A stretch of 64,000 bases of DNA from Halosegnis longus (GTDB lineage: Archaea > Halobacteriota > Halobacteria > Halobacteriales > Haloarculaceae). The notes under the pieces were generated by a model. That model saw only the letters and a program-made list of their open reading frames with translations. It was not told the DNA's origin and ran no database searches. Both the position numbers and the translations under genes were made by a program. The stretch is from the NCBI RefSeq assembly GCF_009663395.1, contig NZ_QKNW01000001.1, forward strand, positions 992,001 through 1,056,000, read 5' to 3'. The stretch's first letter is position 1. Every line of letters begins with the position of its first letter. Shown piece after piece: positions 1 through 64,000 of this stretch.

Positions 1-1
1 T

Positions 2-517
2 GACGCGCTCGCCGACGGGACCGCGTTCCCCGACTACGCCGACGAGCCACAGCGATTTGCCGACCTCGCCGAACCGCTCCGCGAGGCCCTCCACGCCCGG
101 GCCGATGCCCTGACCGAACCGGAGCCGCCCCGCTACTGCCACTGGGATTACCGCTACGGGAATCTACTCCTTGACCCCGCGACGGGGGAGACGACCGCCG
201 TCCTCGACTGGGCGAACCTCTCCGTGCGCGAACCGGCCCACAACCTCGCGAAGGTGGAGGCGCATCTGCTCGACCCCGGCGGGAACGACAGCGAGGCCCG
301 GGCGCGCGAGCTCCGGGCGCTGTTTCGCGACAGCTACGAGTCGGCCCGCGACGGCTGGGCGTTCACCCCGGCGAAGCGCGACCGGATGGAGACGTATCTG
401 CTGAAGTGTCGGACGGAGGCGATGGCGTGTCTCCCCCTGTGGTTGGAGGACGCGACGCCACGCGAGAAAGCGAAGCGGGAGCGCGAACACCGCGAGTACG
501 TGCGGGAGTATCTCTAG
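2..517 (+). CDS. Phosphotransferase family protein (APH-like), 5' end cut by the window
   Basis: C-terminal part (about 171 residues) of an aminoglycoside-phosphotransferase-like kinase; the N-terminal lobe lies outside the window. The reading frame is open from base 2. The Brenner motif HxDxxxxN appears as HWDYRYGN (visible residues 47-54), followed by VLDW with the metal-binding Asp at about 69. The family phosphorylates small hydroxylated substrates such as antibiotics, choline or sugars, and nothing here fixes the substrate. The stop overlaps the convergent DHH phosphoesterase gene by 4 bases. Confidence 0.85.
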   Translation, partial: DALADGTAFPDYADEPQRFADLAEPLREALHARADALTEPEPPRYCHWDYRYGNLLLDPATGETTAVLDWANLSVREPAHNLAKVEAHLLDPGGNDSEARARELRALFRDSYESARDGWAFTPAKRDRMETYLLKCRTEAMACLPLWLEDATPREKAKREREHREYVREYL

Positions 518-1596
518 CGTTCGGTGTCGACGCCTTCCTCGTCTTCGTCGGGGAGATTCCGGAAGGCGTCGAGGATGACCTGTTTCGCCACCGCGCCGCG
601 GGTCGTCCAGTGGTGGGCGTAATCGAGCATGTCGTCGTAGATGTCCGGCTTGCAGCCGGCCGCCTTCGGGTGGCCGCCGCCGTTCACCTGCTCTGCGACC
701 TCGTGACACCGCTCGAAGCCGTCGGTGCCGCGAATCGAGGCGGAGCCGGCGGGCTTGACGACGACCGCCGCGTCCGCACCCTGCTCGCGGAGGGCTTCCG
801 CGACCTCGTTCTGTGAACACCGGCCGTAGGTGACACCGACCGTCGTGCCGTCGATATCGCGGAGTTCCGCGCGCTCGACGGCCTTGTCGATGAGCCGCTG
901 TTTCTCCACGCGCTCGGCTTCGAGGAACGCCTCCACCTCGGTGGGGAGGTCAGCGCCGTGTTCGCGGACGGCGGCGACGTACTCCTCTGGCTCCTCCCAG
1001 TGGGCGTAGTCGGCGAGGTCATCGGAGCGCGGGTCGTCGCGAATCCACAGGTCGTGGTCGCGGGTGACGGCCGCGAGTTCGGCAAACCGTCGAGGAAGTT
1101 CGCCCAGCGACCGGAGGGTCACGTCGGCGGAACACTCCTCGTCGGAGTCGCCGACGACGAGTTCGACGCCGGCGGCCTCGACGCGGTCGGTCGCCCCGCT
1201 GCTCCACTGGTGGTGGTCGTACCACGAGACGGATTCGGCCCGCTCGACGAGCTCCGCGAGCCCGGTCAGGTCGTCCCGCTCGTCGGGACACAGGTCACAG
1301 ATGTAAACGCGGACGCCGTCGGGGGCGAACTCCGCGAGGTCGGCGATGGCGTCATCGAGTTCATGTGGGCTTGCAGGAAGGAGGGTCGCGCCCTCGTGGA
1401 ACTCACGGATGAAGGCGACACAGGCGAGTCCGTCGGCGTCGGGGTCGGCGACGACGACCGTCTCGGCGTCGCCGAGCGTGGCTTCGAGTTCGGCCTCGTC
1501 GCGCTCCTCCTCGTCGGGGGCGAAGAATCCGGCCCCCGGCAGCAGCGATGTTCGCTCCAGCGGGAGCGTCTCCGGGTCGATAAGCGAGTCGTCCAT
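514..1596 (-). CDS. DHH/DHHA1 family phosphoesterase
   Basis: A 360-residue DHH-superfamily phosphoesterase. Motif I is DPDADG (51-56), motif II has an Asp in ICDLCPD near 101, and the name-giving motif is YDHH (126-129). The C-terminal DHHA1 substrate domain ends with GGGHPKAAG at about 305-313. Known members hydrolyse cyclic dinucleotides, nanoRNA, pAp or single-stranded DNA with Mn2+; RecJ-like archaeal proteins belong here too. All metal ligands appear present, so it should be active, but the substrate cannot be told from the sequence. No signal peptide, so cytosolic. Confidence 0.9.
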   Translation of the reverse strand: MDDSLIDPETLPLERTSLLPGAGFFAPDEEERDEAELEATLGDAETVVVADPDADGLACVAFIREFHEGATLLPASPHELDDAIADLAEFAPDGVRVYICDLCPDERDDLTGLAELVERAESVSWYDHHQWSSGATDRVEAAGVELVVGDSDEECSADVTLRSLGELPRRFAELAAVTRDHDLWIRDDPRSDDLADYAHWEEPEEYVAAVREHGADLPTEVEAFLEAERVEKQRLIDKAVERAELRDIDGTTVGVTYGRCSQNEVAEALREQGADAAVVVKPAGSASIRGTDGFERCHEVAEQVNGGGHPKAAGCKPDIYDDMLDYAHHWTTRGAVAKQVILDAFRNLPDEDEEGVDTER

Positions 1597-1641
1597 GCGC
1601 TGGCTGTGACGGCTGTGGGCAAGAAGCCCCCGATACGCCGG

Positions 1642-2067
1642 TCAGGCCTCTAACTGCCGGACGGTGAGGACGGGCACGGGACAGTCGCGCACGACCGCCT
1701 CCGCGACCGACCCGATGATGAAGGAGTGTTCGCCGTGCCGGCCACGGGTTCCCGTCGCGACCACGTCGGCGCCACTCTCCTCGGCGTACTCGATGATTTC
1801 CGTCGCCGGGTCGCCCTCTCGAACGGCGACGGTGACCGGCTGGTCGGCAGCCCTCTCGACGGCGTCGAGCGACTCGTCCGCCTGTGTCTCCAGTGCCGCG
1901 CGCACGTCGTCGTGGACGTCCTCGGGGAGTCCGTCCACCTGCGTCTCGTCGACGACGTACAGCGCGTGGACCGAGGCCTCGAACCGGCGGGCCACGTCGA
2001 GCGCGACGGTCGCCGCACGCCGGCCGCTGGTGGAGCCGTCCGTCGCTATCACGACCGTATCGAACAT
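1642..2067 (-). CDS. Universal stress protein, UspA family
   Basis: A 141-residue single-domain Usp. It starts MFDTVVIATDGS, the typical first strand with the Asp that contacts the nucleotide. Near the C-terminus it has the ATP-binding GTRGRHGEHSFIIGSVAE signature (Gx2Gx9GS), so it is probably an ATP-binding Usp. A longer open frame upstream (to 2529) is the shadow of the ferredoxin gene; the ATG at 2067 gives the normal Usp length. The role in stress adaptation is inferred from family. Confidence 0.93.
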   Translation of the reverse strand: MFDTVVIATDGSTSGRRAATVALDVARRFEASVHALYVVDETQVDGLPEDVHDDVRAALETQADESLDAVERAADQPVTVAVREGDPATEIIEYAEESGADVVATGTRGRHGEHSFIIGSVAEAVVRDCPVPVLTVRQLEA

Positions 2068-2131
2068 ACTGTCGACTCCTCGCGGGCGTGGCTTAAACCT
2101 CGGCGAAACGCGAAAACAGTCGGCGAACTCG

Positions 2132-2713
2132 TCAGGGCGACTCGCGCATCTCGATGGAGAAGTCGGAGACGGGGTAGGCGACGCAGGTGAGCGTGTAGCC
2201 GTCGTCGAGTTCCGGTTCGCCGAGCATCTCGTTGGTGTGGTGTTTGACGTACTGCTCGGAGTTGCCGCCGTCGGTGATGTGGCCGGCACAGGAGATACAC
2301 TGACCCTGCCGACAGGCGTACGGCAGGTCCCAATCCTGCGCTTCGCCGGCTTCCAGCAGCGTGGTGTTCTCCTTGACGTCGATTGTCGTCCCCTCCTTGA
2401 CGTACTCGACCTCGTAGGTCTCGGCCTCGTCGTCCGGAATCGCGGCGGGGTCGTCGTCGACCTCGGCCCCACCCTCCGCAAGTTCGCCCTCGGCACCGCC
2501 CTCGCCGACGGCAGCGGCAGCGCCGCCACCGCCGCCGATGGACCGGTTCATCGGCTCGGGGAAGTCGGTCTCGTGGACGCTCTCGGCGCGGCGTTCGAGC
2601 ACCTTCTGAGAGATGTCGTCCGGAGTCGCGTGCTCGGTGCCGCGTGCGAAGTGCAGGGCAACCATCGTGAGCGTGAGCGACGCCCCGAGTACGATGCCCA
2701 GCGTAGTGACCAT
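2132..2713 (-). CDS. Membrane-anchored 2Fe-2S ferredoxin-like protein
   Basis: A 193-residue protein with one N-terminal transmembrane segment (about 3-22), a long Gly/Ala/Glu/Asp linker, and a plant-type 2Fe-2S ferredoxin domain in the last 90 residues. Cluster ligands are C-x4-C-x2-C in CRQGQCISC plus a distal Cys in LTCVAYP. The ATG at 2713 is preferred because it places the hydrophobic segment at the N-terminus; an in-frame ATG at 2761 would add 16 residues. It is likely an electron carrier tethered at the membrane, with partner unknown. Haloarchaeal soluble ferredoxins are shorter and lack this anchor. Confidence 0.85.
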   Translation of the reverse strand: MVTTLGIVLGASLTLTMVALHFARGTEHATPDDISQKVLERRAESVHETDFPEPMNRSIGGGGGAAAAVGEGGAEGELAEGGAEVDDDPAAIPDDEAETYEVEYVKEGTTIDVKENTTLLEAGEAQDWDLPYACRQGQCISCAGHITDGGNSEQYVKHHTNEMLGEPELDDGYTLTCVAYPVSDFSIEMRESP

Positions 2714-2770
2714 ACGTCGTCTTTGTGTACGTGCTTCAATAGCGTTGCGATTAGCGCGCAAACGACCGCG

Positions 2771-4285
<1,515 letters not shown>

Positions 4286-4375
4286 ATCGAGTGGTACTGC
4301 GGGAGACAGCCGCAAAGTGTTTTCGGGCGCTTCACCTGTCCGAGCGACCCGCCGGCAGGGGTTGCCGGAACGACA

Positions 4376-4385
4376 CCCCGCGGGG
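4376..4385. repeat. GC-rich palindrome upstream of the aldehyde dehydrogenase
   Basis: The perfect 10-base palindrome CCCCGCGGGG lies in the 212-base divergent intergenic region between the aldehyde dehydrogenase start and the gene at 4498. The flanks extend it imperfectly (GACAC...GTGT). Its position about 90 bases upstream of the dehydrogenase start would suit an operator, but no matching regulator is identified. Confidence 0.35.
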
Positions 4386-4462
4386 AGTGTCTGTTTGTTG
4401 ATACGTGTGCAGGGATGTACACCGTGGCAGGCCGTTCGTACTATTAGCTACGTTACTGTACA

Positions 4463-4472
4463 AAATTTTTAT
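4463..4472 (+). promoter_or_regulatory. TATA element for the gene at 4498
   Basis: The A/T block AAATTTTTAT stands out in GC-rich surroundings and is centred about 30 bases before the ATG at 4498. That is the spacing expected for an archaeal TATA box driving a leaderless or nearly leaderless transcript. Confidence 0.6.
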
Positions 4473-4497
4473 GTGAAGACTCCACCCAGTACGAGGC

Positions 4498-5136
4498 ATG
4501 GTAACGCAGTCTAGTGTCGAATCGGTTCCAGAGAGATCTATTTCTACGGCGGACGCGCCCCGGGAGATGGCCCGACAGATGTGTAAGGGGTTCGTCCACC
4601 ACGACCGCAGAAACTACGATGCGGCCGTCGAGGCGTTCGAGTTCGTCGACCGACTTCAGTTTCCCCACGTCGAATCGGAGGACATCCACCTGGCCGCCAC
4701 CGCGTTCGTCGACGCGCTCTGGGCGAAAGACGACGTGGAAATCGACCACCTGCGGGCCGGCAGACTCGACCGCGAGTCGCTCCGAGGGGCGGACTGGAGT
4801 CCCGTGCGAAAGGAGTTCAGAAAGCGGGCCGCGCTCTTGGGTATCGAACCGGAGTACGCGACGCTCAAGACCGATGGCTGGCGACAACACAAGCTGGGCG
4901 GCGACTACTGGACCCCGTTCCAGGAGGCCCAGATACTCGAACTCCGCGCCGCGCTGCCGGAAGCGGAGTATCCGCGGAAGCCGAAGGAGGGGCAGTCGGG
5001 ACCGGGCCCGGAAGCGCTCCGCTACGTGCTCGGCGTCGAGTTGCACGATATGCACACCCCCCACCACTGGAAGCAAGCCGAAGAGGCGATGACGCCGTAC
5101 TTCGAGTACGTCGTCTCCCACCACGAGAATGTCTGA
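4498..5136 (+). CDS. Uncharacterised protein co-transcribed with a sensor kinase
   Basis: 212 residues, no recognised domain, no signal peptide and no membrane segment. The N-terminal half looks helical, with a pattern (residues 40-80) reminiscent of repeat-type helical hairpins. The C-terminal half is rich in Tyr, Trp and His (HDMHTPHHW near 182-190). Its stop overlaps the start of the hybrid kinase gene at 5129 by 8 bases, so the two are probably translationally coupled and may act together. Function unknown. Confidence 0.75.
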   Translation: MVTQSSVESVPERSISTADAPREMARQMCKGFVHHDRRNYDAAVEAFEFVDRLQFPHVESEDIHLAATAFVDALWAKDDVEIDHLRAGRLDRESLRGADWSPVRKEFRKRAALLGIEPEYATLKTDGWRQHKLGGDYWTPFQEAQILELRAALPEAEYPRKPKEGQSGPGPEALRYVLGVELHDMHTPHHWKQAEEAMTPYFEYVVSHHENV

Positions 5137-6613
5137 AGAAATCGAAACCGAAACCGGCGATCGAGGGGGGTACAGATTCACCGACGAGCCGACGGCCACG
5201 TCTGCAACCGTCCTCGTCGTCGACGACGACGCGGCGCTGCTCGATCTGACGAAGACGTATCTAGAGCGCGAGCGGGAAGGGTTCGAGGTCGTGACGGAGG
5301 TGCGCACCGACGACGCCTTACAGCGGCTCTCGGGTTCCGCGACCAGCGTCGACGCCATCGTCAGCGATTACAACATGCCGGGGATGAACGGGTTGGAACT
5401 GCTCACGGAGGTCCGGGAGGACCACCCCGACCTCCCCTTCATCCTGTTTACCGGGAAGGGGAGCGAGACGATTGCGAGCGACGCGATCTCCGCGGGCGTG
5501 ACCGACTACCTCCAGAAGGGGACCGGGTCGAGCCAGTACTCGGTGCTCGCGAACCGGCTCGGCAACGCCATCGAGACCTACCGGGTGCAAAAACAGCTGG
5601 AGCGGTCTGAAGAGAAGTTCACCAAGCTGGTCGAAAACTCCACCGACCTCATCTCCATCGTGTCCGAGGACGGCCGGTTCGAGTACGTCTCGCCGTCGTG
5701 TGAGCAGATAATCGGCTACACGCAGGAGGAGCTCATCGGCGATTCGATATTCAACTACGTGCATCCGGACGACAGACAGTACGTGATGGAGGAGTTCTTC
5801 GAAGGGGTGGAGCATCCGGAGATCACGCCGGTCATCGAGTTCCGGCTCGACCACGCCGAACGGGAGGATATCATCCTCGAGTCGCGAGGGACGAATCTGT
5901 TGGACGACGACGTCGTGGACGGGTTCGTGGTGAACACCCGCGACATCACGGAGCTGAAGCGCCGAGAGCAGGACCTCGAACAGCGCAACACACAGTTGGA
6001 GAATATCAAGGACCTCATCTCACACGACATCCGGAATCCGCTGAACGTCGCGCAAGGCTCGCTCGACCTCTACCAGGAGGAGCCTGACCAGTCTCACATC
6101 GACAACATCGACCAGGCGCTCGACCGGATGGACACGCTCATCGACCAGACGAACGTCTTGGCGGACCAGCCGCTGCGAATCGACGACACCACGACGGTCT
6201 CGTTCAAGAACGTCGTCCAGTCGTCCTGGAACATGGTTGATACGAAGGAGGCGACGCTCCGGATCGACGGGTCGAAACAGATCGACGGGGATCCGGACCG
6301 GCTCCAGCAGCTGTTCGAGAACCTGATTTCCAACGCCATCACCCACGGCGGGCCGGAGGTCACCTGTTCGGTGGGGACCGCCGAGGGGAGCCTCTACTTC
6401 GAGGACGACGGCGCGGGCATCCCCGAGACGGACCGCGAGCTGGTGTTCGAGTCCGGCTTCACGACCGAGGCGGGGAACATGGGACTCGGACTCACAATCG
6501 TCCAGCGAATCGCCTCGGCTCACGGCTGGGAGCTAGAGATTACCGACGGGGCAGACGGTGGCGCGCGCGTCCTGTTGCGCGGCGTCTCGTTCCGGCCGAC
6601 GGTCGTCAGCTGA
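5129..6613 (+). CDS. Receiver-PAS-histidine kinase signalling protein
   Basis: A 494-residue soluble sensor kinase. Domains in order: receiver (25-140) with acidic pocket at 32-34, phosphoacceptor Asp80 in IVSDYNMPG and Lys in YLQKG near 130; PAS (about 160-275); dimerisation/phosphoacceptor domain with His299 in SHDIRNPL; HATPase with Asn402 in LISNAITHG, DDGAGIP (426-432) and GLGL (452-455). All catalytic residues are present. There is no transmembrane region, so it senses a cytosolic signal through PAS. No DNA-binding output gene is adjacent, as is common for haloarchaeal kinases. The ATG overlaps the preceding unknown gene. Confidence 0.93.
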   Translation: MSEEIETETGDRGGYRFTDEPTATSATVLVVDDDAALLDLTKTYLEREREGFEVVTEVRTDDALQRLSGSATSVDAIVSDYNMPGMNGLELLTEVREDHPDLPFILFTGKGSETIASDAISAGVTDYLQKGTGSSQYSVLANRLGNAIETYRVQKQLERSEEKFTKLVENSTDLISIVSEDGRFEYVSPSCEQIIGYTQEELIGDSIFNYVHPDDRQYVMEEFFEGVEHPEITPVIEFRLDHAEREDIILESRGTNLLDDDVVDGFVVNTRDITELKRREQDLEQRNTQLENIKDLISHDIRNPLNVAQGSLDLYQEEPDQSHIDNIDQALDRMDTLIDQTNVLADQPLRIDDTTTVSFKNVVQSSWNMVDTKEATLRIDGSKQIDGDPDRLQQLFENLISNAITHGGPEVTCSVGTAEGSLYFEDDGAGIPETDRELVFESGFTTEAGNMGLGLTIVQRIASAHGWELEITDGADGGARVLLRGVSFRPTVVS

Positions 6614-6619
6614 GCGGCG

Positions 6620-7513
6620 TTACTCGCGGGCGACCTCGTGGCGGCCGAAGCCGTAGCGGAGTCGGTTGGCCAGCCGACGGGAGAACTTCGCTCGCGTGCG
6701 CGAATCGAACCGCTCCCCGAGCGCGTCGTAGATGAGCGGGACCGCCACCTCCTGTTCGAGCGCCTCCTGGACGGTCCAGGTGCCGGTCGAGCCGCCGGCG
6801 ACGTGGTCGGCCACGTCGCCGAGGTCGGTCCCCTCCTCGCGGAACGCCTCCTCGCAGAGTTCGAGCAGCCACGACCGGATGACAGCGCCGTTGTTCCAGG
6901 TTCGCGCGACGGCCTCTAGATCGAGGTCGTATCGGCCCTCGTGGAGCAGTTCGAACCCCTCGCCGTACGCCTGCATCAGCGCGTACTCGACGCCGTTGTG
7001 GACCATCTTCACGTAGTGGCCGCTGCCGGCCGGCCCCATCCGGTCGTGCCCCTCGGGACCGGTGGCGACGGCATCGAAGACGGGCGTCATCGTCTCGTAG
7101 GCCCCCTCTGGACCGCCGACCATGAGCGAGAAGCCCAGTTCCGCGCCCGCCGGGCCGCCGGAGGTGCCGCAGTCGAGATAGCGGGCGGGCGTCGACTCGG
7201 CGCGCCGCGTCGAGTCCTCGAAGTGGCTGTTGCCGCCGTCCACGACGATGTCCTGCTCGGAGAGTGACGGTTCCAGTTCGTCGAGCGCGGCGTCGACCGG
7301 GTCGCCGGCGGGGACCATCAGCCAAATGCGTTTCTCCGCGCCGAGCGCGTCCGCGAGGGCGGGAATCGAGTCGGCGGTGCCGATGCCGGCGTCGCGCGCG
7401 TCCGCGAGCGCGTCCTCGCTCACGTCGAAGGCGGTCACGTCGTGGCCGGCATCGACGACGCGGTCGGCGACGATGCGTCCCATCCGTCCGAGTCCGATAA
7501 CGCCGAGGTGCAT
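6620..7513 (-). CDS. gnd: 6-phosphogluconate dehydrogenase (decarboxylating), short type
   Basis: A 297-residue enzyme of the short GndA/YqeC class, converting 6-phosphogluconate to ribulose 5-phosphate with CO2 release. It has the Rossmann GLGRMG (6-11), the substrate loop DGGNSHFEDS, GTSGGPAG, and the active-site Lys/Asn in HYVKMVHNG. Haloarchaea use an oxidative pentose phosphate route ending in this enzyme type, so a role in pentose and NAD(P)H supply is likely. ATG 7513 (MHLGVIGLG) is used because it starts directly before the nucleotide-binding strand; longer frames have no domain support. Confidence 0.93.
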   Translation of the reverse strand: MHLGVIGLGRMGRIVADRVVDAGHDVTAFDVSEDALADARDAGIGTADSIPALADALGAEKRIWLMVPAGDPVDAALDELEPSLSEQDIVVDGGNSHFEDSTRRAESTPARYLDCGTSGGPAGAELGFSLMVGGPEGAYETMTPVFDAVATGPEGHDRMGPAGSGHYVKMVHNGVEYALMQAYGEGFELLHEGRYDLDLEAVARTWNNGAVIRSWLLELCEEAFREEGTDLGDVADHVAGGSTGTWTVQEALEQEVAVPLIYDALGERFDSRTRAKFSRRLANRLRYGFGRHEVARE

Positions 7514-7625
7514 ACGCGTCGGTTCGAGGGCCGGCAGGTAAGGCTCCCGGTCGCCGTGTGACACGCGATGACGTGACACTCGGCCGAAACGAAGGTGTCA
7601 TCCCGACCGGTAGCCGACGGTAGGT

Positions 7626-9062
7626 ATGAGCACCGACTCCACCGATTCGAGCATCACGGAGGGGAGTCTGGTGCGCCCGCTGTTCACGCTCGCGTGGCCC
7701 ATCGTCGTCACGCAGCTGCTACAGGTCGCGTACAACATCGCCGACACCATCTGGCTGGGTCGGACGGCCTACCCGTCGGCGGCGGTCGGTGCGCTCTCGC
7801 TCGCGTTTCCGCTCATCTTCCTGTTCCTGTCGGTCGGCGGTGGACTCACCGTCGCCGGGAGCACGCTCGTCGCCCAGTACACCGGCGCGGGTGGCGATGA
7901 AGACGCCAGTAAGGCCGCCAGCCAGACGCTCGCGTTCGTCACCGTCATCGCCGTCGTCGTCGGCGCGATCGGGTATCTCTCGACCGACCTCCTGTTGGGA
8001 CTGCTCCCCGCGGACCCCGAGACCGCGCGGTCGGTCATCCCGCTGGCGAGCGACTACATGCGGGTGTTCTTCCTCGGCACGCCGTTCCTGTTCGGCTTCT
8101 TCGTCTTCTCAGCGCTGATGCGCGGCTACGGCAACACCCGGATTCCGATGGCCGTCATGTTCGTGACGGTCGTGCTCAACGTCGTGCTCGACCCGCTGTT
8201 CATCTTCGGGTGGGACGTCGGTCCCCTCGACTTCCCGGCGATGGGCGTCGAGGGCGCGGCGGTCGCGACCCTGCTCTCGCGGGTCGTCGCCACCGCCATC
8301 GGGCTGGTCATCCTCTTCCGGCTCGCCGTCGGTCCACAGCTCAAGGTGGCGTATCTCAAGCTCGAACGCGAGTGGGTGAAACGCATCGTCAACATCGGCG
8401 CTCCCTCCGCGCTCGAACAGTCGACGAGCGCGCTGGCGATGATTACCCTGACCGCGATGGTCGCCTCCTTCGCCCCGCCGGTCGTGGCGGCCTACGGGCT
8501 GGGTAACCGGCTCATCTCGCTGGTCTTCCTCCCCGCGATGGGGTTGGGTCGGGCGACGAACACGATGGTCGGCCAGAATCTCGGCGCGGGCCGGGCGGAC
8601 CGGGCAGAGCGCGCGGTGAAGCTCGCAGCCACGACGGGGGCGGTCGTGATGGCCGGCGTCGCCGTCGTCGCGCTCGTCTTCGCCGAGCCAATCGTCTCGG
8701 TGTTCATCAGCGCGACGACCGCGGACGCGGCCGCGACCATCGAGAACGGGGTGCAGTATCTCCGCATCCGGACCGTCGAGTTCGCGTTCATCGGCGTGTT
8801 CCAGGTCGTGCTCGGGGCGTATCGCGGGGCCGGCAACACCCGGACGGCGCTGGCCTTCTCGTTGACCGCGCTGTGGCTCGGCCGCGTCCCGACGGTGTAT
8901 CTGCTCACCTTCACCCTCGGGATGGGCGCGACCGGTATCTGGATCGGGATGGCGCTCGGCAACATCGTCGGCGCAATCGCCGCGGTGGCGTGGTTCACCC
9001 GCGGGACGTGGAAGGAGACGGTCGTCGACACCGACGACGGCGGCCGGGCCGAGACGGCGTAG
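7626..9062 (+). CDS. MATE family efflux transporter
   Basis: A 478-residue membrane protein with about 12 hydrophobic segments in two homologous halves, typical of multidrug and toxic-compound extrusion transporters (cation/drug antiport). The N-terminal half contains the ITQLLQVAYNIADTIWLG-type first helix (read as VTQLLQVAYNIAD) and GYGNTRIPM; the second half repeats this as YRGAGNTRTA. These GxGNTR sequences mark the MatE repeats. Substrate unknown. It is separated from the converging liv operon by a single base. Confidence 0.93.
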   Translation: MSTDSTDSSITEGSLVRPLFTLAWPIVVTQLLQVAYNIADTIWLGRTAYPSAAVGALSLAFPLIFLFLSVGGGLTVAGSTLVAQYTGAGGDEDASKAASQTLAFVTVIAVVVGAIGYLSTDLLLGLLPADPETARSVIPLASDYMRVFFLGTPFLFGFFVFSALMRGYGNTRIPMAVMFVTVVLNVVLDPLFIFGWDVGPLDFPAMGVEGAAVATLLSRVVATAIGLVILFRLAVGPQLKVAYLKLEREWVKRIVNIGAPSALEQSTSALAMITLTAMVASFAPPVVAAYGLGNRLISLVFLPAMGLGRATNTMVGQNLGAGRADRAERAVKLAATTGAVVMAGVAVVALVFAEPIVSVFISATTADAAATIENGVQYLRIRTVEFAFIGVFQVVLGAYRGAGNTRTALAFSLTALWLGRVPTVYLLTFTLGMGATGIWIGMALGNIVGAIAAVAWFTRGTWKETVVDTDDGGRAETA

Positions 9063-9785
9063 CTACTCGGCGTCGGCCGCGCCGACGGAGAGATACTCGT
9101 CGAGGAGGTCCTGTCGCTGTTCGAGTTCGTCGACGGTTCCCTCCCAGGCGTTTGCCCCCTTGTCGATGATGTAGGCGCGTTCCGCCAAGTCGAGGGCGAA
9201 GTCGACGTTCTGCTCGGTGATGAGCACGGTCACGTCCTGTTCGACGACCTCCGAGAGCACGTCGTAGAGGTCATCGACGATGACCGGCGCGAGCCCCTCG
9301 GTCGGCTCGTCCAGCAGGAGCAGGTCGGGACTCTGGATGAGCGCACGCGCGACCGAGAGCATCTGCTGTTCACCGCCAGAGAGGTTGCGCCCGCGATTCT
9401 CCCGGAGTTCATCGAGGATGGGGAACACCTCGTACATCTCCTCGACGGGCCGCGGCTCGCGGCCCTTGCACATGTCGCGGGCCACCTGCATGTTCTCGTG
9501 GACGGTGAGCGTCGGGAAGATGCGCCGGGCCTCGGGGACGAGCTTGACACCCCGATTCGAAATCTCGTCGACGGACTCCCCGGAGATGTCGTCTCCGTCG
9601 AAGGTGATACCGCCCTCGCGGCGGGGAATCGTGCCGGTAATCGTGCGGAGCGTGGTGGTTTTGCCGGCCCCGTTGCGCCCGAGCAGCGCGACCACCTCGT
9701 TGTGTTCGATGTCGAGGTTCAGATCGAACAGGACGTGGCTGTTGCCGTAGAAGCCGTTCACGTCGGAGAGTTCGAGCAGGCTCAC
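9063..9785 (-). CDS. livF: ABC transporter ATPase, LivF type
   Basis: A 240-residue ABC ATPase of the branched-chain amino acid importer family. Walker A is GRNGAGKTT, the signature is LSGGEQQML, and Walker B is LLLLDEPTEGLAP; the NVDFALDLAERAYI region is typical of LivF. It is the last gene of the leftward livH-livG-livF operon and overlaps livG by 4 bases. It works as a heterodimer with LivG to power uptake through LivH/LivM. Confidence 0.93.
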   Translation of the reverse strand: MSLLELSDVNGFYGNSHVLFDLNLDIEHNEVVALLGRNGAGKTTTLRTITGTIPRREGGITFDGDDISGESVDEISNRGVKLVPEARRIFPTLTVHENMQVARDMCKGREPRPVEEMYEVFPILDELRENRGRNLSGGEQQMLSVARALIQSPDLLLLDEPTEGLAPVIVDDLYDVLSEVVEQDVTVLITEQNVDFALDLAERAYIIDKGANAWEGTVDELEQRQDLLDEYLSVGAADAE

Positions 9786-10618
9786 GCCGACTCACCTCCG
9801 GTCTCCTCGACCTCGCCACGCTCGGACGAGGCGTCAAGCTCCTCGTCCTCGTCCAGTCCGAGATACGCCTCGCGGACGCGGGAGTCGGACAACACCTCGT
9901 CGGGTGCGCCGTCGGCGATGAGTTCCCCGTTGTCGAGCACGAGAATCCGGTCGGAGATACCCAGCACGACCTCCATGTCGTGTTCGGTGATGACGAAGGT
10001 GGTGTCGGTCTCGGCGTCGAGTCGCTCGACCAGCTCCACCATCCGGGTCGTCTCGGTGGCGTTCATCCCCGCGGTCGGCTCGTCCAGCAGGACGATGGAG
10101 GGGTCCGTCGCCAGCGCGAGCGCAATCTCCACCTTCCGCTTGTCGCCGTGCGAAAGGTTCGCACACTCGGTGTCGAGGAGGTCGGTGACGCCGACCAACT
10201 CGGCGATATCGCGGACACCCTCGGCGAGGTCGTCGTCGGTGTCGGCAATCGCCCGGAAGTCGAGGGTGCGACCGTCCCGACTGATGCGGGCGATGCGAAG
10301 GTTCTCGGCCACGGTCAGCCCGTCGAAGACGTTGTTAATCTGGAAGCCACGCGAGAGGCCGAGCGAGGCGATCTCGTGGGGCGGCTTGTCGGTCACGTCG
10401 ATGAGGTCGGCCTCGCTGTCGCGGGGGCGAAGCCGGACCGCCCCGCTCGTCGGCTCCAGCCGACCCGTGAGCAGATTGTAGAAGGTGGTCTTGCCCGCGC
10501 CGTTCGGCCCGATGATGCTCGTAATCTCGTCGGCCTCGATGGAGACGTTCACGTCGTCGACGGCGACGAGGCGACCGAACTGCCGGCGGAGTTCTTCGGT
10601 TTCGAGCACCGAACTCAT
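9782..10618 (-). CDS. livG: ABC transporter ATPase, LivG type
   Basis: A 278-residue ABC ATPase. Walker A is GPNGAGKTTFYN, the signature is NLSHGDKRKVEIAL (a LivG-like LSxGDKR form), and Walker B is IVLLDEPTAGMN, with the ITEHDMEVVLGISDRILVL H-loop. The C-terminus has an acidic extension of about 30 residues beyond the usual LivG end. It overlaps livH and livF by 4 bases each, showing tight coupling. Confidence 0.93.
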   Translation of the reverse strand: MSSVLETEELRRQFGRLVAVDDVNVSIEADEITSIIGPNGAGKTTFYNLLTGRLEPTSGAVRLRPRDSEADLIDVTDKPPHEIASLGLSRGFQINNVFDGLTVAENLRIARISRDGRTLDFRAIADTDDDLAEGVRDIAELVGVTDLLDTECANLSHGDKRKVEIALALATDPSIVLLDEPTAGMNATETTRMVELVERLDAETDTTFVITEHDMEVVLGISDRILVLDNGELIADGAPDEVLSDSRVREAYLGLDEDEELDASSERGEVEETGGESA

Positions 10619-11493
10619 GCTTCAGCACCTCCGAACAGCCCCTCCGGCTTGACGAGGAGGACGGCAATCATTGCAATGAACGGGAGGAGTTCACCCGCGC
10701 CGGGGACGACGATACTCCCCACGGCGATAGTAATCCCGACGAGATACGCGCCCACGAACGCGCCGCCGAAGGAGCCGAGCCCGCCGATGACCGCGATGAC
10801 GAACGCCCGGATGATGACCTGGTCGCCGAGACTGGAGGTAATCGAGAGCGTCGGTGCCGCGAGTGCACCGCCGAGTCCGGCGAGTGCCGCGCCGACGAAG
10901 AAGACGAGCGTGTAGAGCCGCGGGACGTTCACCCCCATGAGCGCGGCCATATCGCGGTCCGAGGAAGTGGCCCGCACCAGCCGGCCGATGTTGGTCGTCC
11001 GGAGCACGAGGAAGATGGCACCGAGGGTGAGCACGGACACGAGGATGACGAAGCCGCGGTAGGCCGGCAGGGCGAGACTCTCCGTGAGTCGGATACTTCC
11101 GGCCAGCAGCGCCGGCGGGTCGACGACTTTCTGCCCGGTCCCGAAGACGAACCGGACCACGTCTGTGAGTATCAACACGAACGCGAAGGTGACGAGCAGT
11201 TGATCGAGCTCCTCGCGGTGGTAGACGCGCCGAATCGCGCCGACCTCGATGAGCACGCCGACGAGTCCGGCACCGAGTGCGGCGGCCACCAGCCCGAGCC
11301 AGAAGCCGCCGGCGACCGACTGGATAGCGACGACGCCGATGTACGCGCCGATCATGAACAGCGCCCCGTGTGCGAAGTTCAACACGTCAAGGACGCCGAA
11401 GATGAGACTCAACCCTACAGCGATGAGAAAGAGCCGCCCACCGATGGACAGCCCCGTGATTATCTGGTCGAAAACCAACCCTTGGGATACCAT
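10615..11493 (-). CDS. livH: ABC transporter permease, LivH type
   Basis: A 292-residue integral membrane permease with about eight hydrophobic helices and the LivH hallmarks GLSLIFGVLDVLNFAHGA and GGLGSFGGAFVGA. ATG 11493 (MVSQGLVFDQ) is chosen; the longer frame to 11586 runs through the promoter. A TATA element is placed correctly for this start. It pairs with the divergently encoded LivM to form the channel. Confidence 0.93.
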   Translation of the reverse strand: MVSQGLVFDQIITGLSIGGRLFLIAVGLSLIFGVLDVLNFAHGALFMIGAYIGVVAIQSVAGGFWLGLVAAALGAGLVGVLIEVGAIRRVYHREELDQLLVTFAFVLILTDVVRFVFGTGQKVVDPPALLAGSIRLTESLALPAYRGFVILVSVLTLGAIFLVLRTTNIGRLVRATSSDRDMAALMGVNVPRLYTLVFFVGAALAGLGGALAAPTLSITSSLGDQVIIRAFVIAVIGGLGSFGGAFVGAYLVGITIAVGSIVVPGAGELLPFIAMIAVLLVKPEGLFGGAEA

Positions 11494-11514
11494 ACCGTAC
11501 CACTCCAACACAAT

Positions 11515-11524
11515 ATGATTAAAC
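11515..11524 (-). promoter_or_regulatory. TATA element of the livHGF operon
   Basis: Read on the minus strand the block is GTTTAATCAT, about 22-31 bases before the livH ATG at 11493. It sits in an A/T-rich stretch of the 110-base divergent region shared with livK. Confidence 0.5.
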
Positions 11525-11569
11525 CTTACGTCCGGGCAGGATTTGGAGATGACACTGATTCTCCATAGA

Positions 11570-11578
11570 ATATAAATA
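11570..11578 (+). promoter_or_regulatory. TATA element of livK-livM
   Basis: ATATAAATA lies 26-34 bases before the livK ATG at 11604, a strong archaeal TATA match predicting a leaderless or very short leader. A short inverted repeat (GGAGA...TCTCC, about 11544-11563) lies between the two divergent TATA boxes and could be an operator. Confidence 0.65.
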
Positions 11579-11603
11579 CCATTCATCCATATCGGGTCGT
11601 AGC

Positions 11604-12980
11604 ATGGGAAGTGACCACACGAAACATGGTGAACGCGTTGGCGAGACGAATGGTGGACGAACGAACAGTAGTGGGACGAGTGGGGGGCGAGTGAACAGGC
11701 GGAGCTTCCTCGCGGCCGCGGGGACGGGAACCGCGGTCGCGTTGGCCGGCTGTAGCGGCGGCGGCGGTGACACCGTCAGAATCGGCGGGATGTATCTCCT
11801 GTCGGGGCTGGCACAGGCGCTGGGGACCTCCTCGGAGAACGCGGCGCGGGCCGCGGTCGACGACATCAACGAGAACGGCGGCATCAACGGTCAAGACGTA
11901 GAAATCACGATTCGCGACCACGGCAGCCAACCGGCACAGACCATCCGGAGTCTGGTGCAGGAGGACAACTCCGACGTGCTCATCGGTATCACCTCCTCGG
12001 GTGTCGGACTGGCGACGGCCCCGACCATCGAGTCGCTGGGCGTACCGTTCATCGCCACTGACATCGGGACGCCGTATCTCACGGAGTTCGACACGGAGGC
12101 GTACGGCAACTACTACGAGAGCGACGACGGAAAGGCCGCGCTCAAGCCCAACATCTTCCGGTCGACCGCGAACACCTCACACATGACCTACGGCATCGCG
12201 AAGTTCATCGCGGACAACTACGGCGCGATGCGGGTCGCGAACATGGGTCCGGACTACGCCTACGGTGAGCAGTGTTGGGAGTACTTCAAGGCCTACTCCG
12301 AGGGGCTGGGCGTCGACCACGAGTACGTCGCCAGCGAGTTCCCGTCGCTGGGTGCAAGCGACATGACGCCACAGATCAACTCCGTGTTGAGCAACGACCC
12401 GGACCTCGTGTTCACGAGCTTCTGGGCCGGCGACGCGACGACGTTCATCTCACAGGCCGCAGAGCAGGGGCTGTTCGACGAGGTGGAAGACGTGTTCGAC
12501 ACCATCGGCGCGGACCCGACGGTGTTCAGCGCGCTCGGCGACACCACGCCCGAAGGCATCCACATGTCGGGGTGGTACTGGCCGACCGCCTACGACAACG
12601 AGTACAACCAGGCGTTCCTCGACAAGTACGAGTCGATGTACTCCGACGAGCCGGTGCCGTCGATTCCGGGCTTCACCGGCGGCCAGACGTGGGGCGCAGT
12701 CCAGACGTACAAACAGGTCATCGAGTCGGTCGGCTCGCTCAACTCCGACGACATCGTCTCCGAGCTGGAAGGGTTCACCTTCGAGGAGGACCCGCGCGGT
12801 CCCGTCACCTACGACGCCGACAGCCACCAGGCGCAGGCGCCGGTGACGCTCGGCACGACGAGCTTCGACGTGGATGTCCCGTACGACGGTGCCGGACTCG
12901 CCGACATCCAGAAGTACACCATCACCCGCGACGAATCGCTGGAACTGCTCGACGGGAGCGGTCTCGGCCCCGGAATGTAG
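11604..12980 (+). CDS. livK: Substrate-binding lipoprotein, LivK/LivJ type
   Basis: A 458-residue periplasmic-binding-protein type I component. After a short polar N-terminus it has a twin-arginine signal, NRRSFLAAAGTGTAVALAGC, ending in a lipobox Cys, so it is predicted to be exported folded by Tat and lipid-anchored. The mature part begins VRIGGMYLLSG, typical of LivK/AmiC-like receptors. It binds a branched-chain amino acid or a related ligand (amides and urea also occur in this family). It is transcribed with livM; its stop abuts the livM start. Confidence 0.92.
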   Translation: MGSDHTKHGERVGETNGGRTNSSGTSGGRVNRRSFLAAAGTGTAVALAGCSGGGGDTVRIGGMYLLSGLAQALGTSSENAARAAVDDINENGGINGQDVEITIRDHGSQPAQTIRSLVQEDNSDVLIGITSSGVGLATAPTIESLGVPFIATDIGTPYLTEFDTEAYGNYYESDDGKAALKPNIFRSTANTSHMTYGIAKFIADNYGAMRVANMGPDYAYGEQCWEYFKAYSEGLGVDHEYVASEFPSLGASDMTPQINSVLSNDPDLVFTSFWAGDATTFISQAAEQGLFDEVEDVFDTIGADPTVFSALGDTTPEGIHMSGWYWPTAYDNEYNQAFLDKYESMYSDEPVPSIPGFTGGQTWGAVQTYKQVIESVGSLNSDDIVSELEGFTFEEDPRGPVTYDADSHQAQAPVTLGTTSFDVDVPYDGAGLADIQKYTITRDESLELLDGSGLGPGM

Positions 12981-14066
12981 ATGAGCGGAGCACTCGATTC
13001 AGCGCCGGACGTCGAGGGCAACGAGCGACTGCTCGCGGGAGCCGGCCTGCTCGCGCTCGTCATCGCTCCGTTCATCCTCGGGCCGTTCCAGATGGGGCTG
13101 CTCGCGGAGGTGCTCATCTTCGGCATCTTCGCGACGGCGTTCAACCTGTTGTACGGCTACACCGGCCTGCTCTCGTTCGGTCACGGGATGTTCTTTGCCG
13201 TCGCCGGCTACACGATGGCGAAGACCGTCCAGGTCGTCGGACCGATGCTCAGCTTCGGCGAACTGTTCGGCGGCGCGAGCGTGCTCGCGACGTGGCTCTT
13301 CGGGCTCGTCTTAGCGATACTAGTCACCGTGCTCGTGGCGATGGCCATCGGCTATCTGGCCGTCCAACTCGAAGAGATCTACTTCGCGATGATTACCCTC
13401 TCGTTTACGATGGCGATTTACGCCATTGCGAACCAGGATATCATCGGAACGTTGCTCGAGTTCTTGGGAATTGGCAACGGCACCTTCACCAACGGGTCGG
13501 ACGGGCTGACATTCACCCTCGGAGAGGTGGACCTCTTCGGCTTCACGTTCACGCTGGTGGACATCGCCGACCCGTTCGCCTACTACTTCTTCACCATCGC
13601 CATCTTCTCGGTGACGATGTATCTGCTGTACCGCATCGTCAAGTCACCGTTCGGAACGGTGTGTAAGGCGATTCGTGAGAATCCGGAGCGGGCGAGCGCG
13701 CTCGGTATCGACATCACGCGCCACTCGTGGGTGACGTTCGTCATCTCGGGCGGCTTCTCCGGGCTGGCGGGGGGACTGCTCATCCCGCTGTTCACGAACG
13801 TCACGCCCCGGTACGCCTACTGGTCGTTCTCGGCAGAGCCGGTGTTGATGACCGTCATCGGCGGCCCGTACTCCTTCTTCGGGCCGCTGGTCGGCGCGTT
13901 CAGCTACCGCTACCTCCGATGGTTCATCAGCCGCTTCGAGATGCTGGAGGCGTACTGGCAGTTCAGCTTCGGCCTCCTCCTGCTGTTGGTCGTGCTGTTC
14001 GTCGCCAACGGCATCATCGGTGCGCCGAAACAGATTCGCTCGTGGCTCGACTCCCGCGGCGAGTAA
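12981..14066 (+). CDS. livM: ABC transporter permease, LivM type
   Basis: A 361-residue membrane permease with about 9-10 helices and the LivM features GYTGLLSFGHGMFFAVAGY and AIRENPERASALGID. The ATG follows the livK stop immediately (TAGATG), indicating translational coupling. With LivH, LivG, LivF and LivK it completes a five-component importer. Downstream, TCGCCCGGCTTTTC may help termination. Confidence 0.93.
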   Translation: MSGALDSAPDVEGNERLLAGAGLLALVIAPFILGPFQMGLLAEVLIFGIFATAFNLLYGYTGLLSFGHGMFFAVAGYTMAKTVQVVGPMLSFGELFGGASVLATWLFGLVLAILVTVLVAMAIGYLAVQLEEIYFAMITLSFTMAIYAIANQDIIGTLLEFLGIGNGTFTNGSDGLTFTLGEVDLFGFTFTLVDIADPFAYYFFTIAIFSVTMYLLYRIVKSPFGTVCKAIRENPERASALGIDITRHSWVTFVISGGFSGLAGGLLIPLFTNVTPRYAYWSFSAEPVLMTVIGGPYSFFGPLVGAFSYRYLRWFISRFEMLEAYWQFSFGLLLLLVVLFVANGIIGAPKQIRSWLDSRGE

Positions 14067-14116
14067 CGGCTCGCCCGGCTTTTCTATTCGACGCCGGTGG
14101 GTAGTGAGCCGACCGC

Positions 14117-15463
14117 TCAGTTGAACGCCTCGGGACTGACCTCGCCGGCCGACCGGTCGAGGTCCTCGGGGTCGGCGTCCTCCACGACCTCGATGCCGCG
14201 GTTGTTGACCGCGTCGGGGTCGAGACCGACCTCCTGGAGGAAGTCCTTGTAGATGCGCTCGCAGGTCTCTGCGGCCTTCTGGCGCTTGCTCGCGTGGTCA
14301 CACAGGTCGGCGAGCACGACGCCCTCGGGCGTCTCGTTCTGGTAGATAATCCAGTGGTTCACGAGGTCCGACAGCCGGCGAATCGGCGAGGTGAAGTGGC
14401 CGTACACCTCGAAGTTGAGGGCGTGGTGGCCGCCGAAGGGGTCGGACATGTACTTCGCGCGGGGCATCACCTTCATCACGGCCCACTGAATCTGGTCGAG
14501 TTGGCGGCCGGGAGCCTGTTCGAGCGTCGCGTTCACGGCCTTCCGGGGGTCCTCCCACGAGCTGCCGGGAATCGAGACCCCATCGAGGTCCTGAATCTCG
14601 CGCAGCGCCTCGTCCCACTCGTCGGGCGTGGGCTGGGGGTGGACCCGGAACATCGCCTCCAGGCTGCGAACCCACTGGAGTTCGTGGGTGACGGCCTTGT
14701 TCGCCTTCAGCATACACTCCTCGATGATGGTGTGGGCGCGGTCGCGGCGGGGGTTCAACACGAGCGAGCCGTCCTCCTTCCGGCGCTCGTGGAGCTGGTC
14801 GGCGAGCTCGTGGACGAGCGAGAGCTCCTCGTGGAGGTCGGCGTCGGGGTCGTCGAGTCGGTCCTCGGCCTGCGCGTAGGTGAGTCGCTCGTCGGAGTGG
14901 ATGACGGATTTGTAGATGTCGATTGACTCGTTGGCGAACGTCTCGCCGTCGATGGTCATCTCGACGGTGTGAGCGAGCCGGTCCTCGTTCGGGACGAGCG
15001 AGCAGACCGTCTCCGCGAGAATCGGCGGGAGCATGTGCATCGTGTACCCCGGCAGGTAGACGGTGTTGCCCCGTTCGAGCGCTTCCTCCCACATCGCCGT
15101 CCCCGGCTGGACGTAGTGGGTCACGTCGGCGATGTGGACCCACAGCTTGTAGTCGCCGTCGTCGGTCTTCGCGATGGAGACGGCGTCGTCGAAGTCCTGC
15201 GCGTCGGCGGGGTCGATGGTGCAGGTCGTCAGGTCACGACAGTCGGTGCGATACTCCTCGTCGATTTCCGACTGAATCTCCGCTTTGATGTCGGTCGTGC
15301 GCTCGTCGGCCTCGCGAATCACCTCACTCGGGAAGGTGTCGCGGAGTTCGAACTCCTCGAACAGCTCCTCGCGTTTGTTCTGGAGGTGACGATCTAGCTC
15401 CTCGTCGATTTGCACGGGACCCTGAGCCTCGGCGCTGCCGGGCTTGGGCGAATCGTCGGTCAT
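14117..15463 (-). CDS. rnr: RNase R-like 3'-5' exoribonuclease (RNB domain only)
   Basis: A 448-residue RNB-domain hydrolytic exoribonuclease. The four catalytic Asp sit in TIDPADAQDFDDAV (D84, D90, D92, D93), matching the DxxxxxDxDD pattern of RNase II/R. Unlike bacterial RNase R it has no cold-shock or S1 domains; haloarchaeal RNase R is known to be this short form. Expected role: degradation of RNA, including structured RNA. The N-terminal 70 residues form a charged helical region. Confidence 0.92.
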   Translation of the reverse strand: MTDDSPKPGSAEAQGPVQIDEELDRHLQNKREELFEEFELRDTFPSEVIREADERTTDIKAEIQSEIDEEYRTDCRDLTTCTIDPADAQDFDDAVSIAKTDDGDYKLWVHIADVTHYVQPGTAMWEEALERGNTVYLPGYTMHMLPPILAETVCSLVPNEDRLAHTVEMTIDGETFANESIDIYKSVIHSDERLTYAQAEDRLDDPDADLHEELSLVHELADQLHERRKEDGSLVLNPRRDRAHTIIEECMLKANKAVTHELQWVRSLEAMFRVHPQPTPDEWDEALREIQDLDGVSIPGSSWEDPRKAVNATLEQAPGRQLDQIQWAVMKVMPRAKYMSDPFGGHHALNFEVYGHFTSPIRRLSDLVNHWIIYQNETPEGVVLADLCDHASKRQKAAETCERIYKDFLQEVGLDPDAVNNRGIEVVEDADPEDLDRSAGEVSPEAFN

Positions 15464-15614
15464 GAACGAAGTTGGACGGGCCGTCAGTTAGGCGTTCCGT
15501 CGCGGCTGGGCCGCGGGGAGAGCGCGCAGTCCGTGGGTAGTGAGCCGATACTCGCAAGCGGGTCTCTCTGCGGTCGTACTGAGCATCGGGTTGGTGGACA
15601 CTCGCGGCGTCCGG

Positions 15615-15902
15615 TCACCGCTCGCTTTCCTGTCTGGATTCGGTCGCCAGGTCGGTGTAGCGGGCGAGAAACTCAGCGCGGTCACACTCGCCGGCACCGC
15701 TTTCTTCCAACATCGCTTCGAGGTCGCCCCGCGGCTGGTGGTCGGTGTCGCGGTAACAGGACTTGCACAGAAACTCGAACTCCTTCTCTCGGCGGTCGTA
15801 CCGGTCGCCGTGTTTGTCGTACTCGCGGGCGTCAGAGCGGGCGACCGTCTCGCCACAGGCGATACAGGTCACCTGTGTCGAGCGGTCGCGGCGTCCCCAC
15901 AT
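15615..15902 (-). CDS. Small zinc-ribbon protein
   Basis: 95 residues with two CxxC knuckles (C13/C16 in CIACGE and C46/C49 in CKSCYR), the usual four-ligand zinc ribbon, plus an isolated Cys near 73. The middle is very charged (Arg/Asp/Glu/Tyr). Small CxxC zinc proteins are numerous in haloarchaea and mostly uncharacterised. The 151-base gap to the RNase R start holds nothing I can identify. Function unknown. Confidence 0.8.
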   Translation of the reverse strand: MWGRRDRSTQVTCIACGETVARSDAREYDKHGDRYDRREKEFEFLCKSCYRDTDHQPRGDLEAMLEESGAGECDRAEFLARYTDLATESRQESER

Positions 15903-15933
15903 GAGACCCTGTAACGCGGGGGGTCACTTATTC

Positions 15934-16818
15934 TCACCGGAGACCGCGTTCGGTCTCCCACGCCCGGAGCAAGCCGGCCAGCGTGGACGCGACCGGCGTC
16001 GGCTCCGCGTGGTCTGCGACCGGGCCGACGATGGCGTCGACCTCGGTCCGGCGCTGTGCGTCGATGTCCTGCAGCATCGACGACCGGTTCGCTCGCGTGT
16101 TCCGGGCGACCCGGTCGACCGCGTCGGTCGCCGTCTCGTCGGCGAGGTCGATTCCCTCGCTCCGGGCGACGGTCGCCGTCTCGCGGGCCGCGGCCGCGGC
16201 GACCGGCCCCGCGGGCCCGTCGACCAGCGCGCCGTTCTCGGTGCGGGCGAGTGCCGTCGTCGCGTTGATGCCGACGTTGACCGCGAGTTTCCGCCACAAG
16301 AGCCGAGGCATCTCGTCGCTGGCCGTCGCGTCGAGCCCGGCCGCGTCGAACGCGTCGGCGACGCGGTCTGCCCACGCGCTCGGCCCGCCGTCCGGGTCGC
16401 CGACGGTGATGGTCCCCTCACCGGTGTAGGCGACGACGCCGGGGTCACTGCGCCGTGCCCCGTAGGTGCAGGTGCCGGCGAGCACCGGACAGTCGAGTCG
16501 GTCACGGAGGAGCGACTCGTTCCCGAGCCCGTTCTGGAGTGAGAGCACACAGCCGGTGTCGGTGTCGGCGAGGGTGGCGGCCGCGCTCGCCGTGTCGAAC
16601 GCCTTCGTCGTCACGAGCGCGAGGTCACACCTCGCCGGTGCGGTCGTTTCGGCGTCGGGATGGACCGTCGTGTCGACGACGCCGGTCACGCGAAGCCCGT
16701 GGTCGTGAATCGCGCTGACGTGCGGGTCGCGCCCGACGAGCGTGACCCGGTGCTCGCGTGCGAGCAACCCTCCGAGCAGCGAGCCGAGACTGCCGGCTCC
16801 GACGACGACGACGTGCAT
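15934..16818 (-). CDS. panE: 2-dehydropantoate 2-reductase (ketopantoate reductase)
   Basis: A 294-residue NADPH-dependent enzyme. It begins MHVVVVGAGSLGSLLGGLLA, the Rossmann fingerprint, has the active-site Lys in VTTKAFDT and the C-terminal-domain WRKLAVNVGINATTAL with conserved Lys and Asn. It reduces ketopantoate to pantoate in coenzyme A synthesis. ATG 16818 is directly before the nucleotide-binding strand. No other pan gene is in the window. Confidence 0.9.
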   Translation of the reverse strand: MHVVVVGAGSLGSLLGGLLAREHRVTLVGRDPHVSAIHDHGLRVTGVVDTTVHPDAETTAPARCDLALVTTKAFDTASAAATLADTDTGCVLSLQNGLGNESLLRDRLDCPVLAGTCTYGARRSDPGVVAYTGEGTITVGDPDGGPSAWADRVADAFDAAGLDATASDEMPRLLWRKLAVNVGINATTALARTENGALVDGPAGPVAAAAARETATVARSEGIDLADETATDAVDRVARNTRANRSSMLQDIDAQRRTEVDAIVGPVADHAEPTPVASTLAGLLRAWETERGLR

Positions 16819-16865
16819 ACCGCAGCGAACACCGGTGTGAGCAAAAAGCCCCGGACGGCCGACGG

Positions 16866-17285
16866 CTACGTTTCGGTGGTCGTCTCGTCGAGTTCCTTGT
16901 CGCCGACGTAGATGGCCGCGCCGTCCTGGACGACCTTCTCGGCGAGCACGGCACACTTGATGCGCATCGGCGAGATCTCGACGCCGAGCATCTCGACGAT
17001 GTCGTCGCGGTCCATCTCCCGGACGGCGTCGAGGGTCATCCCCTGTAGCTCCGTCGAGAGGAGACTCGCGGACGCCTGTGAGATGGCACAGCCGTCGCCG
17101 ATGAAGGAGACGCCGGCGATGGTCTCGTCGTCGTCTTCGAGGTTCACGAACAGCTTGATGGTGTCGCCACACATCGGATTCTCGCCGACGTGTTCGAACG
17201 TCGCGTCGTCTACCTCGCCGTAGTTGCGTGGATTCTTGTAGTGGTCAAGAATCTGCTGGCGATACATATCGGAGCCAGTTCCCAT
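16866..17285 (-). CDS. sufU: Fe-S cluster assembly protein SufU (IscU/NifU-like)
   Basis: A 139-residue IscU-fold protein of SufU type. The three Cys are C39 (PMCGD), C66 (GDGCAISQAS) and C111 (RIKCAVL), with Asp41 between. SufU binds zinc and takes sulfur from the SufS Cys. SufS is encoded about 1.8 kb away on the same strand, with one oppositely oriented gene between them. ATG 17285 gives the longer form; an ATG at 17267 (MYRQQI) is equally plausible by homologue N-termini. Confidence 0.92.
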   Translation of the reverse strand: MGTGSDMYRQQILDHYKNPRNYGEVDDATFEHVGENPMCGDTIKLFVNLEDDDETIAGVSFIGDGCAISQASASLLSTELQGMTLDAVREMDRDDIVEMLGVEISPMRIKCAVLAEKVVQDGAAIYVGDKELDETTTET

Positions 17286-17345
17286 GATACCATTTATTCG
17301 GGAATCACGGCCAAAAGGGTTGTCCTGCGCCAGAACTGTCAGAAA

Positions 17346-17356
17346 GATACAAATAC
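17346..17356 (+). promoter_or_regulatory. TATA element for the exported LVIVD-type protein
   Basis: GATACAAATAC is 23-33 bases before the ATG at 17379. The spacing fits a leaderless transcript and supports that start over the in-frame ATG at 17394. Confidence 0.55.
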
Positions 17357-17378
17357 CGCGAGAGACAGTGACGGGTGT

Positions 17379-18869
17379 ATGACACGCCCTTCCATGACGC
17401 GCCGGACGGTGCTGTCGGCGCTCGGCGTCGCAGCGGCGGCCGGTGTCACCGGCGTCGGTGCCGCGACGGCGACACGACAGCAGGCGCTCGAACCGACACA
17501 CACCGTCGAGGTGCCGGGAACACAGGAAGTCACCGTCGCCGACGACGAGGTCCACGCGTTCGTCGCCGCCGGTGACGGGCTCGTCGTCGTCGACACCGAC
17601 GCCGGCGAGGTGGTCGCCCGCCGGCGCGAACTGCTCGCCGACCGCGAGAACGGTCCCGTCTCCAGTTACGCCGACTGCGTGTACGACGACGGAATGCTCG
17701 CGCTCGTCGGTCGCATCAACGGGCCGGCCGACGCGCTCAACGGGATCGTCGTCTTCGACGTGAGCGACCCGACGAATCCGACCCAACAGCGGTTCATCGC
17801 GACGAACCACGGCATCCACAACGCCGCGATGTCGGGGACGACGGTGTACGCGACGGCCGCCGGCATCGCGCCCGACTCGCCGATTATCGCCTACGACGCC
17901 ACCAACGGCGACGAGCTCGGCCGGTGGTCGGTGCTCGATGCCGGCGACGGCTGGAGCGACGTGTGGCAGTATTACCGAATCAGCCACGACATCTACGCCG
18001 ACGGCGACACCCTGTACACCTCACAGTGGGACGCCGGGACGTGGCGTATCGACGCCAGCGACCCCGCGTCGATGACGGCCGAGGCGAAGATCGGCGGGCT
18101 CTCCCAGTCGGAGTTGGCCGAACGCGAGACGGGCAACACGACCCAGTACATCGAGATGCCGGCGAACCACCACGTCGCCGCCCCGCATCCCGAGCGCCCG
18201 CTCGTGGCCGTCGGACACGAGGCGTTCGACTCCCCGGAGACCGAGACCAGCGGTGCTCCGGCCGGTATCACCGTCTGGGACATCTCCGACATGGAGAATC
18301 CACGCCAGGTGCAGTCGCTCGCGCCGCCGGTGCTCGAGGACAACCGACGCTCCACCGCCCACAACATCCGCTGGCGGGGCGACCGGCTCTACACCTCGTT
18401 CTACTACGGGGGCGCGAAGGTGTACGACCTCTCGGACGTGACCGACCCGCAGGTCGTCGGCGAGTACCAGCAGCCGAACGAGGCGCAGTTCTGGGCGGCC
18501 GTCCCGAACGAGGGGGGCTTCGTCGCCTCCTCGATGGGTGGCCAGACCAGCGACGGGGAGTCGTTCCCGGCACAGCTGTACGTGTTCCCGGAGCCGTCGG
18601 GCGAGGAGACCGCGCCCGCCGAGATCGGTGCCTGGCCCGGCCAGTCGAACGCGACGGTGAATCAGGTGTCGACGCCGACGCCGACACCCACCCCGACACC
18701 GACGCCGACGCCGGAGCCGACGGCCACTCCGACGGCGACGGAGACCGCGACAGCGACCGAGTCGGCGACGGAGACGAGCGGGAGCCAGCCCGGCTTCGGC
18801 GTGCTCGCGGCGCTGGCCGGCGGTGTCGTCGGAGCCTCGCGGCTCCTGCGCGGTGAGGAAAGCGAGTAA
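17379..18869 (+). CDS. Exported beta-propeller protein with LVIVD-like repeats and PGF-CTERM anchor
   Basis: 496 residues. The N-terminus carries a Tat signal (TRRTVLSALGVAAAAGVTGVGA). The body has repeated strand motifs such as VVFDVSDPTNP, ITVWDISDMENP and VYDLSDVTDP, typical of LVIVD/propeller repeats. Then comes a Thr-Pro linker and a C-terminal PGFGVLAALAGGVVG helix with a basic tail, the PGF-CTERM signal processed by archaeosortase A. It is therefore predicted to be displayed on the cell surface. Ligand or function unknown. It lies between sufU and sufS, both on the opposite strand. Confidence 0.88.
   Translation: MTRPSMTRRTVLSALGVAAAAGVTGVGAATATRQQALEPTHTVEVPGTQEVTVADDEVHAFVAAGDGLVVVDTDAGEVVARRRELLADRENGPVSSYADCVYDDGMLALVGRINGPADALNGIVVFDVSDPTNPTQQRFIATNHGIHNAAMSGTTVYATAAGIAPDSPIIAYDATNGDELGRWSVLDAGDGWSDVWQYYRISHDIYADGDTLYTSQWDAGTWRIDASDPASMTAEAKIGGLSQSELAERETGNTTQYIEMPANHHVAAPHPERPLVAVGHEAFDSPETETSGAPAGITVWDISDMENPRQVQSLAPPVLEDNRRSTAHNIRWRGDRLYTSFYYGGAKVYDLSDVTDPQVVGEYQQPNEAQFWAAVPNEGGFVASSMGGQTSDGESFPAQLYVFPEPSGEETAPAEIGAWPGQSNATVNQVSTPTPTPTPTPTPTPEPTATPTATETATATESATETSGSQPGFGVLAALAGGVVGASRLLRGEESE
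18669..18728 (+). repeat. Thr-Pro coding tandem repeat
   Basis: Degenerate hexamer repeats (ACGCCG/ACACCC) encode a (TP)n linker before the PGF-CTERM anchor. This is an in-frame low-complexity stalk, usually O-glycosylated in haloarchaeal surface proteins, and not a mobile or CRISPR repeat. Confidence 0.85.
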
Positions 18870-18924
18870 GGAAAACACCGCGGCGCTACGCAGACGCCAC
18901 ACCTCAACGACGGCTGTTCAGTCA

Positions 18925-18959
18925 CCGGCGCGAACGAAGTGAGCGCCGGCTGCGTTTTT
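18925..18959 (+). terminator. Hairpin plus T-run after the exported-protein gene
   Basis: CCGGCGC (18925-18931) pairs with GCGCCGG (18943-18949) across an 11-base loop, followed by TTTTT at 18955-18959. It lies 55 bases past the stop at 18869 and looks like an intrinsic terminator on the plus strand. Its 3' arm overlaps the next potential hairpin (18948-18977), so alternative foldings are possible. Confidence 0.5.
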
Positions 18960-19049
18960 CATGAACGTTTTGCAGCCGAGTGGATTGCCGGCTACGCCGG
19001 CAATCTATTCCGTGGCGGCGGAGCCGCCACGCGGTGCGCTTCGCGCACC
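18925..19049. repeat. Array of five inverted repeats in a convergent intergenic region
   Basis: Five hairpins follow one another. They are 18925-18949 (7 bp arms), 18948-18977 (GGCTGC/GCAGCC), 18983-19005 (GATTGCCGGC/GCCGGCAATC, 3-base loop), 19011-19031 (9 bp arms, GGA loop) and 19033-19049 (GGTGCGC/GCGCACC, TTC loop). They fill the 198-base space between the exported-protein gene and sufS, whose 3' ends face each other. This could be a bidirectional terminator, an mRNA stabiliser or a structured RNA. Confidence 0.75.
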
Positions 19050-19067
19050 CGAGGCTGGAAAAGGTTC

Positions 19068-20306
19068 TCAGGCGAAGATCTGGCGCGCCTCGTCGACGGC
19101 CTCGACGAGCGCGTCGACCTCCTCGCGGGTGTTGTACAGATAGAAGGACGCGCGAGCGGAGGCGCTGGCTCCGAGCACGTCGTGGAGCGGCTGGGTGCAG
19201 TGGTCGCCGGCGCGAATCGCGACGCCGTAGTCGTTGACGATGGACGCGAGGTCGTGGGCGTGGACGCCGTCGATGTTGAACGCGACGAGCGGACTGCGCT
19301 CGTCGGGACCGGGCCCGTAGATTTCCACGTCGTCGTACTCGGAGAGCTGCTCGTAGGCGTACGCCGCCAGGTCGGTCGAGTGGTCGTGGATGCGGTCGAT
19401 ACCCACGTCCTGAACGTACTCGACGGCCTCGGCGAACGCAATCCCCTCCGAGATGGACGGGGTGCCGGCCTCGAACTTCCACGGCAGCTCGTTGAAGTCG
19501 GTGTCCTCGAACGTCACTTTGAGAATCATGTCGCCGCCGTAGAGATACGGCTCCATGGCGTCGAGAATCTCCTCTTTCCCGTAGAGTGCGCCGATACCGG
19601 TCGGACCGCACATCTTGTGAGCGGAGAAGGCGAAGAAGTCACAGTCGAGTTCCTGCACGTCGACGGCCATGTGCGGGGCCGACTGCGCGCCGTCGACGAA
19701 GATGTAGGAATCGTGGTCGTGGGCGATGTCGGCGAGCGTCGAGACGGGGTTGACGGTGCCGAGCGTGTTGGAGGCGTGGACGACACTCACCATCTTGGTG
19801 TCGTCGGTGATGAGCTCGCGGGCGGCGTCCATATCCAGGTTGCCGTCGTCGGTGATGGGGATGTAGCGACACTCGGCACCGGTCTTCTTCGCGATCTGTT
19901 GCCAGGTGACGAGCGAGGCGTGGTGTTCCATCTCCGTAAGAACGACCTCGTCGCCGGGACCGAGTTCGTTGAGTCCCCACGCGTAGGCGACGAGGTTCAT
20001 CGCTTCCGTCGTGTTCTTCGTGAAGACGATCTCCTCGCGGCCGGCCGCGCCGATGAAGTCGGCGACGGTGTCGTGGGCCTCCTCGTAGGCGATGGAGGCC
20101 TCCTGACTCAGGTTGTGGATGCCGCGGTGGACGTTGGCGTTGTACTCGTAGTAGTAGTCGGTGATGGACTCGACGACGCGTTCGGGCGTCTGTGAGGTGG
20201 CGGCGTTGTCGAGATACACGAGCGGCGTGCCGTCGAACTCGCGGTCCAAGATTGGAAACTCCTCGCGGCGGGCGCTCACGTCGAGTGGCGCGGAGTGGAC
20301 TCCCAT
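19068..20306 (-). CDS. sufS: Cysteine desulfurase SufS (group II)
   Basis: A 412-residue PLP enzyme that removes sulfur from cysteine. PLP Lys231 is in FSAHKMCGPTG, the cofactor Asp/Gln are in FVDGAQSAPH, and the active-site Cys is in RAGDHCTQPLH near 365 within the short loop typical of group II. It pairs with SufU, encoded on the same strand at 16866-17285. ATG 20306 is preferred over a frame extending to 20336. Confidence 0.94.
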   Translation of the reverse strand: MGVHSAPLDVSARREEFPILDREFDGTPLVYLDNAATSQTPERVVESITDYYYEYNANVHRGIHNLSQEASIAYEEAHDTVADFIGAAGREEIVFTKNTTEAMNLVAYAWGLNELGPGDEVVLTEMEHHASLVTWQQIAKKTGAECRYIPITDDGNLDMDAARELITDDTKMVSVVHASNTLGTVNPVSTLADIAHDHDSYIFVDGAQSAPHMAVDVQELDCDFFAFSAHKMCGPTGIGALYGKEEILDAMEPYLYGGDMILKVTFEDTDFNELPWKFEAGTPSISEGIAFAEAVEYVQDVGIDRIHDHSTDLAAYAYEQLSEYDDVEIYGPGPDERSPLVAFNIDGVHAHDLASIVNDYGVAIRAGDHCTQPLHDVLGASASARASFYLYNTREEVDALVEAVDEARQIFA

Positions 20307-20355
20307 TACTACATGAAGGGTACGAGACCGTAACACTCCTTCGGTCGCGGGGGTC

Positions 20356-21561
20356 TCAGGCGTCCGTCGCGGCCCGTATCGCCTTCACCAGCCCGTCGCG
20401 TTCGATCCCGACGAACAGCGCGTCCTCCCCGTCGAGGACGGCGACGACCGGGCGGTCGAAGTCCCCCTGTTCGGGGTGGTCGGTCGTCGGGACGGCAGCG
20501 TCACCGAGGTTCGTCGCGGTCGCTGTCGGGACGCGCACGGCGAACCGCGCGGCCGGCAGCGGCTCTCTGACGGCGAGTAAGGTGGCCGCCACGTCGCTCG
20601 TGCCGAACGACTCCCCGCCCGCCTCCACGATGTCGCGGCTGTTCTCGGCGTACGGCGTCGCGGCGGCGATACCCGTCGTCTCCACGTCCTCCAGTCGGTG
20701 TTCGAGGTCGGCGACGTGTTCGCGGGTCGGCTCGCGGGCCGCCTCGTTGTCGAGGGCGACGAGGTGGTTCACCGTTCCCGGGCCGTGGCCGACGTCGTGG
20801 TGGTAGCGAATCGCCCGCTCCATGAACGTGACCGAGGCCTCGACCGCCGAGACGAGTCCCTCACCCTGCGCGAGGCGGGCGGCGATGGCAGCCGAGAGGG
20901 TGCACCCGGAGCCGTGGGTGGCGTCGGTGTCGACGCGGGGGTGCGAGAAGATTTCGGAGCCGTCGGGCGTGACGAGCACGTCGTGGACGGTCTCGTCGGT
21001 GCCGTGGCCCCCCTTCACCAGGGCCGCGCCAGCGCCCATGTTGAGCAGGCGTTCGCCAACCTCGACTTGTTCGTCGGGACCGTCGGGGTCGAGTCCGGTG
21101 AGGACGGCCGCCTCGTCGGTGTTCGGCGTGACGAGCGTGGCGGCGGCGACGAGCGACTCGTAGGACTCCTCGGCGTCCGCCGAGAGCAGCCGGTCGCCGG
21201 AGGTGGCGACCATGACGGGGTCGACGACGACCGGGAAGGGCGCCTCGCGGACGAACCGGGCCACCTGCTCGACGGTTTCGGCGGTCGCGAGCATCCCTGT
21301 CTTGGCGGCGCGCACGTCGAAATCCTCGGTGACGGCGTCGTACTGGGCGGCGATGTCGTCGTTCGGAACGAGGTGTGACCCCTCGACGCCCTGCGTGTTC
21401 TGTGCGGTGACGGCGGTGAGGACGCTGGTGGCGAACGCGCCGGTCGCCTCGATGGTTTTCGTGTCGGCCTGAATCCCCGCGCCGCCGCCCGAATCGCTGC
21501 CGGCAATCGTGAGCGCGACGGGCGTCTCCGAGGGTGCCGTCGCGCGCGGCTCGTCGCTCAT
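20356..21561 (-). CDS. thiD: Hydroxymethylpyrimidine (phosphate) kinase ThiD with a ThiN-like C-terminal domain
   Basis: 401 residues. The N-terminal 260 form a ribokinase-fold ThiD: TIAGSDSGGGAGIQADTK, VDPVMVATSG, and the anion-hole GSGCTLSAAIA. The enzyme phosphorylates HMP to HMP-PP for thiamine synthesis. The remaining roughly 135 residues resemble ThiN thiamine-phosphate synthase, with an FGTSDVAATLL segment like the family's FGASxHVAxxLL. They are shorter than usual ThiN (about 170-180) and have lost much of that motif. The same fold without catalysis can act as a thiamine-phosphate sensor, so the role of the tail is open. Confidence 0.9.
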   Translation of the reverse strand: MSDEPRATAPSETPVALTIAGSDSGGGAGIQADTKTIEATGAFATSVLTAVTAQNTQGVEGSHLVPNDDIAAQYDAVTEDFDVRAAKTGMLATAETVEQVARFVREAPFPVVVDPVMVATSGDRLLSADAEESYESLVAAATLVTPNTDEAAVLTGLDPDGPDEQVEVGERLLNMGAGAALVKGGHGTDETVHDVLVTPDGSEIFSHPRVDTDATHGSGCTLSAAIAARLAQGEGLVSAVEASVTFMERAIRYHHDVGHGPGTVNHLVALDNEAAREPTREHVADLEHRLEDVETTGIAAATPYAENSRDIVEAGGESFGTSDVAATLLAVREPLPAARFAVRVPTATATNLGDAAVPTTDHPEQGDFDRPVVAVLDGEDALFVGIERDGLVKAIRAATDA

Positions 21562-21605
21562 ACGTACTCTATCACGCACCGCGGTGTTAGTGGTATCGGC
21601 CACCC

Positions 21606-23033
21606 TCACAGGTCGCCGGCACGCGCACGCCGGGTCCACTTCGGCCCGGCCCGCCGGTAGCCGACGACCCCGAGCAGCCCGGCGACGAGCGAGAGGGCGA
21701 CCGCGGCGAGCGAGATGCGCGTCGGCGCGAGCGGATACGCGATGGCGAGCACGACCAGCGGGAGCAGAACGGCCATGATGGCCCCGGAGAAGGCCATGAA
21801 CACGGGCGTGTCGAACAGCAGTTCCGTGGGTCGAAGCCCGGCGACGTAGGCCGTCACGCCGAAGACGTAGATCGCGACGGGGACGTACACCGCCGCGCCG
21901 ACGAGCAGTGAGGTCGGCCCGAAGACGACCGAGCCGAGCGCGAGATAGAAGCCGCCCGCCGGTATCGCGAGCAGGAGGAACGCCCACAGTTTCGCCTCGA
22001 ACACCGCCGCGAGGTCGATTGGGTAGGTCCCGAAGAAGGCCGCGTCGTCGTACTGACACAGCCAGTTGTAGGTGGTGAAGGCTCCAAGCGCGAGCACGGC
22101 CCCGAGGGTGAGCCCCGGCGAGGGTCGGACCCCGACGAGGATGTCGGGGATGTACCCGAGTAAGATTGCGACGACCCCGAAGATGAGCCCCTGTGAGAGC
22201 AACACCTTCCAGAGACTCCCCGACGAGCGGGCCACGTCGAGCAGCGACTTCGCGAGCAACCCCTGCTCGTCGCGCTCCCCAAACAGGTCGGTGAGCCGGC
22301 GGAACTGATTGCCCGCCGTCCGCGTGGTGCCGGTTCGGTCGAACTCGAACAGCGAGAAGCCGACGACCGCCGCGAGAAGCGGGACGGCGACCGAGACGGC
22401 GAGCCGGGTAAGTGACGGGTCGGCGTAGAGTCCGAAGGGTGTGAACGCGACGACGAGGTCCGGGCGGAACAGGCCGCCGGCGAGCGCGCCCGCGCCGACG
22501 AGTGCGGCGAGCAGCCGGCTCCGGGTCGCGAGGCCGACGAGCAGCAGCGAGGTACCGACGCCGAAGGCGAAGGCGAGCCACGCGCTCGCGAGCAGCCGCG
22601 GGAGCGCCGTGACAGAGAGGTCGGCGAGGACGACCAGCGGCGCGACACCGACGACCAGCGGCGCGATGAACAGGACGGCGTAGTAGAGTACGTCCTTGCC
22701 GACGAAGACGGCGAGCAGGCGACGCTCGCTCACCGGGAGCGTCCGGGCCGAGAAGACGAGCAGGGTCACGTCGCCGAGCAGGTCACCGAGCGCGTCGCGT
22801 CCGACGAGTCCGATGGAGCCGACCTGGAGCCCGACGAGCGCGACGACGACATGGAGGCCGGCGAGCAGGGTCTCGGTCTCGGAGCCGGCGAGCGCGAAGA
22901 AGGCGGCCGTTCCGGCGGCGAGCGCGGCGAGGAAGACGGGGAAGGCGGCAAAGCGCCAGCCTCCGAACAGCCGAGCGTGCATCCGCCACTCCTCGCGCAG
23001 CAGTTGGTCGAACAGATACCGGACCGAGACCAT
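21606..23033 (-). CDS. ABC transporter permease
   Basis: A 475-residue membrane protein with about 11-12 hydrophobic segments and an N-terminal cytoplasmic stretch (FDQLLREEWRMHARLFGG). It directly follows the ATPase gene at 23034 with no gap (its ATG is the next base after the ATPase stop). This is the ABC-2/ABC exporter arrangement in which one ATPase serves one permease. Substrate unknown. Confidence 0.85.
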   Translation of the reverse strand: MVSVRYLFDQLLREEWRMHARLFGGWRFAAFPVFLAALAAGTAAFFALAGSETETLLAGLHVVVALVGLQVGSIGLVGRDALGDLLGDVTLLVFSARTLPVSERRLLAVFVGKDVLYYAVLFIAPLVVGVAPLVVLADLSVTALPRLLASAWLAFAFGVGTSLLLVGLATRSRLLAALVGAGALAGGLFRPDLVVAFTPFGLYADPSLTRLAVSVAVPLLAAVVGFSLFEFDRTGTTRTAGNQFRRLTDLFGERDEQGLLAKSLLDVARSSGSLWKVLLSQGLIFGVVAILLGYIPDILVGVRPSPGLTLGAVLALGAFTTYNWLCQYDDAAFFGTYPIDLAAVFEAKLWAFLLLAIPAGGFYLALGSVVFGPTSLLVGAAVYVPVAIYVFGVTAYVAGLRPTELLFDTPVFMAFSGAIMAVLLPLVVLAIAYPLAPTRISLAAVALSLVAGLLGVVGYRRAGPKWTRRARAGDL

Positions 23034-23795
23034 CTACTCCTCCCCCGCGGGCGCGGCCGGGTCGGCGGGGTCGACGGCCGCGGCGTCGGTATCGACCGTC
23101 GCGAAGAATCGGTCGAGCAGCGTCTCCTCGCCGAGTTCGCGCGGGTCGAGTTCCTCCAGCAGCTTCCCGCGGTTGACGATGCCGACTCTCGTGCACATCT
23201 CCTGGGCGGTGGCGATGAAATGCGTCGAGAGGAAGACGGTGTTGCCCGCCTCGGCGTACGTCGTGAAGAACTGCTTTGCGCGCTCCTGGATGATGGGGTC
23301 GAGGTTCGTCAGCGGCTCGTCGATGAAGACGACCTCGGGTTCGTGGAGAAACGCCTGCGTGATGAGCGTCTTCTGGCGTTCCCCCTGTGAGAGGTCCGTA
23401 CACAGCGTGTCGAGCTTCGACTCGAAGGCGAGGCGGTCGGCCCACCGGTCGACGCGGTCGTCGATGGAATCGAGCCCGCGGGCCTCGGCGACGAAGTCGA
23501 AGTACTCCCGCACGGTGAGAAAGGAGGGCGGTTTCCCGTTCTCGGGGAGGATGCCGACGCGCTCGCGGGCGCGCACCGGCTCGGCGACGGGGTCGACCCC
23601 GGCGACCTCGGCCGTCCCCGAGTCGGGCGTGAGCTGGCCCGTCAGGATGTTGATCGTCGTGGATTTGCCCGCGCCGTTGGGGCCGAGAAAGCCGTACAGC
23701 TCGCCCGCCGGCACGTCGAGGTCGAGCGAATCGAGCGCCGTCACCTCGCCGTACTGTTTCGTCAGTCCCGCAGTCCCGATTGCCCGGTCAGCCAT
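23034..23795 (-). CDS. ABC transporter ATPase
   Basis: A 253-residue ABC ATPase of the drug/Nod-factor exporter (CcmA-like) family. Walker A is GPNGAGKSTTINIL, the signature LSQGERQK, Walker B VVFIDEPLTNLDP, and the H-loop Thr-His in FLSTHF. The TVREYFDFVAEARGL region is typical of exporters rather than importers. It forms a two-gene operon with the permease at 21606. Confidence 0.92.
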   Translation of the reverse strand: MADRAIGTAGLTKQYGEVTALDSLDLDVPAGELYGFLGPNGAGKSTTINILTGQLTPDSGTAEVAGVDPVAEPVRARERVGILPENGKPPSFLTVREYFDFVAEARGLDSIDDRVDRWADRLAFESKLDTLCTDLSQGERQKTLITQAFLHEPEVVFIDEPLTNLDPIIQERAKQFFTTYAEAGNTVFLSTHFIATAQEMCTRVGIVNRGKLLEELDPRELGEETLLDRFFATVDTDAAAVDPADPAAPAGEE

Positions 23796-23872
23796 TGCCG
23801 AAGGTACGGGCCGAACGCATCTAAAACCGGTCGGGCGCTCTCACCCGGAGAGACGACCGGCGCGAGACGCGA

Positions 23873-24592
23873 CTACCGGCTCGCCTCGACGAACTGCGAG
23901 AGAACGGTGTCCTCGGCGTTGCGGAGCCGATACTGGAGGGTGGAGCGTGGCACGTCGAGTTCGTCGCTGAGTTCGCCGACGGTCGTCTCGCGGGGCCGCT
24001 CGTAGTAGCCGGCGTCGGCCGCGGCCTCGAGCACGCCGCGCGCATCGGGCGAGAGGTCGGCTTCGGCCCGCGAAATCGGGTCCCAGCGGCCGGCCTCGGT
24101 GAGGTGTGAGACTTCGAGCGAGAGCCCGTCGCGGAGTTCGGCCTCGATGGCGTCGTACAGTTCGCCGACGGGCTGGTCCTCGGGGTAGAGCACCTTCCAG
24201 CGGTACTCTCCCCCGGAGCGGCTGGCCTCGAAGATGGCTCCCTCGCCGACGTGGTCGGTGACGATGTACGGGACGGAGTGACAGTCCTGAATCTCGCGGC
24301 GGTAGGTGTAGACGGTCAGACTCGTCGCCTCGCGGTCGAGGACGTGGTACTCCCGATACGTGTCACAGGCGTGGTCGTCGAGACACTCGTTACAGCGGTC
24401 GTGGTCGATGAAGATTTCCTCGGCCGCGCTGATGGCCGTCGCCGGTCCTCTGAGGTGGTCGACCCGCCACATCGCGTCGGTGGTCGTCGTACACTCTGAG
24501 GTGCGGGCGGTCAGTCCCGGATGGTCGTGGAACACGTCCATCAGCGAATCGGCTCCCGGCTCGTAGTGGACGACGAACTCGAACTCGCGCAT
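23873..24592 (-). CDS. HTH-10 (Bat-type) transcriptional regulator with a Cys/His cluster
   Basis: 239 residues. The C-terminal 55 residues form an HTH-10 (bacterio-opsin activator type) domain (DVPRSTLQYRLRNAEDTVL). The N-terminal sensor half holds Cys67, Cys70, Cys76 and Cys104-His105 (HDRCNECLDDHAC...DCHS), a likely metal or disulfide site. It lies immediately upstream of, and in the same direction as, nothing but an exporter; the DsbA-like gene follows on its 5' side in the same orientation. A redox- or metal-responsive activator is inferred. Confidence 0.88.
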   Translation of the reverse strand: MREFEFVVHYEPGADSLMDVFHDHPGLTARTSECTTTTDAMWRVDHLRGPATAISAAEEIFIDHDRCNECLDDHACDTYREYHVLDREATSLTVYTYRREIQDCHSVPYIVTDHVGEGAIFEASRSGGEYRWKVLYPEDQPVGELYDAIEAELRDGLSLEVSHLTEAGRWDPISRAEADLSPDARGVLEAAADAGYYERPRETTVGELSDELDVPRSTLQYRLRNAEDTVLSQFVEASR

Positions 24593-24645
24593 ACGCGAGG
24601 GGACGGGTTCGACTGATAAGACCGTTGGCATCTGCCAACTTTCGC

Positions 24646-25281
24646 TCAGGTACCTTCGACGAGTCGCTCCAACTGCTCGGGAGGCACGGCACCGCGTGCG
24701 CCGTAGCCGTCGTACGCGAACGTCGGGACGCCGGTGACGCCCTGCTGGCTGGCTTCCTCGAACATCCCGCGAACGCGCTCGCGGAGGTCGTCGTCGTCGA
24801 CGGCCTCGCGCACGAGGTCGGGGTCGACGCCCGCTTCCTCGGCAACGTCGACGAGCACGTCCGCGTCGCCGATGTCGCGGCCCTCGGTCCACAGCGCCTC
24901 GAAGATACCCCAGTCGAAGGTGAGCCACGTCTCGTAGTCGTACTCGTCGTGGACGCGGACGGCGGCCATCTGTGCGGGCAGCGAGTCCACGTCACGCGAC
25001 AGTTCGAGGTCCATCTCCACGTCGTACTCCTCCTGCAGGCGGCGGACGTTCTCTTTCGCCTGCTCGAAGTACTCCTCGTCTTTGCCGTCGTCGACGGAGT
25101 GGTCGATGCTCCCGTCGGGGTTGCGCTTCTGTGAGCGCAAGTCGAACGGGTGCCAGTCGATTTCCAGCGGCTCCTCGCGCGTCTCCTGATACTGGTCGAG
25201 CGAGTGGCGACCCAGATAACAGAAGGGACAGACGTAATCGGAGAAGACGGTAATCTGCTCGCGGCTTGCTGTGTCGCTCAT
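24646..25281 (-). CDS. DsbA-family (FrnE-like) thiol-disulfide oxidoreductase
   Basis: 211 residues with the thioredoxin-fold CPFC active site near the N-terminus (SDYVCPFCYLG) and a helical insertion, then the cis-Pro loop GVTGVPTFAY. This is the FrnE/2-hydroxychromene isomerase-like branch of DsbA. There is no signal peptide, so it is predicted cytosolic. It is encoded 53 bases upstream of the Cys-rich HTH-10 regulator on the same strand, so the two may be co-transcribed. Confidence 0.9.
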   Translation of the reverse strand: MSDTASREQITVFSDYVCPFCYLGRHSLDQYQETREEPLEIDWHPFDLRSQKRNPDGSIDHSVDDGKDEEYFEQAKENVRRLQEEYDVEMDLELSRDVDSLPAQMAAVRVHDEYDYETWLTFDWGIFEALWTEGRDIGDADVLVDVAEEAGVDPDLVREAVDDDDLRERVRGMFEEASQQGVTGVPTFAYDGYGARGAVPPEQLERLVEGT

Positions 25282-25353
25282 ACGCGAGGGAGGGTGTCAA
25301 GCGGGAAAATCACGTCGCCATCGGAAGTCGACTGGGCTGTCGCTGAAACCCAG

Positions 25354-25821
25354 TTACTGTGTCGCGGTCGCTGACTCGAAGAAGTCGTCTGGGACCTCCT
25401 CGTACCCTCTGCCAGCGATGGAAATTCGTGATTCTTCAATCGTGACGACTGCGACTGCAACGTCGTCGTCAGTGGAAACAAAATCTCGTGTACTCGTCGT
25501 AGCACTGTTTTCACCCACCTTTGCACCGAGGTGGTAATCGTTGGGAGTTTCTGCCGCTGCTCCTTCAACTGATTTACGTGACTGAGAGGGCACGTCAACA
25601 CTCATTGAGTATGGTATCGGTGTTCCAGTGTCAGTGACACCAAGCTGACAACGATGGGAAGACTTGGTGTTATTGACAATGGAAAAACCAGCGAATACGA
25701 CCCAATATTCACGTCGTTGAGACGAGAGACAGCCAGCGAGCGAACCAGCAGCAGCCGCACACGCACCTGTGAGTACGGTTCGCCTATTTTTCACATTCTT
25801 ATAAGTGAGTCTAACCCACAT
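25354..25821 (-). CDS. Small Tat lipoprotein of unknown function
   Basis: 155 residues. The N-terminus NRRTVLTGACAAAAGSLAGC is a Tat/lipobox signal, giving a mature lipoprotein of about 125 residues rich in Ser, Thr and Val, probably a beta fold. No family recognised. The gene is visibly lower in GC than its neighbours and uses A/T-ending codons more often, suggesting recent acquisition. ATG 25821 is used; a GTG at 25794 would start just before the twin arginine. Confidence 0.75.
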   Translation of the reverse strand: MWVRLTYKNVKNRRTVLTGACAAAAGSLAGCLSSQRREYWVVFAGFSIVNNTKSSHRCQLGVTDTGTPIPYSMSVDVPSQSRKSVEGAAAETPNDYHLGAKVGENSATTSTRDFVSTDDDVAVAVVTIEESRISIAGRGYEEVPDDFFESATATQ

Positions 25822-25905
25822 ACAGCTTTCGCCTGTCGTGTTCGCGAGACAGCGTAACAGTGTAGTTACGAACGGTTCTCGTGTCTGGAAGGCGGCAGGG
25901 CTATC

Positions 25906-26259
25906 TCAGGCCTCGATACCGATGTCGGTCTCGGTGTGTTCGGCCAGAAAGTCGAGCACGTCACTCGCGCCTTGGAACCCCTCAGCCTCGCGCGCCACGA
26001 GTTCGCCGTCACGGAACAGGAGGAGGGTCGGCACCGACCGGATATCGAAGCGGTCGACCAGCCCGATATCGTCGCCCGGATTCACCATGCCAACGGCGAT
26101 ATCGCTGGCGCGGGCGACGTTACCGAGGACAGGCTCCATCGCCTGACACAGCGCACACCCCTTGGTGTAGGCTTCGACGAGCGCGAGGTCGTGGGATGCG
26201 AGGAAGGCGTCAAGCGCCTGCTCGTCGGCGAGTCGTTCCGGCTTGGCGGCGTCGTTCAT
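25906..26259 (-). CDS. Thioredoxin-family protein with CALC active site
   Basis: 117 residues, single thioredoxin fold. The redox motif is CALC in YTKGCALCQAM, and the cis-Pro loop is IRSVPTLLLFRDGELV. The inter-cysteine dipeptide Ala-Leu differs from the usual Gly-Pro, so its redox potential and partners likely differ from housekeeping thioredoxin. It is divergent from mutS with an 80-base gap. ATG 26259 gives normal thioredoxin length. Confidence 0.9.
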   Translation of the reverse strand: MNDAAKPERLADEQALDAFLASHDLALVEAYTKGCALCQAMEPVLGNVARASDIAVGMVNPGDDIGLVDRFDIRSVPTLLLFRDGELVAREAEGFQGASDVLDFLAEHTETDIGIEA

Positions 26260-26339
26260 ACGCTTCGTAGGCCGCGGCGGCTCAAGTATCGCTCGCCGGG
26301 AGCCGAACGGCATTTGCCCGCCGACGCGCTTGCGGGGGT

Positions 26340-28901
26340 ATGGAGACGGACGCGCTCGGCGCGCCGGCGAAGATGGCCGACCGGCGCGAGGAGCTAACGC
26401 CGATGTTGTCGCAGTATCTGGACCTGTGCGAGCAGTACCCCGACTCGCTCGTCTTATTTCAGGTGGGCGATTTCTACGAGACGTTCTGTGAGGCCGCCGA
26501 GTTGACGGCGCGCCTGCTGGAGATTACGCTGACGAAGCGCGAGGACTCGACCGGCCGGTATCCGATGGCCGGCATCCCCATCGACAACGCCGAAAGCTAC
26601 ATCGAGACCTTGCTCGATGCGGGCTACCGGGTCGCGGTCGCCGACCAGGTGCAGGAGCCGTCGGAGACGACCGGCATCGTCGACCGGGCCGTGACGCGCA
26701 TCGTCACGCCGGGGACGCTCACGGAGGACGCCTTCCTCGACGAGTCGAACACCTTCGTCGCCGGGCTCGCCGACGGAACGGGCGAGACGACCACGGACGA
26801 GCGCGGGCTGGCCGTGCTCGACGTGTCGACGGGAGATTTCTACGCGACCGGCGGCGACGCGCGGTCGGTGCGTGACGAAATCGACCGCTTTGCCCCGGAG
26901 GAGGCGGTCATCGCGCCGGGGCTCGACGCCGACGCCTTCGACGGGGAGACGATGGTGTCGCCGTTCCGGCCCGACGCCTTCGACCTTGACGGGGCGCGCG
27001 ACCGGGTGGCCGCCTACTTCGGTGACCCCGACACCGTGCTCGCGACCGACGCCGAGATTCGGGCCTGTGGCGCGCTGCTCGCGTACGCGGAACACACCCG
27101 CGCGGGCGAGGCCGACCGGCTGGGGTATCTGAACCGGCTGACCCGGTACGACCCGCGTGAACACCTGCTGCTCGATGCGGTCGCGCTCCGGTCGCTCGAA
27201 CTGTTCGAGCGCCGCGGCGTCGGCGGCCAGACAGACGCGACGCTGTTCGATACCGTCGACGAGACGGCGAGCGCGCTGGGGGCGCGTGAACTCACCGACC
27301 GGCTCCGGCGACCGCTGCTCGACACCGACGAGATTGCCGCCCGCCACGACGCCGTGGGGGAACTCCGAGGTGACGTGCGCACCCGCGAGCGACTCCACGA
27401 CGAACTCCGGGACGTGTACGACATCGAGCGGCTGGTCTCGCGCGTCTCGCGCGGGCGGGCGAACGCCCGCGACCTCCGGTCGCTCAAGTCGACGCTCGAC
27501 GTGGTGCCGGCGATTCGCGAGGCGCTGGCCGAAAGCGAGAGTGCCAGACTAACCGCCCTGCGCGACCGGCTCGACCCCTGTGGCGACGTGCGCGAGGAGA
27601 TCGACGCCGCGCTCGTGGACGAGCCGCCAATCGAACTCACCGAAGGCGGGCTCATCGCCGAGGGGTACGACTCCGACCTCGATTCGCTGCGCGCGACCGA
27701 ACGCGAGGGGAAGGCGTGGATCGACGAACTGGAGGCCGACGAGCGCGAACGCACGGGTATCGACTCGCTGAAGGTCGGCTACAATCAGGTCCACGGCTAC
27801 TACATCGAGGTGACGAATCCGAACCTGGACGCGGTGCCCGACGACTACCAGCGCCGTCAGACGCTGAAGAACGCAGAGCGGTTCGTCACGCCGGAACTGA
27901 AAGAACGGGAGTCGGAAATCGTCACCGCAGAACAGCGGGCGGACGAACTGGAGTACGACCTCTTTACCGACCTGCGAGACTCGATTGCGGCCGAAACCGA
28001 GCGCATCCAGTCGGTCGCCGATGCACTCGCCGCCGTTGATGCGCTCCAGTCGTTCGCGACGGTCGCCGCAGAGCGCGACTACTGCCGGCCGGAGTTGGGC
28101 GGTGACGAGCTGGAAATCGGGGCGGGCCGCCACCCGGTCGTGGAGCGAACCCAGCAGTCGTTCGTCCCGAATCCGACGAGCCTCTCGCGGGGCGACATCG
28201 TCGTCATCACCGGGCCGAACATGGCCGGCAAGTCGACGTACATGCGACAGGTGGCGCTCGCGGTCGTGTTGGCGCAGGCGGGCGGATTCGTGCCGGCGGC
28301 GTCGGCCCAGCTTCCGGTCGTGGACCGGCTGTTCACCCGGGTCGGCGCGAGCGACGACATCGCCGGCGGCCGCTCCACGTTCATGGTCGAGATGACCGAA
28401 CTCGCGACGATTCTCGACGCCGCGACCGAGCAGTCGCTCGTCCTCCTCGACGAGGTGGGTCGTGGGACCTCGACGGCCGACGGGCTGGCGCTCGCACAGG
28501 CCGTGGTCGAGCAGCTCCACGACGTGGTCGGGGCCACCACGCTGTTCGCGACCCACCACCACGCCCTGACGGAGACGGCCGAGCGACTCCCCCAGGCGAA
28601 GAACTACCACTTCGCCGCCGACGGGAGCGGCGGCGAGGTCTCCTTCTCCCACGAGCTGAAGCCGGGGGCGGCGAGCGGCTCGTACGGTATCGAAGTGGCA
28701 CGCAGCGCCGGCGTGCCCGACCCCGTCGTCTCGCGGGCACACGAGCTACTCGAACGGGAGGCCCGCGAGGGACAGGAGACCGGCGAAGAGACGGCGCTTC
28801 CGGCGGATGCTGTCGGTCGGCTCCACGCGGTCGACCTCGCACAGACGACGCCGCTGGAGGCGCTCGAACTCCTCTCGGAACTCAAATCGCACCTAGAGTA
28901 G
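26340..28901 (+). CDS. mutS: DNA mismatch repair protein MutS
   Basis: An 853-residue MutS1-type protein. The mismatch-recognition Phe-x-Glu is in QVGDFYETF (about 38-46). The connector, lever and clamp follow. The ATPase has Walker [12 protein letters not shown] near 625 and Walker [14 protein letters not shown], then ATHHH. It recognises mismatches and small loops. MutL is not next to it, unlike in many bacteria and some haloarchaea. Its 3' end overlaps the convergent phosphate transporter by 9 bases. Halophiles acquired MutS from bacteria; deletion phenotypes in haloarchaea have been weak. Confidence 0.96.
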
Positions 28902-30089
28902 CGCGTCCACCAGCAGGAAGCCGCCGAAGCTGACGCCGAGCGCGAGCGCGAGCGAGCCGAGCCACGCGAGCACCGTGTACAGCATCTTCTGTCGGGAGAC
29001 GCCGGCCCCGCCGGCGGCGTAGCCGGAGCCGATAATCGCCGAGACGATAATCTCGTTGAACGAGACGGGGACGCCGAAGAAGACGGCCGACTGCGCGATG
29101 GCGAAGGAGGGGATGAGCGCGGCAATCGAGCGGCGCGGTCCGAGACTGGAGTAGTCCTGTGAGAGCGCCTTGATCATGCGTGGCGCGCCGGTCCACGAGC
29201 CGGCGAGCAGCCCGATGCCACCCGCGAACAGTAACACGGGCAGCGCGATGTCGACGTTCCCCTGTTCGAGCAGCGGGATGAGCGGCCCGAGCGCGAGTCC
29301 GACCTGCGAGCCGCCGGCGGAGAAGGCGACCAGCCCGCCGAGCGCGAGCAGGAAGTGCCGCTGGCCGGCCGCCTCATCCCGGTTCAAATCGAGGCGGAGC
29401 AGGCCGGCGAAGAAGCCGGCGAACGCGAGCGTCGCGACGGCGGTTCCGGCGAGGACGGGCGTGCCGGTCGCGGCCTCACCGACGACCGCGCGGGTGACGG
29501 CACTCGCGATACTGCGCCCGGTGCTTCCGGGCCCGAGGATGACGAACTCGATGTTGGCGAGCAGGATGCCGACGAGGAAGGCGAGTGCGGGGACGGCGAC
29601 CGACTCGGGGACGCGCTCGTTCCGGAGGAGCTTGGCCGTCGCGAAGGCGATACCGCCGCCGATGAACGGCGTGAGCAGCCACAGCGACGCGATCTCGACG
29701 TACTTCGGCCACGCGGGGCCGAGTCCGAGCGCGAGCCCGGAGCCGACGACGGCACCGGTGACGGTGAAGGCCGTCGCAATCGGGTAGCCGGCGAAGACGC
29801 CGACGGCGACCAGCGCGGCGGCCGTCGCGAGCGCGACGATTGCGGCCGTCGGAGAGAGGCTCCCGCCGACGACGAGTTCGGAGCCGACGGCTTCAGTGAC
29901 GTTTGCCCCCTGGAGGAATGCGCCCGCCAGCCCGAGAAGCCCGACGACGAAGCCGGCGCGCATCACGCTGATGGCGTTTGCGCCGACGGCTGGAGCAAAC
30001 GGCGTCGAACCGGACGAGCCGGCCCCGATAGCCCACGCCATGAACAGTGAGGCGAGCGCGGCGACGGCCAGCGTGACGATAGCGACCAT
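28893..30089 (-). CDS. Inorganic phosphate transporter, PiT family
   Basis: A 398-residue membrane protein with about 10-12 helices and the duplicated PiT signature: [15 protein letters not shown] in the first half and [11 protein letters not shown] later. PiT carriers take up phosphate with H+ or Na+. The two inverted halves, each with the conserved helix, are visible. The small overlap with mutS at 28893-28901 is convergent. Confidence 0.9.
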
Positions 30090-30159
30090 TATAGGGGAGA
30101 GTGGCGCATGCGGTTTATACTCCTGTCAGACGGACCGCTGACGGAAAACGGGTGCAGAA

Positions 30160-31068
30160 TCAGCCGCGGACCGGCATGTACGCCAGTCCGACGATGAGCA
30201 GCGACGCGATGGCCGTGATGTAGATGACGCCCCACAGCCCGTTTTGTCGCTCGTGGTAGTAGTCCTGCCGGCCGAGACCGGTCTGGTACGCGCTCCAGTC
30301 GGAGTCGGACGGTGCCAAAATTACCCGCAGGTCCTCCTCGCTGTGGCCCTTGAAGTGGGCGAAGTAGCGGGTGTCGTCGGCGAGCGTGACGTTGCCACCT
30401 TCGGCGAGTTCGCGCTCGGTCGATTCGGAGATGGTCCACGAGAGGGTGGCCACGTCGCTCGTGACCTCACTCATCGTGGTGGTGGTGTTCTCGTACTCGA
30501 CGGTGTCGCCCTGCTCGAACGTCTCCGTGGCCGGCTCGGGGAGATACTCCGAGAGCGGGACGTTGGTGTTGTTCGAGCGGTAGGTGACGTACTCGACGCC
30601 GTCCTGCGTGACGGTCTGGTTGTAGACGGCGTCGTCACCCTCCAGCAGTGCGGGCACGTCGAACGACTGGGTCAGGGTCGCGGTCGGCGGGCTGGCGTCG
30701 GCGTCCAGCGTGACGGTGTAGTCGGTCCCGTCGTAGGTGACGGTGGAGCCGTTCTCCCACTCGGCGGTCTGTTCGACGCCGGTCGCGGTGTAGCTCAGAC
30801 TCCCCACCGGAGCCATCCCCCCACCGCCTCCGTGACCGCCGCCGCTGGCTTCCTCCATCGACAGCAGGACGGTGTACTCGGTGCCGCCGCGGGTGAAGGT
30901 CGAGCCGTTCTCGTACAGTTCGCCGTTCGGAAGGGTCGTGTCAATCTCGGCCTGTTCCTGACCGGGTGCCGTAATCTTCGGCTGGTCGGCCAGCGTGTGC
31001 ACCGAGAACGCACTCGCTCCCAGCAGCACGAAGAAGACGAGATATATCGCCGCGACTCGCCGTTGCAT
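30160..31068 (-). CDS. Unknown membrane-anchored extracytoplasmic protein with short repeats
   Basis: 302 residues. An N-terminal transmembrane helix (about 7-27) and a C-terminal one (about 278-298) enclose a large outside domain. That domain contains degenerate repeats: YENGSTFTRGGTEYTVLL, WENGSTVTYDGTDYTVTL and NQTVTQDGVEYVTY. A Gly/His-rich loop (GGGHGGGGG) sits between the first two. Many N-x-S/T sites suggest N-glycosylation. No family recognised. It ends just upstream of the PiT gene's promoter side and is in the same orientation. Confidence 0.8.
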   Translation of the reverse strand: MQRRVAAIYLVFFVLLGASAFSVHTLADQPKITAPGQEQAEIDTTLPNGELYENGSTFTRGGTEYTVLLSMEEASGGGHGGGGGMAPVGSLSYTATGVEQTAEWENGSTVTYDGTDYTVTLDADASPPTATLTQSFDVPALLEGDDAVYNQTVTQDGVEYVTYRSNNTNVPLSEYLPEPATETFEQGDTVEYENTTTTMSEVTSDVATLSWTISESTERELAEGGNVTLADDTRYFAHFKGHSEEDLRVILAPSDSDWSAYQTGLGRQDYYHERQNGLWGVIYITAIASLLIVGLAYMPVRG

Positions 31069-31160
31069 AGGTGTGCTACTGAACGGTCGCGTATAGGCGT
31101 TACTTTTCACACGTGGACGGATGGCACAACACTCACCCTCCGTCCCCGCGTGCGCCCGGT

Positions 31161-32243
31161 ATGGACCCACGAGTTCACGACCACGCCGAGACGCTGGTCG
31201 ACTGGAGTGCACGCATCGAGTCGGGCGACAACGTCGTCCTCAGCGTCGCGGCTGGTGCCCACGACCTCGGCGTCGCCGTCGCCGAGGCGCTCGGCGAGCG
31301 GGGCGCGAACGTCCACACGACCTACGGCTCCAGCGAGCTGTCGCGGGCGTATCTCGACGCCCACGACGGCGAGTTCGACGCCGACCCCGCCCACGAGCTG
31401 GCGCTGTATGCGAACGCCGACACCGTGCTCAGACTCGGCGGCGACACCAACACGGCGGAGATGGCCGACGTGAACCCGGAGACGCAACGCGCCTACGCCG
31501 AGGCCCGCGAGGGGATTCGGGAGGCGCGCTCCGACATCGACTGGGTGTCGACCGTCCACCCGACGCGGTCGCTCGCCCAGCAGGCGGGGATGTCCATCGC
31601 CGACTACCGGGAGTTCGTCTACGACGCCGTGCTCCGCGACTGGCAGTCGCTCGCCGACGAGATGGCACGGATGAAGGACGTACTCGACGCCGGCACGGAG
31701 GTCCACATCGAGAACGAGGGGACCGACCTCACCATGCGAATCGACGGGCGCACGGCCGTCAACTCCTGTGCCAGCGTCGCGTACGACTCCCACAATCTCC
31801 CCTCCGGCGAGGTGTTCACGGCCCCGTACGCGACCGAGGGCCACGTCACGTTCGACATCCCGATGACCGTGCGCGGCAAGCCGATTCGCGACGCCCGGTT
31901 CGAGTTCGCCGACGGCGAGGTGACCGACATCGAGGCCGCACAGGGTGAGGACGTGCTCTGGGACATCGTCGAGACCGACGAGGGGTCGCGGCGGCTCGGC
32001 GAGCTGGGCATCGGGATGAACCGCGGCATCGACCGCATCACCGACAACATCCTCTTCGACGAGAAGATGGGCGGCACCGTCCACCTCGCGCTCGGGCGCG
32101 CGTACGACTCGAACCACCCCGACGGCGAGTCCGGCAACGACTCCGCAGTCCACGTCGACCTCATCACCGACATGCGCGGCGAGTCGCGGCTCTCGGTCGA
32201 CGGCGAGACCGTCCAGGAGGACGGTCGGTTCCGGTGGGAGTGA
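31161..32243 (+). CDS. Aminopeptidase, peptidase family M29
   Basis: A 360-residue metallo-aminopeptidase of the thermophilic aminopeptidase T type. The likely metal ligands and base are Glu in LPSGEVFTAP, Glu in ELGIGMNRG, His in GTVHLALG and His/Asp in AVHVDLI, all present and in family order. It removes N-terminal residues with broad specificity in the cytosol. ATG 31161 (MDPRVHDHA) is chosen over longer frames with no similarity. Confidence 0.92.
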   Translation: MDPRVHDHAETLVDWSARIESGDNVVLSVAAGAHDLGVAVAEALGERGANVHTTYGSSELSRAYLDAHDGEFDADPAHELALYANADTVLRLGGDTNTAEMADVNPETQRAYAEAREGIREARSDIDWVSTVHPTRSLAQQAGMSIADYREFVYDAVLRDWQSLADEMARMKDVLDAGTEVHIENEGTDLTMRIDGRTAVNSCASVAYDSHNLPSGEVFTAPYATEGHVTFDIPMTVRGKPIRDARFEFADGEVTDIEAAQGEDVLWDIVETDEGSRRLGELGIGMNRGIDRITDNILFDEKMGGTVHLALGRAYDSNHPDGESGNDSAVHVDLITDMRGESRLSVDGETVQEDGRFRWE

Positions 32244-32262
32244 CGCTGAATTAGTATTCAGT

Positions 32263-32270
32263 ATTATAAG
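32263..32270 (+). promoter_or_regulatory. TATA element for the 55-residue protein
   Basis: ATTATAAG lies 23-30 bases before the ATG at 32293, in an A/T-rich patch between the aminopeptidase stop and the small gene. It predicts a leaderless mRNA and is good evidence that the small frame is real. Confidence 0.65.
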
Positions 32271-32292
32271 CTCAACGCTCATAGCGACTCGT

Positions 32293-32460
32293 ATGAGCGT
32301 GAAACTGACCGCCGCACGCGCCGCCCTCCACGAGGCGCTGAACGCCGACGACGGCCGCGAGACGCGCCGCTACGTCGAGGAGAGTATCGAACATCTCGAC
32401 GCGCTCGAGAAGGAACTCGCGCGCGAGGAGACGCGTCGACGGCGCGAGGAACGCGCCTAG
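32293..32460 (+). CDS. Small charged coiled-coil protein, 55 residues
   Basis: 55 residues starting MSVKLTAARAALHEALNADD. Almost entirely helical with heptad-like Leu/Ala spacing and an Arg/Glu-rich tail (ETRRRREERA). It has its own TATA element, GC-rich third positions and typical haloarchaeal acidic/basic composition. No named family that I recognise. Its stop overlaps the stop of the convergent matrixin gene. A nucleic-acid or protein-binding accessory role is a guess. Confidence 0.75.
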   Translation: MSVKLTAARAALHEALNADDGRETRRYVEESIEHLDALEKELAREETRRRREERA

Positions 32461-33467
32461 CGCCACCACTCGCTGCGGCGAACGTCCGGGTCTGACGACC
32501 GCAGCGGGGCGGGGAGTTCCTCGCCGCGTAGCCCGAAGCCGCGGGCCGTCCAGTAGCCGACGTGCCAGCCGCGCGCCTCGGTGTCGAGCCCGACGACGGT
32601 AATCGATAGCTGCGAGTACGTCTCCAAGGCGTCGTCGCCGTCGGGGTCAAGTCCGCGCAGCGAGCCACAGGAGCCGCCGCCCTCGCTACAGGGGTCGCTG
32701 TCGGCGAAGCGAACCGTGACGTTCGCCCGTTCGGGGTCGGCGACGCGCGTGAAGGTGACGTTCTCCGGGACGGTGCCGTCCGCGCCGGCGGCGATGTAGC
32801 CGAGCGCGGCCTCCACCTGTCTGCGGGTGGCGTCGCGCTCGCTCGGGGCGACCCCGTCGTAGTCGACGGCGTAGGTGAGGTCCGGCGAGGCCCACGGGAG
32901 CGCGCGCTCGGTCGCGTCGGGCTGCGGGAGCGTGTACAGCTTCGCCTGTGCGCTCATCACGTCACGCGGCTCGTCGTCGTGGCTCAAGCCGAGGGTGTGG
33001 CCGAGTTCGTGCTGGAGCAGGAGTACGGTCGAGGCGTTGTCGTAGCCCGTCTCGATGCGGACGTTCGCCGGGCGGTCCACCGGGCCGTCGGTGACGTACG
33101 GCGCACAGCCGGCAGTGAGTTGGGTGCCGTCGTGGCCACAGCTGTCGATGGTCTCAACGAAGCGCACGCGCACGTCGGGGTCGGTCGCGTTCGTCCGGAG
33201 TTCGTACTCGATCGGGTAGCCGGCGTACTCCGCGCTGCGCTGTTCCCAGTAGTCGAGCGCCTCCTGCACGAGCGGGGCGTAGTCGCGGTCGGTGCCGACC
33301 TCGTCGGCGAGCGCGACGGTCAGCGTCTGCTCGCGGTAGGGGTTGTCCGGGTCGCCGGTCCAGGCCGGAGTCGCCGTGCCGCCGTCGACCGGCTCGGGGA
33401 GTGAGCCGCCACAGCCGGCCAGCAGGACGACGAGCGCGAGCGAGGCGAGCGCGAGACCACGTCGCAT
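32457..33467 (-). CDS. Matrixin-type metalloprotease lipoprotein with a duplicated domain
   Basis: 336 residues. A lipoprotein signal (ALVVLLAGCG, Cys19) is followed by a metzincin domain with the zinc motif HELGHTLGLSHDD (153-165) and the Met-turn DVMS (about 169-172). The second half (about 190-320) repeats the domain's strand-helix pattern (YAVDYD, QVEAALGYI, NVTVRFADSDPC) but has no HExxHxxGxxH, so it is a degenerate copy. Secreted, membrane-anchored protease is predicted. ATG 33467 gives the signal peptide directly. Confidence 0.88.
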   Translation of the reverse strand: MRRGLALASLALVVLLAGCGGSLPEPVDGGTATPAWTGDPDNPYREQTLTVALADEVGTDRDYAPLVQEALDYWEQRSAEYAGYPIEYELRTNATDPDVRVRFVETIDSCGHDGTQLTAGCAPYVTDGPVDRPANVRIETGYDNASTVLLLQHELGHTLGLSHDDEPRDVMSAQAKLYTLPQPDATERALPWASPDLTYAVDYDGVAPSERDATRRQVEAALGYIAAGADGTVPENVTFTRVADPERANVTVRFADSDPCSEGGGSCGSLRGLDPDGDDALETYSQLSITVVGLDTEARGWHVGYWTARGFGLRGEELPAPLRSSDPDVRRSEWWR

Positions 33468-33647
33468 ACAGTTCGTTCGTAGGCTCGGGCCATACCGCTT
33501 GTGGCTACGGTTTCGACGCCCTTTTGCCCGCGAGCGGAGAAGGCGAGACAAGCACATCGGTTCGGCGGGCTTCCGATGGGCACCTGCTACGGCAGGCCGG
33601 AATGTGACACGACGGACGTGTTGAACCACGAACGCCCGCGGAAAACT

Positions 33648-34238
33648 ATGGCACGAAGCTTCTACTCACACATCGCGGAGGCATGGCAGACCCCGAAGGA
33701 GGGGAAACTCGCAGAGCTGCAGTGGCAGCGCCAGCAGGAGTGGCGCAAGCAGGGCGCAATCGAGCGCGTCGAGCGCCCCACCCGACTCGACCGCGCACGC
33801 TCGCTCGGCTACAAGGCCAAGCAGGGCGTCGTCGTCGCCCGCGTCGCCGTCCGGAAGGGCAGCGCGCGCAAACAGCGCTTCAAGGCCGGTCGCCGGTCGA
33901 AGCGACAGGGTGTCAACAAGATTACGCGCCGCAAGTCCATCCAGCGCATCGGCGAGGAGCGCGTCTCGCGGAAGTTCCGCAATCTGCGCGTCCTCAACAG
34001 CTACTGGGTCGGCGAGGACGGCTCGCGCAAGTGGTTCGAAGTCATCCTGCTCGACCCCGAGCACGGCGCCATCCAGAACGACGACGACCTGAACTGGATC
34101 TGTGACGACAGCCAGCAGGGTCGCGTCTTCCGTGGCAAGACCAGCGCCGGTTCGCAGGGACGCGGGCTCCGCACGCGCGGGAAGGGGACCGAGCAGACCC
34201 GCCCGTCCGTCTCCTCGAACCAGCGACAGGGCAAGTAG
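33648..34238 (+). CDS. rpl15e: 50S ribosomal protein L15e
   Basis: A 196-residue eukaryotic/archaeal L15e, an rRNA-binding large-subunit protein. It begins MARSFYSHIAEAWQTP and has the conserved RKQGAIERVERPTRLDRAR-type region and VLNSYWVGEDG. Unusually basic for this proteome, as expected of an rRNA-binding protein. It is followed at 34254-34259 by a run of six T. The 180-base upstream region shared with the matrixin shows no clear TATA element. Confidence 0.97.
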   Translation: MARSFYSHIAEAWQTPKEGKLAELQWQRQQEWRKQGAIERVERPTRLDRARSLGYKAKQGVVVARVAVRKGSARKQRFKAGRRSKRQGVNKITRRKSIQRIGEERVSRKFRNLRVLNSYWVGEDGSRKWFEVILLDPEHGAIQNDDDLNWICDDSQQGRVFRGKTSAGSQGRGLRTRGKGTEQTRPSVSSNQRQGK

Positions 34239-34249
34239 ACCGACGTTCT

Positions 34250-34260
34250 CTCGTTTTTTC
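34250..34260 (+). terminator. Poly-T terminator after rpl15e
   Basis: A TCGTTTTTTC tract (six T at 34254-34259) starts 12-16 bases after the L15e stop. Archaeal transcription ends efficiently at such U-runs without a hairpin. Confidence 0.6.
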
Positions 34261-34340
34261 CGCGCCGTGAGCGACAGCGCCGGACGGATGGAGGAGAAAT
34301 CGCGGATACACTTTTCCGCCAGCCACGCCCACACACTCGC

Positions 34341-34745
34341 ATGAGCGACGATTCGACAATCGACCGCATCGACACGGGGAAGAAACGACAGACGGTGTCG
34401 CGACTCGGGCGCATCCTGTTCGGCTTGGGTATCGCGTTGCAGGCGTCGGAGGACTTCCGCGACATGGAGGACAACGTCGAGTACGCCGACTCCGCGGACG
34501 TGCCGTTTCCCGAACTCGCCGCGCCGCTCGGCTCGGGGACCGCCCTCCTCGGCGGGCTTGGAATCGCGGCGTGGAAGCTGCCGAAGGTGGCGACGGGGGC
34601 GGTCGTGACGTTCCTCGCCGTCGTGACCCCGACGATGCACGACTTCTGGAACAAGGAGGACGCGAGCGGCGACCGACTGGCCTTCTTCGGAAATCTGGCG
34701 ATGTTGGGCGCGGCAATCGCGTTCCTGCGTGAGGCCTACCGGTAG
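34341..34745 (+). CDS. DoxX-like membrane protein
   Basis: 134 residues with three or four hydrophobic helices: FGLGIALQASEDF, LGGLGIAAWKL, VTFLAVVTPTMHDFW and LAMLGAAIAFL. This matches the small DoxX/DoxD-like family. The family's function in archaea is uncertain; some bacterial relatives take part in redox or sulfur stress. The 3' end overlaps the convergent TetR gene by 10 bases. Confidence 0.7.
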   Translation: MSDDSTIDRIDTGKKRQTVSRLGRILFGLGIALQASEDFRDMEDNVEYADSADVPFPELAAPLGSGTALLGGLGIAAWKLPKVATGAVVTFLAVVTPTMHDFWNKEDASGDRLAFFGNLAMLGAAIAFLREAYR

Positions 34746-35317
34746 AGTTCGGCGTCGAGATACGCGTCGAGGACGGCGCGGGTGCGGGTGGCGACCGACG
34801 GGTCGGTCGTCACGCCCCACAGCATCCCGCCGGAGGCGAGCGCGACGAGCGCCGTCGCGGTGTCGTCGGGGTCGACGGCGTGGAACGCGCCCGACTCGAC
34901 GCCGGCGTCGATGACCGCGGCGATGCGGTCGTGGATGGCGGCGTGGAGGTCAGACAGCGAGTCGGCGTAGGCGTCATCGTGGGCGGCGCGCGCGAGGAGT
35001 TCGAGCAAGGCGACGCGGAAGGCCCGCCGGTCCGGGTCGATGTCGCGCGGGAGGATCCCGTCGAGCAGGCTGTCGAGCGTCTCGCGGGGGTCGTCGCCAT
35101 CCTCGATATCGAAGTCGGCGCGGAACTCCTCGACCAGATACGAGAGGAACTCTCGGAGGATGGCGTCTTTGTCGTCGTAGTGGTAGTAGAGCAGCGACTT
35201 GCTCTTCGGGAACTCGTCGGCGATGGTCTGGATGGTGAGGCCAGCGTAGCCGTGGTCGACGAGCGCGGCGTACGTGGCGGCCATCGCCTCCTGTTCGGTC
35301 TCGCTGCGCTCGCTCAT
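34736..35317 (-). CDS. TetR/AcrR family transcriptional regulator
   Basis: 193 residues. The N-terminal HTH reads YAGLTIQTIADEFPKSKSLLYYHYDDKDAIL, the classic TetR N domain; the C-terminal ligand domain is helical and variable. It is probably a dimeric repressor. Its target is not evident; it is divergent from the uncharacterised gene at 35391 and overlaps the DoxX-like gene at its 3' end. ATG 35317 (MSERSETEQ) is chosen. Confidence 0.9.
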   Translation of the reverse strand: MSERSETEQEAMAATYAALVDHGYAGLTIQTIADEFPKSKSLLYYHYDDKDAILREFLSYLVEEFRADFDIEDGDDPRETLDSLLDGILPRDIDPDRRAFRVALLELLARAAHDDAYADSLSDLHAAIHDRIAAVIDAGVESGAFHAVDPDDTATALVALASGGMLWGVTTDPSVATRTRAVLDAYLDAELYR

Positions 35318-35390
35318 ACACAGGAGCGAACGACCGGAGCCAAAGCCGCTTCGGTCCACCCTCAAGTAGGAAGCCGCGGCCACCGACCGT

Positions 35391-35954
35391 ATGGCCGACC
35401 GAACGCTCGTCGCGTACGAACGCGCCGACGGCTACGACGTCCACTACGCCCACGACCGCCCCGACCCCGACCGGCTCACCCCGTCGACGCCGTTCGGTGG
35501 ACCGGCCGACCGCGACCTCGACCGCCTGCAGGCGCGGCTCGACCCGCTCGACGTTGACCTCACCGACGGCGGCGACCGGACTGCCGTCTCTCCGCTCCCG
35601 GAGGCGACCGGCCTGACGTGGTCCGAGGTCGTCGCGACGCTCGACTACCAGACGTACACCTACTGTTATCGCATCGACCGCGCGTGGAGCGTCGAGCGGC
35701 TTCTCGTCTGCCATCTCGGACTCGGCGCGCGCGGCGGAGAGGAGCGCGACCCCGTCGGCGACGGGATTCTCCTGCCGGTCGCGGCCCACGAGCGCGAGTA
35801 CGCCCACGGCTGGTTCGAGGGGACGAAGGCCGCGACGGCCGACATGGTCGGGTGTGGCGTGTTCGGGGAGGAGCGCGCCCGCGAGTATATGCTCGGTCGG
35901 GTGCGCTCCTTCGCCGGGGAGCGGGACTGTTATCCCCGAGTCGGAGCGGTTTAG
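35391..35954 (+). CDS. Uncharacterised haloarchaeal protein
   Basis: 187 residues, no signal or membrane segment. Acidic, with a Tyr-rich centre (LDYQTYTYCYRIDRAW) and a C-terminal WFEGTKAATADMVGCGVFG. It looks like a conserved soluble protein and I cannot name the family with certainty. It lies between a TetR regulator (divergent) and nucS (same strand, 23 bases downstream), so it may be co-transcribed with nucS. Confidence 0.75.
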   Translation: MADRTLVAYERADGYDVHYAHDRPDPDRLTPSTPFGGPADRDLDRLQARLDPLDVDLTDGGDRTAVSPLPEATGLTWSEVVATLDYQTYTYCYRIDRAWSVERLLVCHLGLGARGGEERDPVGDGILLPVAAHEREYAHGWFEGTKAATADMVGCGVFGEERAREYMLGRVRSFAGERDCYPRVGAV

Positions 35955-35977
35955 CGAGCGCCGACCCAGCCGTCGGT

Positions 35978-36676
35978 ATGGACGACGCGAGCGCGGCGCG
36001 CGAGGCGGTGGAGGCCGGCCTCGACGCCGGCGAGCTGGTGACGGTGTTCGGGCGGTGTCGCGTCGACTACGACGGCAGAGCGAGTTCGGAGCTCGGGCCG
36101 GGCGACCGGCTGCTCGTGTTGAAACCCGACGGCACCGCGCTCGTCCACACAGACGAGGGGCACCAGCCGGTGAACTGGCAGCCGCCGGGCTGTGACCACG
36201 AGGCCCGACTCACGGACGGGGAACTGCACGTCCACAGCGTGCGCACCACCCCCGAGGAGACGCTGGACGTGTACTTCGCGTCGGTCGCCGCGGTGAACCG
36301 ATACGCCGTCACCGACGACTCCGAGCTGTCGGTGTCGGGGACGGAGGCGGACCTGCGCGAGCACGTGCTGGAGTCGCCGTCCCTCGTGGAGGCTGGCTTC
36401 GAGCCCCGCGCGACGGAACGGGAGACCGCCGCCGGCGCGGTCGACATCTACGGCGTCGACGCGGACGGAAACGCGGTCGTCGTGGAGCTGAAGCGGCGGC
36501 GGGTCGGTCCCGACGCCGTCGGGCAGTTAGACCGGTACGTGACGGCACTCAGACGGGAGAGTCACGACGGGACGACGGTGCGGGGAATCCTGGTCGCGCC
36601 GTCGGTGACAGAGCGGGCGAGTGAACTGCTCGCAGAACAGGGATTAGAGTTCGTCGCGCTGGAGCCGCCCGAGTAG
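35978..36676 (+). CDS. nucS: Mismatch/branched DNA endonuclease NucS (EndoMS)
   Basis: A 232-residue NucS/EndoMS protein. The N-terminal half is the dimerisation/DNA-binding domain; the C-terminal RecB-like nuclease has Asp in GAVDIYGVD, the ELK of VVVELKRRR, and QLDRYV, the expected D-ExK-Q order. NucS cuts both strands at mismatches in archaea and actinobacteria. The C-terminus ends at LEPPE with no clear PCNA-interacting (Qxxhxx[FY][FY]) motif, unlike the thermococcal enzymes. ATG 35978. Confidence 0.93.
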   Translation: MDDASAAREAVEAGLDAGELVTVFGRCRVDYDGRASSELGPGDRLLVLKPDGTALVHTDEGHQPVNWQPPGCDHEARLTDGELHVHSVRTTPEETLDVYFASVAAVNRYAVTDDSELSVSGTEADLREHVLESPSLVEAGFEPRATERETAAGAVDIYGVDADGNAVVVELKRRRVGPDAVGQLDRYVTALRRESHDGTTVRGILVAPSVTERASELLAEQGLEFVALEPPE

Positions 36677-36677
36677 G

Positions 36678-38048
36678 CTACTCGTTTTCGGGGTCGGCCG
36701 CCAGTTCGTCCGCCTCGGCGTCGGCGAGGCGGGTGACACGGGCCTTCATGATGCGGGTGTTCTCGACGGACTCGACGCGGATCTCGACGTTGTCGAACTC
36801 GATGGTCTCCCCCTCCTCGACGAGTCGACCCGCGCGGTTGAAGATGAAGCCGGCGATGGTCTCGAACTCCTGTCCCTCGGGGAGTTCGATTTCGAGGCGG
36901 TCGTTCACGTCCTCGATGTTCACCTCGCCGCGCACGATGGCGGTGTCGTCGTCGACGAACTCGATGGGTTCGTCCTCCTCGCCTTCCAGAATCTCGCCGA
37001 CGATTTCCTCGGTCAGGTCCTCCATCGTGAGCAGCCCCTCGGTCGTGCCGAACTCGTCGATGACGACGACGAGCGGCATCCGGTTTTGCCGCATCTCCTT
37101 CAGCAGCTCGTCGACGTTCTTCGACTCGGGCACGTGGAGCGTCGGCTCGATGACCTGCTCCAAGTCGAGGTCCTCGTTCTCGCCGTAGTCGAGGTCGCGA
37201 ACGAGGTCGCGGATGTGGACGACGCCGACGACGTTGTCGAGACTGCCCTCGTAGACGGGGAGCCGAGCGTGGCCCGACTGGATACACGTCTCGATGGCCT
37301 CCTCGGCGGCGGCGTCGACGGGGACGGCCGTCATGTCGAGTCGCGGCGTCATCACCTCCTTGGCGATGGTGTTGTTGAACCGGAAGACCCGCTGGAACAT
37401 CTCGCGTTCGTCCTCCTCGATGACGCCCTCGCGTTCGCCCGTCTCGATGATGTCGCGAATCTCCTCGCGGGTGACGTAGGAGGTTTCGATGGCCGACCGC
37501 CCGCCGGTGACCTTGTTGACGAGTCGGGTCAAGTGGTCGAAGATGATGATGAGCGGGTAGAGGACGTACTCGGCGACTTTGAGCGGGCGGGCGACCCGCA
37601 GCGACCACGACTCCGTGTTCTCGACGGCGTAGCTCTTGGGTGCCGACTCACCGAACAGCAGGACGACCGCCGTGATACCGAAGGTGGCGACGGCGACCGC
37701 CTGCCCCTGTGAGAGATACAGCGCGAACACACCGGTCGCGATAGAGGACATCGCGATGTTGACGATGTTGTTGCCGACGAGAATCGTAATCAGGAGCCGG
37801 TGGGGGTCGTCGCGGAGCTCCTTGAGCGTGTCAGCGCCGGGCGTCCCCTCCTCGGCCAGCGTTTCGATGCGGTGGCTCGCGAGGGAAAACAGCGCAATCT
37901 CCGAGGAGGAGAAGAACGCCGAGAAGACGATGAGTACACAGATGACGGCGATGCCGAACGCGAAGAACGCCTCTTTCGAGACCGTCGTGACGTACAGGTC
38001 GATTTGGCCCGACTGCAGGAGAACGCCGAGTTCCGGTGGTATGCCCAT
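36678..38048 (-). CDS. CNNM/CorC-type membrane protein (DUF21, CBS pair, CorC domain)
   Basis: 456 residues: an N-terminal DUF21/CNNM transmembrane domain (three or four helices, about 20-175) with FFSSSEIALFS, then a tandem CBS pair (about 205-330) and a C-terminal CorC_HlyC domain. Family members are linked to magnesium/cobalt transport or Na+-driven Mg2+ export. CBS domains bind adenine nucleotides. ATG 38048 is preferred; a GTG four codons upstream (38060) is possible. Confidence 0.92.
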   Translation of the reverse strand: MGIPPELGVLLQSGQIDLYVTTVSKEAFFAFGIAVICVLIVFSAFFSSSEIALFSLASHRIETLAEEGTPGADTLKELRDDPHRLLITILVGNNIVNIAMSSIATGVFALYLSQGQAVAVATFGITAVVLLFGESAPKSYAVENTESWSLRVARPLKVAEYVLYPLIIIFDHLTRLVNKVTGGRSAIETSYVTREEIRDIIETGEREGVIEEDEREMFQRVFRFNNTIAKEVMTPRLDMTAVPVDAAAEEAIETCIQSGHARLPVYEGSLDNVVGVVHIRDLVRDLDYGENEDLDLEQVIEPTLHVPESKNVDELLKEMRQNRMPLVVVIDEFGTTEGLLTMEDLTEEIVGEILEGEEDEPIEFVDDDTAIVRGEVNIEDVNDRLEIELPEGQEFETIAGFIFNRAGRLVEEGETIEFDNVEIRVESVENTRIMKARVTRLADAEADELAADPENE

Positions 38049-38144
38049 TTGAGACGACACGAAGTTACCCGGGGAGGGGATTAAGCCTTGTCTCCCGTTT
38101 CCCCGGGCGGTATGCTTACAGAGCCGTCAGTCGTACCCTCGGGT

Positions 38145-38432
38145 ATGTCAGCACCGATAACACTGTACCGGCTGCAGGGCTGCCCGTTCTGCGAGCGGGT
38201 CGTCCGCGCGCTACAGGACCACGGCGTCGAGTACGACTCCCGGTTCGTCGAGGCGCGCCACTCCCGGCGCAACGTCGTCCAGCGGGTTTCGGGGTCGCGA
38301 ACCGTCCCGGCCATCGTGGACGAGAACACCGGCGTCACGATGTCCGAGTCGGCCAACATCGTCGAGTACGTCGAGCAGACGTACGGCCACACCGAGAGCG
38401 AACAGGTACGCGCCGACGGGGGGGACGCGTAG
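38145..38432 (+). CDS. Glutaredoxin-like / GST N-terminal-type protein
   Basis: 95 residues with CPFC (Cys13-x-x-Cys16) at the start of a thioredoxin fold, the SRTVPAIVDE cis-Pro loop and a SESANIVEYVEQTYG helix as in glutaredoxins and GST N-domains. First gene of a three-gene operon: its stop (38432) is immediately followed by the start of the peroxiredoxin-like gene. ATG 38145 (MSAPITLYRL) is preferred over an ATG at 38112. Confidence 0.9.
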   Translation: MSAPITLYRLQGCPFCERVVRALQDHGVEYDSRFVEARHSRRNVVQRVSGSRTVPAIVDENTGVTMSESANIVEYVEQTYGHTESEQVRADGGDA

Positions 38433-38951
38433 ATGGAGTTGGAGTTCGACGTTATCGAGCTCGAGGAGACGGACCACGTCGCCGCGGGCGACACCGCCCC
38501 CGACTTCACCCGCCCGCTCGTCAACCACGAGTACTGGGAGGACGCCGCGCTGTCTGACCTCGCCGAGGACGACCCCGTCCTGCTCGTCTTTCACCCGATG
38601 GACGGCGACTTCCCGGCGACGTACATCTGGCAGGAGATTCGCGACCGCGAGTGGAGCGACTACGACGCCGAACTCGTCGGGCTCTCCATCTCGACGCCGT
38701 ACGAGCACAAGACGTTCATGCGCGACTGGAAGGAGTTCGAGCAGTTCCAGTTCTTCTCGGACCCGGCAAACGGCGTGGCGGAAGAGTACAACATCGTGAA
38801 CGACCTCGACGGCATGGCGGGCATCGAGGAGCCGCGGCCGGCGGTGTATCTGCTCGATTCCGACCTGACGGTCGAGTGGGCGTGGGTCGCCGAGGAGTGG
38901 CCCGACTTCCCGCCGTACGACGCCATCGAGGCCGAACTCGACGACCTGTAG
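38433..38951 (+). CDS. Peroxiredoxin-fold protein without cysteine
   Basis: 172 residues with an AhpC/TSA-like thioredoxin fold: GDTAPDFTRPLVN, VLLVFHPMDGDFPATYIW and VGLSISTPYEHKTFMRDW. The peroxidatic Cys expected after the FxPxxxxxxCT strand is missing; indeed the protein has no Cys at all. It cannot therefore be a normal peroxidase and may bind the glutaredoxin or act structurally. It starts at the base after the glutaredoxin stop and ends at the base before the Sua5 gene. Confidence 0.85.
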   Translation: MELEFDVIELEETDHVAAGDTAPDFTRPLVNHEYWEDAALSDLAEDDPVLLVFHPMDGDFPATYIWQEIRDREWSDYDAELVGLSISTPYEHKTFMRDWKEFEQFQFFSDPANGVAEEYNIVNDLDGMAGIEEPRPAVYLLDSDLTVEWAWVAEEWPDFPPYDAIEAELDDL

Positions 38952-39533
38952 GTGAGCGACATCGACCGCGCGGCCGACGCCGTCCGTGCCGGCGATCTCG
39001 TCGTCTACCCCACCGAGACCGTGTACGGACTCGCGGCCGACGCCACCGACGCCGCGGCCGTCGAGCGCGTGTTCGCGGCGAAGCAACGTGCCCCCGACAA
39101 ACCCGTCTCCGTCGCCGTCCCGTCGGTAGCGGCGCTCGCCGACCTGCTCCCGTTGACCGACCACGAACGACGGTTCGCAGACGAGTTCCTCCCCGGTCCC
39201 GTGACGCTCGTCGTGGACAGGGGCGACCTGCCGGCCACGCTCACCGGTGGAGGCGACCGCGTCGGCGTTCGCGTCCCCGAACACCCGCTCGCGCGCGACC
39301 TGCTCGGCCGCGTCGCACCCGTCACGGCCACGAGCGCGAACGTCTCCGGCCGCGAGAGCGCCCGCACCGTCGCCGACCTCGATGCCGAGATTCGCGAGGC
39401 GGCGGCAGTCGTCCTCGACGGCGGCGAGACCTCCGGCGGGGAGCCGTCGACCGTCGTCGACGTGGGCCGCGAAACGGTCCACCGGGCCGGGCCGCTCGTG
39501 GACGACATCGAGGCGTGGCTCGCCTCACAGTAG
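38952..39533 (+). CDS. L-threonylcarbamoyladenylate synthase (Sua5/YrdC/TsaC)
   Basis: 193 residues, YrdC domain only. It has VVYPTETVYGLAADA, KQRAPDKPVSV, the FLPGPVTLVV strand and STVVDVG. The enzyme makes the threonylcarbamoyl-AMP used for tRNA t6A37 modification. It uses a GTG start (GTGAGCGAC) directly after the stop of the preceding gene, so translation is probably coupled. It lacks the C-terminal Sua5 extension. Confidence 0.92.
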   Translation: MSDIDRAADAVRAGDLVVYPTETVYGLAADATDAAAVERVFAAKQRAPDKPVSVAVPSVAALADLLPLTDHERRFADEFLPGPVTLVVDRGDLPATLTGGGDRVGVRVPEHPLARDLLGRVAPVTATSANVSGRESARTVADLDAEIREAAAVVLDGGETSGGEPSTVVDVGRETVHRAGPLVDDIEAWLASQ

Positions 39534-40169
39534 CGACCGGAGCGACCGCGTCTTCGTCCCGCACCGCGACCGGTACTCGCAGGCGTCGCACTTCGCGTCG
39601 TTCTCGATGCGCGATGGCGGCCCGTCGATGCTTCTCGCCCGCGCCAGCGCCTCCCGGTAGCGCGCCTTCTTCCGCGTCGTGAGTTCGACCGTTCGAACGC
39701 GCCCGTATGTCGGATACTCGACGTAGGCGCGCTCGACCGACTCGCCCAACTCCCACGCGAGCGCCTTCGCCGCCGCGACCGCGCGCACGCTCTGTGGTGC
39801 CCAGACACCCTCCTCGGGGGGTTCGCCGGCCGAGACGAGCGAAACCGTCGGCGTCTCGTCGTCGACCTTGTGGGCGATGCCGCGGGCGTCTTTTCCCTCC
39901 AGCAGGACCTCCGTCCGGTCCGGTTGGGCGAGTAGCTCCCACGCGTCGTGTTCGCGCAGACAGCCGAGATTCGCCCGGTACTGGGTCGGCGTGACGGCAA
40001 TCGGCTCGCTCGCGAGGTCGCTGTCCGGGGCCGCGAGGTCGGGGTACCGGAAGGCGAGTCGGCGCTTCGCCCGCACGGTCTCGGGAATCTCGAACTCGTC
40101 GTCGCGGCGGCGGTAGTAGAGCTTGCGCGGGCAGTACGCGGCGGCGGCGAGGTCGGCGAACGTGGACAC
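39525..40169 (-). CDS. Cas4/RecB-like protein, probably inactive nuclease, stand-alone
   Basis: About 214 residues. The N-terminal YCPRKLYYRRRD and the C-terminal CDACEYRSRCG supply the four Cys of the Cas4 Fe-S cluster. The nuclease core can be followed (GIAHKVDDE, then SLVSAGEPPEEG), but the normal metal-binding ExK appears replaced by the Ser-Ala-Gly stretch, and the Qxx[R/Y] helix reads SVRAVAAAKALAWE. No CRISPR array or other cas gene is in the window. GTG 40169 is taken as start because upstream sequence has no domain match. Confidence 0.8.
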   Translation of the reverse strand: MSTFADLAAAAYCPRKLYYRRRDDEFEIPETVRAKRRLAFRYPDLAAPDSDLASEPIAVTPTQYRANLGCLREHDAWELLAQPDRTEVLLEGKDARGIAHKVDDETPTVSLVSAGEPPEEGVWAPQSVRAVAAAKALAWELGESVERAYVEYPTYGRVRTVELTTRKKARYREALARARSIDGPPSRIENDAKCDACEYRSRCGTKTRSLRSLL

Positions 40170-40236
40170 GGAGTCGGTGTGGCGGCTTCCATCATAATCT
40201 GTGAGTCTTTTTGGAGTCGGGGAGTGGAGTCGCCGT

Positions 40237-41604
40237 ATGGACGAAATCGCGTTCGGAACCGACGGCTGGCGCGCCACGCTCGACGTGTTCACCGACGAGC
40301 GGGTGCGCATCGTCGGACAGGCGGTCGCCGACACCATCGACGGCGGCCCGCTCGTCGTCGGCTACGACGCCCGCCCCACCTCGCGGGGCTTCGCCGAGTC
40401 GCTCGCCGACGTGTTGACGGCGAACGGTATCGACTGCGTGCTCCCCGAGCGCGACACCCCGACGCCGGTCGTGGCGTGGACCGCGCGCGAGGGAGAGTTC
40501 GCCGGCGCGCTGATGGTGACGGCCAGCCACAACCCGCCCGAGTACAACGGCGTGAAGCTCATCGGCGAGACCGGCCCACCGGCGTTACCGGAACAGACCG
40601 AGACCGTCGCCGCGAACCTGCGTGAACCAGTCGCGGGCGACGGGACGGACGGCGACTCCGGCGCGGTGACGGAACGCGACCTGCTGGAGCCGTATCTCGA
40701 CCACGCGCTCGAACTCGTCGACGCCGACCTCTCGGGGCTGACGGTGGCGTACGACGCGATGTACGGCTCCGGGCGCGGCGTCACCGACCGGCTGCTGGAG
40801 GCGGCCGGCGCGGACGTGGTTCGACTCCACTGCGAGCGCGACGAGGAGTTCGGCGGCACGCCGCCCGAACCGACCGGCCCACGGCTGGGAGAGCTGATAC
40901 GCGCGGTCGAGACGGGCGAGGCCGACATCGGGGTGGCGAACGACGGGGACGCCGACCGGCTCGGCGTCGTCACGCCCGAGCGGGGCTATCTCGACCCGAA
41001 CCGCTACTTCGCGGCGATCGCCGACGACCTCCTCGACTCGGAGTCGGGCGACGTGGTCCGGACCGTGAGCACGACCTTCTTGCTGGACCGCGTAGCGCAG
41101 GCCCACGGCCGCTCCGCCCACGAGACGGCGGTCGGATTCAAGTGGGTCGCACAGGCGATGACGGAGCACGACGCCCGCGTCGGCGGCGAGGAGTCGGGCG
41201 GGTTCGGACTCCGGGGCCACCTCCCCAACAAGGACGGCGTGCTGTTCGCACTCTTGACGGCGGCCGCCGAGCGCGAGGAAGGCTTCGACGACCGGGTCGA
41301 CCGGCTGCTCGCGACCCACGGCGAGGTGGTGCAGGACCGCGTGAGCGTGGACTGCCCCGACGACCGGAAAGACGCCGTGCTCGCGGCGTTAGAAGACGAG
41401 ATTCCCGACGAAGTCGTCGGCGCGGCGGTCGAGCGCGTCGTCACCGTCGACGGGTTCAAGCTCCTGTTGTCGGACGGCTCGTGGCTGCTCGTCCGGCCGA
41501 GCGGGACGGAACCGAAGCTACGCGTCTACGCGGAGTCGTCGTCGTCGCGCCGTGTGAAGGCGATTCTCGCGGCCGGCGAATCACTCGTGGAGCCGCTCGT
41601 CTGA
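40237..41604 (+). CDS. Phosphohexomutase (phosphomannomutase/phosphoglucomutase family)
   Basis: A 455-residue alpha-D-phosphohexomutase. The phosphoserine loop is TASHNPPEYNG (about 97-107), the metal loop is NDGDADRLG (about 230), the sugar loop GGEESGGFG is intact, and the C-terminal phosphate-binding loop is VRPSGTEPKLRVY. It interconverts hexose/hexosamine 1- and 6-phosphates for glycan precursors. The exact substrate (glucose, mannose or glucosamine) is not decided by sequence. Confidence 0.93.
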   Translation: MDEIAFGTDGWRATLDVFTDERVRIVGQAVADTIDGGPLVVGYDARPTSRGFAESLADVLTANGIDCVLPERDTPTPVVAWTAREGEFAGALMVTASHNPPEYNGVKLIGETGPPALPEQTETVAANLREPVAGDGTDGDSGAVTERDLLEPYLDHALELVDADLSGLTVAYDAMYGSGRGVTDRLLEAAGADVVRLHCERDEEFGGTPPEPTGPRLGELIRAVETGEADIGVANDGDADRLGVVTPERGYLDPNRYFAAIADDLLDSESGDVVRTVSTTFLLDRVAQAHGRSAHETAVGFKWVAQAMTEHDARVGGEESGGFGLRGHLPNKDGVLFALLTAAAEREEGFDDRVDRLLATHGEVVQDRVSVDCPDDRKDAVLAALEDEIPDEVVGAAVERVVTVDGFKLLLSDGSWLLVRPSGTEPKLRVYAESSSSRRVKAILAAGESLVEPLV

Positions 41605-41964
41605 GCGGACGCCACGGAGCCGGCCGTCGCCGGCGGGGGAGATGTCGAACTCCAGGGTCTCGTAGAAGGGGCGGACGCGCTCGTCGAAGCTGGCGACGAC
41701 GGGGTCCCACCGCTCGGTCGCTTCCTCGACGATGGCGGTGCCGATGCCCTGCCCCCGGCGACGGGGCCGGACGGCAATCGCGTGGAGTTCGCCCCGGTCG
41801 CCCCGGCCGCCGTCGACCTCGACTGCCGCACCGCCGAGAATGCGGTCTGACTCCGCCGCGACGAGCACCTCCATCGTCGGGAGGTCGGGTACCCGCAACA
41901 TCGCCACGTCGAAGATGGAGCGGACGGTCTGGTACTCCTCGCTCGTCGCTCCACGGACTTCCAT
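41581..41964 (-). CDS. GNAT-family N-acetyltransferase
   Basis: 127 residues with a typical GNAT motif A, VRPRRRGQGIGTAIVEEA, which binds acetyl-CoA. The final strand ends FYETLEFDISPAG. Acceptor unknown. Third gene of the priL-samp2-GNAT group, 25 bases after samp2 on the same strand. The 3' end overlaps the phosphohexomutase 3' end by 24 bases (convergent). Confidence 0.88.
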   Translation of the reverse strand: MEVRGATSEEYQTVRSIFDVAMLRVPDLPTMEVLVAAESDRILGGAAVEVDGGRGDRGELHAIAVRPRRRGQGIGTAIVEEATERWDPVVASFDERVRPFYETLEFDISPAGDGRLRGVRSDERLHE

Positions 41965-41989
41965 ACACAAAGAAAGGACGCGAGCAGTG

Positions 41990-42199
41990 TTAATCCCAGC
42001 GACCGCCCTTGATGAGCCGAAGCACCCGGACGCGGTCGGTCTCGACGGGCGCGTCCTCGGGGACGGGAGTCCCGTCCACGAGCACCGTCGCCTCGTGCAG
42101 CGAGTAGTCCAGCGCCTCGATGAGGTCGCCGTAGGTCGCGTCGCTCTCGACGGCGACGGTTTCGCTCCCCTCGCCGACCACCTCACAGGTCACCTCCAT
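41990..42199 (-). CDS. samp2: Ubiquitin-like small archaeal modifier protein, SAMP2 type, with C-terminal extension
   Basis: 69 residues, beta-grasp fold, close to SAMP2 of Haloferax over its whole length (EVVGEGSETVAVES, HEATVLVDGTPVPED, VRVLRLIKGG). SAMP2 is conjugated to lysines through its C-terminal Gly-Gly and also serves as sulfur carrier for tRNA thiolation. Here the Gly65-Gly66 is followed by Arg-Trp-Asp, so it must be trimmed before adenylation by UbaA, as ubiquitin precursors are. It starts 1 base after the priL stop. Below the usual size cutoffs but with clear family identity. Confidence 0.92.
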   Translation of the reverse strand: MEVTCEVVGEGSETVAVESDATYGDLIEALDYSLHEATVLVDGTPVPEDAPVETDRVRVLRLIKGGRWD

Positions 42200-42200
42200 C

Positions 42201-43205
42201 TCACTCACCCGCCCGGAGTTGGTGTTCGTAGTAGGCCAGCGGGTGCGAGAAGTCACCGCAGGCATCCGGCCCGCAGTCGCCGTTCGCCGCCATCGTTACA
42301 CACGACGGCGGGGCGAACTGCGAGCCGTTCGGCCCGGCGAGCCGCTCGTACTGGTAGCGGTAGCGGTCGTCGTCGTCGCCGACGACGGCGGCGATTTCGG
42401 CGTAGCTCGCACCCGTCGCGGCGAGGAACGTCAACAGCGCGTACCGGCCCGTCGTGCTGATGTCTCCCTCGCGGCTCTCCTCGACCAAGCCGTCGATACA
42501 CGGCGGGAACGCCGCCGGCTCGAACTCGTCCACGTCGCTCGTGGATTCGACGGGCGCGAGCGCGTCTCGGAGCGTCGCCACCTCCGGGGCGAGCGCGTCG
42601 GCGATGGAGTCGGGCACGGAGAGTGGAAGCCCGTCGGCCACGCGTTCACGCACCGCCTCCCGCAGGAGTTCGTACAGCTCGCGCCGGGAGACGATGACCG
42701 TCCCGTCGGCGAGCGCGCGGGTCGCCAGCCGCCACCGCCGGCCGTCGAGCGGTGCGGCCAGTTCGAGATACGTCGTCACGCCGACCTCGAATCGGCCGTC
42801 GCCGACGGCGGTCACGTCGCTGCTCACGTCGAAGTCGGCGAGCAAGGAGGGGAGGGTGAGGGCGTCGTCGCTCGTGGATTTGAGCTTCGTGTCGGCGTCG
42901 AAGTCGTCGGTGAATCGTTCGTACGCGAGCGTCGCCTCGGCGGTGGCGTACTTCTCGACGGCACCGCGCACGTCGAGTAAGGAGACGAGCACGCGCGCGA
43001 CCGGGTACGAGAGCAGTTCCGCGCGCACGCTCCAGCGGCTCTCGGGGGCGACAGTGCCCTCGACGAGGGCGCGCTCGACACGGTCGACGCCGCGCTCGAC
43101 GGCGGGACCACCCTCCTGCACGACGGTCGCTAAGTCCACGTCTGCGGTCTCCACGGCCTCGCGGGAGGCATCGAGGAACGGGTAGCGGGCGTGGAGTCGT
43201 TGCAC
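42201..43205 (-). CDS. priL: DNA primase large subunit PriL
   Basis: 334 residues. The helical N-terminal half carries QRLHARYPFLDAS, typical of haloarchaeal PriL. The C-terminal half has Fe-S cluster ligands: Cys in FPPCIDGL and three in PPSCVTMAANGDCGPDACG. PriL with PriS makes RNA/DNA primers. The start is taken as GTG 43205, which gives the usual N-terminus; the longer frame to 43289 runs into the leuS promoter region. First gene of priL-samp2-GNAT. Confidence 0.93.
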   Translation of the reverse strand: MQRLHARYPFLDASREAVETADVDLATVVQEGGPAVERGVDRVERALVEGTVAPESRWSVRAELLSYPVARVLVSLLDVRGAVEKYATAEATLAYERFTDDFDADTKLKSTSDDALTLPSLLADFDVSSDVTAVGDGRFEVGVTTYLELAAPLDGRRWRLATRALADGTVIVSRRELYELLREAVRERVADGLPLSVPDSIADALAPEVATLRDALAPVESTSDVDEFEPAAFPPCIDGLVEESREGDISTTGRYALLTFLAATGASYAEIAAVVGDDDDRYRYQYERLAGPNGSQFAPPSCVTMAANGDCGPDACGDFSHPLAYYEHQLRAGE

Positions 43206-43305
43206 AGGCCGGTTTGTCGGGGGCTGTGGATAAGTACGACGGTCGATTCCACGGCGAGGTGACGCCCCGCGAGCGGCCGTGTGAGCCACCCACAGCGGAT
43301 GGAAA

Positions 43306-43313
43306 GCTTAAGG
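43306..43313 (+). promoter_or_regulatory. TATA-like element of leuS
   Basis: GCTTAAGG lies 36-43 bases before the leuS ATG (43349). This implies a short leader of about 10-15 bases containing GAGGA just before the start, which could act as ribosome binding site. Confidence 0.45.
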
Positions 43314-43348
43314 CCCGAACGCCGCCCACTTCGGCCAACGAGGATTCT

Positions 43349-45982
43349 ATGAGCGACGCCGAACACGGCTACGACCACACGACGGTCGAACGACGCTGGC
43401 AGGACCGCTGGGACGACGAGAACGTCTACCGGACGCCCGACGACGCCGAGGACCCGACGTACGTGCTCGGGATGTACCCGTACCCGTCGGGAAAGCTCCA
43501 CATGGGCCACGTCCGCAACTACACGATTACGGACGCGTACGCCCGCTACCGCCGGATGCGCGGCGACGACGTGCTCCACCCGATGGGGTGGGACTCGTTC
43601 GGGCTGCCGGCCGAAAACGCGGCCAAGGAGCGCGACACGAACCCCCACGACTGGACGATGGACTGCATCGACACGATGCGCGACCAGATGCGCTCGATGG
43701 GCTTCGGCTACGACTGGGAGCGCGAAATCACGACCTGTACCCCCGACTACTACCAGTGGAACCAGTGGCTGTTCACCCGCTTCCACGAGGAGGGGCTGGT
43801 CGACCGCCGCGAGTCCGAGGTGAACTGGTGTCCCTCCTGTGAGACGGTGCTCGCCGACGAGCAGGTGGAGGGGGACGCCGAGCTCTGCTGGCGGTGTGAC
43901 ACCCCCGTCGAGCAGCGCGAGCTCGACCAGTGGTTCCTCGCCATCACCGAGTACGCCGACGAACTGCTCGACTCCATCGACGACTTGGAGGGGTGGCCGG
44001 ACTCGGTTCGCCAGATGCAGCGCAACTGGATTGGCCGACAGGAAGGAACGCGGCTCCCGTTCGATGTGGAAGGCCACGGCGAAGTCGAGGCGTTCACGAC
44101 CCGCGCGGACACCGCCTACGGGGCGACGTTCTTCGCGCTCGCGCCCGGCCACGAGATTGCACAGGCCGTCGCCGAGCGCGACGCGGACGTGGCCCAGTTC
44201 ATCGAAGAGGAGGCCGACCCGGACGGCGAGGAGCCGAACGGCGTCGCCACCGACCTGACGGCGACGAACCCGGTGACGGGCGAGGAGCTGCCCGTCTACG
44301 TCGCCGACTTCGTGCTCTCTGACGTTGGGACGGGTGCCCTGATGGGCGTCCCCGGCCACGACGAGCGCGACCACGCCTTCGCGACGAAGCTCGGCATCGA
44401 CATCCTCCCGGTCATCGCCCCGAGCGAGGACGAGATTCCGGACGTGTCAGAGTCGGCCTACACCGAGGACGGCGTCGTCGTCAACAGCGGCGACTACTCC
44501 GGGCTGGACTCCGACGCCGCGCGCGAGCAGATTACCGCAGACACCGCGGGCGCGGCGGCGACGACCCAGTACCGGCTGCGCGACTGGGGAATCTCCCGCC
44601 AGCGCTACTGGGGGACGCCGATTCCGGTCGTCCACTGTGACGACTGCGGTCCGGTGATGGTGCCCGACGACGAACTGCCGGTCGAGCTGCCGGAGTTCAT
44701 CAACACGACCGGCAATCCGCTGGACGCCGCCGAGGAGTGGAAGCAGACGACCTGTCCCGACTGCGGCGGCGACGCCACCCGCGAGACGGACACGATGGAC
44801 ACCTTCGTCGACTCCTCGTGGTACTTCCTGCGGTACGTCTCGCCCGACCTCGACGACGCGCCCTTCGACCGCGAGCGAGCAAACGAGTGGATGCCCGTCG
44901 ACCAGTACGTCGGCGGCGACGAACACGCCGTGATGCATCTGCTCTACTCCCGCTTCTTCACGAAGGTGTTGGCCGACGCCGAGGGGTTAGAGCACCGCGA
45001 GCCGTTCGAGAACCTGCTCGCGCAGGGGATGGTCCAGCTGGACGGCTCGAAGATGTCGAAGTCGAAGGGGAACACTGTCTCCCCCCAGCGCATCGTCGAC
45101 GAGTACGGGGCCGACACCGCCCGGCTGTTCATCATGGAGGCGGCCCAGCCGGCCCGCGACTTCGACTGGAGCGAGCAGGGCGTCAGGTCGACCCGGGCGT
45201 TCCTCGACCGCCTCCACGAGCAGGTCACCGACCTGACGGCGGGGGACTACGACGGCGAGAAGGACACGACCGCCGAGTACGTCGCGAGCGAAATCGACGC
45301 CGCGGTCGCCATCGCGGCCGACGAGTACGACGACCTCAGGTTCAACGTCGCGGTCCGGGAGGCACAGGACCTCTCGCGCACCCTGCGCGGCTACGTCGAG
45401 TACGTCGAGAACCCGCACGCCGAGACCGTCGAGCGCGGGCTTCACGCCGTCGTCTCCCTGCTCGCGCCCGTCGCACCCCACCTCGCGGAGGAGCTGTGGG
45501 AGACGCTCGGCCACGACGAGTTCCTCGTCGACGCCGCGTGGCCGGAAGGCGGCGACGCAGAAGACGCGGCCGCCCGCCGCACCCTCGTGGAGAACACCCG
45601 CGAGGACGTGCGCGACATCATCGACGTTGCGGGCATCGAGGAGCCACAGCGCATCGACGTGATTGTCACGCCCGAGTGGAAGTACGACGCGCTCGGAATC
45701 GCCATCGAGTCGGACGCGCCCAACGTCATCTCGGAGCTCATGTCCGAGCCGTCCATCCGCGAGCAGGGCGATGCCGCCGCCAGCTACGGACAGGACCTCC
45801 AGGAGAACCGCGAGGCGCTGACCCGGCCGCTCACCCCGGAGACGGAGTACGAGACGCTCCAGCGGGCCGCGTGGCTCATCGAGCGCGAGTTCGACGCCGA
45901 GGTGCGCGTGCTCACCGCCGAGGAGGCCGACGACGACAGCCACGCCGAACCCGGTCGGCCGGCCATCGACATCGAGGAGTAA
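43349..45982 (+). CDS. leuS: Leucyl-tRNA synthetase, bacterial type
   Basis: An 877-residue class I synthetase. The HIGH-type motif is YPSGKLHMGHVRNY and the KMSKS motif is DGSKMSKSKGN. The CP1 editing domain has the Thr-rich TTRADTAYGATFF. Zinc-type Cys pairs occur at CPSCE, CWRCD and CPDCGG. The PYPSGxLHMGH form and overall order belong to the bacterial LeuRS clade, known in haloarchaea. It charges tRNA-Leu. ATG 43349 (MSDAEHGYDH). Confidence 0.96.
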   Translation: MSDAEHGYDHTTVERRWQDRWDDENVYRTPDDAEDPTYVLGMYPYPSGKLHMGHVRNYTITDAYARYRRMRGDDVLHPMGWDSFGLPAENAAKERDTNPHDWTMDCIDTMRDQMRSMGFGYDWEREITTCTPDYYQWNQWLFTRFHEEGLVDRRESEVNWCPSCETVLADEQVEGDAELCWRCDTPVEQRELDQWFLAITEYADELLDSIDDLEGWPDSVRQMQRNWIGRQEGTRLPFDVEGHGEVEAFTTRADTAYGATFFALAPGHEIAQAVAERDADVAQFIEEEADPDGEEPNGVATDLTATNPVTGEELPVYVADFVLSDVGTGALMGVPGHDERDHAFATKLGIDILPVIAPSEDEIPDVSESAYTEDGVVVNSGDYSGLDSDAAREQITADTAGAAATTQYRLRDWGISRQRYWGTPIPVVHCDDCGPVMVPDDELPVELPEFINTTGNPLDAAEEWKQTTCPDCGGDATRETDTMDTFVDSSWYFLRYVSPDLDDAPFDRERANEWMPVDQYVGGDEHAVMHLLYSRFFTKVLADAEGLEHREPFENLLAQGMVQLDGSKMSKSKGNTVSPQRIVDEYGADTARLFIMEAAQPARDFDWSEQGVRSTRAFLDRLHEQVTDLTAGDYDGEKDTTAEYVASEIDAAVAIAADEYDDLRFNVAVREAQDLSRTLRGYVEYVENPHAETVERGLHAVVSLLAPVAPHLAEELWETLGHDEFLVDAAWPEGGDAEDAAARRTLVENTREDVRDIIDVAGIEEPQRIDVIVTPEWKYDALGIAIESDAPNVISELMSEPSIREQGDAAASYGQDLQENREALTRPLTPETEYETLQRAAWLIEREFDAEVRVLTAEEADDDSHAEPGRPAIDIEE

Positions 45983-46012
45983 CGTTTTGCTCGCGGGGCG
46001 AGCTCGCCCACC

Positions 46013-46462
46013 GTGGGCAGCTTCGCCACCGACGTACAGGAACGGCTCCGCGACGCGCTCGTCGCCCGTCTCGGCGGCGAGTGGGAGACGGAAGCGTCCA
46101 TCGCCGGCACGCCCGTCGACGTGCTCGGTCGCGAGCCGACGGTCGCCGTCGAAGTGGAGTGGCGACGCGCCGACCCCGTCAACAACACCGCGAAGCTGTT
46201 TCGCCACCTCGCGGAAGACACCCTCGACGGTGAGGTGGTCGTCGTCCAACTGTTCAGCCGCTACTACGATCTCCAGTCGGGCGGCGTGAGTTCGAAACGA
46301 GAGAACGCCGAGTTCGTCGGCGAGGTCGCGACGGATGCCCTCGCCGGGTTCGAGTACCACCCGCTGACGCTCGACATCGACCCGCCAAAGCGCGGCGGCG
46401 ACCGTCCCGACGGGTGGCGCGAGGCGGTCGACACCGTCGCGGACGCGATACCCGAACGCTGA
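46013..46462 (+). CDS. Uncharacterised protein, possible PD-(D/E)xK-like fold
   Basis: 149 residues, GTG start, 30 bases after leuS. The order helix - IAGTPVDVLGREPTVAVEVEW - helix recalls a restriction-endonuclease-like core, with Asp36 and Glu47 in the right spacing, but the catalytic Lys position is Glu49. Lys61 downstream could substitute. No close family is recognised and nuclease activity is not established. The C-terminus carries PPKRGGDRPDGWREAV. It may be transcribed with leuS. Confidence 0.7.
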   Translation: MGSFATDVQERLRDALVARLGGEWETEASIAGTPVDVLGREPTVAVEVEWRRADPVNNTAKLFRHLAEDTLDGEVVVVQLFSRYYDLQSGGVSSKRENAEFVGEVATDALAGFEYHPLTLDIDPPKRGGDRPDGWREAVDTVADAIPER

Positions 46463-46552
46463 GTTCGGGTCGACGGGGACGCCCGAACGCGACAGCCACG
46501 ACCACCGGGTCGACACGGAACCCCTTTGTCTGACGCCTCCTGTCTCCCGGTA

Positions 46553-48913
46553 GTGGCACCGACACAGGCCGTCGCCGACGCCGTTCCCGACTTTGCCGAC
46601 GCCTTCGGCTTCGAGACGTTCAATCGGATGCAGTCGGAGACCCTTCCCGCCATCTTGGAGCGCGACGACAACGTCGTCGTCTCCGCCCCGACCGCGAGCG
46701 GGAAGACCGCCCTCGCCGAACTCGCCATCTGCAAGACGCTCGCCGCCGGCGGGACCGCCCTCTTCTTGGCCCCGTTGCGCGCGCTCACCAACGAGAAGGA
46801 AAGCGAGTGGGAGCGGTTCGAGGAGATGGGCTACTCCGTCTACGTCGTCACGGGCGAGCGCGACCTGAACACGCGCCGCGCCGAGCGCGCCGACATCCTC
46901 GTGATGACGCCCGAGAAGACCGACTCCGCGACCAGAAAACACGACTCGGCGCGCTACTCGTTCATCACGGACGTGGACTGCTGTGTCATCGACGAGGTGC
47001 ATCTGCTCGACTCCGACAAGCGCGGGGCCGTCCTCGAGGTGACGATTTCGCGGCTCCGCCGGCTCTGTGCGCCGCGTATCGTCGCACTGTCCGCGACGAT
47101 GCCGAACGTCGAGGACATCGCCGACTGGCTCGACGCGCCCGACGCCTGCACGTTCCAGTTCGGCGACGACTACCGGCCCGTTCCGCTGCACGCGAGCGTC
47201 GAGACGTACGCGACGGGCGAGAACGCCTTCCAGAACAAGTATCGCCGGCTGTATCGCGCGCTCGACTTGGCACAGCCCCACATCGAAGACGGCGGCCAGT
47301 CGCTCGTCTTCGTCGCCTCCAGACAGGATACGGTGCGGGCGGCGAAGAAGGCCCGCGACGTGCTCGCGGAGCGCGATATCGACATCGGAGCGCGGGGCGA
47401 CTACGACCTCCACACCGACGCACAGGACCTCCGCAACGACACCCTCCGGCAGTCCGTGGTCGACGGCGTGGCCTTCCACCACGCCGGGCTCTCCCGCGAG
47501 GACAAAAACGCCGTCGAGGCGTGGTTCAAGCAAGGGAAGATTCAGCTGCTCTTCTCGACCTCGACGCTCGCGTGGGGGGTGAATCTCCCCGCGCGGTGTG
47601 TCGTCATCCGGGACACGAAGCTCCACGACCCGCTCGAAGGCGAGGTGGACATGAGCCCACTCGACGTGCTCCAGATGCTGGGCCGCGCCGGGCGACCCGG
47701 CTACGACGACAAGGGGTACGCCCACGTCGTCTGTGAGGGCCAAGACGCCGAGAAGTACCGCCGCCTGCTCCGCGAGGGGAAGGAAATCGAGTCGCGACTC
47801 GCCGCCGAACTCGACTCGCATCTCAACGCCGAAATCGCGCTGGGGACGATTCGCGACCTCGACGACGTGATGGAGTGGCTCCAGACGACGTTCTACTACG
47901 TGCGCGCCCAGTCAGCGCCCGACCAGTACCGCTTCGGCGGCAAGCTCCGCGAGCGCGTCCGCGAGACGCTACAGGACCTCGTCGCCGCCGGCTTCGTGGA
48001 GACGGACGACGAACTCCGGGTGCAGGGGACCCCGCTGGGGCGGCTCGCCTCGAAGTTCTATCTCCGGCTCGACACCGCAGAGCGGTTCAAGTCGCTCGCC
48101 GACCGCGCGAGCGAAGAGACCCTCTCCGACGCTGACGTGCTCGAAGCCGTCGCGACGGCCGACGAGTTCGATAGCGTGAGCGCGCGCCGCGACGAGCGCG
48201 ACGCCGTGCAAGCCGTCCTCGGGCCGGAGGGCGACGACCTCGACCCAGGAAACAGAAAGGTGCTCGCCATCCTGCGCGCCTCGATGGACGGCAACACGCC
48301 CTCGGAGCTGCGCTCTGACGCGTGGGTCATCCGGCAGAACGCGCTCCGGATGGTGGCCGCCCTCCGAGAATTCCTGGACCGATTCGCCGGTCCCTACGCC
48401 GCGAACGTGGCCTGCCGGGTCGAGGCGCGCGTCGAGAACGGGATTTCGGCCGATGCGGTCGGGCTGACGGCCATCGACGGCATCGGAAAGGGGAGAGGTG
48501 TCAAGCTCGCGAAAGAGGGCCTCCAGACGCCGGCCGACGTGCTCGCTGCCGGCGTCTCGGGGCTCGTCGAGGCCGGCCTCTCGGAGGGTCTCGCCGAGCG
48601 CGTCGTCGAGCAGGCGCGCGACCTCCCGGTCGTCGAAGTCGAGTGGGGCGAGTTTCCCGACAGCATCGCGCACGGGACGAGCGAGATGCACGACGTGACG
48701 GTCGAGAACACGGGCGGCGGCGCGCGCGGCGAGGTGCGGGTCACCGTCAACGGCGTCGAGATGTCCAGCGAGTCGCGGTATCTCGGCGAGGCGACGGTCC
48801 CGGTCGGCGTGTTCGGGGCCGACGCCGACGAGCTTACCTTCCGGGTGGAGGTGGCGTTCGCGGACCTGCCGCTGTTGCCGGTGAGCGAGACGCGGACGGT
48901 CGCCGTCGAGTAA
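46553..48913 (+). CDS. Ski2-type DNA/RNA helicase
   Basis: About 786 residues. Walker A SAPTASGKTALAE, motif II DEVHLL, motif III LSATMPN, motif VI QMLGRAGRPGYD. After a winged-helix/ratchet region comes a helix-hairpin-helix (DGIGKGRGVKLAKEG, about 655) and a C-terminal beta domain. This is the Hel308/Brr2/Ski2 superfamily, but the C-terminal domain differs from Hel308. Both a GTG at 46553 and an in-frame TTG at 46526 (MSDASC) are possible starts; GTG is the commoner initiator. Role in repair, recombination or RNA processing cannot be separated. Confidence 0.9.
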   Translation: MAPTQAVADAVPDFADAFGFETFNRMQSETLPAILERDDNVVVSAPTASGKTALAELAICKTLAAGGTALFLAPLRALTNEKESEWERFEEMGYSVYVVTGERDLNTRRAERADILVMTPEKTDSATRKHDSARYSFITDVDCCVIDEVHLLDSDKRGAVLEVTISRLRRLCAPRIVALSATMPNVEDIADWLDAPDACTFQFGDDYRPVPLHASVETYATGENAFQNKYRRLYRALDLAQPHIEDGGQSLVFVASRQDTVRAAKKARDVLAERDIDIGARGDYDLHTDAQDLRNDTLRQSVVDGVAFHHAGLSREDKNAVEAWFKQGKIQLLFSTSTLAWGVNLPARCVVIRDTKLHDPLEGEVDMSPLDVLQMLGRAGRPGYDDKGYAHVVCEGQDAEKYRRLLREGKEIESRLAAELDSHLNAEIALGTIRDLDDVMEWLQTTFYYVRAQSAPDQYRFGGKLRERVRETLQDLVAAGFVETDDELRVQGTPLGRLASKFYLRLDTAERFKSLADRASEETLSDADVLEAVATADEFDSVSARRDERDAVQAVLGPEGDDLDPGNRKVLAILRASMDGNTPSELRSDAWVIRQNALRMVAALREFLDRFAGPYAANVACRVEARVENGISADAVGLTAIDGIGKGRGVKLAKEGLQTPADVLAAGVSGLVEAGLSEGLAERVVEQARDLPVVEVEWGEFPDSIAHGTSEMHDVTVENTGGGARGEVRVTVNGVEMSSESRYLGEATVPVGVFGADADELTFRVEVAFADLPLLPVSETRTVAVE

Positions 48914-50482
48914 TCAGCCGAAGGAGTGGACGGCCATCTCCAGCGTGTCTAAATCGAGGATGGGCGCGAAGCCGGCGTCGGGGTCGATGTTGACGGATTT
49001 CTGGAAGTCGGTCTGCGCCTGCCAACAGCCGGAGTTGACGGCGATGACGCGGCGATACTTCCCCCACCCGAGCTTGTGGACGTGGCCGGTGTGGAACACG
49101 TCGGGCACCTCCTCCATGACGAGGTAATCCTCCTCTTCGGGGGCGACGCGGGTCTTCCCGCCGAACTGCGGGGCGACGTGGCGCTTCTTCAGGAGTTGGT
49201 ACATCGCCTTGTGGGGCTCGTCGTAGCTGGCCTTCTCCTCGGGGAGTTCCGCGATGACCTCGTCGAGCGAGACGCCGTGGTACATCAGAATCTTCACGCC
49301 CTCCACGTCGACGAGCGCGGGGTTGCCGTGGATGCGGGCGTCGTGGACCGACATGATGTCGCGCAGCTCCTCGTCGAAGCCGGGTTGTGGCTCGGCGAGT
49401 CGGACGGCGTCGTGGTTGCCCGGAATCATCAGGATCTCCATGTCGCCGGGCACCTCCTTCAGGTGCTCCGAGAACTGCTCGTACTGGTCGTAGATGTCGA
49501 CGATCGACAGCTCCTCGTCCTGGTTCGGGTAGACGCCGACCCCTTCGACCATGTCGCCGGCGATGAGGAGATACTCGACGTGTTCGGCCTCCTCGGTGTG
49601 GAGCCATCGTGCGAATCGGTGCCACGCGTCCGCCAGAAACTCGTCGGAGCCGACGTGGATATCGGAGACGAGCGCGGCCTGGACGTGGCGGTCTGCGGTG
49701 TTCGGGTTGTAGGTTCGGGGCACCTCGGGGAAGTGGATGGCGTCGACGAACATGATGGAGCCGTCGTCGCTGAGTCCCCCTTCGACGGCGATGACCTCGT
49801 CTAACAGGAGTTCGTCGACGAGGTCCGCAATCGGGCGGTCCTTCATCACGAGACACGGGAAGACGCCGTTGGTGTCCTCTAGCTCGATGAGCCAGTGGCC
49901 GCTCGCGGTCGAGCGGATGTCGTTGACCATCCCGACGAGACCGGCCTCGCCGCCGCCCTGTGAACTCTGGAGCGACGTAGTGGGCCGGTGTTGGACCCGA
50001 CCGCGGAGCTGGCCGGCGAGCTTCTCGTAGCGGTCGCGAAACACCGTGACGAAGTCGTCGTACTCGCCGGTGCCCGTAGATTGGCCCGTGATGTCCTGTG
50101 CGACCGAAATCGACTGTTTCGACTGGTCGCGTGAGACGTTCTCAGACCCCTTCGTTTCGACTGGAACACCCCCACCGTCGGCGTTCGATTCCAGGTCGGC
50201 GGTTCCAGTGGAAACGGAGGGGTCGTGTGAGGTGGTGTCGTGGGTCGCGTTCTCGGTGCCGCTCGGGCCGGCCGGGCGTTCCGTGGCGCGTCGGTCGGCG
50301 AGGGCGGCGTTCACGTGGTCGGCGGTGAGGACGAGTTCGTCGTCGGGCGTCGCTTCGACTGCGAGCACGAGCGCCTGCTCGGGGTCGTCAGTGCCGGCGA
50401 GCAGGGTGACAGCCTCGCGTGAGGCGTTGTAGCCGTGACTCGCGAGGAGGCTGGCGATGCGGGCGGGCGACGCCATCGGCAT
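48914..50482 (-). CDS. dp1: DNA polymerase D small subunit DP1
   Basis: 522 residues. After a helical N-terminus and a disordered Ser/Thr/Asp-rich linker (about 65-130) come an OB-fold and the Mre11-like phosphoesterase domain with the full motif set: VSDIHVGS, IAGDMVEG, IPGNHDAVR, MYHGVS and HTGHVHKLG. DP1 is the 3'-5' exonuclease subunit of PolD, a main archaeal replicase. The DP2 gene is not in the window. Divergent from sec11, as in other haloarchaea. Start at 50482 (MPMASP) or 50476. Confidence 0.94.
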   Translation of the reverse strand: MPMASPARIASLLASHGYNASREAVTLLAGTDDPEQALVLAVEATPDDELVLTADHVNAALADRRATERPAGPSGTENATHDTTSHDPSVSTGTADLESNADGGGVPVETKGSENVSRDQSKQSISVAQDITGQSTGTGEYDDFVTVFRDRYEKLAGQLRGRVQHRPTTSLQSSQGGGEAGLVGMVNDIRSTASGHWLIELEDTNGVFPCLVMKDRPIADLVDELLLDEVIAVEGGLSDDGSIMFVDAIHFPEVPRTYNPNTADRHVQAALVSDIHVGSDEFLADAWHRFARWLHTEEAEHVEYLLIAGDMVEGVGVYPNQDEELSIVDIYDQYEQFSEHLKEVPGDMEILMIPGNHDAVRLAEPQPGFDEELRDIMSVHDARIHGNPALVDVEGVKILMYHGVSLDEVIAELPEEKASYDEPHKAMYQLLKKRHVAPQFGGKTRVAPEEEDYLVMEEVPDVFHTGHVHKLGWGKYRRVIAVNSGCWQAQTDFQKSVNIDPDAGFAPILDLDTLEMAVHSFG

Positions 50483-50561
50483 GGCCCGAGGGAGGCGACT
50501 GAGCGAGAAAAGCGTGCCGAAACCCAGAACGTTGAAGCGACTCGCGTCGCCACTGTAGACA

Positions 50562-51239
50562 ATGAGCGACGAGTCGGAACCGGAGGGGCTACGCGAGTGG
50601 TTCCACTGGTTCCGGACGACGGACCACGGAGCCGTCGTCTACGTGCGGGAGGTGGGGATGAGCATCGCCGCGGTGTTGCTCGTGGGACTGCTGTTGTTCG
50701 CCGTCAGCGGCGTCTGGCCCCCGATGGTCGCCGTCGAGTCCGGCAGCATGGAGCCGAACATGAACGTCGGCGACCTGGTGTTCGTGATGGACGAACAGCG
50801 ACTCGCGGCCGACGCCGCCCACGCCGGCACGGGCGTCGTCACCTACAAGGACGGCCGCGAGGTCGGCTACAAGAAGTTCTCAGACTACGGTGATGTCATC
50901 ATCTTCAGGGCCGACAACGAGTCCGGGACCCCAATCATCCACCGGGCTCGCTTCTGGGTCGAGGAGGGGGAAAACTGGTACGACCGAACGAACCCCGACC
51001 ACATCGGCGGGGCCGACAACTGCAGGGAACTCCGGAACTGCCCGGCCCCCCACGCCGGCTTCATCACGAAGGGCGACAACAATCCGCAGTACGACCAACT
51101 CGGCCCGCTGACGGAGCCGGTGAAGCCGGCGTGGATCGTCGGCAGCGCCGAGTTCGGCATCCCGAAGCTCGGCTACGTGAAGCTGTGTGCCATCGAACTC
51201 CAGACGCCCGGCAGACAGCCGAAGTGTCCGGTCGGCTAA
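50562..51239 (+). CDS. sec11: Signal peptidase I (S26B, Sec11-like)
   Basis: 225 residues. One transmembrane helix (about 32-52) and catalytic Ser62 in ESGSMEPNM, the box-D/His in IIHRARFW and the Asp of GDNN give the archaeal/eukaryotic Ser-His-Asp type. It removes Sec and Tat signal peptides (non-lipoprotein) at the membrane. The gene is divergent from dp1 with 79 bases between starts. Confidence 0.93.
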   Translation: MSDESEPEGLREWFHWFRTTDHGAVVYVREVGMSIAAVLLVGLLLFAVSGVWPPMVAVESGSMEPNMNVGDLVFVMDEQRLAADAAHAGTGVVTYKDGREVGYKKFSDYGDVIIFRADNESGTPIIHRARFWVEEGENWYDRTNPDHIGGADNCRELRNCPAPHAGFITKGDNNPQYDQLGPLTEPVKPAWIVGSAEFGIPKLGYVKLCAIELQTPGRQPKCPVG

Positions 51240-51856
51240 CAGACCGGCTTCGGGTTGACGCCCATCGACTCTAGCTGTTCGGTGTAGGTCTCGTAGGCCG
51301 TCTGAATCGTCTCGCTTGCGGCCGTCAGTGCGCGCTCCCAGTCGTCGTCGGAGGCACACAGCGCGGCCAGGTGGTCCGTCGCGCCGGCCAACTGCTCGTC
51401 GAGGTCGCCAGCGAGCGTGCGGAACGTGCTCGCCGTCTGCGGGTCGGCCTGCCCGACGAAGAAGCCCGTCACCTGCTCTTTGGACTTCTCGGCGACGAGC
51501 GCCCTGCCGACGAACGCGCCGAGCCGCTCGATGGAGTCGGTGCGGGCGCGCAGCCCCTCGTGCATCGCGGTCACGTCGGGCTCGACCGATTCGGCACCGA
51601 GTTCGGACAACACCTGTTCGTAGTGGTCCCGTTCCTCGTTGGCGACTGCCGCGAAGAACTCGCCCGCGGCGTCGTCGTCGGTCCACGCCCCGAACGTCTC
51701 GCTGGCGGTGCGTTCGGCGGCGGCGGCGGCTTCGAGCACGGTGTCCGGGTCCATCTCGCCGGCGGTGTCGGCGTACAGCGACTTCGACGAGCCGAGCCGC
51801 GAGAGGGCGGTGTCGTTGTTCGCTCGGACGGTCTCGGTGAACTCCTCGGCGTTCAT
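51236..51856 (-). CDS. Rubrerythrin-like / ferritin-fold protein
   Basis: 206 residues, all helical. The ERxxxETF and EERDHYEQVL sequences recall the ExxH pairs of rubrerythrin/ferritin-like di-iron proteins, but no rubredoxin CxxC domain is present and the third helix lacks an obvious second ExxH. It may be a haloarchaeal rubrerythrin variant with partial metal site, or a protein-only relative. The 3' end overlaps the sec11 stop by 4 bases. Confidence 0.65.
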   Translation of the reverse strand: MNAEEFTETVRANNDTALSRLGSSKSLYADTAGEMDPDTVLEAAAAAERTASETFGAWTDDDAAGEFFAAVANEERDHYEQVLSELGAESVEPDVTAMHEGLRARTDSIERLGAFVGRALVAEKSKEQVTGFFVGQADPQTASTFRTLAGDLDEQLAGATDHLAALCASDDDWERALTAASETIQTAYETYTEQLESMGVNPKPVC

Positions 51857-51931
51857 ACTCGCTCGTCGGGAGCGGGCGGCTTGTAGTTGGCGTCCCGGCG
51901 AACTTTTCTCGCTCGCCCACCGAGCGGGCGT

Positions 51932-52810
51932 ATGACACTCGCCGACGCCACCGCCGCGAAGCTCGATGCGGCGAGCGCCGACCTCGCGACCCGTGACAGC
52001 GTGCTCGTCGCCTTCTCCGGCGGCGTCGACTCCGCCGTCGTCGCCGCCATCGCCCACGACGCGCTGGGGCGCGACGCCGTCGCCTGCACCGCGAAATCCG
52101 AGACGCTTCCCGACGCGGAACTCGAAGACGCGTTCGCCGTCGCCGAGGAAATCGGTATCCGCCACGAGACGACGAGCTTCTCGGAGCTCGACGACCCGGC
52201 GTTCGTCGAGAACGACGGCGACCGCTGTTACCACTGCCGGACGATGCGGCTCGGCGAGCTGTTCGACACCGCGCGCCGGCTCGACATCGAGACGGTGTGT
52301 GACGGGACGAACGCCGACGACCCCGGCGAGGGCCACCGCCCCGGTCTCCGCGCCGTCGAGGAACTGGACGCCTACTCCCCGCTGCTCGAACACGACATCA
52401 CGAAGGAGGAGGTCCGATCCATCGCCGACCACTTCGGTCTCTCCGTCGCGGACAAACCCTCGATGGCGTGTCTCTCCTCGCGGATCCCGACCGGGCTGGA
52501 GGTGACGGAAGAGCGACTCTCGCGGGTGGAACAGGCGGAGGAACTCCTCCGGACGTGGGGATTCGAGCAGTTCCGGGTGCGCGACCACGACGGACTGGCG
52601 CGCATCGAGGTCGGCGAGGAGGAACTCGACCGGGCACTCGATGCCGATTTCGTCCGCGCCGCTCGCGAGCATCTGCTCGAGTGTGGCTTCGACCACGTCA
52701 CCCTCGACCTGGAGGGGTACGCGACGGGGTCGGTGTCACCAGCGGGCGAACAAGAGGACGAACAGACCGACCGGACGAACGTGTTATCGGCGGAGTATCC
52801 GACGAGCTAG
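51932..52810 (+). CDS. larE: LarE-type ATP-dependent sulfur transferase
   Basis: 292 residues. PP-loop SGGVDS (29-34) binds ATP for AMP-activation. Cys99 and Cys102 (RCYHCR) and Cys180 (SMACLSSRIP) form a three-Cys set. In Thermotoga-type LarE these hold a 4Fe-4S cluster that recycles sulfur instead of sacrificing a Cys. LarE thiolates the nickel-pincer cofactor precursor; LarA, LarB and LarC are not nearby. It could alternatively thiolate another substrate. TATA element not clear; start ATG 51932. Confidence 0.88.
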   Translation: MTLADATAAKLDAASADLATRDSVLVAFSGGVDSAVVAAIAHDALGRDAVACTAKSETLPDAELEDAFAVAEEIGIRHETTSFSELDDPAFVENDGDRCYHCRTMRLGELFDTARRLDIETVCDGTNADDPGEGHRPGLRAVEELDAYSPLLEHDITKEEVRSIADHFGLSVADKPSMACLSSRIPTGLEVTEERLSRVEQAEELLRTWGFEQFRVRDHDGLARIEVGEEELDRALDADFVRAAREHLLECGFDHVTLDLEGYATGSVSPAGEQEDEQTDRTNVLSAEYPTS

Positions 52811-53412
52811 CGCCACGGCGTCGCGTTCTCGGTGACGCTCTCGATTGCTTCCGCGGCGTCGAAGACGTTGATGCCGCAGTTGTCCTGCTCGTGGGCGAGC
52901 ATTGCCTCTGGCACGTCCATCCCCTTCGCGTAGCCGTGGAGCAGGTGGATGGGGCCGCCGTGGGTGACGAGTAAGACGGTGTCGTGGTCGCGGGCGGCTA
53001 TCTGCTCGATGCCCTCGGTGACGCGGTCGTACATGTTGACGAGACTCTCGCCGGACTCCGGCACCTCGCGTGCGGCCTCGGCGGCCGCCTTCCCGAGCGC
53101 GAACCGTGGATACTTCTCGAAGACGGTGTCGTAGGTGAGCCCCTGATACATCCCCACGTCGCGTTCGCGGAAGGCCGCGTCGTACTCAACGTTCGTCGCG
53201 GGGAGCATCGTCGCGACCCGTTCGGTCGTCTCGCGGGTGCGTTCGAGGTCGGAGGCGTAGACGGCGTCGAACTCGTACTCGTCGGCGAGATAGCGACCGG
53301 CGGCGGTGGCCTGCTCGCGGCCCGTCTCGTTGAGCGGGACCGGTGCCCACCCCTGCATCCGTCCTTCGTCGTTCCACGCGGTTTCGCCGTGTCGGAGCAC
53401 TACGATACGCAT
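52807..53412 (-). CDS. Histidine phosphatase family protein (phosphoglycerate mutase-like)
   Basis: 201 residues. Catalytic LRHGETAWN (His8) with Arg7, Glu in ERDVGMYQG and second His in LLVTHGGPIH are all present. The family dephosphorylates small phosphoesters; substrates range from 3-phosphoglycerate to alpha-ribazole-phosphate. The 3' end overlaps larE by 4 bases (convergent). Confidence 0.9.
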   Translation of the reverse strand: MRIVVLRHGETAWNDEGRMQGWAPVPLNETGREQATAAGRYLADEYEFDAVYASDLERTRETTERVATMLPATNVEYDAAFRERDVGMYQGLTYDTVFEKYPRFALGKAAAEAAREVPESGESLVNMYDRVTEGIEQIAARDHDTVLLVTHGGPIHLLHGYAKGMDVPEAMLAHEQDNCGINVFDAAEAIESVTENATPWR

Positions 53413-53499
53413 ACCTCACCCGAGCGTGGCGTCGCCTTCAGCGTTCGCCTCGCGGGCCGAAAGGGCCACCTTCATGCCGCCGACTGCCGAACGTCTGGT

Positions 53500-54510
53500 A
53501 TGGAATCGCCGCTGTGGACCGACGAGTTCGCGCCCGATATCGGCGACCTGCCACAGTCGGATGCGGTGGAGTACTTCGAGACGGCCGTCGACGAGCCGCT
53601 GAACCTCGTCGTCCACGGCCCGCCGGGGGTCGGGAAGACCGCTGCGGTCCGTGCACTCGCGGACGCCGCCCACGATGACCCCGACAACGACCTCGTGGAG
53701 CTGAACGTCGCCGACTTCTTCAACCGGACGAAGAAGGAGATCAAAACCGACGAGCGGTTCGCCTCCTTCCTGCGGGGCAACTCCCGCATGTCGAAACGCG
53801 ACATGATAAACCACGTGCTGAAGGAGTCGGCGAGCTACCAGCCCGTCTCCGGCCAGTACAAGACCGTTCTGCTGGACAACGCCGAGGCCATCCGCGAGGA
53901 TTTCCAGCAGGCGCTGCGCCGGGTGATGGAGCGGTACGCCGAGAACACGCAGTTCGTCATCGCGACCCGCCAGCCGTCGAAGCTGATTCCGCCGATTCGC
54001 TCGCGGTGTTTCTCCGTGTCGATGTCGTCGCCCGACCACGAGTCGATGGTGGCTGCCATCGAGCGGGTCGTCTCGCTCGCCGGCGTGGAGTACGACGACG
54101 ACGGGCTCGAGTATCTCGCGGGCTACGGCGACGGCAACGTCCGGAAGGCCATCCTCGGGGCACAGACGACCGCCGAGACGGAAGGCGCGGTGACGATGAC
54201 CGCCGCCTACGAGACGCTCGGCGATATCGGCCACGACGACGTGGTGGAGGCGATGCTCGACGCCGCCGAACAGAGCAACTTCGAGGACGCCCGCTCGGAG
54301 TTGGACACGCTCATCTACGACGAAGGATACGACGGCGACGAAATCCTCTCGGACGTGTTGCGCGTGGCGCGGTCCCGCTACGACGGCCGGCGGCTGGCGA
54401 AGCTGTATCGAATTGCCGGCGAGGTGGATTTCGACCTGACGGAGTCGACGAGCGACCGGGTGCAGTTAGGGCATCTGCTCGCGGAAATCGGACGGCCGAC
54501 CGGGGAGTAG
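53500..54510 (+). CDS. rfcC: Replication factor C subunit RfcC (AAA+ clamp loader)
   Basis: 336 residues, clamp-loader AAA+ fold: Walker A GPPGVGKT (40-47), box VII-type IPPIRSRC, and a C-terminal collar. The Walker B reads TVLLDNAEAI, i.e. DNAE instead of DEAD, a changed acidic pair as in the less active clamp-loader subunits. It loads PCNA, encoded 93 bases downstream on the same strand. Haloarchaea have RfcA, RfcB (large) and RfcC; this short form fits RfcC. Confidence 0.92.
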   Translation: MESPLWTDEFAPDIGDLPQSDAVEYFETAVDEPLNLVVHGPPGVGKTAAVRALADAAHDDPDNDLVELNVADFFNRTKKEIKTDERFASFLRGNSRMSKRDMINHVLKESASYQPVSGQYKTVLLDNAEAIREDFQQALRRVMERYAENTQFVIATRQPSKLIPPIRSRCFSVSMSSPDHESMVAAIERVVSLAGVEYDDDGLEYLAGYGDGNVRKAILGAQTTAETEGAVTMTAAYETLGDIGHDDVVEAMLDAAEQSNFEDARSELDTLIYDEGYDGDEILSDVLRVARSRYDGRRLAKLYRIAGEVDFDLTESTSDRVQLGHLLAEIGRPTGE

Positions 54511-54570
54511 GCCAGGCCCGCTCGTTGGCGGCTCGCGGGCGCGTCGCACGCGCGAACGGGCATGAGAGAG

Positions 54571-54578
54571 TTTTTATC
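54571..54578 (+). promoter_or_regulatory. TATA element of the PCNA gene
   Basis: TTTTTATC is 26-33 bases before the ATG at 54604. It lies inside the longer open frame that begins at 54562, which argues that 54604 (MFKAIVSAD) is the real start and that the mRNA is leaderless. Confidence 0.6.
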
Positions 54579-54603
54579 ACGCCGTTTCGTAGCCGGCGAC
54601 AAG

Positions 54604-55347
54604 ATGTTCAAGGCTATTGTGAGCGCTGACACGCTCGGAGACGCGTTAGACTCCGTGAGCGTGCTGGTCGACGAGTGTAAGATTCGACTCGAAGAGGAGG
54701 GGCTCACGATTCGCGCCGTCGACCCGGCGAACGTCGGCATGGTCGATCTCACGCTCGATGCTGCCGCCTTCGAATCCTACGAGACCGACGGGGGCGTCAT
54801 CGGCGTCAATCTCTCGCGGCTGGAGGAGTTCGTCGGCATGGCCGACGCCGGCCAGTTGGTCCAACTCGAACTCGACGAGGAGACCCGCAAACTCCACATC
54901 CAAATTGAGGGATTGGAGGGGACGCTCGCGCTCATCGACCCCGACTCCATCCGCCAGGAGCCGGACCTCCCGGACCTCGACCTGCCGGCGAACGTCGTCG
55001 TCGAGGGAGCCGACATCGCCCGCGCCGTCAAGGCCGCCGACATGGTCTCCGACCACATCGCGCTCGGCGTCGACGCCGACGAGGAACTGTTCTACGTCGA
55101 CGCGGAGGGCGACACCGACGACGTGCACCTCGAACTCACCCGCGAGGACCTCATCGACCTGACCGCGGGCGACGCCCGCTCGCTCTTCTCGCTCGATTAT
55201 CTACAGGATATGAACAAGGCGATTCCCTCCGACGCCGAGGTGACGATGGAACTGGGCGAGGAGTTCCCCGTCAAGCTCCACTTCGATATCGCCGAAGGAA
55301 ACGGTCAAGTTACGTACATGTTAGCTCCGCGTATCCAGAGCGACTAA
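54604..55347 (+). CDS. pcn: DNA polymerase sliding clamp PCNA
   Basis: 247 residues, starting [15 protein letters not shown], with the two pseudo-symmetric halves. The interdomain connecting loop is at about 115-130 (PDLPDLDLP), and the C-terminus [10 protein letters not shown] follows the usual AP-I end. It forms the trimeric clamp for PolB, PolD, ligase, FEN1 and repair enzymes. The sequence is extremely acidic, as in other halophilic clamps. Downstream neighbour converges with no gap. Confidence 0.96.
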
Positions 55348-55938
55348 TTACTCCAGCCGACGGTCGATAACTGCTTTCGCCTCTCTGCCGGCCTGTTTCC
55401 ATCCGTAGCCCCGCTCGTAGACGTGGCGTTTCGAGTCGACCAGCTCCTCGGGACTCGACTCCTCGAAGCCGCCCCGCGCCCACGTGCCCGACTCCTCTAA
55501 CCACGTGAGCATCTGCTCGCGGGTCTCCTGCCACGAGAGCCCGACCATCTCGTAGAAGGCGACGAGCGCGAAGACGGCGTTGTCGTGGGCCCCGTGGACG
55601 GAGCCCTTCTCGTAGATGGTTTTCAGCGGCTCCATCGTCGGGTGGGTGACGCGTTCCTTGTACTCCTCGGCGGTGAGCAGTTCCAGCGGCTCGTCGTCGT
55701 CGCCGTCGACGCGCTGGTCGGCGCGGAGTCGCGAGAGCCCGGCGGCGTGAAGCCCGCCCCACTCCTCGATGTCGGCCCGGAGGTCGGCCTGCGTGTGCGG
55801 CTCGGCGGAGAGACGCGCGAGAATATCGACGTAGGCGGCTTCGATGTCGGTCCAGCGGACGCCGTCGAAGTCACAGTCGGCGTCGTGAAGGTTCGTACGG
55901 GTGCGACAGCCCGGACACGGGTACTCGAAGCGCGGCAT
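55348..55938 (-). CDS. Uncharacterised zinc-binding protein converging on PCNA
   Basis: 196 residues. The N-terminus carries CPGC...C (Cys8, Cys11 and Cys22 with His18), a compact zinc-like site; the rest is helical with a conserved-looking C-terminal part (AVFALVAFYEMVGLSW and GYGWKQAGREAKAVID). No family recognised. The gene ends at the base after the PCNA stop, so transcripts must overlap at the 3' ends. Confidence 0.75.
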   Translation of the reverse strand: MPRFEYPCPGCRTRTNLHDADCDFDGVRWTDIEAAYVDILARLSAEPHTQADLRADIEEWGGLHAAGLSRLRADQRVDGDDDEPLELLTAEEYKERVTHPTMEPLKTIYEKGSVHGAHDNAVFALVAFYEMVGLSWQETREQMLTWLEESGTWARGGFEESSPEELVDSKRHVYERGYGWKQAGREAKAVIDRRLE

Positions 55939-55978
55939 GGCTCACCTCCCGGCGTCGCGAACTAAGACGTATCGCTGT

Positions 55979-56671
55979 TCAGTTGCCCGCCTCGCGCTCG
56001 CGGACGAGTCGGGTGACGAGATAGACGAACGGCGTGTCCGCGACCGCGATGAGCAGTTTGAGCAGATACTGGCCGACGGCGAGCCCGAGCACGACCGACT
56101 CCGGAAGCTGGGGACCGATGCCGGCGTACTGCGGGAGCAGGTAGAAGGCGATACCGACGAACAGGACGGTGTCGATGGCCTGCGAGCTGGCCGTCGAGGC
56201 GACGTTGCGGAGCCAGAGTTTCTCCCTCCCGGTGCGTTCACGAATCGCGTGGAAGACGTACACGTCCCAGTTTTGCGAGACGAGATACGCGACCAGCGAA
56301 CCGAGCACGATGTTCGTGGACGCGCCGAGCACGGTCGCGAACATCTCGGGGTCGATGCTCGACTGGGCTGCGGGGGCGGCGATGGTCGAGTAGACGAGCG
56401 CGAGCATGACGAAGTTCATCGCGAACGCGACGTTGACGAGCCGGCGGGCGGACCGCTTGCCGTACAGTTCGGTGTAACAGTCGGAGGCGAAGAACGTCAC
56501 CGCGTACGCGAGCGCCGCACCCGGCAGGACGAGCGAGGAGTCGACGATGGGGAGCGAGAACGGAATCCCGAACGCGAGCACCTTCGCCGCCGTCAGCTGT
56601 GAGGTGACGAGCGCGGTGACGAACAGCGCCGACAGTACCGTCGCGCCGACCGGAATCGGCCGCTCACTCAT
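55979..56671 (-). CDS. Queuosine/archaeosine precursor-type transporter (YhhQ/VUT family)
   Basis: 230 residues, six or seven hydrophobic helices, with SQLTAAKVLAFGIPF and SDCYTELYGKRSARRLV typical of YhhQ/QueT-like vitamin-uptake transporters. In archaea these are proposed to import the deazaguanine precursor preQ0 for archaeosine in tRNA. It starts inside the end of the small CopG-like gene (ATGAGTGA overlap, 56664-56671), so the two are coupled. Confidence 0.85.
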   Translation of the reverse strand: MSERPIPVGATVLSALFVTALVTSQLTAAKVLAFGIPFSLPIVDSSLVLPGAALAYAVTFFASDCYTELYGKRSARRLVNVAFAMNFVMLALVYSTIAAPAAQSSIDPEMFATVLGASTNIVLGSLVAYLVSQNWDVYVFHAIRERTGREKLWLRNVASTASSQAIDTVLFVGIAFYLLPQYAGIGPQLPESVVLGLAVGQYLLKLLIAVADTPFVYLVTRLVREREAGN

Positions 56672-56840
56672 CGTCGTCGAGTCGGCCGTGGCGGGCGTCG
56701 ATATCGTCGAGGATGTCGAGGTTCTTGCGAATCGAGGCGCGGATGGCGTCCGACCGATTCACGTACTTCCCCTCGGAGCCGACGTGGTCGTCGAGGTCTG
56801 CGAGCAGTTCCCCCGGAATCTCGACGCTGATCTTAGGCAT
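56664..56840 (-). CDS. Ribbon-helix-helix (CopG-like) DNA-binding protein, 58 residues
   Basis: 58 residues: MPKISVEIPGELLADLDDHV gives the beta strand and first helix, then NRSDAIRASIRKNLDIL the second helix, the standard ribbon-helix-helix layout. Short (too short for size-filtered gene calls) but with strong fold fit. It is likely a small dimeric regulator; its coupling to the precursor transporter downstream suggests it controls that gene or itself. Ends ARHGRLDDDE. Confidence 0.85.
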   Translation of the reverse strand: MPKISVEIPGELLADLDDHVGSEGKYVNRSDAIRASIRKNLDILDDIDARHGRLDDDE

Positions 56841-56904
56841 ACGAGCAGGTAGGTGTATCCGAGATAATAGTTCGTTCGTCTCACGACACTCTTGCAGTGT
56901 TATC

Positions 56905-57660
56905 CTACCGTCGCTCGGCGAAGGCGAACCGCGGCTTCACGTCGTCGATGCGCACGTCGACTTCCTCGCCGGTCGTCGCGTCGGGAACGAAGACGGTGAA
57001 CCCATCCACCTTCGCGATGCCGTCGCCCTCGCTCCCCTCGTCGACGATCTCGACCGTCAGTTCGTCGCCCTCACGCACCGGGGCGGTGAGTCGACCCTTC
57101 GCAACGAGATACAGCTCCGAGGAGGAGTCGCGCGAGGCGTCCGGGTGGACGGCGCGCACGTACTCGAACTCGGCTTCCATATCCTCGCGCAGGGGAGCCA
57201 CGTCCTGCCCCTCGAAGATCTTGACCGCGAGGTCGCCGCCGGCACCGAGCAGTTCGAGGGCGGTCTCGAAGGCCATCCGCGCGAGGTGGGCAGACCGCGC
57301 GGCGTCGAGGTGGTACTCGCCGGTCATGTTCGGGGCCATGTCGGAGACGACCACGTCGGCCTCGCCGATGCGCTCGATGATGCGCTCGCGGGTGTCGTCG
57401 TCGGTCATGTCCCCGCGAAGCGTCTCAACGCCGTCGATGTCCTTGATGCGCTGGAGGTCGACCGCGATGACGGTACCCTGTTCGCCGACGCGCTCGCGGG
57501 CGACCTGCGACCAGCCGCCGGGGGCCGCACCCAAATCGACGACCGTGTTGCCCGGCCCGAACAGGCCCGCCGTCTCGTCCAACTGCTTCAGCTTGTAGGC
57601 GGAGCGGGCGCGATACCCCTCCTGTTTGGCGCGGTTGTAGTACTCGTCTTTTCCACTCAT
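56905..57660 (-). CDS. rlmE: 23S rRNA 2'-O-methyltransferase RlmE (FtsJ) with TRAM domain
   Basis: 251 residues. FtsJ core with SAM motif DLGAAPGGWSQ and the K-D-K-E tetrad (SAYKLKQLDE, VVSDMAPN, AVKIFEG, SSELYLV). The C-terminal about 60 residues are a TRAM RNA-binding domain (VREGDELTVEIVDEGSEGDG...PDATTGEEVDVRI). It methylates a 2'-OH of the 23S rRNA A-loop. The TRAM fusion is typical of archaeal versions. ATG 57660 (MSGKDEYYNRAK). Confidence 0.93.
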   Translation of the reverse strand: MSGKDEYYNRAKQEGYRARSAYKLKQLDETAGLFGPGNTVVDLGAAPGGWSQVARERVGEQGTVIAVDLQRIKDIDGVETLRGDMTDDDTRERIIERIGEADVVVSDMAPNMTGEYHLDAARSAHLARMAFETALELLGAGGDLAVKIFEGQDVAPLREDMEAEFEYVRAVHPDASRDSSSELYLVAKGRLTAPVREGDELTVEIVDEGSEGDGIAKVDGFTVFVPDATTGEEVDVRIDDVKPRFAFAERR

Positions 57661-57727
57661 GCTCTCACCGCTGGCGAATCGTTCATACAGGAGATACACC
57701 ACCCAACGCGGAAAGATACGTCGGATA

Positions 57728-58720
57728 CTACCGCAACACGAGGATGTGGCGGTCCAAGCTGCCGTGGACGGGCCGAACGAATCGGGACTCGACGGTCCAG
57801 CCCGCGTCTCTCGCGGCGTCGTCCCACTCGCGGTCACAGACGAGGACGCCTCGGTCTGCAACGCGGTGGGCCTCGGCGAGCGCGTCTTCCACGAGCGCCG
57901 ACAGCGACTGATTCGCGATCTTCGACTGGCGACCGTACGGCGCGTCGAACACCACGCAATCAGCGACTCCGTCACGCAGTGGGAGTCGGGTCGCGTCGCC
58001 CCGAACCACGTCGTACCGACCGGGCGTCGGAAGCCCCTGAGCGCCGTCGCCGTCGAGGAAGTGCGCGAGGTTGTCGCGTGCGCCGTGGCTCATCTTCCAC
58101 TGGGCGTCGTTGGCGAGCACGTCCGCCCCGACGAGTCCCGCCTCGACGAGCCCGCCGCCGGTGCCACACATCGGGTCGAGCACCGTCCGACCGGGGCGTG
58201 CACCGGCGATATTGGCGACCGCCCGCGCCAACAGCGGGTCCATGCTCCCGGGCTGGAAGAACGGCTTGTCCGTCGGGCGACGACTGCCGAAATCGCGGAC
58301 GGACTCGGTGTCCAGCCACGCGAGCGCGACCGTCTCGCCCGCGAAGAGCGCCCGAAGTTCATGGTCGGGCGAATCGAGGTCGACCGGGAAGCCGCGGTCG
58401 GTGAGCACGCCTCCGAGCGTGCGTTCGGCCCGCTGGGTCGACATGTCAGCGGTCCCCTGTACGTCCCGGGCGCGGACGGCGACCGTGCCGGTGCGGTCGA
58501 CGGACGCGGCATCGAGCAGCGCGACGGCGGTCTCGATTCCTCCCTCGGCCGTGCCGACGAGTTCGCTCGCGGCGTGGGTGTACGCGAGCCCGCGAACCCG
58601 GTCGGTGATACCGCGAGCCGTCGCCAGCCCGGGAGCGAGCGGCTGTACGTCAGAGCAGGCGCTCGCCGCCTCCCGGGTTGCGAAGGCGTCGTCTTCCCCA
58701 CCGAGTTCGAGGAGATACAC
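57728..58720 (-). CDS. tRNA (guanine-10-N2) methyltransferase, Trm-G10 type
   Basis: 330 residues. An N-terminal THUMP-like RNA-binding region (about 55-150) is followed by a Rossmann methyltransferase with DPMCGTGGGLVEAG and catalytic DAPYGRQS (a DPPYG variant). This corresponds to archaeal Trm-G10, which makes m2G/m2,2G at position 10 of tRNA. Pro in the catalytic motif is conserved; Asp-Pro became Asp-Ala. Encoded downstream-divergent of TBP, 92 bases apart. Confidence 0.9.
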   Translation of the reverse strand: MYLLELGGEDDAFATREAASACSDVQPLAPGLATARGITDRVRGLAYTHAASELVGTAEGGIETAVALLDAASVDRTGTVAVRARDVQGTADMSTQRAERTLGGVLTDRGFPVDLDSPDHELRALFAGETVALAWLDTESVRDFGSRRPTDKPFFQPGSMDPLLARAVANIAGARPGRTVLDPMCGTGGGLVEAGLVGADVLANDAQWKMSHGARDNLAHFLDGDGAQGLPTPGRYDVVRGDATRLPLRDGVADCVVFDAPYGRQSKIANQSLSALVEDALAEAHRVADRGVLVCDREWDDAARDAGWTVESRFVRPVHGSLDRHILVLR

Positions 58721-58778
58721 ACCGAATGTCGCCCCCGCGAGCGCAAGAAGCCGACGATAGCGCGCGGGCCCATACGTA

Positions 58779-58786
58779 CCTTTTTG
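58779..58786 (+). promoter_or_regulatory. TATA-like element of the TBP gene
   Basis: CCTTTTTG lies 27-34 bases before the ATG at 58813. It is a weak T-rich match, again consistent with a leaderless transcript. Confidence 0.4.
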
Positions 58787-58812
58787 AAGCGGAGAACCGA
58801 CACACGAGTTAA

Positions 58813-59373
58813 ATGGACGACCCCAAAGCGACCATCAGTATCGAGAATGTGGTGGCATCGACCGGTATCGCCCAGGAGCTCGATCTACAGAGCGTCGCGA
58901 TGGATCTCGAGGGGGCGGACTACGACCCAGAGCAGTTTCCGGGGCTCGTCTACCGAACGCAGAATCCGAAGTCTGCCGCGCTCATCTTCCGCTCCGGAAA
59001 GGTCGTCTGCACCGGCGCGAAATCCACCGCCGACGTGCACGAGGCGCTCCATCTCGTCTTCGACGAACTCCGCGCGCTCGACATCCCAATCGAGGACGAC
59101 CCCGAGATTACGGTCCAGAACATCGTCACTTCCGCCGACCTCGGCGAGGACCTGAACCTGAACGCCATCGCCATCGGTCTCGGCTTGGAAAACATCGAGT
59201 ACGAGCCCGAGCAGTTCCCGGGGCTCGTCTACCGGCTGGACGACCCGGACGTGGTCGCGCTGCTGTTCGGCTCCGGCAAGCTCGTCATCACGGGGGGGAA
59301 GAAGCCGGAGGACGCCGAAGCAGCCGTCGACACCATCGTCGAACAGCTCGACGAGCTCGGGCTACTCGCGTAA
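58813..59373 (+). CDS. tbp: TATA-box-binding protein
   Basis: 186 residues made of two direct repeats of about 90 residues, each with [27 protein letters not shown] and GKxVxTG. It binds promoters and nucleates the preinitiation complex with TFB. Haloarchaea usually carry several TBPs; this one has the standard acidic short form without extra domains. The intact repeat structure rules out truncation. Confidence 0.97.
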
Positions 59374-59406
59374 CCGATAAACAGTGACGCCCCGTACGTC
59401 GGGGCG

Positions 59407-59805
59407 ATGGTTGTTCCCCTGCAAAGCATCGTCGGCGGCGGACTGCTCGCGCTCGTCGTGACGTTTCTCCTGACGGCAGCGTTTTACGCCTTCACGCTCC
59501 ATCTCGCGGCCACCTTCTTCATCGGTGACGTACCGTCACAGCGGGCCGCCTACGCCGCCCCGGTGCCGGCGCTCGTCTCGATTCTGCTCGGCGAGTACGG
59601 CCAGTCGGGGGTGTTCGGTATCGGGCCGGACCTGCTCGTCGGCGTCGCGCTCGTCGTCGCGCTGCTCGCTGACCTCGCTGCGGTCAGCGTCGCCTACCGG
59701 CTGAAGCTCCGGTCTGCGGTGCCGGTCGTCGTGTTGCATTTCGCGTTCGCGGCCGTCCTCGGGATTGCGCTCGGGAATCTGCTCGGCGTCGGCCTGCTGT
59801 TTTAG
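59407..59805 (+). CDS. Small membrane protein of unknown function
   Basis: 132 residues with four hydrophobic segments: GGLLALVVTFLLTAAFYAF, YAAPVPALVSILLGEYG, DLLVGVALVVALLADLAAV and VVVLHFAFAAVLGIALGNLL. Weakly charged loops. No family recognised. It begins 33 bases after TBP on the same strand and may share its transcript. It abuts the convergent tatC at 59806. Confidence 0.7.
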   Translation: MVVPLQSIVGGGLLALVVTFLLTAAFYAFTLHLAATFFIGDVPSQRAAYAAPVPALVSILLGEYGQSGVFGIGPDLLVGVALVVALLADLAAVSVAYRLKLRSAVPVVVLHFAFAAVLGIALGNLLGVGLLF

Positions 59806-61185
59806 TCACTCGTGGCCGGTCCACTGTGCGAGCAGGAGCGTCCCCTCGAAGAGGACGATCATCGTCACGGCGACGAAGATCGGGCCGAGACCGGTCGGGT
59901 CACCGGTGAAGAGGAACGCCAGCGCCGCGAACAGCCCCCAGAAGATGAGCCGGCGACGCTGGAGCCACGTCCGCGTGACGAGCCCCATCATCAGCGCCAG
60001 CATGATGAACAGCGGAATCTGGAACACGATGGCGAACGCGCCGAGCATCAGGACGATGAGGTCGAAGGTGTCCGTCAGCCCGAACGCGAGGGTCGTCGCG
60101 CCCTGTGAGTAGCCGACGAAGTAGTCGAACAGGATGGGGATGACGAGGTGGTGGGCAAACAGCATGCCGGCGGCCGCGAGCACCAGACTCGTCGGCACGC
60201 TCGCCAGGTAGTAGCGCCGCTCTGTGGGGTACAGCCCCGGCCGCATGAACAGATACGTCTCGTAGACGAACAGCGGGAGCGCGACGACGAAGCCGGCGAG
60301 TGTTGCGACCTTCAGTCTCGCCAAGACGACCGCGAGCGGGTGGTACACCCGAGCACAGGCGGTCTGCGGGTCGACGTTCGTCGCACCGACCTGGGCGACC
60401 TGCCGGCAGATTTCCTCGGAGCCGGGCAGATAGTTGAACCACAGGAAGTTGATGAGATACGTCGCAAAGGGGAAGACGACGCCGGAGACAGCCGCCATGG
60501 CGACGATGACCACGCCGAGCCGTTTTACCATCTCCTCGATGTGGTCGGCGAGCGGCATCTCCTGGTCGTCGGGCGCGCCCCCGAGCTCTTCGGGTTCGCT
60601 CACCGGACCGGGCTGTGCGACCTCGGCGGAGTCGCCGACGGAGCCGCTCACGCCGGGCGACCCGTCGTCGAAGGTCTCGTCGCCCCGGTCGCCGATATCG
60701 TCCCCGTCGTCGGTATCCCCCCCGTCGTCCTCGGCGTCCCGTTCGAGCGAGTCGCGCTCGATTGCCGGGGTGGTGTCGACCTCGAAGCCGTCGAACGGGT
60801 CGTCCGCCATCGTGGACGGGGACGTGTCGGACTCGTCGTCAGCGTCGTTTGCGTCGTCTGAGTCGTCAGCACCGCCAGCGTCGCCCGCGTCACCAGCGTC
60901 GTCGTTTCGGACGAGCGAGCCGTCCTCGTCGGTGTCGACGAGCGACCTGTCGTCGCCGTCGTCGGCCAGCGGGGTCTCCACCGGGTCGATTGTCGGCGTG
61001 TCGGGGTCGTCCGTCGGGTCGAGCGGCTCCTCGGCGTCTGCAGATTCGGTATCGTCGGGAGCGTCGCCGGACTGTGGGCCGTCGGCGGCGTCGGCGCTGG
61101 AGTCGGCGTCGTCACCCGTCTCGTCGTCGAGCCGACGGACCGCTGGCTCTGGAGGGGTAGTGTCGTCGTCCGACTCCTCGGGCAT
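59806..61185 (-). CDS. tatC: Twin-arginine translocase subunit TatC with long acidic N-terminus
   Basis: 459 residues. The first about 210 residues are a low-complexity acidic domain (Asp/Ser/Glu-rich), then a six-helix TatC: MPLADHIEEMVKRL, ETYLFMRPGLYPTERRYYL (the conserved Phe-x-x-Pro-Gly-Leu...Glu-Arg-Arg loop) and the C-terminal helices. The acidic head faces the cytosol and is not found in bacterial TatC. TatC recognises twin-arginine signals, and several neighbours carry them. ATG 61185. Confidence 0.92.
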   Translation of the reverse strand: MPEESDDDTTPPEPAVRRLDDETGDDADSSADAADGPQSGDAPDDTESADAEEPLDPTDDPDTPTIDPVETPLADDGDDRSLVDTDEDGSLVRNDDAGDAGDAGGADDSDDANDADDESDTSPSTMADDPFDGFEVDTTPAIERDSLERDAEDDGGDTDDGDDIGDRGDETFDDGSPGVSGSVGDSAEVAQPGPVSEPEELGGAPDDQEMPLADHIEEMVKRLGVVIVAMAAVSGVVFPFATYLINFLWFNYLPGSEEICRQVAQVGATNVDPQTACARVYHPLAVVLARLKVATLAGFVVALPLFVYETYLFMRPGLYPTERRYYLASVPTSLVLAAAGMLFAHHLVIPILFDYFVGYSQGATTLAFGLTDTFDLIVLMLGAFAIVFQIPLFIMLALMMGLVTRTWLQRRRLIFWGLFAALAFLFTGDPTGLGPIFVAVTMIVLFEGTLLLAQWTGHE

Positions 61186-61279
61186 TAGCGTGCGTTCCGC
61201 GTCGCCCAGTTGTAAGCCTTCTTCTCGACGCTCGGGCGAGGCTGAAAGGTTGATAACCCGGCGGAACCCAACGACGCAC

Positions 61280-63535
61280 GTGTCTGGAATCGTCGATAAC
61301 GATGTCACCCGCGGGCTCCAGAGCGGTCGCGAGACGCTCGGCTCCATGCTGTCGGCCGCACAGAGCCACCTCCAGAAGGTGTTCATCGTCTTCGTCGTCG
61401 GCCTCATCGCGACGATTCTGTTCTTGCGCAACTACGGCTGGGACCGGATGAAGGCGGACCTGTTGGCCGAGGCTCCGGAGGCCACCATCGTCGCCGTCAC
61501 GCCGTTCGACGTGATTCTGTTGCAGGTGAAGATTGGACTCGTCGTCGGCGTGTTCCTGTCGATTCCGTTCCTCATCTACTACTCGCGGGACGCGCTCAAG
61601 GAGCGCGGTTACTGGCCGACCGGCGTCCCGCGCTGGAAGATTGCCCTGGTCGTCGCCGGAGCCGTCCTCCTGCTGTTTGCCGGCGCTGCCTACGGCTATC
61701 TGCTCTTCTTCCCGGTCGTGTTCGACTTCCTCGCGGCCAACGCCGCCGCGGCCGACATCTCCCCGACCTACTCCATCGTGAAGTGGGTCCAGTTCGTCTT
61801 CCTGCTCTCCTTATCCTTCGGGCTCGCGGCCCAGCTCCCGCTCGCCATGTCGGGGATGGCGCTGTCGGGCGTCGTTCCCTACGAGACGTTCCGCGACTAC
61901 TGGAAACACGCCATCGTCGTGTTGTACGCCGCGGGGGCGATATTCACGCCGCCGGACCCGCTCACGCAGCTGATGTGGGCGACCCCGCTCGTCGTGTTGT
62001 ACGCCTTCTCGCTCGGGCTCACGCGGTTCCTCGTCACGGCACAGGCCGCCGGGCGACAGGTCGGGCTGAAACCCACGGCCCGGAAGAACTGGAACGTGCT
62101 CGCGGGCGTCGGGTTCCTCACCGGCGCGGTGACGTTCCTGCTCGGCCGAGCGACGTTCGACGGCCAACTCGACGGCGTGATGCGCATGCTGGAGTCGCTC
62201 CCGTACTTCGGCCCCTCCTTCGCCGAGCGGTTCCCGCAGACGCTGACGACGGATACGCTGTTCGGCGTCGATGCAGTGGTCGTGGTGGCAGTCGCGGCCG
62301 CACTCGTCGCGGCCGTCGCCGCCTTCGCCGTCACGGTCGTGTTGATGTTCCGCGCGCTGGACGCGGTCGCCGACCGCTCGCCCCGCGTCGCGAGCACCGG
62401 CGACCCGGCCGATCTCGACCTCTCGGAACTCGACGCCGCCGGCATCCGCGCCGCGCCGCCGGAACCGTTCGAGGCCCTCACCGAGGACGAGGCGCTCGCG
62501 CTCGCGAGCGGCGCGCTTGACGACGGCGACGACGCGAAAGCGCAGGCGATTCTCGACCGCTACGACGAGATTGCAGAACAGGAAGAGGATGCGGACACGG
62601 ACGCCGACGGAGAGCCCGCGGCCGGAACGACAGACGACCCAGCTCCGACCGAGCCGGTCGAAGCGGAGGAGGAAGGCACCGGTAACGTCGTCAGCGAGAC
62701 AGGCGCGGGGATGTTGTCGGCGTTCACGGCCGACGACGTGGACGAGGACGACATCGGCGGCTACTACCACGACATCGCGTTCATCGCCTCCTCGCTGCGG
62801 TCGAAGGCGTTCGTCCTCGTCGGGACGTTCATGGTCGTGTTGGCGGCGATGTTCTCGTGGCTCTACACCGGCGGCATCGGCTGGCTGAAGGCCAGCTTCC
62901 TCGGGCGGCTTGCGGAGGGCTTTTCGGCCGAGCAGGTGAACACCGTTGCGCTCCACCCGGTCGAGGCGCTCATCTTCGAAATCAAGCTCTCGATTGTGGT
63001 CGGCGCGGTCGCGACGATACCGCTACTGCTGTACTTCGCGTGGCCGGCGCTGAAAGAGCGCGGCTTCGCCAGCGGCGACCGCCGCGTCCTGTTCGTGTGG
63101 GGCGGGAGCGTCCTCGCCACCCTGTCTGCCGGGACGGTGGTCGGCTTCCTGTTCGTCGCGCCGCGAATCATCTCGTGGCTGGCGAACGACGCGCTCACGG
63201 CGTCGATGGTCATCGCCTACCGCATCAACAACTTCGGCTGGATGGTCTTCTTCACCACCGTCGGGGTCGGGCTCCTCTTCTGTATCCCGGTGACGATGTG
63301 GCTGTTCCACGCGGGCGGGCTGGTCAGTTACCAGCAGATGCGCGACCGGTGGCGCGTCGTCACCCTCGCCGTCCTCACCGTCGTCGCGTTCGCCTCCCCG
63401 CAGGGCGTGTTCATGATGTTCCTGCTCGGGATTCCGGTCGTCGGGATGTACTTCCTCGGGCTGGCGGTGTTGCACATCGTCACGCTGGGTGGGCGACGCG
63501 GCGGCTCGGGCGGTCGGCCGCGTGCTGCTGACTGA
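61280..63535 (+). CDS. tatCt: Double TatC fusion protein TatCt
   Basis: About 751 residues, GTG start. Two TatC-like six-helix domains (about 20-350 and 490-745) are joined by an acidic linker (about 370-475). The first carries YSRDALKERGYWP and MSGMALSGVVPYETFRDYW; the second IPLLLYFAWPALKERGF. This is the haloarchaeal TatCt, a tandem TatC with extra helices. It is divergent from the single-domain tatC (95 bases between starts), giving the two Tat systems known in halophiles. Confidence 0.92.
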   Translation: MSGIVDNDVTRGLQSGRETLGSMLSAAQSHLQKVFIVFVVGLIATILFLRNYGWDRMKADLLAEAPEATIVAVTPFDVILLQVKIGLVVGVFLSIPFLIYYSRDALKERGYWPTGVPRWKIALVVAGAVLLLFAGAAYGYLLFFPVVFDFLAANAAAADISPTYSIVKWVQFVFLLSLSFGLAAQLPLAMSGMALSGVVPYETFRDYWKHAIVVLYAAGAIFTPPDPLTQLMWATPLVVLYAFSLGLTRFLVTAQAAGRQVGLKPTARKNWNVLAGVGFLTGAVTFLLGRATFDGQLDGVMRMLESLPYFGPSFAERFPQTLTTDTLFGVDAVVVVAVAAALVAAVAAFAVTVVLMFRALDAVADRSPRVASTGDPADLDLSELDAAGIRAAPPEPFEALTEDEALALASGALDDGDDAKAQAILDRYDEIAEQEEDADTDADGEPAAGTTDDPAPTEPVEAEEEGTGNVVSETGAGMLSAFTADDVDEDDIGGYYHDIAFIASSLRSKAFVLVGTFMVVLAAMFSWLYTGGIGWLKASFLGRLAEGFSAEQVNTVALHPVEALIFEIKLSIVVGAVATIPLLLYFAWPALKERGFASGDRRVLFVWGGSVLATLSAGTVVGFLFVAPRIISWLANDALTASMVIAYRINNFGWMVFFTTVGVGLLFCIPVTMWLFHAGGLVSYQQMRDRWRVVTLAVLTVVAFASPQGVFMMFLLGIPVVGMYFLGLAVLHIVTLGGRRGGSGGRPRAAD

Positions 63536-63546
63536 CCTGCCGGCCG

Positions 63547-63552
63547 TTTTTT
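63547..63552 (+). terminator. T-run after tatCt
   Basis: GGCCGTTTTTTCTG begins 7 bases after the TatCt stop, with six T at 63547-63552. A typical archaeal termination signal. Confidence 0.55.
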
Positions 63553-63575
63553 CTGTTCCCGCGGTGAGTACGGGT

Positions 63576-63731
63576 ATGGACCGGCAGGATGTGGTCGTCG
63601 CGTTGGCGGCAGTTCTCGTGTTCGTCGCCGGGACGCTCGCGTTCGACCCTGTTAGTGGCGCAGCGCTCGCGTTATTTCTCGGATTCGTCTTCGGTGCGTT
63701 CGTTCGTGGGCTCGATATGCGATGGACGTAG
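63576..63731 (+). CDS. Small two-helix membrane protein, 51 residues
   Basis: 51 residues with two hydrophobic segments (VVVALAAVLVFVAGTLAF and GAALALFLGFVFGAFV) and ending RGLDMRWT. Short, with its own ATG 44 bases past the TatCt stop and a plausible haloarchaeal composition. No family recognised. It could be a spurious frame, so confidence is moderate. Confidence 0.55.
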   Translation: MDRQDVVVALAAVLVFVAGTLAFDPVSGAALALFLGFVFGAFVRGLDMRWT

Positions 63732-64000
63732 GAGACGTGTTCTGACGGAATTTAGTTTGAGATAGACAGCACCGTGCTGTTTACTCTGACTTCGACAGCA
63801 CCGCGACCACGCTCGTCGCTTGGCCTCGGGGAACCGCACCACGACCGCGCGCTCGTGGCCGTCGGCCACTCGCCCAACCCTTCCCCGCGACGCACACGCG
63901 CCACGGGCGCGGTGCGTCAGGCCACCGCCACCGTCGCTTACTCAATCGGCGCGGTGCAGTGGCGTGGTCCGAGCGCGCATCGGCGCGCGAGTCAGCGCGA
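63732..64000. other. Palindrome-rich non-coding end region
   Basis: No gene is supported here. The region holds an odd palindrome ACAGCAC-C-GTGCTGT (63766-63780), GTGGCC-GTC-GGCCAC (63855-63869) and GCGCGC-ATCG-GCGCGC (63973-63988). The string GACAGCACCG occurs at both 63765 and 63794. It resembles dispersed GC-rich haloarchaeal intergenic sequence and is cut by the window end. A 65-codon minus-strand frame here has no protein-like support. Confidence 0.5.

Follow-up and report, generated by a model that had tools for sequence, protein, structure and literature searches.

A covarying nested palindrome with T-runs on both strands, dispersed at haloarchaeal gene ends

Introduction

What is known of transcription termination in archaea concerns mainly U-tracts and the factor aCPSF1, and conserved structured signals are little evidenced. 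Among the closest described systems are the T5C sites of Haloferax volcanii, for one of which about 95% termination was obtained in a reporter (Berkemer et al. 2020, PMC7237163); aCPSF1 works with the U-tract (PMC8716108). Three other systems bear comparison with the locus described here: the bidirectional intrinsic terminators of bacteria, the bacterial REP/REPIN families (as defined in PMC3733652), and the miniature inverted-repeat elements (MITEs) of haloarchaea.

We analyzed the gap between sufS and a convergent ORF for an exported protein within a window of 64,000 nucleotides of Halosegnis longus DNA. The gap contains a folded element with T-runs on both strands that recurs at gene ends in this genome and in most sampled genomes of its order. 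No description of it was found in the open-access literature, either by topic or by sequence string, and it is apparently undescribed so far.

Results

Anatomy of the element between sufS and the exported-protein ORF

The convergent gap (18870-19067) spans 198 bases, from the end of the exported-protein ORF at 18869 on the plus strand to the sufS stop on the minus strand, in agreement with the originally stated length and convergent arrangement. Orthologs of sufS occur in 6 of the 6 genomes of the genus, and the stop region of the exported-protein ORF is conserved in G002, the closest relative, as well. Three hairpins with 3-base loops and perfect arms of 10, 9, and 7 bases had been predicted in the gap, and all three proved exact (18983-19005, 19011-19031, and 19033-19049). 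In dinucleotide shuffles of the gap, hairpins with 3-base loops and arms of at least 7 bases averaged 0.04, and the observed number was reached in 0 of 2000 shuffles. The two with arms of at least 9 bases are the only hairpins of that arm length and loop in the whole window, and no second cluster of this kind was found elsewhere within the 64 kb. The gap folds with an energy of -105.4 kcal/mol on the plus strand (z -6.1) and with a z of -4.5 on the minus strand.

The contents of the gap are one folded element and not five independent units. What had been described as a tandem array of five equivalent hairpins is instead a nested element with an inserted two-hairpin module (Table 1). The "second" hairpin of that array (18947-18978) does not, in our reading, stand as a unit of its own, the sequence TTTTTCATGAACGTTTT at 18955-18971 being the distal arm of the larger palindrome. 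Read on the sufS strand, the stop codon TGA is followed by GAAC-c-TTTT-c-CAGCC, then by the three hairpins (19049-19033, 19031-19011, and 19005-18983), and after these by GGCTG-c-AAAA-c-GTTC-ATG-AAAAA and a GC hairpin (18949-18925). In the fold, the three hairpins are enclosed by an outer stem in which 18963-18966 pairs with 19064-19067 and 18973-18977 with 19053-19057. The outer arms pair across a C.C mismatch beside the T/A tract, within which the inner T-tract (18968-18971) is paired with the sufS-side T-tract as T4/A4. The inner CAGCC/GGCTG helix has changes on both sides across copies at 4 of its 4 pairs, and the second A-tract is conserved (alignment A1). Our covariance model (R1) matched positions 18955-19068 on the minus strand with 45.2 bits (E 3e-7).

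Table 1 Features of the element and of its neighbors in the window.
Feature	Position	Strand	Basis or remark
Exported-protein ORF, convergent with sufS, start codon unassigned	17190..18869	+	ORF
Distal hairpin CCGGCGC-GAACGAAGTGA-GCGCCGG	18925..18949	+	7-bp arms; upstream of the convergent gene's T5C
Element core, from sufS-stop arm to distal A-tract	18955..19067	-	covariance model and homologs
Distal T5C tract (TTTTTC), predicted termination site of the exported-protein mRNA	18955..18959	+	sequence
Outer stem, distal arm GTTC (minus strand)	18963..18966	-	fold, covariation
Inner T-tract for the convergent (+) direction	18968..18971	+	sequence, alignment A1
Inner stem arm CAGCC, partner GGCTG 19053-19057	18973..18977	+	fold
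Accessory module, CGTGGCGGC hairpin and GATTGCCGGC hairpin	18983..19032	-	insertion relative to the G002 sufS element
Core hairpin GGTGCGC-NNN-GCGCACC	19033..19049	-	inside the conserved TCGG...RCTC frame
U-tract (UUUUC on sufS mRNA), predicted sufS termination site	19059..19062	-	5 nt past the stop
Outer stem, stop-proximal arm GAAC (minus strand)	19064..19067	-	fold, covariation
sufS (cysteine desulfurase)	19068..20336	-	ORF; stop codon 19068-19070 abuts the element

The first hairpin of the proposed array, said to be followed by a T-run, is present as such: the 7-bp hairpin at 18925-18949 is succeeded by TTTTT at 18955-18959, and a similar hairpin lies at the same place in most copies of the element. 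This hairpin and its T-run are predicted to serve the convergent exported-protein gene. The hairpin's motif GCGAACGAAGTGAGC, which is very common in haloarchaea and not specific, occurs in this genome in only 3 exact copies. Many copies of the element (L009, L037, L040, L241, and others) have a further conserved AGCATCCG-hairpin-CGGTTCACCGG stretch ahead of the distal hairpin and the T5C, which is degenerate in the window copy.

A BLAST search of the genome identified further copies, each of which begins directly past a stop codon. The plan shared with other haloarchaea consists of the stop, NNN-C(C)-T5, a GC stem, the CTCGGGTGCG hairpin, and RCTC, and then of a GC stem, A5, about 8 bases that hold the complement of NNN, and A5.

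An accessory module shared with a MITE

The two longest hairpins (18983-19031) belong to an accessory module of about 50 nt. It is absent from the sufS element of G002 and is therefore a separate gain or loss; another G002 element (L037) contains it, and the counterpart of that element in this genome is without it. The sequence CGTGGCGGCNNNGCCGCCACG occurred in 33 of 243 genomes (control, 0). The GATTGCCGGC hairpin, with which a search had been proposed, was followed and turned out to belong to this optional module and not to the core.

Module alignments also placed the module in MITE-like elements of other genera. In G175 (L119-L132), the two-hairpin module of the window element is carried by a hairpin-rich MITE of about 700 bp, which is built around the CGTGGCGGC hairpin and present in about 15 copies; its terminal repeats are GGYGGTGTTCAGATAAG / CTTATCTGAACACYGCC, and its target duplications are 8 bp long (GGCAGGCC and CATAGAAC, for example). 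A TnpB guide RNA was considered as the second home of the module and set aside, the G175 copies having MITE ends and 8-bp duplications instead. At three further loci (L097, L099, and L118), from at least two genera, the CGTGGCGGC palindrome and the GGAGGCCGG hairpin that follows it occupy one conserved position, in what looks like coding sequence, tentatively that of a P-type ATPase.

Distribution in Halobacteriales

The core-hairpin pattern CTCGGGTGCGCNNNGCGCACC was found in 54 of 392 genomes of the order Halobacteriales, and the reversed pattern, which has the same composition and is also a hairpin, in 0 of the 392. Carriers of the exact pattern include Haloarcula, Halomarina, Halorientalis, Halolamina, Halobellus, Halegenticoccus, Halobacterium, and Natronolimnohabitans, with matches on plasmids of Natrinema and others too. 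Bacterial matches in the exact-pattern scan were treated as chance, the pattern being short. Viral contigs with the core-hairpin pattern did not match the model, and the phages searched gave no match worth noting.

A covariance model built from 37 copies, with a match threshold of E <= 0.01, detected the element in 99 of the 117 Halobacteriales genomes sampled. This genome has at least 14 copies, and others have up to at least 35, scoring having been limited to 45 candidates per genome. Among 69 genomes from the rest of the phylum, 6 had one match each (E 0.0024-0.0056), which is marginal and close to chance given rough E-values. The suggestion that the array might be an element with a copy number in this genome was thus borne out. 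The original prediction had also named uniqueness and lack of conservation as grounds for giving up a functional reading, and the searches of the genome and of the order found neither.

Searches of Rfam at gathering and permissive thresholds returned nothing for the region; the best chance match reached 18.7 bits, where the gathering score is 50, and no match was better than E 0.2. Elsewhere in the window, positions 33583-33632 are an eL15-Euryarchaeota ribosomal protein leader (RF03144, 44.5 bits).

Position at gene ends

Genes were called around 61 copies, of which this genome supplied 14, G080 20, and other genomes 27, with a home-made heuristic caller based on codon usage. A gene ends upstream on the sense strand in 53 of the 61, and in 43 of these 53 the T-run starts 2-10 nt past the stop. 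Thirty copies lie between convergent genes, 23 between co-directional genes, and 8 at the end of the opposite gene, with none between divergent genes; among other adjacent gene pairs at the same loci, 26 of 88 are divergent and 9 of 88 convergent. Some copies directly follow genes for tRNA-Lys, tRNA-Ser, or tRNA-Leu. Many of the sense genes, as recognized by sequence, are housekeeping genes (SecY, thermosome, PAN, SdhA, glutamine synthetase, and PorB). Among annotated plasmid copies, 2 of 6 lie between divergent genes, in long gene-poor gaps, according to a gene table that is incomplete. The sense-strand T-run is followed by C in 52 of 72 copies. This location at gene 3' ends, with T-runs on both strands, supports the two-way terminator that had been among the predicted functions.

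Gain, loss, and exchange at orthologous sites

At sufS, the gap to the convergent neighbor is only 7-9 bases in G003 and G004 and holds no element. The G002 site (L061 / L160) has a one-hairpin element, a perfect palindrome with 26-bp arms and a 3-base loop; the three-hairpin form belongs to this genome, and a further variant is found in G001 and G005. Because most haloarchaeal orthologs lack the element, including 2 of the 6 sufS orthologs, it is not essential. Among 69 orthologs of PorB (ending LVREFY), 24 have a T-run at most 16 nt from the stop and about 45 have none; about 17 of the 69, as judged by eye, have both arms, each with its own matching pair, and G118 has no element. The identical PorB proteins of G030 and G010 are followed by elements that differ in their inner parts and in their arms, which match in each, before an identical distal block. 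Copies are slightly more alike within a genome than between two genomes (permutation, 11/2000). Whole elements are also duplicated in tandem: perfect repeats that take in a gene end, the element, and its distal hairpins were seen at L241, L242, L335, and L243 (in L241:1383-1992, 3.3 copies of a 186-bp unit), and similar repeats of about 182 and 139 bases occur elsewhere. Most likely, the element is a cassette that is able to spread or to be swapped and to take up further hairpin modules.

All of this, namely the patchiness at sufS and PorB, the likeness within genomes, the exchange of variants in G030 and G010, the tandem duplications, and the presence of the accessory module in a MITE that has terminal inverted repeats and duplicates 8 bp of its target, would also be expected of a selfish or passively mobile REP/MITE-like palindromic repeat, whose insertion at gene ends is harmless and for which termination is incidental. 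We nevertheless consider a repeat of this kind unlikely. No target duplication was seen at the core, which has no fixed terminal repeat and no known transposase partner, and its end arms are specific to the locus yet complementary, which is not a product of simple insertion. Moreover, the distance from stop to element is the same across distant lineages, and none of the 61 copies sits between divergent genes.

Covariation of the stem

In the alignment of 37 copies, 11 of 20 base pairs have changes on both sides, and the covariation score of 0.262 compares with 0.052 +/- 0.009 for shuffled controls and a maximum of 0.064 for slid ones. With 77 copies, in an alignment that is fitted to the model, the score was 0.407 versus 0.092. 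The outer arms vary between copies and match only their own partner: they are complementary in 30 of 37 distinct arm pairs, compared with 9.7 +/- 2.2 (maximum 19) in 3000 arm shuffles, and they had played no part in choosing the copies for this count. The T/A-tract mismatch is retained as a rule, the flanking bases being pairable in only 11 of the 37 arm pairs, and the T-tract, the A-tracts, and a CTCGGGT frame are nearly invariant in the consensus of the 37 copies.

G-U pairs make up about 15 of some 1360 paired cells in the 77-copy alignment. Selection on a single RNA strand would ordinarily admit more of them; few are expected in a stem that is used on both strands or in a DNA palindrome. 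That the arms covary almost without G-U pairs therefore suggests that the outer stem is constrained on both strands, or as DNA. The covariation would mean that the stem matters, or else that palindrome correction continually remakes it.

The same observations bear on two further explanations. The element could be a structured RNA of the 3' UTR (a stabilizer or a processing or protein-binding site) that is formed from read-through transcripts and is not a terminator. Strong covariation of all helices would agree with this, as would the very low folding energy and an internal loop whose TCGG...RCTC frame and mismatch beside the T/A tract are conserved; the near-absence of G-U pairs, however, misfits a function on one RNA strand only, the U-tract precedes the structure on the sufS strand, and Rfam provides no counterpart, so that we judge such an RNA to be improbable. 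Palindrome correction by template switching in replication, with complementarity arising from mutation and not selection, would account for concerted changes in both arms and for the lack of G-U pairs, and the perfect 26-bp palindrome at the G002 sufS site, apparently the window copy (G000) freed of all its mismatches, is a candidate case of it, but the T/A-tract mismatch kept in most copies and lineages and the near-invariance of the tracts and frame make it very improbable as the source of the element.

Discussion

Its anatomy, its place at gene ends, and its covariation lead us to infer that the element is probably a compact two-way archaeal U-tract terminator built on a dispersed palindrome. 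Each strand would present RNA polymerase with a short U-tract and then C, the element supplying one U-tract in the sufS direction and one or two in the opposite direction. In the sufS direction, UUUUC at 5 nt past the stop would trigger termination; in the direction of the convergent gene, UUUUUC about 85 nt past its stop would do so. The palindrome, comprising the outer stem, the T/A stem, the GC stem, and the hairpin, may let the site work from both sides. RNA that reads through in either direction would adopt the fold of a long, stable hairpin and in this form might act as a fail-safe stop, as a block at the 3' end, or as a barrier between converging polymerases.

Against this terminator reading speak the sufS-side tract with its only four Ts, the many orthologous sites that lack the element, and the 2 of 6 plasmid copies between divergent genes. 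Further, if transcription ended at the first U-tract, the covarying stem would never be transcribed, so a terminator alone leaves the stem unexplained. A bolder and more tentative proposal is that the element belongs to a haloarchaeal "inside-out" class of two-way terminators, in which the double-strand-constrained stem is itself needed and the cassette has spread between gene ends. If so, the stem would be needed, for example, as a fail-safe stop or as a collision barrier for converging archaeal RNA polymerases.

A covarying gene-end element in most haloarchaeal genomes would provide a ready set of natural terminators for study, among other hosts in the genetically tractable Haloferax and Haloarcula. 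It allows one to ask whether structure matters in archaeal termination and how convergent genes avoid collision, and it could be used to mark 3' ends in annotation and as a compact two-way terminator part.

Among known systems, the element resembles haloarchaeal MITEs in its accessory two-hairpin module, which is also carried by the MITE with the terminal inverted repeat GGYGGTGTTCAGATAAG. Unlike MITEs, its core is without fixed terminal inverted repeats, the outer arms matching their own partner only, and no target duplication was seen at sufS, where the empty G003 and G004 sites are too diverged to align. With bacterial REP, REPIN, and BIME sequences it shares a short palindromic form, dispersal outside genes and at their ends, and a copy number that varies. 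It differs from REP/REPIN in that neither GTAG nor CGTC occurs in the consensus of 37 copies and in having at least 14 copies here and up to at least 35 elsewhere, compared with usually more than 100 per genome; its locus-specific outer arms and the lack of a known partner transposase set it apart from all three.

Like the bidirectional intrinsic terminators of bacteria (A-run, stem-loop, T-run), the element is one palindrome with T-runs for both strands. In contrast to them, it is built inside out: its T-run precedes the inner stem-loop on each strand, and the hairpin is thus unable to drive release at that T-run. The bacterial order of a GC hairpin followed by a U-run is found only at 18925-18949 and its T5 on the plus strand; on the sufS strand the order is reversed. 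The element also resembles the T5C terminators of Haloferax volcanii (PMC7237163), in which a T-run followed by C lies in intergenic DNA just past a gene. A T-run of about five bases and then C is found here on both strands (TTTTTC at 18955-18959, plus; TTTTC at 19062-19059, minus) and is the likely active signal. Whereas the Haloferax sites are single T-runs on one strand, the element has T-runs on both strands, built into a palindrome that is conserved, covaries, and is present repeatedly in the genome.
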